Assembly: GCA_022014175.1 (NCBI GenBank)
Contig: JAKLLR010000010.1
Coordinates: 1 to 35,247, forward strand
From: Gammaproteobacteria bacterium
GTDB lineage: Bacteria > Pseudomonadota > Gammaproteobacteria > Immundisolibacterales > JAKLLR01
Length of the DNA stretch: 35,247 nt
Direction of reading: 5' to 3'
The notes below the pieces were generated by a model that saw only the letters and a list, made by a program, of their open reading frames with translations, ran no database searches and was not told where the DNA came from. The first letter of the stretch is position 1. Each line of letters starts with the position of its first letter. Of the stretch, positions 1 through 35,247 are shown one piece after another. A program made the position numbers and the translations under genes.

Positions 1-1
1 A

Positions 2-85
2 TTCCCGGGTAAGCCCGCCTACCGAGGCTTAAATCCGTGGTTCTCGCACAAGGTTCGTGCTGACCAAGCACCATTATTTAATTGA
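2..85 (+). CDS. Possible 3' end of an upstream CDS truncated by the window edge (...FPGKPAYRGLNPWFSHKVRADQAPLFN*)
   Basis: Open frame from the window edge to TGA at 83-85; family not recognised. Confidence 0.25.
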   Translation, partial: FPGKPAYRGLNPWFSHKVRADQAPLFN

Positions 86-149
86 AACAGTGCAAACTGG
101 TGGCAGTTTCCCGTTGTCGCCGCTGTGACGCGGACAAGAACGAGGTGTT

Positions 150-626
150 GTGAGCATGACCCCACTCCTGAAATTCGTAATGGCCCTGCTGCTGTGTGGT
201 GTTGTGGCGGGCTGTGCCGGAATGCGGCCCGGCATGGAGCCGCCGGGATTGATGCTTACCAGTTTGCAGCTGACCGAGGTGGCGTTGCTGGCCCAGCAGT
301 ATGAGCTTGGGGTGAGGCTGCAAAACCCGAATCGGGAACCCCTGGTTGTGGAGGGTCTGCGTTACCAGTTGGACCTGAACGGCGAGCGTTTTGCCCGGGG
401 GGCTTCGGCAGCCGGTATTACGGTGCCCGGATATGGTGAGGCGGATCTGACCCTGCAGCTCTCTGTCAATACACTGCAGCTGGCGGGTCGACTGATGGCG
501 TGGATGGAGAATCCGCCGGAGGCGTTCGAGTACCGTATTCTGGGACAGATTGATCTGCAGGGGCTTGTTCGGGGGCTGCCATTCGAGTCCGCTGGTCGGG
601 TCAGCCTGAGTGCGGAAAGCCGATGA
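150..626 (+). CDS. LEA type 2 (LEA14/WHy-like) lipoprotein
   Basis: ORF with lipobox-like signal ([12 protein letters not shown]) and LEA14-like body ([34 protein letters not shown]). Start is GTG 150 or ATG 156. Confidence 0.75.
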
Positions 627-1462
627 TTCCCGAGGCCTTGCGCGAGGGGGATGGTCGTAAAGTTCGCTACGACTTCAACAAGTTGCAGAAGCGCTTGCGG
701 CGGCAGGTGGGTGAAGCCATTGCCGATTACGGTATGATCGAAGAGGGTGACCGGGTGATGGTCTGTCTCTCCGGCGGTAAAGACTCCTACGCCATGCTGG
801 ATGTTTTGCGCTGCCTCCAGCGCGCTGCGCCGGTCTCATTCGAGCTGGTCGCGGTGAATCTGGATCAAAAACAGCCGGGTTTCCCTGAGCAGGTGCTGCC
901 CGACTATCTGCGACAGGAGGGGGTGCGGTTTGAAATCCTTCAGCAGGACACTTACAGCGTGGTTAAGCGGCTGATTCCTGAAGGTAAAACCACTTGTGGT
1001 CTCTGTTCTCGGCTGAGGCGGGGGGCACTTTACGACTACGCCGCAGCCAACGGCATGACCAAAATCGCCCTGGGCCACCATCGGGATGACATTATTGAAA
1101 CCTTCTTCCTGAATCTCTTTTTCGGCGGCACTCTGAAGGCGATGCCGCCAAAGCTGCGCAGTGATGACGGCCGCAATATGGTGATTCGCCCCATGGCTTA
1201 CTGTCGTGAGTCAGATATTGCCCGTTATGCCGCAGAGCGGGCCTTCCCGATCATTCCCTGCAACCTCTGCGGCAGTCAGCAGAATCTGCAGCGGCAGACC
1301 ATCAAAGAGATGCTGGCCCAATGGGCGCGGCAACATCCAGGTCGTATCGAGACGATCTTTCGAAGTCTGGCCAACGTTGCGCCCTCGCAGCTGCTGGATC
1401 GATCCCTGTTCGAATTTGGCGAGCTGGCGACCGACGATTCCCGGTCCGTAGAATTTGTCTGA
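623..1462 (+). CDS. ttcA: tRNA 2-thiocytidine(32) synthetase TtcA
   Basis: PP-loop [26 protein letters not shown] and CNLCGSQ cysteine motifs, [19 protein letters not shown]; 4-bp overlap with the upstream gene. Confidence 0.95.
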
Positions 1463-1549
1463 AAACCGCCAGCCGTAACCCGAATCACCCCGGTCCGGAG
1501 TACACTGATTTTCTAAACCGTTGATATTGGGTTTAATCGTGTCGGAGAT

Positions 1550-2002
1550 GTGGACATGACGGAAACTGTAGGGCAGGCCGGTATGGAACTCTGGGTTTTG
1601 TGGTTGCTGGCTTTTCTTCTGGGTTTGGCGGTTGGGGCGGCTCTGGTTTTTGCCCTTGGCCGAGTTGGCCCTGGCCGGTCTCGGGTCCAGCAGGAGCTGG
1701 AACTGAGCCGGCAGGAAATGGACCGCTACCGCAGTTCTGTGGATGCCCATTTTCGTAAAACCGCAGAGCTATTCGAGACCATGAGCAGCCACTACCGGGG
1801 CATATATCAGCACATGGCAGAGGGTGCGCAAACCCTGTGTCAGCCTGACGAGGGCTCAGGTCGATTGGGGTTTTCTGGCGATGCGTTACCTTTTGATGCG
1901 ACCAGCGAAAGGGATGCGACCAGCGAGAGGCCAGAGGCGGCAACGGCGTCTGTGCAGCTGCCACCAGATGAGGTCGTTCGCCGATCCGGGGGTGCGGCAT
2001 GA
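1550..2002 (+). CDS. YhcB/ZapG-family (DUF1043) inner-membrane protein
   Basis: Single N-terminal TM followed by QQELELSRQEMDRYRSSVDAHFRKTAELFETMSSHYRGIYQHMAEGAQTLC, typical of DUF1043. Confidence 0.8.
   Translation: MDMTETVGQAGMELWVLWLLAFLLGLAVGAALVFALGRVGPGRSRVQQELELSRQEMDRYRSSVDAHFRKTAELFETMSSHYRGIYQHMAEGAQTLCQPDEGSGRLGFSGDALPFDATSERDATSERPEAATASVQLPPDEVVRRSGGAA
1895..1930 (+). repeat. 18-bp in-frame tandem duplication in the YhcB/ZapG-like gene
   Basis: GATGCGACCAGCGAAAGG (1895-1912) then GATGCGACCAGCGAGAGG (1913-1930), 17/18 identical; encodes DATSERDATSER. Confidence 0.9.
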
Positions 2003-3444
2003 TGGATCGGGGTACCAAGATTCTGGCGACACTGGGTCCCGCCACCTCTAGCGAAGACGCATTAGCGGAGCTGGTGGAGGCCGGGGTCGATCTGGTTCGA
2101 ATCAATTTCTCCCACGGTGATGCTGAGACCCATCGCCAGGTAGTCGAAAGGCTGCGTCGTCAGGCTGCGCTGGCTGATCGGGAGATCGGTATCCTGGCGG
2201 ACCTGCAGGGGCCAAAGATCCGCATTGGCCGCTTCGCCGATGGTCCCATCACCCTGGCCACCGGCGATGCCTTCACGATTGACTGTGCCCGGACTGCGCC
2301 CGGGGATCAGACGGTCGTGGGGACTTCATATACCGCGCTGGCGGCGGATGTCTCCGCTGGTGACAAGTTGCTGCTGGATGACGGCCGCATCTGCATGGTG
2401 GTGGAACAGGTTGAAGGCAGCGCGGTGCACTGCAGAGTGGAAATCGGTGGTGATCTATCCAACAACAAAGGGCTGAACCGCTTCGGTGGCGGGCTGTCGG
2501 CCCCCGGACTGACCGAAAAGGATAAAGCTGATATCAAGACAGCGGCAGACCTGGGGGTGGACTATCTGGCGGTCTCATTCGTCCGCAGTCGTGATCAGAT
2601 CATGCAGGCCACCGCCCTGTTTCGCACCGCCGGTGGCACCGGTGGCATGGTCGCCAAAATTGAGTGTGCGGAAGTGCTGGATGTGATTGATGAGGTGATC
2701 GAAGCGTGTGACGCGGTTATGGTTGCCCGCGGCGATCTGGGGGTCGAGATTGGTGACGCCCAGCTGCCGGCCGTGCAGAAAATGTTGATCCAGAAGGCCC
2801 GCAACATGGATCGTGCGGTGATTACTGCGACTCAGATGATGCAGTCGATGGTGAGCAGCCCGGTGCCGACCCGGGCGGAGGTCTTCGACGTGGCCAATGC
2901 CGTGGTGGACGGCACCGATGCGGTGATGCTGTCGGAGGAGTCCGCCACGGGTGAATACCCGGCTGAAGCGGTGCGCAGTATGGGCCGGATCTGCCATAGT
3001 GCAGAGCAACAGATCGCTAGCGGCGAGTCCGGTCACCGGATTGAGAGTGGTCAGCGGCGGGTGGATGAAGCCATCGCCAGCGCCGCCATGTATGCGGCGC
3101 GTTATCTGGGCGTGCAATCCATTGTGGCGCTCACCGAGTCTGGCGCGACAGCCCTCTGGATGTCCCGAATCAGTACCGAGATCCCGATTTTCGCCCTCTG
3201 CCGAACCCCTGAAGTGCGGGGCCGAATGACCCTGTTGCGGGGGGTCTATCCGGTGGCGTTCGACACCACCAGCAGTGATGTCACCCGGGTCAATCAGGAG
3301 GCGATCTCTGTATTGCTGGGGCGCGGCATGGTCAAGGAGAATGACCTGGTGCTGATCACCAAGGGAGATCTCATGGGGGTTCGCAGTGGCACCAACTCAA
3401 TCAAGATTATCCGGGTCGGTGATCTGGTGACGTCGATCTATTAA
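1999..3444 (+). CDS. pyk: Pyruvate kinase
   Basis: TKILATLGPATSS, INFSHGD, ADLQGPKIRIG, MVARGDLGVEIG, ITATQMMQSM motifs. Confidence 0.97.
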   Translation: MMDRGTKILATLGPATSSEDALAELVEAGVDLVRINFSHGDAETHRQVVERLRRQAALADREIGILADLQGPKIRIGRFADGPITLATGDAFTIDCARTAPGDQTVVGTSYTALAADVSAGDKLLLDDGRICMVVEQVEGSAVHCRVEIGGDLSNNKGLNRFGGGLSAPGLTEKDKADIKTAADLGVDYLAVSFVRSRDQIMQATALFRTAGGTGGMVAKIECAEVLDVIDEVIEACDAVMVARGDLGVEIGDAQLPAVQKMLIQKARNMDRAVITATQMMQSMVSSPVPTRAEVFDVANAVVDGTDAVMLSEESATGEYPAEAVRSMGRICHSAEQQIASGESGHRIESGQRRVDEAIASAAMYAARYLGVQSIVALTESGATALWMSRISTEIPIFALCRTPEVRGRMTLLRGVYPVAFDTTSSDVTRVNQEAISVLLGRGMVKENDLVLITKGDLMGVRSGTNSIKIIRVGDLVTSIY

Positions 3445-3461
3445 ACCGGGTTGGGTTGCGA

Positions 3462-4016
3462 TTAAGCCAGGTAGCGGCTCCGTAGCCGGTCCAGCGCCTC
3501 GTGCATGCTCTGATAGCGCCCGGTTGCCTGGTCTTCGGCCTGTAGAGAACTCAAGGTGGCGCTCAGGCTCTCGGCGGAGACCGGGTCGAGTTTCTGATCC
3601 AGCGGATCAAACAGCTTTTCGTTCTCCAGTTGGAGATGTCTGCGGCTCATGCTGATGTACTCCTGGCTGGCATCGCAGAACTCCGCCATGCGGTTGCGGC
3701 CCTCCCGCATGCCGGCAATCGCCTCCTGGATGCGTTCGATCAAAGTCAGGGCCTGCTGATGTTCCAGCAGCATCTTGTGGACCGCCCCGTGGTCCGCCCC
3801 CATCCCGATTTTGCTGAGTTCCGGTAGCAGGTAATCCTCCTCCTTGCCATGATGATCAATCTCCGAGAAGTTCTCGAGAAAGCGGGCCATGTCGGCGATA
3901 TCCTCAGCGGCGACCAGCGCTTCACTCTCCATTGCCTGGCAGATGCCCTCCAGAATCTGGAGCATTCCTGACAGTTCCGTATGTTCGTTGCGGAAACACT
4001 GGGTTGGCACGGTCAT
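3462..4016 (-). CDS. Hemerythrin domain-containing protein
   Basis: Helical protein with spaced H/E residues (HTELSG, HHGKEEDYLLPEL, HKMLLEHQQ, RRHLQLENEKLF). Start at ATG 4016 has SD aggagaaagg; the ORF track start at 4034 is upstream of that SD. Confidence 0.85.
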   Translation of the reverse strand: MTVPTQCFRNEHTELSGMLQILEGICQAMESEALVAAEDIADMARFLENFSEIDHHGKEEDYLLPELSKIGMGADHGAVHKMLLEHQQALTLIERIQEAIAGMREGRNRMAEFCDASQEYISMSRRHLQLENEKLFDPLDQKLDPVSAESLSATLSSLQAEDQATGRYQSMHEALDRLRSRYLA

Positions 4017-4200
4017 CGCCTTTCTCCTGGGCAACCGGAAGGGTCGCCCGTTGAAACATGGTAGCTAGCAGAGCTTGCCATCCCAGGTCGGTTCGCGCCA
4101 GTGGCGTTTGAATTGTCCCGGACAACTGCCAGACTGACTTGCTAATACTCCGCCGCCGGTTTGATTAAGCGGTTAACTCAACGATGGAGCAACAGGCGTT

Positions 4201-5091
4201 ATGGTGAATTTAATGGCGTTGGCCGGGTTGGTCGTTCTGTCGCTGACGGTGGCTTTTGACTGTCGCGCGGACACCAGCCTATGGCGGGTAACCGATGGTG
4301 ACCGGACGTTACTGCTCGGCGGCACCATCCATCTGCTCGGCGGCATCATCCATCTGCTCGGCGAGGGGGACTACCCGTTGCCCGCAGAGTTCGACCGGGC
4401 ATTTGCCGAGGCGGTCGAACTGATGTTCGAGACGGATCTGCAGGCGCTGGAAGCGCCGGCCTTTGGTCAGGAGCTGGCAGCCCGGCTCAGTTATCCCCCC
4501 GAGGAGTCTCTCCGTGCTGACCTGAGTCTGCCCACGATGCGAGCTCTGACGGCGTACTGTAAGCAAACCGGCCTGCCGCTGGCGGTGCTGGAGCGTTACC
4601 GGCCACCTCTGGTGGTGCTGACCCTGCTGAATGCCGAGTTTCAGCGTATCGGTCTGGTTGCGGCGGGGGTGGATGCGCACTTTTATAAGCGGGCCAGAAC
4701 TCAGGGTAAGCCGACCCTGCAACTGGAGGCCCCAGGTGAGCAGCTGGGGTTCATCGTCAACATGGGGCGGGGTCAGGAAGATGCGCTGATCAGAGCCACC
4801 TTGCGGGACATCAGTGAGATGGAGGCTATGATTCGCCGGATACTGCCTGCGTGGCGGGAGGGGGATCATGGTCGTCTGGCGGCTGATCTGCTTGAGCCGA
4901 TGCGGCAGGAGTCGCCGCAGCTCTACCAGGATCTGGTGGTCAGTCGTAATCAGGCCTGGATGCCGAAAATCAGGGCCCAACTGGAGGATTCGGGTACGGA
5001 GCTGGTGCTGGTGGGTGCGTTACATCTGCTGGGTCCGGACGGGTTATTGCAGGGTTTGGTGGAATCCGGCTATGGGGTAGAGCCTTATTAA
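4201..5091 (+). CDS. TraB/GumN family protein
   Basis: Signal peptide, SLWRVTDGDRTLLLGGTIHLL, EGDYPLPAEFDRAFAEA, LVLVGALHLLGPDGLLQGL. Confidence 0.88.
   Translation: MVNLMALAGLVVLSLTVAFDCRADTSLWRVTDGDRTLLLGGTIHLLGGIIHLLGEGDYPLPAEFDRAFAEAVELMFETDLQALEAPAFGQELAARLSYPPEESLRADLSLPTMRALTAYCKQTGLPLAVLERYRPPLVVLTLLNAEFQRIGLVAAGVDAHFYKRARTQGKPTLQLEAPGEQLGFIVNMGRGQEDALIRATLRDISEMEAMIRRILPAWREGDHGRLAADLLEPMRQESPQLYQDLVVSRNQAWMPKIRAQLEDSGTELVLVGALHLLGPDGLLQGLVESGYGVEPY
4312..4363 (+). repeat. 21-bp in-frame tandem duplication (about 2.5 copies) inside the TraB/GumN gene
   Basis: CTGCTCGGCGGCACCATCCAT (4312-4332) followed by CTGCTCGGCGGCATCATCCAT (4333-4353), 20/21 identical, then CTGCTCGGCG. Confidence 0.9.
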
Positions 5092-5111
5092 TTTTCCGCC
5101 CTTGAAAAATC

Positions 5112-5132
5112 AAATGAGAAGCATTATCATTT
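5112..5132. promoter_or_regulatory. Fur-box-like imperfect palindrome
   Basis: aaatgagaagcattatcattt; arms AAATGA.AA...TT.TCATTT; core GAGAAGCATTATC matches 11/13 of GATAATCATTATC. Confidence 0.45.
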
Positions 5133-5177
5133 AGCTATGCTAGCAGTTTATCTGTTAGTTCTCCTTCCTCAAATTCT

Positions 5178-5204
5178 GCCCCCGTCTTTACGGGGGCTTT
5201 TTTT
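5178..5204 (+). terminator. Rho-independent terminator
   Basis: GCCCCCGT-CTTT-ACGGGGGC stem-loop followed by TTTTTTT. Confidence 0.9.
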
Positions 5205-5264
5205 GCCCACAATCTGGCCTGCCCGGATGCGGGTGACATTCTGAACTAACCGGGCATCTCGGAT

Positions 5265-6932
5265 TCAGCGGACGTCGGCGAGCCCCTGCCGTCGTGGATC
5301 GCTGGCCGCCCGTATGTGGCCGCTGGCCCGATCCCACCAGATTGCCTGCATATTGCCGTAGCGGCGGCCCACCGGTTTTAGCTGGTGGCCCAAGGCACTG
5401 AGCCCGTCCTGTTGGGCGCTGCTCAGGCCGTCAGTTTCAAACTGGATGACATCCGGCAGAAACTGGTGGTGATAACGGGGTAGGCTGACCCAGGATGCGG
5501 GGTCTTTGTTGCCTTCGCCGAACTCCAGGGCCGCCAGCAGCACCATGGTGATGATCCGGCTGCCGCCGGGGGTGCCCAGGACTGCGACGTCGTCACCGAT
5601 CTCCAGAAAGGTCGGGGTCATGCTCGACAGGGGGCGCTTGCCCGGGGCGATGGCGTTGGCCTCCGCGCCGACCAGGCCGTAAGCGTTGGGCAGGCCCGGT
5701 TTGCTGGAGAAGTCATCCATCTCATCGTTCAGCAGCACGCCGGTGCCCGGAGGCACGAAGCCGGAGCCAAATGGCAGGTTAACCGAGAGGGTTGCGGCGA
5801 CCCGGTTGCCATCACCATCAATAATCGAAAAGTGGGTGGTGTCCCGCCCCCGTTGCAGCTTAGCCCGCCCGGGCAGCATGGCACTGGGGGTGGCGCGGTC
5901 TCTGCGAATGCCCGCGGCCAGTCCGGCGGCGTAGGTCTTGTCGATCAGTTGAGCGACCGGCACTTGGGTGAAATCCGGATCCCCCAGATACTGGGCCCGG
6001 TCCCGGTAAGCCCGGCGCATCGCCTCCACCACCAGATGTTTGCGGGTGATGTCATCGACCTCGTCAAGCGCATAACGTTCCAGGATATTCAGCGCCGTGA
6101 TCAAAGCCACGCCGCCGGAGGAGGGTGGTGGTGCGGTGGTGATTTTCATCTGCCGATACTGGCCGGTCACCGGGGTCCGCTGCTTGACCCGGTAAGCGGT
6201 CAGGTCCTGGGTCCGCCAGTGACCCCCTGCGGCATTCACCCCGGCAATCAGCTGCTGGGCGACCAGACCGGTATAGAAGCCGTCCCGGCCCTGTTCGGCG
6301 AGGGCTTCGAGGGTTTTGGCCAGATCTCCCTGTACCAGCCTGAAACCGCTGGCTGGCGCGTCGCCCCGGTCGAGAAAAATCGCTGCGGCGGCGGATGATG
6401 CCCGTAGTGCGTCGAGGCGGTAACCAACCATCTTGAGATAGTGCTCATCCACCACAAAACCGTCACGAGCCAGACGGATGGCAGGTGCCAGACTGGTGGC
6501 GAGGGGCAGGTTGCCATAGGTCTCCGTCAGATGGACCAGCCCGGCGGGTAGCCCCGGAATTCCCGCGCTCAGTGGGCCGTCGATGGAGAGTTTGGGGATC
6601 GGCTCGCCGGTGGCGTCCAGATACATGTCAACCCGGGCGGACAGCGGCGCCCGCTCGCGCCCGTCGACCATGGTACTAAAGTTGTCACTGGCGCGATGCA
6701 GCAGCCAGAAGCCGCCACCACCGATACCTGAACTGCTTGGCTCGACGACCGCCAGTGCTGCGCTGACGGCGACAGCGGCATCGAAGGCATTACCCCCCCT
6801 GCTCAGAATCTCGAAACCGGCCTCGGTGGCCAGGGGGTAGGCGGTGGCGATGGCGGCCGGTGCCGCCTCCGCCGGGTTGACGAAAACCCCAAGCCAGAGC
6901 GCCAGGAGCAGGCCAATTCGCTGTTTGGCCAT
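5265..6932 (-). CDS. ggt: Gamma-glutamyltransferase
   Basis: Signal peptide MAKQRIGLLLALWLGVFVNPAEA; GGNAFDAAVAVSAALAVVEPSSSGIGGGGF; DTTHFSIIDGDGNRVAATLSVN (candidate catalytic Thr); PPSSGGVAL; GTPGGSRI. Start trimmed to ATG 6932 because the upstream extension overlaps the ferredoxin gene. Confidence 0.95.
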   Translation of the reverse strand: MAKQRIGLLLALWLGVFVNPAEAAPAAIATAYPLATEAGFEILSRGGNAFDAAVAVSAALAVVEPSSSGIGGGGFWLLHRASDNFSTMVDGRERAPLSARVDMYLDATGEPIPKLSIDGPLSAGIPGLPAGLVHLTETYGNLPLATSLAPAIRLARDGFVVDEHYLKMVGYRLDALRASSAAAAIFLDRGDAPASGFRLVQGDLAKTLEALAEQGRDGFYTGLVAQQLIAGVNAAGGHWRTQDLTAYRVKQRTPVTGQYRQMKITTAPPPSSGGVALITALNILERYALDEVDDITRKHLVVEAMRRAYRDRAQYLGDPDFTQVPVAQLIDKTYAAGLAAGIRRDRATPSAMLPGRAKLQRGRDTTHFSIIDGDGNRVAATLSVNLPFGSGFVPPGTGVLLNDEMDDFSSKPGLPNAYGLVGAEANAIAPGKRPLSSMTPTFLEIGDDVAVLGTPGGSRIITMVLLAALEFGEGNKDPASWVSLPRYHHQFLPDVIQFETDGLSSAQQDGLSALGHQLKPVGRRYGNMQAIWWDRASGHIRAASDPRRQGLADVR

Positions 6933-6934
6933 GA

Positions 6935-7695
<761 letters not shown>

Positions 7696-7698
7696 GAT

Positions 7699-8286
7699 TC
7701 AGGTGCTCGTGGGCGGCTCGGTTATTCGCAGCAGCCGGTAACGAACGGCCCCTGCCTGTTTGTCTTTCAGTTGTTGCCAGTTCACGGGCCAGGCGGGGTT
7801 CAGTTCCGGCTCACTCTCCAGATAGATCAGTGTGCCGGGTTTACACCAGGGCCATTTTGCCAGGGTGTCTATGAGTTCGCCCGCCAGGTTGCTGTTGAAT
7901 GGCGGGTCCAGGAATACCAGGCCCGGACGACTGGCTTCAGCGGTGAGGGTGTTCAGATAGTCTAACGACTCCGCCCTGACCAGATCGACCTGCTTCAGTG
8001 CGCCCAGCTGCTCCGCAGATTGGCGTAAATTCTCCACCACCCTTCGGTCTCTGTCCACTAGCGTTGCGTGGCCCGCGCCCCGGGAGAGGGCCTCCCAGCT
8101 GAGGATGCCAGAGCCGGCACAGAGGTCAAGGCAGCGTATGCCGGTGATCTCCCGCTGCAGCCAGTTGAACAGAGTTTCCCGTACCCGATCAGGTGTTGGG
8201 CGAAGCTCGCTCAATTCCGGGAACGCCACTACCCGGCTGCGCCATTTGCCGCCGATGATGCGCAGACGGCCCCGGGGTTTGTTCAA
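7699..8286 (-). CDS. rsmD: 16S rRNA (guanine(966)-N(2))-methyltransferase RsmD
   Basis: RIIGGKWRSRVVAFPELSELRPTPDRVRETLFNWL, LDLCAGSGILSWEALSRGA, VFLDPPF. Confidence 0.95.
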   Translation of the reverse strand: MNKPRGRLRIIGGKWRSRVVAFPELSELRPTPDRVRETLFNWLQREITGIRCLDLCAGSGILSWEALSRGAGHATLVDRDRRVVENLRQSAEQLGALKQVDLVRAESLDYLNTLTAEASRPGLVFLDPPFNSNLAGELIDTLAKWPWCKPGTLIYLESEPELNPAWPVNWQQLKDKQAGAVRYRLLRITEPPTST

Positions 8287-9584
8287 TCCGAGTCGCTGCC
8301 GCCGACGGTGAGTGTCACCAGCCGGTCCGGTTTGATGCGCCGGGCAAAGGCCTGCTGCACGTCGGCCCGGGTGACGGCGGCGACCCGCTGGCTGAAGCGA
8401 TCAAGATAATCCAGGGGCAGATCGTAGAAACCGATGACCGCAAGATAGTTGAGGATCTTGCTATTGCTGTCCAGCCGCAGGGCAAAGCCCCCCAGAATGT
8501 TCTGTTTGGAGCGCTCCAGTTCCGCTTCATCCGGGCCTGCAGCAACAAAGGCTTCTAGCTCCTGCCGCAGCAGTGCGACCGCTTCACCCGCTTGCTCTCC
8601 CTTGGTCTGCATGCCGAGGGTGAAGGGGCCGAGTCCCCTCATCGGAGAAAAGTAGCTGTAGACACTGTAGGCCAGTCCCCGCTCCTCACGAATGGTGCGA
8701 AAGAGTCGAGAGACCAGGCCGCCGCCACCTAGAATATGGTTACCCACGTAGAGGGGGAAGTAGTCCGGATCCAGCCGACTCATGCCGGGCTGGCCGATAC
8801 GGATATGGGTCTGGCTTGACGGGTGCGGCAGGTGTTTCTCAACAGCCCGCTCCAAGGGTTTCACCGATTCGATTGCAGTCGGCGCCTGGCCTTTCGGTAG
8901 TGCTCCGACGAGACGGTCTGCAAGGGTAGCGGCGCCCTGACGATCCAGATCCCCGACAATGGCAACCAGGGCGCCAGCTGCGACGTAATAGCGCTGATGG
9001 AAGGCGATAATCTGTTCCCGGCGGATGTCGGTGATGCTCTCGGTTGTCCCCGAGGGCAGTGAGCCGTAGGGATGACTGCCATAGAGCGCTTTCTGGTAGG
9101 CCCGGTTTGCCACCGCCTCGGGGGATTGAGCTTCGGCCTGGAGTGCCAGCAGCATGTTGGCCCGGTCCCGCTCCAGACTGGAGGCGGGGAAGCTGGGCCT
9201 GGTCAGTAATTGGCTCATCAGTTCGCTGGCCGGCCTTAGATAGTCAGCTTCACTAAGCGCACGCAGCTGCATCCAGGCCATCTCCTGATCTGCGCCGTGG
9301 CTGAGGCGCACGCCGAGCCGGTCAAAACCGGTGGCAATGGCGTCCGCGTCCAGCTCGCCGGCACCCTCGACCAGCAGGCCATTGGTCAGCAGGGCCAGCC
9401 CGGGGCTATTACCGTCCCGTACGCTGCCGGCATCAAATACCACCCGCACATCCACCATCGGCAGATCGCGGCTTTCGACAAAATAGACCGGTACCCCATT
9501 GGCGGTTTGCCAGTGCTGGATCTCAACGGCTTGGGCAACACCCCCGGAGAGTGCGATCAGCAAGAACAGGCTGAGCCGGATCAC
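8283..9584 (-). CDS. M16 (insulinase) family protein, likely non-catalytic partner lacking HxxEH
   Basis: M16 fold signature (NGVPVYFVESRDLPMVDVRVVFDAGS; GGGGLVSRLFRTIREERGLAYSVYSYF) with no HxxEH motif. Confidence 0.9.
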   Translation of the reverse strand: MIRLSLFLLIALSGGVAQAVEIQHWQTANGVPVYFVESRDLPMVDVRVVFDAGSVRDGNSPGLALLTNGLLVEGAGELDADAIATGFDRLGVRLSHGADQEMAWMQLRALSEADYLRPASELMSQLLTRPSFPASSLERDRANMLLALQAEAQSPEAVANRAYQKALYGSHPYGSLPSGTTESITDIRREQIIAFHQRYYVAAGALVAIVGDLDRQGAATLADRLVGALPKGQAPTAIESVKPLERAVEKHLPHPSSQTHIRIGQPGMSRLDPDYFPLYVGNHILGGGGLVSRLFRTIREERGLAYSVYSYFSPMRGLGPFTLGMQTKGEQAGEAVALLRQELEAFVAAGPDEAELERSKQNILGGFALRLDSNSKILNYLAVIGFYDLPLDYLDRFSQRVAAVTRADVQQAFARRIKPDRLVTLTVGGSDSD

Positions 9585-10942
9585 GACGGCAGCTCCGGTG
9601 AACGCCCGGCTGGCTTGTCGGCGTCGAGTGGATGCAACTCACCGATCGTCCAGCTCTGGGGGGTCAGGTATTTTTTTGCGACAGCCTGAACCTGCTCCGG
9701 GGTGACGGCCTTGATGCGATCCACGTACTGATCAGCCAGCCGCCAGTCCAGCCCCAGTGTTGCGAGGGTGCCGATGCGCATGGCCTGATAGAAGAGGGAG
9801 TCCCGTCCGAAGACATCGGCGGCGATCACCTGGGTTTTGACCCGCTGCAGCTCGTCGCTGCTGACCGTCTCCTGCTGCAGGGTGGTGATCTCTTTCCGGA
9901 TGGCGGCTTCCAGCTGCCCAAGTTCAACCCCGGTGGCCGGGGTCCCGGAGATGGTGAACAGGGTGATGCCACGGCCGGTGGTGTCGACGCCAGCAGAGAC
10001 CCCGGCGGCAAGCTCCTGGCCCCGCTCCAGACGGCTGGCAAAGCGGGCGCTCTGACCGCCGCTGAGGATGCCGGCCAGCACCGCCAGGGCGTAGGGTTCG
10101 GTGTCATCCGGGTTGTCCGGGGAAAGGGTCGGTACATGGCTGGCCATGATCAGGGCGGGGACCTTGGCTGGGCGGTGCAGTTTGATACGGCGCTCCCCCT
10201 GCTGCTGCACTTCACGTAGAGCCCGGGGGGGTTCGACCTCGACTGCGGGCAGGGGACCGAAATATTTCTCTGCCAGCTTGAGCACCGCCTCTGGATCGAC
10301 GTCACCGGCGACCACCAGAGTCGCGTTGTTGGGCTGGTACCAGCGGTTGTACCAGGTTCTCAGGTCACTGATTTTCAGGCTCTCAAGGTCCGCCTTCCAG
10401 CCGATGATCGGGTGGTGGTAGGGGTGGCTCATAAAGGCGGCAGCCTGCACTTGCTCGTAGAGCAGGGCGTTGGGGTTGTCTTCGGTACGCAGGCGGCGCT
10501 CTTCGATCACCACCTGTCGCTCCTTCTGGAATTCCGCTTCCGGCAGGGTCAGGCCCCGCATCCGGTCCGCTTCCAGTTCAAAACTGACCTCCAGCTTGTC
10601 TCGGTGCAGGGTCTGAAAGTAGGCGGTGTAATCGGCGCCGGTGAAGGCGTTTTCTCGTCCCCCGTTGACTGAAACCGTGCTGGAAAATTCACCCGCTGGT
10701 CGTCTCTCGGTGCCTTTGAACATCATGTGTTCCAGCACGTGGGAGATGCCGGTGATGCCACCGGGTTCGTAGCTGCTGCCGACCTTGTACCAGATCTGGG
10801 AGACCACAACCGGGGCGCGATGGTCCGGCCTAACCAGAAGTTTCATGCCGTTGTCGAGCTGGAACTCGCTGATCGGGGTCGTGGCTGCGGCGGGCAGACT
10901 CAGGGTAAATGCCAGCAATGCTGGCAGCAGGATGAATTTCAT
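9581..10942 (-). CDS. M16 (insulinase) family zinc metallopeptidase, catalytic type
   Basis: Signal peptide MKFILLPALLAFTLSLPAAA; HVLEHMMFKGT (HxxEH). Start trimmed from 10993 to ATG 10942. Confidence 0.93.
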   Translation of the reverse strand: MKFILLPALLAFTLSLPAAATTPISEFQLDNGMKLLVRPDHRAPVVVSQIWYKVGSSYEPGGITGISHVLEHMMFKGTERRPAGEFSSTVSVNGGRENAFTGADYTAYFQTLHRDKLEVSFELEADRMRGLTLPEAEFQKERQVVIEERRLRTEDNPNALLYEQVQAAAFMSHPYHHPIIGWKADLESLKISDLRTWYNRWYQPNNATLVVAGDVDPEAVLKLAEKYFGPLPAVEVEPPRALREVQQQGERRIKLHRPAKVPALIMASHVPTLSPDNPDDTEPYALAVLAGILSGGQSARFASRLERGQELAAGVSAGVDTTGRGITLFTISGTPATGVELGQLEAAIRKEITTLQQETVSSDELQRVKTQVIAADVFGRDSLFYQAMRIGTLATLGLDWRLADQYVDRIKAVTPEQVQAVAKKYLTPQSWTIGELHPLDADKPAGRSPELPS

Positions 10943-11028
10943 TTGAATCGAGACCCGATGGGGAGGTGCAATGTTAGGATAGCAGAGAGACATCCTGATA
11001 CGGTTTCTGGTTCCCCTGGGTCCTGCAA

Positions 11029-11967
11029 TTGACTGAAAAATCCCCTGGTCTGTTTGGTCGGCTCAAGGCCGGATTGGGCCGCACCCGGGCGAAACTCGGT
11101 GGCAGCCTGGCGACCCTGATCGTTGGTCGCAAAGCCATTGATGCGGAGCTGATTGAAGAGCTGGAGGCGCTGCTGCTGGGGGCAGATATCGGAATTGAAG
11201 CAACCGGTGTTCTGATCGGAGATCTGGAGTCTCGGCTCTCCCGTAATGCCCTCAGGGATGGTGATGCAGTTTATGCCGCTTTGCGAGAGGGTATGCTGGG
11301 GATTCTTCAGGGCGGAGAGACCACCCTTGAGCTGCCATCCCGTGGCAAGCCGAATCTGATCATGCTGGTGGGGGTGAATGGTGCCGGTAAAACCACCACA
11401 GCCGGCAAGCTTGCACGGCAACTGCAGGACCAGGGCCGCAGCGTGATGCTGGCGGCGGCGGACACCTTCCGCGCCGCCGCAGTGGAACAGTTGCAGAGCT
11501 GGGGTGAGCGAAACCGGATTCCGGTGATAGCCCAGCATAGTGGCGCGGATCCGGCTGCAGTGGTGTTTGACGCCATGTCGGCGGCGGCGGCCCGGGGGCT
11601 GGATGTGGTGATTGCGGACACCTCCGGGCGTCTGCACACCCAGGGCAACCTGATGGCGGAATTGACCAAGATCGCCCGGGTCGCCCGTAAAGCGGACCCT
11701 GAGGCTCCGGCGGAGTGTCTGCTGGTGCTGGATGCGGGGGTTGGGCAGAACGGTTTGGCTCAGGCCGAGCAGTTTGGTCAGGCGGTGGGTTTGACTGGTG
11801 TTGTGCTGACCAAACTGGATGGCACCGCCCGGGGCGGGGTGATTTTTGCCATCCGTAAAAAACTGGATCTGCCGGTGAAATACATCGGGGTGGGGGAGAG
11901 TATTGATGATCTGCGACCGTTTGACCCGGAGGCGTTTGTGGACGCCCTGCTGAGTGGGGAGGCGTAG
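11029..11967 (+). CDS. ftsY: Signal recognition particle receptor FtsY
   Basis: GVNGAGKTTTAGKLA, AADTFRAAAVEQL, IADTSGRLHTQGNLM, LTKLDGTARGG; TTG start; short A domain. Confidence 0.96.
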   Translation: MTEKSPGLFGRLKAGLGRTRAKLGGSLATLIVGRKAIDAELIEELEALLLGADIGIEATGVLIGDLESRLSRNALRDGDAVYAALREGMLGILQGGETTLELPSRGKPNLIMLVGVNGAGKTTTAGKLARQLQDQGRSVMLAAADTFRAAAVEQLQSWGERNRIPVIAQHSGADPAAVVFDAMSAAAARGLDVVIADTSGRLHTQGNLMAELTKIARVARKADPEAPAECLLVLDAGVGQNGLAQAEQFGQAVGLTGVVLTKLDGTARGGVIFAIRKKLDLPVKYIGVGESIDDLRPFDPEAFVDALLSGEA

Positions 11968-11973
11968 AGGCTG

Positions 11974-12645
11974 TTGGCGCTGCTGCAGTTCAGTCAGGTC
12001 TACAAACGTTACCCCGGCGGCAAAGATGCCCTGAAGGGGGTCGATTTCTCGCTGGACGCTGGTGAGATGACCTTCATTACCGGCCATTCCGGCGCTGGCA
12101 AAAGTACCTTCCTGAAGCTGATTGCGGCGATGGAGAAACCGACCCGGGGCGGTGTGCTGTTCGATCACCGTAATCTGGCTCGGCTGCGGCGGGGTCAGAT
12201 CCCGGAACTTCGGCGCAAGCTCGGCATTATTTTCCAGGACTACAAACTGCTGCACGACCGCACTGTTTTCGACAATGTGGCCCTGCCGCTATTGATTGCG
12301 GGCCTGCGGCGTCAGGAGGCAGCCAAGCGAGTTCGGGCGGCTCTGGATAAGGTCGGTCTGCTGGGCAAGGAGCGGCTGCTGCCAGTCACTCTCTCCGGCG
12401 GCGAGCAGCAGCGGGTCGGTATCGCCCGGGCGGTGGTGCATCGACCAAAACTGCTGTTGGCGGATGAGCCCACCGGCAATCTTGATCCGGCGCTTTCCGC
12501 CGAAATTATGGATATATTCGTGGAGTTTCAACGGGTTGGCGTCGCCGTGCTGGTGGTGAGTCACGATCTGCCTCTGGTTAAAGCGATGGGTTGCCGCACC
12601 GTTGCGCTGAGTGACGGTCGGCTGATCGAGGGTCTTTCCGCATGA
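11974..12645 (+). CDS. ftsE: Cell division ATP-binding protein FtsE
   Basis: ABC ATPase (Walker [35 protein letters not shown]) between ftsY and ftsX; TTG start. Confidence 0.96.
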
Positions 12646-13559
12646 TTGGCGCGCGCTGGTTGCGGGAGCATCTGGATGTTCTGGTCGAGACCCTGCAACG
12701 GCTGCGACAGGACTGGCTGGAACAACTCCTGTCAGTGGCCGTCATCGGCATCTCCCTGGCGTTGCCCGCCGCAGCTTATCTGGCGGTGGAGAACAGCCGT
12801 TCGGTGGCAGAGAGCTGGGATGGTTCACCCCGAATCAGTCTCTACCTTGATGCTGGACTCTCGGTTGAAAAGGCCAGGGCGCTGACCGGGAAAATAGACG
12901 AAATGGAGAGGGTGGATGGTGCCCGCTTCATCAGCCAGAGTGAGGGTCTGGCCAGCCTTGAACAGCGGATGCAGATCAGTGATGTGATAGGGTTTCTGGA
13001 GAAGAATCCGCTGCCCCACGTGATCGAAGTAACACCTGTTAAAACTGGAGGCGACACTCTAGCCGAAGAGTTGCTTGCAGAGCTGGGTCAGATGGCCGGG
13101 GTGGAGCGAGCCCGGCTTGATCTGGCCTGGGTGAAGCGGTTTTTCGCCCTGCTCGAATTGGCCCAGCGACTGGTGCTGGTGCTGGCGGCTGCTCTGGGGG
13201 TGGCGGTTTTGCTGGTGGTGGGTAATACCGTTCGTCTGGCCATCAGCAGCCGGCGGACGGAGATTGAGGTCTGCAAGCTGGTGGGTGCCAGCGATGCCTA
13301 TGTCTCCCGACCGCTGCTCTATTATGGTGCGATGCAGGGATTTCTCGGGGCGGTTCTGGCCTGGCTGTTGCTACTGCTGACAGGTGGGCTGCTCAGCGCC
13401 CGGGTGGAGCGGCTCGCACAGCTCTATGAGAGTTCGTTTCAGCTTAACGGCCTGGGATTTCAGGATGGTCTGGTGCTATTGCTCGGTGGCACTCTGCTGG
13501 GGCTGGCGGGTGCGGCGCTGGCGGTGGCCCGGGAGCTGCGAGCCATCCAGCCCGCCTGA
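12642..13559 (+). CDS. ftsX: Cell division protein FtsX (permease-like)
   Basis: FtsX-like topology; RISLYLDAGLSVEKARAL, NTVRLAISSRRTEIEVCKLVGASDAYVSRPLLYYGAMQG; 4-bp overlap with ftsE. Confidence 0.95.
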   Translation: MIGARWLREHLDVLVETLQRLRQDWLEQLLSVAVIGISLALPAAAYLAVENSRSVAESWDGSPRISLYLDAGLSVEKARALTGKIDEMERVDGARFISQSEGLASLEQRMQISDVIGFLEKNPLPHVIEVTPVKTGGDTLAEELLAELGQMAGVERARLDLAWVKRFFALLELAQRLVLVLAAALGVAVLLVVGNTVRLAISSRRTEIEVCKLVGASDAYVSRPLLYYGAMQGFLGAVLAWLLLLLTGGLLSARVERLAQLYESSFQLNGLGFQDGLVLLLGGTLLGLAGAALAVARELRAIQPA

Positions 13560-13581
13560 ATCTGCCCTGGTCAGACTGACC

Positions 13582-15216
13582 TCAGGAGAGGCTCCGGTGG
13601 GCCAGGGCGATAATGCTGATGCCCGCGCTGATCAGTAGCAACTGCCGCAGGGTCTCTCCTAGCCCCATTCGCTTGTGCAGATTGGGAATCAGATCGGCAA
13701 CCGCGACGTAGATAAAACTGGCTGCGGCCAGCGCCATTAGATAGGGCAGAACGCCCCGCACTTCGTTGAAGGCGTAATAGGCGAGCAGTCCACCCGCGAC
13801 CGTGGTGAGGCTCACCAACAGGTTCAATACCAGTGCCCGCATACGGCTGAAGCCACTGTGCAGCAGGATGGTGAAATCCCCGATCTCCTGAGGAATTTCA
13901 TGGGCGGTTACCGCGATGGTGGTTAGTATTCCAAGTCGAATGTCGGTTAAAAAGGCGCTGCCGATCAGCACGCCGTCGAGAAAGTTGTGGGTGCTGTCCC
14001 CGAGCAGAATCAGTGCGCCCGAGGCGGAGTGAGAGGGCCTTATGCTGGCCTCGTCGGGGTTGTGGGCCTCACAGCTTTCGGTGTGGCAGTGGCGCCAGAG
14101 CACCAGCTTCTCCAGCAGAAAAAACAGCAGGATGCCCCCCAGCAGGGTTGCGGTGATCTGCATCGGTTCCACCAACGGCTGCTCCAGGGCATGGGGCAGT
14201 AGCCCGAGAAATGCGGCACCCAGCAGTGCGCCGATGGCGAAACTGAGCAGGGAGGGCAGTAGCCGGGTTCTTATGGGCTCCGGCACCAGCAGGATGCCGC
14301 CCGCCGCAGTGGCGCTGAGCAGCCCTCCAAACAGGGTGGCGGAGATAATCCAGAACAGGGGGGACATGATGGCGTTGTCAGCGGTCTCGGCAGTGATCGG
14401 GGCGCGCATTGTACGTGACAATGGTGTCACCGCCGGCTTCTCCGGCACGGGGTAGGTTTGCAGTCGGGCCCGCCAGCCCGATAGCCAGCGGGACTCCTGT
14501 CGTTTTGCCGGGGCCAGCGCCACCCGTTGACTGAGCAGCTGGTCCGCCGCAGCCGCAAACGTGCGGGCGCTGGCTTGGTCGGGTTCTCCAGGCCTGGCCA
14601 GTAGCACCTGCAACACTCCCCAGCCCTGGCCCTGATAGCGCTCCTCCGGGTTGATCCCTTCGCCTTTGAAGTTCGTATAGTCGACCAGGGCGTAGAGGCC
14701 GTCCGGCTCTGCAGTCAGGACCTTAAGGCGTTGTGCCACCGTGGCTTGCTGGTGCGGCGGTGCGGCGGCGATGATTTTTGGCCTGGCAGCCTCAAAGCGC
14801 TGGGCAATAAAACGGGCCTGTAGAGCGACTGTGGAGGCCAGCCAGTCCCTCAGCTCGGTCAGCTTTGGGCCACTCATGTCGGCTTCAAAATTTGCACGAT
14901 CTACCCAGGGGCAGGGCTGGTCTGGATTCTCAGCTAACCAGGTCGGGGGCTGTGAGCCCTGTTCGATGGCAAAGCGCAGCCAGTCCGGAAAGCTTTCAGA
15001 AAATGGCCCACTCTGGTTTTCCGGGTACCAGATGAAGTGACCGATGCCGAGGGAGGCAAACTGTTCCCCCTCGTTCCAGTGGGTGAGCTGGTCAACCCGG
15101 CCGTGGGCTTCGTTCTGCCAGATCTTCTGACCCAGGGCCAGAGCGGTGGCTTCGTCAATGGCTGCGTTGAGTGACCCGGTAAACAGGATCAGGAAAAGCA
15201 GCAGCCAGCGGTTCAT
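13582..15216 (-). CDS. Fusion: N-terminal secreted lysozyme-like domain of uncharacterised family plus C-terminal ZIP-family metal transporter
   Basis: Continuous 544-codon ORF: signal peptide, then IWQNEAHG...ASLGIGHFIWYPENQSGPFSESFP...YALVDYTNFKGEGINPEERYQGQGWGVLQVLL, then ZIP domain from about codon 284 with GDSTHNFLDGVLIG and TAHEIPQEIGDFTIL. Confidence 0.85.
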   Translation of the reverse strand: MNRWLLLFLILFTGSLNAAIDEATALALGQKIWQNEAHGRVDQLTHWNEGEQFASLGIGHFIWYPENQSGPFSESFPDWLRFAIEQGSQPPTWLAENPDQPCPWVDRANFEADMSGPKLTELRDWLASTVALQARFIAQRFEAARPKIIAAAPPHQQATVAQRLKVLTAEPDGLYALVDYTNFKGEGINPEERYQGQGWGVLQVLLARPGEPDQASARTFAAAADQLLSQRVALAPAKRQESRWLSGWRARLQTYPVPEKPAVTPLSRTMRAPITAETADNAIMSPLFWIISATLFGGLLSATAAGGILLVPEPIRTRLLPSLLSFAIGALLGAAFLGLLPHALEQPLVEPMQITATLLGGILLFFLLEKLVLWRHCHTESCEAHNPDEASIRPSHSASGALILLGDSTHNFLDGVLIGSAFLTDIRLGILTTIAVTAHEIPQEIGDFTILLHSGFSRMRALVLNLLVSLTTVAGGLLAYYAFNEVRGVLPYLMALAAASFIYVAVADLIPNLHKRMGLGETLRQLLLISAGISIIALAHRSLS

Positions 15217-16088
15217 GGCGACACAGGAGGCAGCGGAAGTAAACGCTCACTGGCTCTAAATCCGGCAACAAACAGAGCCAGGACCAACAGCATGGTACTG
15301 CCGTAGATGGTGGGTACCACGGCCATGGTGGCGTTGTTCAACAGTGCAGGGCTGAGCGCGACGGTGCCGCCGAGCAGGGCATTCTGGGCACCGACCTCAA
15401 TGCCTAGGGTCAGCACCTGTTTGCGCTGCAACCGGGCGAGCAGGCCACCGGTTACGCCAATAGCCAGGGTGATCAGGCTCAGGGCCAGGGTCACCACTCC
15501 CGCCTGGGCCAGGTAGGTGCTCAGGCGGCCCTGCTCCTTGCTCCAGATCAGATAGATCATCAGCGGCAGGAAGAGCCAACCCAGAAACCGCAGCACCGGC
15601 TCGACTCGGCTCGCAAAGCCGGGCATCACCGCCCGAATCCCCATGCCGATGGCGATGGGCAGGGCGGTGATCAGCATGATCCGCTGGGCGGTCTGCAGCA
15701 GGGGCAGCTCAACTGAGCTGCTCTGCCCCATGAAATAGGTGAGTGAGCCGTTCAGCAACAGGGGCATGGTGATGACGGTGGCCAGACTGGAGATACAGGT
15801 CAGGGTGACCGAGAGGGCCACCTCTCCCCGGGCCAGATGGGTGATCAGATTGGAGAGAATGCCGCCTGGGCAGACTGCCAGGATCATCACCCCCATTGCA
15901 ATTTCCGGCCTCAGGGGGAGGCTTGCCGCCAGTAGAAAGGCGCAGAGGGGTAGCAGCAGGATTTGACCCGTCAAGCCCACCGCCGCTGCCTTGGGGTAGA
16001 GGGCAACCCGTTTAAAATCCGCTGGTGCCAGGGTCAGTCCCATGCCAAGCATGAGCACAAAAAGAAAAACCGGTAGTGCGGAACTCAT
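15213..16088 (-). CDS. Bile acid:sodium symporter (BASS) family protein
   Basis: FLFVLMLGMGLTLAPADFKRV, CPGGILSNLITHLARGEVALSVTLT, VGAQNALLGGTVALSPALL; 4-bp overlap with the downstream fusion gene. Confidence 0.88.
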   Translation of the reverse strand: MSSALPVFLFVLMLGMGLTLAPADFKRVALYPKAAAVGLTGQILLLPLCAFLLAASLPLRPEIAMGVMILAVCPGGILSNLITHLARGEVALSVTLTCISSLATVITMPLLLNGSLTYFMGQSSSVELPLLQTAQRIMLITALPIAIGMGIRAVMPGFASRVEPVLRFLGWLFLPLMIYLIWSKEQGRLSTYLAQAGVVTLALSLITLAIGVTGGLLARLQRKQVLTLGIEVGAQNALLGGTVALSPALLNNATMAVVPTIYGSTMLLVLALFVAGFRASERLLPLPPVSP

Positions 16089-16168
16089 GAAGCCGCTCCT
16101 GTTATTGTGATCTGCAGGTCACTTCTCCCTGGCGCATCTTACCCCGCAGCGTTTGGCTCGTGGTCGGG

Positions 16169-17218
16169 TCAGACACCCAGACAGACGCCTGTGGCGCGCA
16201 GGGTCTCCAGTAACGGATGATCAGGGGGCACCTGACGGGCTGGTCCCGCGATTTCCGTCAGCGGAACCGGCACCACTGCACCCTGGCGCCAGGCCAGCAT
16301 CAGGCCGAGCGCCGGTTTTGCCATCAGCTGGCTGGCACGGACACCCAGCTCGCTGGCGAGGATGCGGTCGGTGGCGGAGGGTGCGCCACCACGCATCAGG
16401 TAACCCAGGGTGGTCAGGCGGGTCTGCAGCCCGGTCAGGGCTGGTAGGGTTTCCAGCAACTCTGCTGCGGCCCCATGCAGAGGGAGTCCTTCGGGCCGCG
16501 CGTTGGCGGGCTGGGCGCCCTCCGCAACGACCACCATGGCATAGTGCCGCCCCCGGGTACCCCGGGCCTTGACTGCAGCTGCCACGGTTTCAAGATCGTA
16601 GGGGATCTCTGGCAGCAGTACGATGTCTGCGCCGCCAGCGAGGCCGACGGCGGCGGCGAGCCAGCCCGCATGACGACCCATCACCTCGACCAGCATCACC
16701 CGATGGTGGCTGGATGTGGTGGTGTGCAGGCGGTCCAGGGCGTCAACCCCAACCTCAATGGCGCTGTCGAAGCCGAAACAGGTATCGGTGCCGGGAATAT
16801 CGTTGTCGATGGTTTTGGGCAGGGTCAACAGTCGCAGTCCGGCGCTGGAGAGCTGTTGGGCGAATCGCTGGGTGCCGTCACCGCCGAGACAGACCAGCAG
16901 GTCCAGACTCTCTGCCCGATAGTTGGCCACGCAGCGCCGGAGACTCTCTTCCGTGTCTCGCGGGGTGACGGCCTGAGCGCCCCGCCCCGTTCCCAGGATG
17001 CTGCCCCCCAGGTTGATAATGCTCACCACGTCGGGGCGGTGCAGCGGGCGGCACTGGCCCGCCTCAAGACCGATAAAACCGTTCTCAAAACCGATCAGCT
17101 GGGCATCCCACTGCTCCATGGCAGCCAGAGTGACTGCTCGCAGCGCCGCGTTCAGGCCTTGGCAATCCCCCCCGGCTGTTAGAATGCCAATTCGTTTCGG
17201 CGGTCGTGGCGATGACAT
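16169..17218 (-). CDS. pfk: 6-phosphofructokinase
   Basis: RIGILTAGGDCQGLNAALRAV, CLGGDGTQRFA, LPKTIDNDIPGTDTCFGFDSA, EVMGRHAGWLA. Start trimmed from 17332 to ATG 17218 (MSSPRPPKRIGIL). Confidence 0.93.
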   Translation of the reverse strand: MSSPRPPKRIGILTAGGDCQGLNAALRAVTLAAMEQWDAQLIGFENGFIGLEAGQCRPLHRPDVVSIINLGGSILGTGRGAQAVTPRDTEESLRRCVANYRAESLDLLVCLGGDGTQRFAQQLSSAGLRLLTLPKTIDNDIPGTDTCFGFDSAIEVGVDALDRLHTTTSSHHRVMLVEVMGRHAGWLAAAVGLAGGADIVLLPEIPYDLETVAAAVKARGTRGRHYAMVVVAEGAQPANARPEGLPLHGAAAELLETLPALTGLQTRLTTLGYLMRGGAPSATDRILASELGVRASQLMAKPALGLMLAWRQGAVVPVPLTEIAGPARQVPPDHPLLETLRATGVCLGV

Positions 17219-17281
17219 AAGTGAGCCTCTCCGGCCGGATGTTGTTGCGTTGCGACCCCCACTCACGCCCTGGAGCGTTTC

Positions 17282-18301
17282 ATGACGATCACTGTTGGCA
17301 CCACAATTACACAGTTTATTATTGAACGGCAACGGGCATTGCCGGAGGCGACCGGCGAATTAACCTCGGTGCTGAATGATGTGGTGATCGCCTGCAAGGG
17401 GATTGCTAACGCGATTTCCCATGGTGGCCTGGCGGGTGTGCTGGGGAGTGCCGGCACCGATAATGTGCAGGGTGAGGGTCAGAAGAAACTGGATGTGTTG
17501 TCCAACGATATCTTTCTCAAAGCCAATGAGTGGGCGGGCCACGTCGCCGGACTGGCTTCGGAGGAGATGGAGGATGTGGTGCCCCTGCCGAATGGGGTGA
17601 GCCGGGGTAAATATCTGCTGCTATTCGATCCTCTGGATGGCTCCTCCAATATTGATGTGAACGTCTCGGTGGGTACAATTTTCTCCATTCTGCGCTCTCC
17701 GGAGGGTGTGGATCTGCCCCGGGCCGAGCATTTTTTGCAACCCGGTACCGCTCAAGTCTGCGCGGGTTACGTGATTTACGGCCCCGCCACCATGCTGGTG
17801 CTGACCACCGGCGATGGTGTACACGGTTTTACCCTCAGTCCCGGCATCGGTGAATTTCTGCTGACCCATCCAGATATGCGGATTCCTGAAGAGACCACCG
17901 AGTTCGCAATTAACGCCTCCAACATGCGCTTCTGGGAGCTGCCGATGCGGCGCTACATTGATGAGTGTCTCGCCGGCAGCGACGGCCCCCGGGGCAAGAA
18001 CTTCAATATGCGCTGGGTCGCATCGATGGTGGCGGACGTACACAGAATTCTGTGTCGTGGCGGCATCTTCACCTATCCCCTGGACAGTCGGGAGCCCTCA
18101 AAACCCGGTAAGTTGCGGTTGATGTATGAGGTGAATCCCATGTCATTTATCGTCGAACAGGCGGGGGGCGTCAGCTCCACAGGGCGCCAGCGCTGTATGG
18201 AGATCACGCCGGAGGGGCTGCACCAGCGGGTGCCGGTGGTGCTGGGGTCGAAGTCTGAGGTCGAGCGGGTGGTGGGTTATTACCGGGATGCCGCTGATTA
18301 G
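17282..18301 (+). CDS. fbp: Class 1 fructose-1,6-bisphosphatase
   Basis: [77 protein letters not shown]. Confidence 0.97.
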
Positions 18302-18846
18302 GGTTTTTCCCTTGTTAAGAAACGCTCGTGAATAAAGACCGCGATAGCTGGCGGGTCATTCAGATCCAGCAGCGGCAGATCAGTTTTCAGGTTTGGGTCG
18401 TCACTGGCGATGGCCACGATGTTCGCATCTGGCGGTAGTGCAGTCTGATTCAAGGCGCTGCGCCGCAGTTCGATTTTGGCCAGTGTGCTCTCCTTGAAAC
18501 CCTCCGCCAGCACCAGATCAAGACGCCCCAGGGCCAGTTCATCCACCAGATCAAGGGGGTCGGGCTCTGGCGGTCTCTCTCCGTCGGCTCCGGCCCGCTC
18601 CTCGAACCGGACCTGCCGCCAGGGAGAGGCCAGAAGCAGCTGCGCCGCCCCGGCCTGACGCAGTCGGTGGCTGTCCTTGCCGGGCCGGTCCACCTCAACC
18701 TCGTGATGGGTGTGTTTGACCACCCCTACCCGCAGTCCCCAACCACTGAACTGAGCCAGCAGCCCTTCAATCAGGGTGGTTTTGCCAGTGCCGCTGGGGG
18801 CCACCAGTGCAACTATCGGTGGCCGGGTCCAGGGTGTTTCAGGCAA
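18298..18846 (-). CDS. mobB: Molybdopterin-guanine dinucleotide biosynthesis protein B
   Basis: [55 protein letters not shown]. Confidence 0.93.
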
Positions 18847-20791
18847 CCCGGTTGCGCCACCAACGCAGCAGCCCGAGGCCGAGGGCGCCGAGAATAATCA
18901 GCAGCGGTATCAGGGCGATATTGATGAACTTCAGGCGCGCTTCAAGCCGGTCTATGTCGCCCCGCAGATCTCGCTGCACATCTCTCAGCTGTTTGCGCAC
19001 CCTGACTTTCTCGTTGCGGAATCGCTCGATCTCTGCCGCCTGTTCAGGAGAGAGGAGACTCTCCTCTTCCGCGGTTTTCTGCTGCTCAAGCTCCAGTAAT
19101 TTGGCTTCGGTCTGGCGCAGCTGCTCCTGCAGCGTCTGTTCCGTCTCAAGGAAGCGGGATTCCGCATCCATGGCCAGCTGGTTGACCACGGTGAAAGGCC
19201 GGGCGAAGGTGCCGCGACTGCGGACGCTAATCAGGTCGCTGGAGCCGCTCAGGTGCTCCAGTGCGTTCAGCACGAACTTGCCGTTGTCCGCGTAGGGGAA
19301 AGCAATCCGCTCGCCATAGAAGTTCTGAATCTGGACCCAGAACTGGTTATGCAGAAGATCCGCGTCCGCCACTAGGGTGACATTGATCGGGCTCGCTGCT
19401 TCCGCCACGAAATTCGGGTCATCCTCGGTATCAATTCGCAGCACCAGAGGCGTCTCTTCTTCCGGCATTTGAGTATCTGCTTCGGACTGCTCTGCCTCGG
19501 GGTCTTTACGTATCGGCTTGCCGTCCGGGAAGGCGGTGGTGGCCGGGCCAGTCAGGCGGGCGGCCAGTATCTGCCGACCGCTGTCGGGCTGGTAACTGGT
19601 GAGTAACTGCTCCGGCGTCGGGTTGCTCTGGAGTAAATCTGTCTCCAGCAGCTGTACGGAGTCGCTGGACCAGATCAGAGGCGTCAGAGTGGCCTCCGCG
19701 CCATCCAGCAAGCGAATTGAGCCGACGGTCGCGGCGTTGATCTGAGCGAGTCGGCTGGTGAGAATATCGTCGGTTGCCAGATGGTCCGGCAGCAGCCGCA
19801 ACCAGATCAGGTAATCCGCGGTACCGCCGGCACCGGTGGAGACCCGCTGCGCGGCACCCCGGTCGGCGACAACTTTGCCTTCAACCAGTTCCACCCCCCA
19901 TTTCTCCAGCAGTGGTCCCAGGCTGCTGCTCTCTTTGGGCAGCGGAGGTTCGTTGGGACTAAAGGGGTCGCTGGGAATGACTTCACTGGTCGCAAAGGGG
20001 TCGAGAAACGCCAGCAGGTGTCCGCCCCGCAGGACGAACTGATCAATCGCATAGAGACTGGCATCATCCAGATATTTGGGGTGAACCAGCATCAATACGT
20101 CCACCTCCTCCGGAATTTCGGTGGCTTTGTAGTCGATGTCCTGCACCGTGAATAGCTGTTGCATCTGATCGTAGATGCCCCAGGGTGCTGGTGGCGGCTG
20201 ATTGGTAAAGGGGTTGGCGCGACCGCCGCCCTTCAGTGGCAGGCTCGACCAGAGTCCGATGACAATTTTCTCTGGCCCTGTGAGGCGATAGACCAGATTG
20301 GTCAGCTCGTACTCCAGGAACTCAGCGTTGTCCGGCTGAAAAAAGGGGATCACCTCCCTGGCGCGGCCCTCTGCGGATGCGACCAGGCCGAAGTAGGCCA
20401 CTTCACCATCCTGCAGTGGCGCGCCTTTGAGGCCACTGGCCACCGCTTCATCCTCCTCATCAGAGAAGGGCTCCGGATGGATGACTTCAAGCTGGATCTT
20501 GTCTCCAGCCACGGCGGAGTACTCCCGCAGCAGTTGATCAACCCGCTGGGCATAACTGCTCAGTCCCGGTAGTTCGTTTAGAACCTTGGAGTAGTAGAGC
20601 CGCAGAGTGACCGGTTTTTCCAGGGCGCGCAGAATGTTGCGGGAGCCGTCAGTCAGGGTGTAGAGCTGGTTGGCGGTGAGGTCGATCCGGGCGCTGCTGA
20701 ATAGCACCACTGCAAAAATATTGACTACAAACAGCAGGGCCAGAGCGAGCAGTAGACCGGAGCTGGAGAGCAGGGATTTTTTTAGTGCCAT
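18839..20791 (-). CDS. GldG-family ABC transporter auxiliary protein
   Basis: N-terminal TM, ARIDLTANQLYTLTDGSRNILRALEKPVTLRLYYSK, ABC_transp_aux-like body, C-terminal coiled coil plus TM. Confidence 0.88.
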   Translation of the reverse strand: MALKKSLLSSSGLLLALALLFVVNIFAVVLFSSARIDLTANQLYTLTDGSRNILRALEKPVTLRLYYSKVLNELPGLSSYAQRVDQLLREYSAVAGDKIQLEVIHPEPFSDEEDEAVASGLKGAPLQDGEVAYFGLVASAEGRAREVIPFFQPDNAEFLEYELTNLVYRLTGPEKIVIGLWSSLPLKGGGRANPFTNQPPPAPWGIYDQMQQLFTVQDIDYKATEIPEEVDVLMLVHPKYLDDASLYAIDQFVLRGGHLLAFLDPFATSEVIPSDPFSPNEPPLPKESSSLGPLLEKWGVELVEGKVVADRGAAQRVSTGAGGTADYLIWLRLLPDHLATDDILTSRLAQINAATVGSIRLLDGAEATLTPLIWSSDSVQLLETDLLQSNPTPEQLLTSYQPDSGRQILAARLTGPATTAFPDGKPIRKDPEAEQSEADTQMPEEETPLVLRIDTEDDPNFVAEAASPINVTLVADADLLHNQFWVQIQNFYGERIAFPYADNGKFVLNALEHLSGSSDLISVRSRGTFARPFTVVNQLAMDAESRFLETEQTLQEQLRQTEAKLLELEQQKTAEEESLLSPEQAAEIERFRNEKVRVRKQLRDVQRDLRGDIDRLEARLKFINIALIPLLIILGALGLGLLRWWRNRVA

Positions 20792-20796
20792 ATTGT

Positions 20797-21531
20797 TTAT
20801 CCTGCCTTTTTCAGTTCGACGACCACTGCGTTGGCGTAGAGCCAGAACAGAATCATAGAGAGGAAGAAGACCATATCCTTGATCTCGACCACGCCCCGGG
20901 TGATGGCATCAAAGTGGGTCAGGAAGCTGAACGACCGCAGCGTCTCCACCAACAGATCCGGCATCCAGCCTGTAAAAACCTCAAGGGTGCTGGGAAAACC
21001 GGTGATCAGGAGCAGAAAGCAGATCATCACACTCACCACAAAAGCGATGACCTGATTTTTGGTCACTGCGGAGATACAGGCGCCGATAGCCAGATAGCTG
21101 CCCGCCATCAATAGACTGCCGAGATAACCCGCTGCGATGACGCCGTGGTCCGGGTCGCCCAGATAACTCACGGTGATCCACATCGGGAAGGTCAGCGCCA
21201 CCGCCACCGCGGTAAAGAGCCAGGCCGCCAGAAACTTACCCACAACCGCCTGCCAGAGGGAGACAGGCAGCGTCATCAGCAGTTCGATGGTGCCACTTTT
21301 GCGCTCCTCGGCCCAGAGTCGCATCGCCACCGCCGGCATCAGGAACAGGTAGAGGAATGGATGGAACTCGAAAAAAGGTTGCAGACTGGCGTACCCGCTG
21401 TCGAAGAATCCGCCCAGATAGAACGTAAAAATTCCATTCAGGAACAGGAAGATAACAATAAACACATAGGCAACTGGGGTTAAAAAGTACCCGGCCAGCT
21501 CTCGTTTGATAATGATGCCAAGGGTGTTCAT
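20797..21531 (-). CDS. ABC transporter permease (ABC-2/GldF-like)
   Basis: Polytopic protein IIKRELAGYFLTPVAYVFIVIFLFLNG...RLWAEERKSGTIELLMTLPVS between ATPase and GldG-like genes. Confidence 0.9.
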   Translation of the reverse strand: MNTLGIIIKRELAGYFLTPVAYVFIVIFLFLNGIFTFYLGGFFDSGYASLQPFFEFHPFLYLFLMPAVAMRLWAEERKSGTIELLMTLPVSLWQAVVGKFLAAWLFTAVAVALTFPMWITVSYLGDPDHGVIAAGYLGSLLMAGSYLAIGACISAVTKNQVIAFVVSVMICFLLLITGFPSTLEVFTGWMPDLLVETLRSFSFLTHFDAITRGVVEIKDMVFFLSMILFWLYANAVVVELKKAG

Positions 21532-22472
21532 GAACGGGCTCCGGCAGTGTCGGTGAGATCCCTGAAGACGTCATCCAGCTTGCCCCCCTGCTGGTAGATC
21601 TGCTCCACCTGCCAGCCTTCGGTTGTGGCCAGCTGGGCCACGGCGCGAATAACGCTCTGACCGCCCTCGGGGAAGATCAGCAGTGTGCGGTTGTCCAGGG
21701 TCTGACAGCTATCGATCCAGTCCAGCTGGGGTAGCCGGGCCGCCGCCAGGGGTGCCTGCTCTGCGGATAACTGCAGTGATACCGCGTTGTGGTAGCGGGA
21801 GCGCGCCTCAAGCTCCTGCGGGGTACCGTCTGCTACCAGTTTGCCGTTGGCGATAATCAGGGCTCGGCTACAGACCGCCTCCACCTCTTCCAGGATGTGG
21901 GTCGAAATGACAATAGCCTTGTCGGATGCCATCTCCTGAATCAGGCTACGGACTTCCTGTTTTTGATTCGGGTCCAGGCCGTCGGTGGGTTCATCCAGAA
22001 TCAGGACTTGCGGGTCGTGCAGAATCGCCTGGGCCAGCCCGACCCGGCGCTTGAACCCTTTCGACAGGGTATCGATGCGCTGGTTTAACACGTCACCGAG
22101 CTGAATGCGGGAGACTACATCTGCGATCCGCTGGCGCTTTGTCTCGCCCCGCAGGCCGCGAATACCCGCGACAAAATCCAGTAGTGCTGCGGGGGTCATG
22201 TCTGCGTAGAGCGGCGCGCCTTCCGGCAGATAACCAATTTGGCGGCGGCTCTGGAGGGGTTTCTCGGTGATGGACTGGCCACCAATGCAGACGGTGCCCG
22301 AGGTGGGGGTGAGAAATCCGGTGACCATTTTCATGGTGGTGGACTTGCCTGCGCCATTGGGACCGAGGAACCCCAGCACTTCGCCTCGGTCGACCTGAAA
22401 AGTGAGGTCATCCACCACCTTCGACGCGCCAAAGCGTTTACACAGGTGTTGAATCTCGATCAGTGCGGTCAC
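21528..22472 (-). CDS. ABC transporter ATP-binding protein (GldA-like)
   Basis: GFLGPNGAGKSTTMKMVTGFLTPTSG, LSKGFKRRVGLAQAILHDPQVLILDEPTDGLDP. Confidence 0.93.
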   Translation of the reverse strand: MTALIEIQHLCKRFGASKVVDDLTFQVDRGEVLGFLGPNGAGKSTTMKMVTGFLTPTSGTVCIGGQSITEKPLQSRRQIGYLPEGAPLYADMTPAALLDFVAGIRGLRGETKRQRIADVVSRIQLGDVLNQRIDTLSKGFKRRVGLAQAILHDPQVLILDEPTDGLDPNQKQEVRSLIQEMASDKAIVISTHILEEVEAVCSRALIIANGKLVADGTPQELEARSRYHNAVSLQLSAEQAPLAAARLPQLDWIDSCQTLDNRTLLIFPEGGQSVIRAVAQLATTEGWQVEQIYQQGGKLDDVFRDLTDTAGARS

Positions 22473-22620
22473 AGTATCCTCCTGAAGTTACTCCGCAGCA
22501 GCAGCCCGGTCCGGCCGTGCAGTGGGGTGGTTGTGGTCTGACGCCACTTCCATAATGGCGGTTGATTGTACAAATGGGGCCGGGAAAAACAAGGCGAGGC
22601 CGGAGTGGCCGGCCCGGGGT

Positions 22621-23157
22621 TTATCGAGCCGGGGGGGTGGCTGGCGGTTGTCGTTGCGGTGTCTGCTGCTGTTCGCGCCAGCTGCGGCGCTGTTCGGGCG
22701 TCAGCGACTGCCAGCGTTCGCGGATCTGCTGCCGTTGGGTTGGATCCATCTGCTGGAAGCGACGGCGGGCGGCCTGAATTCGCTCCTGCTGATCCGGATC
22801 CAAGGTTTGCCAGCGCTGAAAATTCTTGCGTAGTTCCGCCCGCTGATCCGGATTGAGTTCACGCCAGCGCTGGATGCGTTGTTGTAGACGTGCTCGCTGC
22901 TCAGGGGTGGCTGTGGCCCAGTGGCCCGCACCCCTTTTTAGCCGCTGCTGGCGGATTGCGGACATCTCGTCCCAGCCATCCTTAAACCGGGACAGGGCCG
23001 ACTGTTCTGACTCCGACAGTTGGCTCCAGGGGGTCGCTGCCGACTGGGGCCTGTGTTCGGTTTCACCTGCGGTAGTGTCGGCCATGAAGGCTAATATCAA
23101 GCCCAGAATCAGAGTACTCCGGATCAGCCAGTGTTGTGCGGGTTTAGCTCTGCTCAT
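22621..23157 (-). CDS. DUF3106 domain-containing protein
   Basis: Signal-like N-terminus followed by repeated W/LxPDQR/TPEQR units (RWRELNPDQRAELRKNFQRWQTLDPDQQERI). Start trimmed to ATG 23157. Confidence 0.85.
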   Translation of the reverse strand: MSRAKPAQHWLIRSTLILGLILAFMADTTAGETEHRPQSAATPWSQLSESEQSALSRFKDGWDEMSAIRQQRLKRGAGHWATATPEQRARLQQRIQRWRELNPDQRAELRKNFQRWQTLDPDQQERIQAARRRFQQMDPTQRQQIRERWQSLTPEQRRSWREQQQTPQRQPPATPPAR

Positions 23158-23323
23158 CGGCGTTGTCCGGTTCTGGAGATGTTGGGCTGCCAGGGTTTCG
23201 ATGGCGTTGTCGAGCCAGGAACTGTCGGCTTGATCCTGGTCGGCGAGCAACCCCGGAAACGCCCAAGACGGGTTCCGCGAGTCACAGACCTACCCCGGGT
23301 GGTGGATGAACAGCAGCACCGCG

Positions 23324-23659
23324 CTATACCTGACCATTCTCTGAAAGCCAGTCGTAGAACTCGATCTCCTGATAGAACTCAATTTCCTGGGGCGCGGCGA
23401 GCAGGTCAAGACTTTCAATGGGCAGAGCTGCCCCGTTGTCTGCCGTGGGCAGGGCGAGCCAGAGCAGCAGGGCGCAACTGGTGGCGAGGAGCGCCCCAAC
23501 TGCTGGCAGCCGACCTGCTCGGCTTTGTGCTGGGGCGCTGGCGGCAGCCAGGGCCTGCCGTCGTGCTTCGGAGAGGTGGCCCCGAGTCACTGAATCCAGT
23601 TCACCAATGGTGGCGTCCAGCGCTGCGCGAACCTGTTTGTCCAAGTGGGTGTCACTCAT
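23324..23659 (-). CDS. DUF3619 family protein
   Basis: LDKQVRAALDATIGELDSVTRGHLSEARRQALA, one TM, short acidic C-terminus ending FYDWL; encoded directly after the sigma factor. Confidence 0.75.
   Translation of the reverse strand: MSDTHLDKQVRAALDATIGELDSVTRGHLSEARRQALAAASAPAQSRAGRLPAVGALLATSCALLLWLALPTADNGAALPIESLDLLAAPQEIEFYQEIEFYDWLSENGQV
23354..23389 (-). repeat. 18-bp in-frame imperfect tandem duplication in the DUF3619 gene
   Basis: On the minus strand CAGGAAATTGAGTTCTAT then CAGGAGATCGAGTTCTAC (15/18), encoding QEIEFYQEIEFY. Confidence 0.75.
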
Positions 23660-24191
23660 CAGCCTCGTCCTGCAGTGCGGCGCGAACCCGGCTCATAGCC
23701 CGGGATAGATGTGTTTTGACGCTGCCCTCCGAGCAGGCCATCGCGGTAGCAGTAGAGGTCACGTCGAATCCCTCCCAGACTCTGAGCAGGAAGGCCTGGC
23801 GCTGGCGATGTGGCAGTGTTTTCAGAGTTTTCATCAGTGTTCGCGCGGTATTGTCCCCCAGGGCCAGTGCCACCGGGTCGGGATTGGTGGCATCCGGAAT
23901 TGCGTTGATCGGATCGGTTTCGTCATCTTCGCTTTGAACGAAAAAACCAAAGATTCGCCGACGTGCCCCCTGCCGCCGGTGCCAGTCCCGAATCCGGTTC
24001 TGCAGTACCCGGTGGAATAATGGTGGCCACTGCTCCAGGGGCCGCCGGGCATAGGCTTTGGCAAAGCGTAGCATCGCCTCCTGAACCAGGTCGAGGGCAT
24101 CCTCCCGGTTGCCGGTCGAGAGTTGGGCGATGCCAAAAGCTCTTTTTTCAACGCTGGCCAGAAAGTCATTAAGCGCGATCCTGTTGTTCAG
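23652..24191 (-). CDS. RNA polymerase sigma factor (sigma-70 family, ECF-like)
   Basis: Region 2-like GNREDALDLVQEAMLRFAKAYARRP and region 4 LKTLPHRQRQAFLLRVWEGFDVTSTATAMACSEGSVKTHLSRAMSRVRAAL. 5' end extended beyond the ATG at 24074 by homology to region 2; 24191 is a candidate CTG start. Confidence 0.8.
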   Translation of the reverse strand: MNNRIALNDFLASVEKRAFGIAQLSTGNREDALDLVQEAMLRFAKAYARRPLEQWPPLFHRVLQNRIRDWHRRQGARRRIFGFFVQSEDDETDPINAIPDATNPDPVALALGDNTARTLMKTLKTLPHRQRQAFLLRVWEGFDVTSTATAMACSEGSVKTHLSRAMSRVRAALQDEADE

Positions 24192-24291
24192 GCCCTGCCC
24201 CCGATTGGTTGGTGGTTTCAGTCGGCAGTTAACCCGACGAACTGATCAAAGTACAGGCGGTACCTAATGGACAGCACGGTCTATTGGAATC

Positions 24292-24630
24292 TTATCGTCC
24301 TGGGTGCCGCTGCCGAACCTGGGCATGGCGTTCGCCTTTACGGTCGAGCCGATGATCGATACGATCACCTTTGCGGTCGAGGTGCTGGTCGATGCGGTCA
24401 CCCTTGCGGTCAAGCCGCTCCGCCAAACGCTGTTTGCCATTCGCCTCAGCTCGGGCGGATCGCTGATCCAGGCGGTGGTCGATGATGTCGCCGCGGCGGT
24501 CGAGTCGGCGGTCGATCTGGTCACCTATGCGATCAAGCCGGTCATCGACTTCCCGCGGATGAGATGCGGTTGCTACGGCGCTGATGGTGGCCAAGAGGAT
24601 AACCAGTGCTATGTTAGATCCTGTTTTCAT
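24292..24630 (-). CDS. Small secreted hendecad-repeat protein (LDRKGDRIDxx repeats)
   Basis: ATG 24630 with SD aggag; signal peptide MKTGSNIALVILLATISAVATA; repeats LDRKGDRIDQH/LDRKGDRIDHR/LDRKGER. Confidence 0.75.
   Translation of the reverse strand: MKTGSNIALVILLATISAVATASHPREVDDRLDRIGDQIDRRLDRRGDIIDHRLDQRSARAEANGKQRLAERLDRKGDRIDQHLDRKGDRIDHRLDRKGERHAQVRQRHPGR
24336..24401 (-). repeat. 33-bp tandem units encoding 11-residue repeats
   Basis: ctttacggtcgagccgatgatcgatacgatcac / ctttgcggtcgaggtgctggtcgatgcggtcac, then a partial third unit ccttgcggtcaagcc. Confidence 0.8.
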
Positions 24631-24723
24631 CTTTTTCTCCTGCAACATTTGGGGTTTACCCCAGCAACAACGGGTGAGATCGGTTTTGGTTGACAGCTCA
24701 GGGAAAATTTTCAGGCGTGGGTT

Positions 24724-25548
24724 ATGACCCAGGGTCTGCCCAGACTCGCCGCGGTGCAAATGACCTCCGGTCCGGAGGTCTCGGCCAATCTGGCCGTGGC
24801 GGCGGAGCTGATTGGCATCGCCGCAGGGCAGGGAGCGAAGCTGGTGGTGCTGCCGGAGAACTTCGCCTTTTTTGGTGCCCGGGAGCGAGACAAACTGGCG
24901 GTGGCGGAGACAGAGGGCGTTGGTCCGATTCAGACATTTCTGGCGGATCAGGCGGGGCATCACGGGATCTGGCTGGTTGGTGGCACGCTGCCGATGGCCG
25001 CCAGGGATGGCCGGATTCGTGCGGCGAGTCTGCTGTTCGGGCCGGACGGTCAGCAAACGGCCCGCTACGACAAGATCCACCTGTTTGATGTAGCCCTCGA
25101 TGGGGGCGAGCAGTACCGGGAGTCCCGCCACATCGAGCCCGGTGACGAGGTGGTTGTGGCGGACACGGCGCTGGGGCTGGGGCTGGTCGGTATGGCGGTC
25201 TGTTACGACCTGCGGTTTCCAGAGCTGTTTCGACAGATGGTGGCGAGGGGCGCCCGGATTATGGTACTGCCGTCCGCTTTTACCGCCGCCAGCGGAGCTG
25301 CTCACTGGCACTTGCTGTTGCGGGCCAGAGCGGTTGAAAACCTCTGTTATGTAGTCGCTCCTGACCAGGTCGGTCGCCACGCCAATGGCCGGGACACCTA
25401 CGGCCACTCCCTGATCGTTGATCCCTGGGGTGCTGTGCTGGCCGAGTGCAGTGGCGGCCCGGGTATTGTCACGGCCGATTTCGATTCAGACCAGCTAGCC
25501 GCCCGCCGCAGACGGTTTCCCGCGCTGACCCATCGCCGTCTCCCATGA
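24724..25548 (+). CDS. Carbon-nitrogen hydrolase (nitrilase superfamily, Nit1-like)
   Basis: VVLPENFAFFG (Glu), YDKIHLFDV (Lys), AVCYDLRFPELFRQMV (Cys) catalytic triad. Confidence 0.93.
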   Translation: MTQGLPRLAAVQMTSGPEVSANLAVAAELIGIAAGQGAKLVVLPENFAFFGARERDKLAVAETEGVGPIQTFLADQAGHHGIWLVGGTLPMAARDGRIRAASLLFGPDGQQTARYDKIHLFDVALDGGEQYRESRHIEPGDEVVVADTALGLGLVGMAVCYDLRFPELFRQMVARGARIMVLPSAFTAASGAAHWHLLLRARAVENLCYVVAPDQVGRHANGRDTYGHSLIVDPWGAVLAECSGGPGIVTADFDSDQLAARRRRFPALTHRRLP

Positions 25549-25749
25549 GAGTTGAGGCGTTCGGGATGAAGCCCCGGAATTCTCTCGATTGTTCTGTGAG
25601 TGAGCCGGTGGTGAGGGAGGGTCGCTCTGGTTGGCTGGTAACTCCCGGGTGATTATTCGCCAGGAGAAGTACTGATTATTGGTGGTTTTCGGCCGCCTCT
25701 TTCGGGGGCAGAATGGGTGGTCTCAAACTGTGTTCTTGGGGGAGGGGCG

Positions 25750-26226
25750 ATGAAGCGTAAATGGGCTCTAGTTGGGGTATCACTGCTGCTGGCCGCTGCG
25801 GCCGCTAATGCGGGCAAAGGGGGCTGGATTACAGGTGATACGGATGAGCGGTTTGAGACCGTGGCCCGGCACCTGCGGGGGCTGGATATGGCTATGGTCG
25901 AGATCGGCTACCGCTACCAGGAACTCTATTGGGGCACGGTTCAAAAAAACTGGCCCTACGCTGAGTATCAGGTCGCCAAAATCCGCCAGACGCTGGATAA
26001 CGCCCTGCAGCGGCGGCCAAAACGGGCGGAATCCGCCCAGAATCTCTTTCTGCCGGAGCTGGAACGTTTTACAAGGCGGGTTGCTGAGCAGGATGATAGG
26101 GCGGTTGCTGCCGGCTTTCGTGATCTGACCGCCAGCTGTAACGCCTGCCACAAGGCTGAGGGCGTGGGAAGTTTCGTGGTGGTGCCACCGGAATTGCATC
26201 GCCCTGCACCCTTTGGGATGCCCTGA
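25750..26226 (+). CDS. Periplasmic single-CxxCH c-type cytochrome-like protein
   Basis: Signal peptide MKRKWALVGVSLLLAAAAANA; LTASCNACHKAEGVGSFVVVPP heme motif near the C-terminus. Start trimmed to ATG 25750 with upstream gggggagggg. Confidence 0.82.
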   Translation: MKRKWALVGVSLLLAAAAANAGKGGWITGDTDERFETVARHLRGLDMAMVEIGYRYQELYWGTVQKNWPYAEYQVAKIRQTLDNALQRRPKRAESAQNLFLPELERFTRRVAEQDDRAVAAGFRDLTASCNACHKAEGVGSFVVVPPELHRPAPFGMP

Positions 26227-26255
26227 AGCTTGTCCAGGGCGGGCTGAGTCGGGGG

Positions 26256-27092
26256 TCAGTGTTGACAGCCTGGACACCAGTAGCTGGCCCGCTGGCCCAG
26301 AACGGCCTGCCGGATGGTGCCATCACAGCGGTTACAGGGCCGGTCCGTCCGACCATAAACCTGCAATACCTGCTGGAAGTAACCGGGGCGGCCATCGCTG
26401 GAGCGGAAATCCCGCAGGGTGGTGCCCCCGGCGGCAATGGCCTGTTGTAGTACCCGTCGTGCCGCTGCCGCCAGCAGAATATAGCGTGCCAGACTGACCC
26501 GCCCAGCCGCTCGTTTGGGGTGTATGCCCGCCAGGTGCAGCGCCTCACTGGCATAGATATTGCCGACCCCGACCACCATTTTATGGTCCATTAAAAAGGG
26601 TTTGATTGCGGCGGTTCGGCCTCGGGCGTGGTGGTGCAGATGGGTACCTAACACGTCACTGCTGAGCTCCAGTGGTTCCGGGCCCAGATGGCTGAGCAGT
26701 GGGTGGGTGGCCGGATCCAGGCTCCAGAGTGCGGCACCAAACCGTCTGGGATCGTTCAGCCGCAGACAATCGCCGTTGGCAAGCACGAGATCCAGATGGT
26801 CATGTTTCCGCAGCGGCGTCTCCACTGGCAGGTAGAAGAGCGCGCCGGACATGCCTAGATGCAGAATCAGGCTGCCCCGCTCTTTGCTGCCTTCACCCCC
26901 GGTTTCCAGCAGCAGATATTTACCCCGGCGACGGACGCTCTGGATGGTCTGCCCGGCCAGTGTCTGATCCAGAGTCGGCGGAACCGGCCAGCGTAATCGG
27001 GGCTCCCGAACCTCGACTCCGGTGATCCGCTGACCCTCCACCAGGGGCGCGATGGCCCGCCGGGTGGTCTCGACCTCTGGCAACTCCGGCAT
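26256..27092 (-). CDS. mutM: Formamidopyrimidine-DNA glycosylase
   Basis: MPELPEVETTRRAIAP N-terminus, GVGNIYASEALHLAGIHP, C-terminal zinc finger CNRCDGTIRQAVLGQRASYWCPGCQ. Confidence 0.97.
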   Translation of the reverse strand: MPELPEVETTRRAIAPLVEGQRITGVEVREPRLRWPVPPTLDQTLAGQTIQSVRRRGKYLLLETGGEGSKERGSLILHLGMSGALFYLPVETPLRKHDHLDLVLANGDCLRLNDPRRFGAALWSLDPATHPLLSHLGPEPLELSSDVLGTHLHHHARGRTAAIKPFLMDHKMVVGVGNIYASEALHLAGIHPKRAAGRVSLARYILLAAAARRVLQQAIAAGGTTLRDFRSSDGRPGYFQQVLQVYGRTDRPCNRCDGTIRQAVLGQRASYWCPGCQH

Positions 27093-27958
27093 CAGTCGAT
27101 GGTGGTCGTCAGACCGGGGTAGAGCAGGCGCCGACCGAGGGCGAGGGAGAGGCGATAACTGACTGCGGGCTCCAGCCGATGCAGCCAGAAGCCGGTGTCG
27201 TCACCCTCGACCCTGAACTCGATCTGGTGGTCGCGCCCAGACTGCCGGTAGTGGATCTGCACGGGTGCGCCGAGCCATTCAGCCAGTGGTACAAGCCGCT
27301 CGGCTCTGGCGGTCAGCCAGAGTGCTGTAGTGGCCTTCGGAATCTCTGCGCCTAAGGGTTGTGGGTCGGCAATGCGCCAGCTCCCGTCGCTGGGGGTGAT
27401 GGTCTGCGACGGCAGCTCCAGCTTTAGAATCTCTACCCCATCGGGCAACAGGCGATGCTCCACCAGTGTGGGCCAGCCCCCCGCAATCTGATAGAGATAA
27501 CGGTCGTCAGTCTGTACCACCAGTTCGCCGATGCCCATATAGCGCCGCTGATTCAGGGGGTTGGTGCTACCGAAAACGAATTCGGTCTCGTTCATGAAGA
27601 GCCGATAGCGCGGCTCGGCCAGACCGTATTCCGCGAGGGTGTGTGGGCGGGCGGCCAAGCTCATGTGGATAGGTGCCTCAATCAGCGCCAGCAGCTGCTC
27701 CAGTCGGGTGTTGTCAGCTGGCAGGGTAACCGGTTTCCGCAGCTGCCAGCCACTCTCAAGCCGCTCAAACAGGGCGTCGGGCTGACCCACGATCTGCAAG
27801 CCAATCCAGTTGACCTGCTCCGCCTGAAGTGGAGTGATCTTCCGCAGCGGTGTCGGGGCTTCACGCTCCGGCGGGTGACCGGGTTTGGCCAGAAAACCGA
27901 TGGCAATGGCCGCAGAAATCAGCAGGATGTAGTTGATTAACCAGCGTTTGCGGTTCAT
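27092..27958 (-). CDS. DUF4340 domain-containing protein
   Basis: N-terminal TM, EQVNWIGLQ...FERLESGWQLRKPVTLPADNTRLEQLLALIEAP; ATGA overlap with the upstream GldG-like gene. Start trimmed to ATG 27958. Confidence 0.88.
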   Translation of the reverse strand: MNRKRWLINYILLISAAIAIGFLAKPGHPPEREAPTPLRKITPLQAEQVNWIGLQIVGQPDALFERLESGWQLRKPVTLPADNTRLEQLLALIEAPIHMSLAARPHTLAEYGLAEPRYRLFMNETEFVFGSTNPLNQRRYMGIGELVVQTDDRYLYQIAGGWPTLVEHRLLPDGVEILKLELPSQTITPSDGSWRIADPQPLGAEIPKATTALWLTARAERLVPLAEWLGAPVQIHYRQSGRDHQIEFRVEGDDTGFWLHRLEPAVSYRLSLALGRRLLYPGLTTTID

Positions 27959-29313
27959 GCGGACTCTCTTCTGCGCCACCAGAGTCGAGCGGCAATGATC
28001 AGGCAAATCATCGGCAGCAGGAGCAGAAAACCAAAGGCAATCACCATACCTTCACGCTGGGACAGTCTGAGTTGCGCGTCTGCAGCCTGATACGGGGGAA
28101 TATCCAGAAACTGCTCGTCAATGGCCAGCCAGTTCAACAGATTCAGCCCCAGTTGCAGATTACCGCCATTGCCCAGATAACGGTTGGAGAGGAAGTCACC
28201 ATCGCAGATCACCACTGCCCGTTGGGGACCCTGCTCCAGCGCGACTCCGAGCAAGTGGGGGCCAGGTTGATCCTGGCCCGGGTTGAATTGTGGGGGTTGA
28301 TCGGGCGGGTGGTCTGCGGGGTTGATATCCACCCAGCTGTGGCGGGCAGTGGTAATCAGTGGGGTCTGTTGCCAGGTTTGGTTCTGCGGGGTTAGCTGTT
28401 GAGCCGGCGTGATCGAGCAGGCTTCAGGGAACACCGTGGTCAGTTGCATTGCTGCTGTGATCGGGTGGTTGGCGTACTCCCCTGGGCGGGCGACTACGAA
28501 GTTCTCCGGGGCGTTGATCAATTTGGCATTGGGATCGATGATTGGATCACCTGAGAGTTGAAGCCCCAGTTCAGTGGCGAGGAAGCCGAGGCTGCTGTGA
28601 CCCGGATCGGCCAGCCAGAGCAGCTTGCCGCCGCCGCGCATGAATGCTTCGATGGCTGCCTGGTCTTTGGGCAGCAGCGCCACCGAGGGGTGACTGATTA
28701 GCAAAATGCCCTCTTGTGGCAGCGGGTCACCGGCTGCTGGAAGCACGGTTTGGAGACGGAACTCCTGAGCTTTCAAGGCTGCGGCGAATTCGGACAGATC
28801 ATGGTTGGCCTGACGAGCCGGGCTGCGTTCACCATGGCCGGAGAGAAACAGCAGCAAGGGTGGTTCGCTGCGCTGTAGCTGCAGCATCGCCTGGGTGATC
28901 GTCTGCTCATTCAGATTGCGGAGCTGGCGTGACCGCCTCTGATACTCCAGCAGCAGTTCGCCATTGGCCTGAATTCCCAATTTCCGGACCTGCCCCGGGT
29001 GCCTGTTGGGGTCGATAAACTCAAAACTAATCTTCTGGGAGTGCTCGAGATAGGGGCGCAGCAGTGCGCTGATCCGTTTGCGCAGGGTTTTGTCGTCGCT
29101 GGCGAAGGCGGTGATGGTGAGCGGTGCCTGTAGTTTTTGGATTACTGTGCGGCTGGCGGGCGACAGGGTGTGGCGGCCGTCGGCGGTGAGATCGAGGCGT
29201 ACCGGGTAGCGCTCCCCGAGCCAGGCCAGCAGGCCAGCGGTGAGGATCAGCCCGAGCAGAAAAACAGCGAGTTGAAAGCGGTGGTGGTAACGGTTTTCCG
29301 GACAGAGTTTCAC
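27955..29313 (-). CDS. GldG-family ABC transporter auxiliary protein (second copy)
   Basis: ERYPVRLDLTADGRHTLSPASRTVIQKLQAPLTITAFASDD; LFLSGHGERSP; C-terminal TM. GTG start at 29313 overlaps the permease stop (GTGA); the longer ORF to 30201 runs through the permease gene. Confidence 0.87.
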   Translation of the reverse strand: MKLCPENRYHHRFQLAVFLLGLILTAGLLAWLGERYPVRLDLTADGRHTLSPASRTVIQKLQAPLTITAFASDDKTLRKRISALLRPYLEHSQKISFEFIDPNRHPGQVRKLGIQANGELLLEYQRRSRQLRNLNEQTITQAMLQLQRSEPPLLLFLSGHGERSPARQANHDLSEFAAALKAQEFRLQTVLPAAGDPLPQEGILLISHPSVALLPKDQAAIEAFMRGGGKLLWLADPGHSSLGFLATELGLQLSGDPIIDPNAKLINAPENFVVARPGEYANHPITAAMQLTTVFPEACSITPAQQLTPQNQTWQQTPLITTARHSWVDINPADHPPDQPPQFNPGQDQPGPHLLGVALEQGPQRAVVICDGDFLSNRYLGNGGNLQLGLNLLNWLAIDEQFLDIPPYQAADAQLRLSQREGMVIAFGFLLLLPMICLIIAARLWWRRRESA

Positions 29314-30059
29314 AGCGGCCGCCGCTCCAGATCCAGCCGCAGTACTGCCAGCGCCAGTGCAGTGCAGGTCAGCAGCAGGTGGTAGAGCAGATCCCCGGAG
29401 TTCAGCAGGCCCTGGGTGAATGGGGTCAGGTGTCCAGGCAGCGCCAGGTAGCTGAGAATCCCCCCCGCTGTGGCGCTGCCATCCGCAGGCTGAATAACCC
29501 ATAGCAGCAGTATGGTCGCGAAGGTGCTCATGGCGGCCAGCAGGGGTGTGCGGGTGACCGTTGAGAAAAACAGGCCGATGGCACTGACGCTGGCACAGAG
29601 CAGCAGCAGACCGATCACTCCGGTGAGCCACTGACCCCAGTCCAGCTGGGTCCCGATCGCTAAACTGGCGGTGGGGGCGATTGCAAGGGTGACTGGCGCT
29701 GTGAGAAAGAGTAGGCAGCCCAGGTATTTGCCCAAAATAATCTCGCTGCTTGAGATCGGTGCGCTGAGGAGCAGCCGGATGGTGCCGGTGCGGTACTCCT
29801 CGCTGATCAGCGGCATGGTCAGCAGCGGGATCGCGGTCAGCAACAGGGCTGCGGCACTGCTGAAGAGCGGCGCCGCGATTAAATCGGTCACTCCCGGGGC
29901 GCCTACCTGATTGGCCAGTTTTGGTGCGACAGTTTGATACCACTCCAGTTGCAGCAGAAACAGATAGGCCAGCACAAATTGCAGCAGAGCCAGTAGTACC
30001 CAGTTTCCCGGAGCGCCCAGGGCGCGTGTCAGCTCCCGTTGTGCCAGAGCGCGGATCAA
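29310..30059 (-). CDS. ABC transporter permease (ABC-2/GldF-like, second copy)
   Basis: Polytopic; RALAQRELTRALGAPGNWVLLALLQFVLAYLFLLQLEW, LISEEYRTGTIRLLLSAPISSSEIILGKYLG. Confidence 0.9.
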   Translation of the reverse strand: MIRALAQRELTRALGAPGNWVLLALLQFVLAYLFLLQLEWYQTVAPKLANQVGAPGVTDLIAAPLFSSAAALLLTAIPLLTMPLISEEYRTGTIRLLLSAPISSSEIILGKYLGCLLFLTAPVTLAIAPTASLAIGTQLDWGQWLTGVIGLLLLCASVSAIGLFFSTVTRTPLLAAMSTFATILLLWVIQPADGSATAGGILSYLALPGHLTPFTQGLLNSGDLLYHLLLTCTALALAVLRLDLERRPL

Positions 30060-31003
30060 GCCGTGGTGCCGGGCGTGGTTGGTGGCTGGGTGATCTCCAT
30101 AAATCGCCGCTCCAGCAGGCGTCCGGCGGGGCTGATCTCCCGTATTTGCCAGCCCTGGATGAGTGCTGCGGTGCTGATCTCAGCGATAGCCTGGTCAGCA
30201 CTTTTGGCGTGGATCAGGACGCTCTCTGCGCCAATGCTTTCGACCCGATTCGTAGAACTCAGGGCGTTGAGCTCGGCGACTGTCGGGGGGTTGTTAAACC
30301 GCACCAGCAGAGTCTCTCCAAACTGGGGTTGGGTACTCCCCCGGGTCGGGCTCTCCTGATGGAGCTGACCCTTGTGCAGAATCAGGATGCGGTGACAGAG
30401 CGCCTCAGCCTCGTTCAGAATATGGGTGGAGAGCAGCAGAGCGCGGGTGGTGCTGAGCTGCCGGATGAGGGTGTGGATCTGTTCGATCTGGAGTGGATCG
30501 AGGGCGCTGGTGGGTTCGTCCAGAATCACCACCTGGGGGTCGTGGATAATGGCCTGGGCAATACCGGTACGCTGCCTGAAACCCTTTGAAAGGTGGCTGA
30601 TAAGTGTTCCCCCCACGGCTTCCAGATTGCACTCGGCTTTGACCTTGGCCAGCTGAGCGCGGGCCTGGCCGCCTTTTACGCCGTGCAGGCGGGCGCAGTA
30701 GAGCAGGTACTGATCCACCGTCATGTCGAGATAGAGCGGCGGGTTATCCGGTAGATAACCGAGACACCGTTTTGCCTTGATGGGGGATTCAGCCAGATCA
30801 TGGTCGGCAATCTTGATGCGGCCGCGGGTGGGTGCCAGCGTACCGCAAAGCATAGCCATGGTGGTGCTTTTGCCAGCCCCGTTGGGACCGAGCAGGCCGA
30901 CAATCTCGCCCCGCCGGAGTTCGAGGTTGATCGGTCCGAGCCGATATCCTCCGGGGTAGCAGCGCTCAACGGCGTCGGCCTGCAGCAAGGTATCGGCTAT
31001 CAT
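30056..31003 (-). CDS. ABC transporter ATP-binding protein (GldA-like, second copy)
   Basis: GLLGPNGAGKSTTMAMLCGTLAPTRG, LSKGFRQRTGIAQAIIHDPQVVILDEPTSALDP. Start trimmed to ATG 31003. Confidence 0.92.
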   Translation of the reverse strand: MIADTLLQADAVERCYPGGYRLGPINLELRRGEIVGLLGPNGAGKSTTMAMLCGTLAPTRGRIKIADHDLAESPIKAKRCLGYLPDNPPLYLDMTVDQYLLYCARLHGVKGGQARAQLAKVKAECNLEAVGGTLISHLSKGFRQRTGIAQAIIHDPQVVILDEPTSALDPLQIEQIHTLIRQLSTTRALLLSTHILNEAEALCHRILILHKGQLHQESPTRGSTQPQFGETLLVRFNNPPTVAELNALSSTNRVESIGAESVLIHAKSADQAIAEISTAALIQGWQIREISPAGRLLERRFMEITQPPTTPGTTA

Positions 31004-31177
31004 TAGCACATTATTGGCCGAATTCCCTGTTTTGCAAACCGGATTTGGTGGCTGAGCTTGTGTGAATTCTAAAGGGCCCCCAGCTATTGTCACGCACCAG
31101 TCATCAGGCCCTGCTTGGCTGGTTGATTCGGTTGCGTATACTGCGCTCTACCAATCCAAGGATGGAGGACTTCCCGT

Positions 31178-32365
31178 TTGATACCACTATTTTCTTTCTC
31201 CTGGCCGGTTCTACTGCTAATCACGCTGCTGTTGACCCACGTGACGATCATCTCTGTGACGGTTTTTCTGCATCGGCATCAGGCGCATCGGGCGCTTGAG
31301 CTCCACCCACTGGTTTCCCACCTCTTTCGGTTCTGGCTCTGGCTGACCACCGGCATGGTGACCAAGGAGTGGGTGGCGATTCACCGTAAGCACCATGTTC
31401 ACTGTGAGACTGAAAAGGATCCCCACAGCCCACAGGTCGAGGGGGTCTGGCGGGTGCTGTTCGGTGGCGTACTGTTCTATCGTCGTGAAGCCCATAAGCC
31501 AGAGACCCTGCAGCGATTCGGTAGCGGCACGCCGGATGACTGGCTGGAGCGGCACCTCTATACCGGCCGTAATTATTGGGGTGTTGTGGTGTTGCTGGGG
31601 CTCGATCTGGTGCTGTTTGGCTGGCCCGGCAGTCTGATCTGGCTGGCGCAGGTGTTATGGATTCCGTTCTGGGCGGCGGGGGTTGTTAACGGGGCTGCCC
31701 ATTTTTGGGGTTACCGTAATTTTGAGATCCCGGACGCTTCGACCAACCTCTGGCCCTGGGGTCTGATTATCGGGGGTGAAGAACTCCACAATAACCACCA
31801 CACCTATCCTCAGTCTGCCCGGTTATCGAACAAACCCTGGGAGCTGGACATCGGCTGGGCCTATATTCGCCTGTTCCAGGCTATGGGACTGGCCAGGGTT
31901 CGGCGGGTCGCACCCCGTTTGCGGGTTGAGAGCCCGCGTAACCGGGTGGATATGGATAACCTGCGGGCGGTGATCTCCAACCGTTTCCAGTTGATGTCCG
32001 ATTACGCCAGTCAGGTGCTTGGTCAGGTCTGTGGTGAGCAGTTAAGCCGGGCAGATATTGGCCGGGAGGACCGACGTCAGCTTAAACGGGCTCGGCGTTT
32101 AATCGCCCGGGACGCGGCGCGATTGACCCCTGCCGCGGAAGCCCGCTTGCAGGTGGTCCTGGTGGATAACCGCGAGTTGCGGACAATATATGAATTCAAG
32201 CAGCGGTTGCAGCAGCTCTGGACCCGCAGTGAGGGGCAGGGTGGTGACTGGGGTCTGACCGCGCTGCAGGAGTGGTGTGCCCAGGCTGAGAAAACCGGGA
32301 TTGCTGCTTTGGCAGACTTTGCGGAGCGTCTGCGGGGCTGTGTGCCGGAACCCCATCCGGCCTAG
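31178..32365 (+). CDS. Membrane fatty acid (acyl-CoA/acyl-lipid) desaturase
   Basis: Histidine boxes HRHQAHR, HRKHH, HNNHH; TTG start 10 nt after a GGAGG. Confidence 0.93.
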   Translation: MIPLFSFSWPVLLLITLLLTHVTIISVTVFLHRHQAHRALELHPLVSHLFRFWLWLTTGMVTKEWVAIHRKHHVHCETEKDPHSPQVEGVWRVLFGGVLFYRREAHKPETLQRFGSGTPDDWLERHLYTGRNYWGVVVLLGLDLVLFGWPGSLIWLAQVLWIPFWAAGVVNGAAHFWGYRNFEIPDASTNLWPWGLIIGGEELHNNHHTYPQSARLSNKPWELDIGWAYIRLFQAMGLARVRRVAPRLRVESPRNRVDMDNLRAVISNRFQLMSDYASQVLGQVCGEQLSRADIGREDRRQLKRARRLIARDAARLTPAAEARLQVVLVDNRELRTIYEFKQRLQQLWTRSEGQGGDWGLTALQEWCAQAEKTGIAALADFAERLRGCVPEPHPA

Positions 32366-32390
32366 TCGGCAGCTGTTTTTTCGCCCAAAT

Positions 32391-32421
32391 AAAAAAGCCC
32401 GGGATCTCCCGGGCTTTTTTT
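32391..32421. terminator. Bidirectional rho-independent terminator between the desaturase and rpmG
   Basis: AAAAAAGCCCGGGA-TC-TCCCGGGCTTTTTTT: stem with A-run and T-run on either side. Confidence 0.92.
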
Positions 32422-32436
32422 CAGCGGCTCGCCAAA

Positions 32437-32592
32437 TTATTTTATTTTGGCTTCTTTGTAGGGCACATGTTTACGCACTACCGGATCAAATTTCTTGATC
32501 TCGAACTTTTCGGTCATGGTCCGTTTGTTCTTGGTGGTGGTGTAGTAGTGGCCGGTGCCGGCACTGGAAACCAGTTTGATCTTGTCGCGCAT
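32437..32592 (-). CDS. rpmG: 50S ribosomal protein L33
   Basis: Manual translation: [51 protein letters not shown]; below the ORF-track length cutoff. Confidence 0.97.
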
Positions 32593-32606
32593 GGTCTGCC
32601 TTCCGA

Positions 32607-32840
32607 TTAGTGTCTGTTGCGCTTGCGGATGTCCGCCAGCACGGTTTCAATGCCCTTTTTGTCAATCACCCGCATGCCGTGATGTGACACACGCAGTTTG
32701 ACGTAACGCCTCTCCGACGGAATCCAGAAGCGGTGTGTCTGCAGGTTCGGCAGAAAGCGGCGACGGGTCCTGTTGTTGGCGTGGGAGACGTTATTGCCGC
32801 TCATTGGACGTTTGCCGGTGACCTCGCAAATCTTGGACAT
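32607..32840 (-). CDS. rpmB: 50S ribosomal protein L28
   Basis: [39 protein letters not shown]. Confidence 0.98.
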
Positions 32841-32959
32841 GTGAATGATCTCCGATTCTGAATCTTCTGAATAATTGGGTCGGCTGTGAGGCCGGGCGCG
32901 AATTTATACCAGATTTGGGCGCTGTCGCCTAGGGCCACAATGATCGGATCAGTCACGAA

Positions 32960-33634
32960 TTACAGCAGCCCCCGCTCCGCCATGGAGGTCGGTACACCAT
33001 CTCCCACAATCACATGATCCAGCAGGCGGATATCGAGCAGCTCCAGCGCGGTGCGGATCTGTCGGGTGATGTTCTGGTCTGATGCGCTGGGTTCAGCCAC
33101 GCCAGAGGGGTGGTTGTGAGCGAGTATGACTGCCGCCGCATTCAGTTGCAGCCCCCGTTTAGCGATCTCTCGGGGGTAGACAGCGGCACTGTCTATGGTG
33201 CCGTAGAACAGCTCTTCGAAAACCAGTACCCGGTTGCGGTTGTCGAGAAAGAGACAGCCGAAAACCTCCTGCTGGTGCCCCCGCAGTCGCATACGCAGAT
33301 AATCGATGGCGCTGGTCGGCGAGGTCAGTGGCTGGTTATGGGTGATCTCCTCGGCCAGATAACGGGCGCCGATCTCGACCACGGCCCGGAACTGGGCGTA
33401 TTTGGCGGGGCCAAGACCCGCTTCCGCGCAAAAGCTCTGCTGATCAGCATTCAGAAGCTGCTTGAGAGAGCCAAAACGGGTGAGCAGGTCCCGGGCCAGA
33501 TCGATTGCGGTCCGTCCCGGCAGGCCGGTTCGCAGGATGATCGCCAGAAGTTCGGCGTCTGAGAGGGCCTCGGCCCCCCGTTCCAGCAGTTTTTCTCGTG
33601 GCCGTTCAGAGGGGTGCCATTCGCTGATGGTCAT
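32960..33634 (-). CDS. radC: RadC family (JAMM/MPN+) protein
   Basis: [30 protein letters not shown] motif [14 protein letters not shown]. Confidence 0.96.
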
Positions 33635-33724
33635 CGTCGGCGCTCCGGCGGGCTGGGCTTCGCCCCTATAGTGCCGTTAAGGCCGTTATGGCGCAATGTC
33701 TGCGGCAATCGGTACACTGCGGCG

Positions 33725-34933
33725 ATGAGTCTTTTACAGAACAGGCGGGTGCTGCTGGGTATCACGGGTGGCATCGCTGCATATAAAAGTGCGGATTTGG
33801 TCAGGCGACTGCAGGATCAGGGTGCCGAAGTTCGGGTCGTGATGACCCGGGCCGCCACAGAGTTCATTACGCCACTCACCCTGCAGGCACTGAGCGGTCA
33901 TCCGGTGGCGCTGGATCTGCTCGATCCCGACACGGAAGCGGCGATGGGACATATTGAGCTGGCCCGGTGGGCGGATTTTCTGCTGGTGGCTCCCGCCACC
34001 GCTGATTTTCTTGCCCGGGCGGTCAGCGGAGCCAGCGATGATCTGCTGACCGCAGTCTGGCGGGCCGCGGCTTGTCCCCGGGCAGTGGCGCCAGCAATGA
34101 ACCGGCAGATGTGGCTTGATCCGGCGACCCAACGTAATGTCCGGCAGCTGTCAGCGGATGGAGTGGCCCGCTTCGGCCCGGATGATGGCCTGCAAGCCTG
34201 TGGTGAGATTGGCCCCGGACGAATGCTGGAACCCCAGGCTCTGGCTGACCAGGTTGCCGCCTGTTTCGAGACCGGCGAGTTGGTCGGGGCCAGCGTGCTG
34301 ATTACCGCAGGGCCCACCTATGAGGATATTGACCCGGTGCGGTTTATCGGCAACCGCAGCAGCGGCAGGATGGGTTATGCCATTGCTGAGGCGGCCCGGG
34401 ATGCGGGTGCCCGGGTGGTGCTGGTCAGCGGGCCGACTGCCCTGGAGCCGCCGGATCGGGTCGATTTCGTCCAGGTTCGTTCTGCTGCCCAGATGTTTGA
34501 GGCAGTGCAGGCGCGGGTGGCCGCTGCCAGCATCTTCATCGGTAGTGCCGCAGTGGCTGATTATCGACCCGAGCGGATGATCGAGCATAAACTCAAACGG
34601 AAGGGTGACCCACTCACTCTGAAATTGGTGCCTAATCCCGATATCCTGGCCTGGGTGGCGAGTCGGCCGGGCTCGCCATTTACTCTGGGTTTTGCGGCGG
34701 AAACCGGCGATCTGCTGGAGTATGCCCATGCTAAACTCAAAACCAAGGGCATCGATCTGATTGCCGCAAATCTAGTGGGTGGTGAGACCGGTTTTGATAG
34801 CGACGAGAACGCATTGATCCTGATTTCGGCCAGCGGTGAGACCCATGAACTGCCTCGGGAGCGCAAAGCTAAACTCGCAGGTCAGCTAGTGACCTGTCTG
34901 GCCCGGCAATACCATGGCAAACATACAGCTTAA
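33725..34933 (+). CDS. coaBC: Bifunctional phosphopantothenoylcysteine decarboxylase/phosphopantothenate-cysteine ligase
   Basis: [64 protein letters not shown]. Start trimmed to ATG 33725. Confidence 0.96.
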
Positions 34934-35247
34934 ACTACTCGATCCGCGCATCGGCAAAGAGTATCCGGTACCGGGTTATGCCACGACGGGTTCCGCCGGG
35001 ATAGACCTGCGCGCTTGTCTTCAGCAGCCGCTCAGGCTTGCTGCTGGCGAGACCCAACTGATTCCCACTGGAATCGCGATTTATATCGGCGATCCAAACG
35101 TGGCAGCGGTGCTGCTGCCCCGTTCCGGGCTGGGGCATAAACAGGGTATCGTGCTGGGCAATCTGGTTGGGTTGATTGATTCGGATTATCAGGGGCAGGT
35201 GATGGTCTCCTGCTGGAACCGCAGTGCAGACGAATTCGTGGTCGAGC
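34914..35247 (+). CDS. dut: dUTP diphosphatase (3' truncated by the window edge)
   Basis: Manual translation: [35 protein letters not shown]...[29 protein letters not shown]; overlaps the coaBC 3' end by 20 bp. Confidence 0.95.

Follow-up and report, generated by a model that had tools for sequence, protein, structure and literature searches.

A candidate lysozyme-superfamily domain family, found in one gammaproteobacterial genome in frame with a LIV-1-type ZIP transporter

We describe a single open reading frame (ORF) from a gammaproteobacterial metagenome-assembled genome (MAG) that encodes a signal peptide, a periplasmic domain, a linker and a ZIP metal transporter. Modelled folds and conserved residues suggest that the N-terminal domain probably represents a new family of the lysozyme superfamily, neither GH24 nor GH46. 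Our favored reading, which we consider reasonably probable, is that the ORF specifies one exported polypeptide in which a working ZIP importer anchors a periplasmic lysozyme-superfamily glycosidase to the inner membrane and each module acts independently. The domain family itself is a new and replicated result, sturdier than the fusion, which is an unreplicated curiosity of one MAG; as a stand-alone family it lies beyond what a first-pass annotation made from the sequence alone could tell.

The fusion ORF and its surroundings

The window, by which we mean the whole stretch of 35,247 nucleotides that was analysed (contig JAKLLR010000010.1), carries the uninterrupted 544-codon ORF that the first-pass annotation had reported. 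It is encoded by the minus strand, and over the same interval the first frame of the plus strand is full of stops. The motifs quoted in that annotation are likewise present (QNEAHG at residue 34, ASLGIGHF within residues 46 to 61, HNFLDG at 410 and HEIPQE at 439). Since each half of the ORF is a member of a conserved protein family, neither can be put down to a chance reading frame. The host MAG comprises 2.2 Mb in 173 contigs, is 92.6% complete, and contains no match to the fusion protein other than the locus itself. The main features are as follows.

13582..15216, minus strand: entire fusion ORF (544 codons and a stop)
15160..15216, minus strand: predicted signal peptide, residues 1-19 (MNRWLLLFLILFTGSLNAA), from sequence and hydropathy; many relatives also have a signal peptide
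14443..15156, minus strand: N-terminal periplasmic domain (N-domain), residues 21-258, of an undescribed, probably lysozyme-superfamily, family
14368..14442, minus strand: linker, residues 259-283; N-domain relatives end soon past the TY motif and ZIP relatives begin at M284
13582..14367, minus strand: ZIP metal transporter, residues 284-544, LIV-1 type by its motifs (PF02535; BbZIP structures)
15213..16088, minus strand: upstream SBF-family (bile acid:sodium symporter-like) gene, whose stop overlaps the fusion start as ATGA (15213-15216)
14407..14423, no strand: perfect inverted repeat CATTGT-N5-ACAATG with 6-bp arms, within the linker

The fusion starts at the ATG at 15216 and ends 22 bases from a convergent ftsX. 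Because of the ATGA overlap of stop and start, the SBF gene and the fusion ORF are probably translationally coupled. An ftsY-ftsE-ftsX block and coaD, mutM, radC and coaBC genes, read from ORF translations, lie nearby, a set of genes in keeping with a gammaproteobacterial host. The inverted repeat was considered as a metal-regulator site and set aside: it is perfect only here, and one-mismatch copies across the genome occur at chance level, about as often as in a reversed control, with no regulon seen.

Fold and candidate active site of the N-terminal domain

Searches of Pfam, NCBIfam and PHROGs placed residues 21-258 in no family convincingly, the PDB gave no match by sequence, and the comparison with solved chains, ZIP4 ectodomains included, yielded no credible sequence match. 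PHROGs returned isolated single-member matches only, viral contigs held no confirmed relative and phage records no credible match, and on these grounds we rejected a phage endolysin origin; carriage on plasmids, for which we found no match, was dropped as well.

AlphaFold gave confident models, of the window domain with a pLDDT of 95.3 and of a member 38% identical to it with a pLDDT of 96.3. The fold search that the first-pass annotation had proposed as a check placed GH46 chitosanases at the top for both models, at modest scores: TM-scores against the PDB were just 0.39-0.50, no E-value fell below 0.001, and those of the best GH46 matches were above 0.01. For the window-domain model, GH46 chitosanases filled Foldseek ranks 1-8 (probability 0.63-1.00, best E 0.019, TM-score 0.39-0.47). 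For the divergent member rank 1 was a GH46 chitosanase (probability 0.90, E 0.074) in a list that was otherwise noise-like, with a comparable TM-score only in a type VI effector-immunity complex at rank 31. In the viral library, the higher-ranked named matches include lysozyme-family, GH108 and chitosanase proteins. The matches of these models in the two libraries are weak as numbers, yet they agree.

Families GH19, GH22, GH23, GH24 and GH46 share a helix bearing the catalytic Glu and a beta-hairpin, and the hairpin has the highest conservation and carries a water-positioning Ser/Thr (PMC2976769). In our model, helix 2-17 ends at E16, which is E36 of the ORF, and strands 34-36 and 41-43 form a hairpin (34-43); the most conserved window of 10 columns is SLGIGHFIWY in both alignments. 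The candidate active site is composed as follows.

15109..15111, minus strand: Glu36, which closes the first long helix and is proposed as general acid; invariant, in all 65 aligned rows
15064..15066, minus strand: Glu51, proposed as general base and kept in 63 of 65 rows
15025..15054, minus strand: SLGIGHFIWY, residues 55-64, predicted beta-hairpin and the most conserved 10-residue stretch, the hallmark set out in PMC2976769

Ser55, the proposed water-positioning residue, is likewise kept in 63 of 65 rows, and, as far as the sequences tell, two diverged paralogues (L123 and L129) account for the departures at both E51 and S55. These two keep the helix Glu, have lost the equivalents of E51 and S55, and by these substitutions are possibly inactive copies; another paralogue, L120, shares a genome with L129.

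On account of the GH46 fold matches, the helix Glu and the conserved hairpin, we provisionally place the modelled domain in the lysozyme superfamily, probably as a family of its own. The first-pass annotation had likened it to GH24 lysozymes, and this likeness is supported at the level of the superfamily and fails at the level of membership: no PF00959 match was obtained in 66 members, and the profile-profile alignment covered 19 columns. With hhalign, probabilities were 7.8% for GH24, 6.0% for GH108 and 0.3% for GH46; the first two ranked above 18 control families and GH46 did not, its profile being built on four PDB sequences only. The class yielded no PF01374 members with which to enlarge that profile, and GH46 membership by sequence was discarded on that probability and for want of a PF01374 match to the N-domain. 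The GH24 alignment lies on the active-site stretch and that of GH108 on the GWxNR tail.

The GH46 chitosanases (Streptomyces N174 CsnN174, 1CHK; 4ILY; 1QGI), the best solved-structure match for the two models, resemble the N-domain in being mostly helical proteins of about 240 residues with a general-acid Glu at a helix end and an acidic residue 4-5 positions ahead of the hairpin Ser/Thr. They differ from it in lacking detectable sequence homology, in TM-scores of about 0.5 or below, and in a hairpin reading GYTGGIIGF, 23 residues from Glu to Ser, whereas the N-domain has SLGIGHFIWY at 19. The T4 lysozyme family, GH24, shares the E...[ST]-x-G-[IY]-G-H active-site pattern and was the best, though weak, of the 21 profiles tested, exactly on that stretch. 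In contrast, it shows no overall alignment, has 15 residues between Glu and Ser/Thr, four fewer than the N-domain, and is about 150 rather than about 240 residues long. That a secreted family of the lysozyme superfamily can diverge and use two Glu residues has a precedent in DslA, the deacetyl-specific lysozyme of Bdellovibrio, which is nearer GH23 than GH46 (PMC7511926); it gave no sequence match to the N-domain in the PDB search.

Distribution and gene context of the domain family

A genome scan for relatives of the N-domain found 205 encoding stretches, the best 80 of which were fetched as loci. These 80 come mostly from Verrucomicrobiota, and also from Marinobacter, Psychromonas, Thiotrichaceae, Zetaproteobacteria, Chlamydiota and others, and single-domain secreted proteins or lipoproteins of this family are common in these groups, Verrucomicrobiota, Chlamydiota and Zeta- and Gammaproteobacteria among them. 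The domain occurs in 20 of 369 sampled genomes of the class and in 50 of 399 from the phylum. Most of the phylum's carriers belong to a single family (f208), in whose sampled genomes the domain is frequent and which is probably zetaproteobacterial, judged from named loci. Of 112 domain frames, 21 have a lipobox by a first-pass pattern and many others a signal peptide on visual inspection, which argues that the family is extracytoplasmic. In the tree, the window row sits on a long, unplaced branch (0.85). Tandem duplicates with lipobox signal peptides were seen in Parabeggiatoa and Thiothrix (L070 and L103).

In two Chlamydiota proteins (L081:3426-5732 and L106:3270-5717) the N-domain stands C-terminal to a GH3 domain (E about 1e-80) with the KHFPGHG motif of the N-acetylglucosaminidase type. 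They are thus like the fusion in joining the same family to another domain and unlike it in the partner and in the order of the parts; the two N-domains do not cluster in the tree, where the forks are open. In one Verrucomicrobiota clade, which we count as a single case, an L,D-transpeptidase gene lies directly downstream of the N-domain gene in 22 loci (PF03734, E 2e-18 for the one gene scanned) and a GH3 gene falls inside the 5-kb flank in 19. The GH3 fusion and the neighbouring L,D-transpeptidase point to peptidoglycan. The family spans several phyla, its candidate catalytic residues are invariant, and no family library that we searched has a name for it; should its members prove to be enzymes, they would form an overlooked family of peptidoglycan (or other aminosugar) hydrolases.

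The first-pass annotation had tied the domain to metal uptake, a link that the other copies do not bear out: among the best 80 of 205 loci, no ZIP gene of the fusion's type is fused to the domain or lies within 5 kb of it (or up to the locus end), and no SBF relative stands near any other N-domain copy in the loci examined. A functional link by neighbourhood was therefore rejected for both.

The ZIP half

The assignment of the C-terminal half to the ZIP transporters, made in the first-pass annotation, is upheld by a PF02535 match held by residues 284-544 (E 2e-36 and 2e-37 in two scans), by similarity to BbZIP chains and structures (E 6e-6) and by its metal motifs; a simple hydropathy-type scan finds seven hydrophobic segments from residue 282 onward.

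13972..14001, minus strand: TM4 metal motif GDSTHNFLDG, residues 406-415, with LIV-1 residues per PMC13192868
13876..13902, minus strand: TM5 metal motif HEIPQEIGD, residues 439-447, against the signature HExxHExxD

The LIV-1-type metal residues are D407, H410, D414, H439, E440, E444 and D447, and they suggest a LIV-1-type transporter. As in human ZIP4 and prokaryotic LIV-1 members, TM4 reads D-x2-H-N-x2-D and TM5 HExx-x-ExxD; the TM5 motif fits the LIV-1 signature except for Gln in place of the second His. By motif, D407, E444 and D447 would correspond to ZIP4 D504, E541 and D544, the LIV-1-specific residues (PMC13192868). In relatives from the order and class, the ZIP gene occurs without the N-domain, typically encodes about 250-315 amino acids, mostly at 45-60% identity, and begins at the equivalent of M284. 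The internal ATG at 14367, noted in the first-pass annotation as a possible start of a stand-alone ZIP protein, is exactly this M284.

Evidence for and against the fusion

A second fusion of N-domain and ZIP was found neither in the best 80 of 205 loci nor in any of the 68 other domain-bearing genomes, that is, the N-domain carriers in the class and phylum samples, so the search for further instances that the first-pass annotation had suggested came back empty. The largest N-domain frames outside the window, 361 amino acids in the class scan and 417 in the phylum scan, are too short to hold both halves. Where fetched loci have longer frames, these represent either GH3 fusions or overhang on the upstream side; L053, L068 and L083 were rejected as fusions on this ground, their long frames looking like open-frame overhang 5' of the domain's own start. 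The genomes nearest to the host with which the fusion was compared were seven of the same order. Within the literature library searched, no paper contained the motif or combined the terms of the fusion. We know of no earlier N-terminal enzyme-like domain on a prokaryotic ZIP. The architecture that the first-pass annotation had thought undescribed does look so, as a single unreplicated case in one MAG. If the fusion is real, it would be the first such domain on a prokaryotic ZIP known to us, in parallel to the ectodomains of eukaryotic LIV-1 proteins, in one genome.

The simplest reading of the join is a private stop-loss fusion, and the short linker of about 25-28 codons is probably former intergenic DNA. 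Its third-position GC of 0.75 is like that of the rest of the ORF. A reading that we regard as somewhat unlikely, and which deserves the most attention among the alternatives, is that two separate genes are present and no fusion protein is made, the stop having been lost by consensus error or the ZIP being translated from M284 (or M270). It is in keeping with the solitary occurrence of each half in every relative examined, with the ancestral ZIP start codon kept at M284, with the end of the relatives' N-domains shortly past the TY motif, and with several linker codons that are one base from a stop. Against it, the frame is intact through the conserved W-GW-R-TY tail into the ZIP with no sign of a frameshift, and neither a promoter nor a terminator was matched in the linker. 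Nor can a ribosome-binding site be seen ahead of M284 or M270, a weak point because Shine-Dalgarno sequences are also scarce before the window's other genes. As to relatives with two separate genes, which the first-pass annotation had held would refute the fusion, each half stands alone in the relatives examined, and none of them carries both together, either as a fusion or within 5 kb of the N-domain (best 80 of 205 loci).

Other explanations concern the N-domain itself. That its fold and function are of another kind, with no relation to glycan cleavage and a GIGH motif that arose by coincidence, would suit the low TM-scores and the lack of a strong sequence match to any GH family; we hold it to be unlikely, since both models have GH46 enzymes as their best match in the PDB, the helix Glu and conserved hairpin are arranged as in the superfamily, and the GH3 fusion and the neighbouring L,D-transpeptidase speak for glycan cleavage. 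It is more doubtful still that the domain is a non-catalytic peptidoglycan- or metal-binding ectodomain regulating the ZIP, an idea to which we give very little weight. The LIV-1-type metal residues of the ZIP half are in its favor, and so is the eukaryotic LIV-1 precedent, ZIP4 for example, in which a large N-terminal extracellular domain is required for full transport (PMC4915132). However, the invariant acidic residues are kept, the N-domain occurs without a ZIP in all other loci examined, and it has no sequence relation to the ZIP4 ectodomains.

Proposed mechanism

The ORF, both protein families and their conservation are observed directly, and the ORF has kept both the candidate catalytic residues and the metal motifs of the ZIP intact. 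Under the single-polypeptide reading that we prefer, the join most likely arose when a gene for a secreted enzyme lost its stop ahead of a ZIP gene, and the fusion would be translated as a single chain. The signal peptide would send residues 20-258 to the periplasm, where, going by the models, they may adopt a lysozyme-superfamily fold and act as a glycosidase on glycan strands, most likely those of peptidoglycan, with Glu36 as candidate general acid, Glu51 as candidate base and Ser55 positioning the water. About 25 presumably flexible residues would lead into an eight-helix LIV-1-type ZIP importing divalent metal, and the N-terminus of the ZIP is expected to face the periplasm, so that the enzyme would be held at the inner membrane. 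Each of the two modules probably works on its own. A bolder proposal, that a new and widespread lysozyme-superfamily GH family acting on the peptidoglycan of Gram-negative and PVC bacteria is here coupled to a zinc-type importer so as to coordinate wall opening with metal entry, strikes us as quite improbable as a whole; such coordination is possible, the join itself being all that points to it.

Other features of the window

At 24292-25407 on the minus strand, the C-terminal part of an ORF (from MKTGSNIALVILLATISAVATA) resembles a small secreted protein with repeated RLDRxGDxIDxRLD units. At 17282-17332, genes for phosphofructokinase (minus strand) and fructose-1,6-bisphosphatase (plus strand) are divergent with overlapping predicted starts, and a single promoter region may serve both of these opposing glycolytic enzymes. 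A stretch of 13 kb holds two similar ABC-2 transporter sets (18839-22472 and 27092-31093), with auxiliary proteins that by eye are GldG-like and DUF4340-like.
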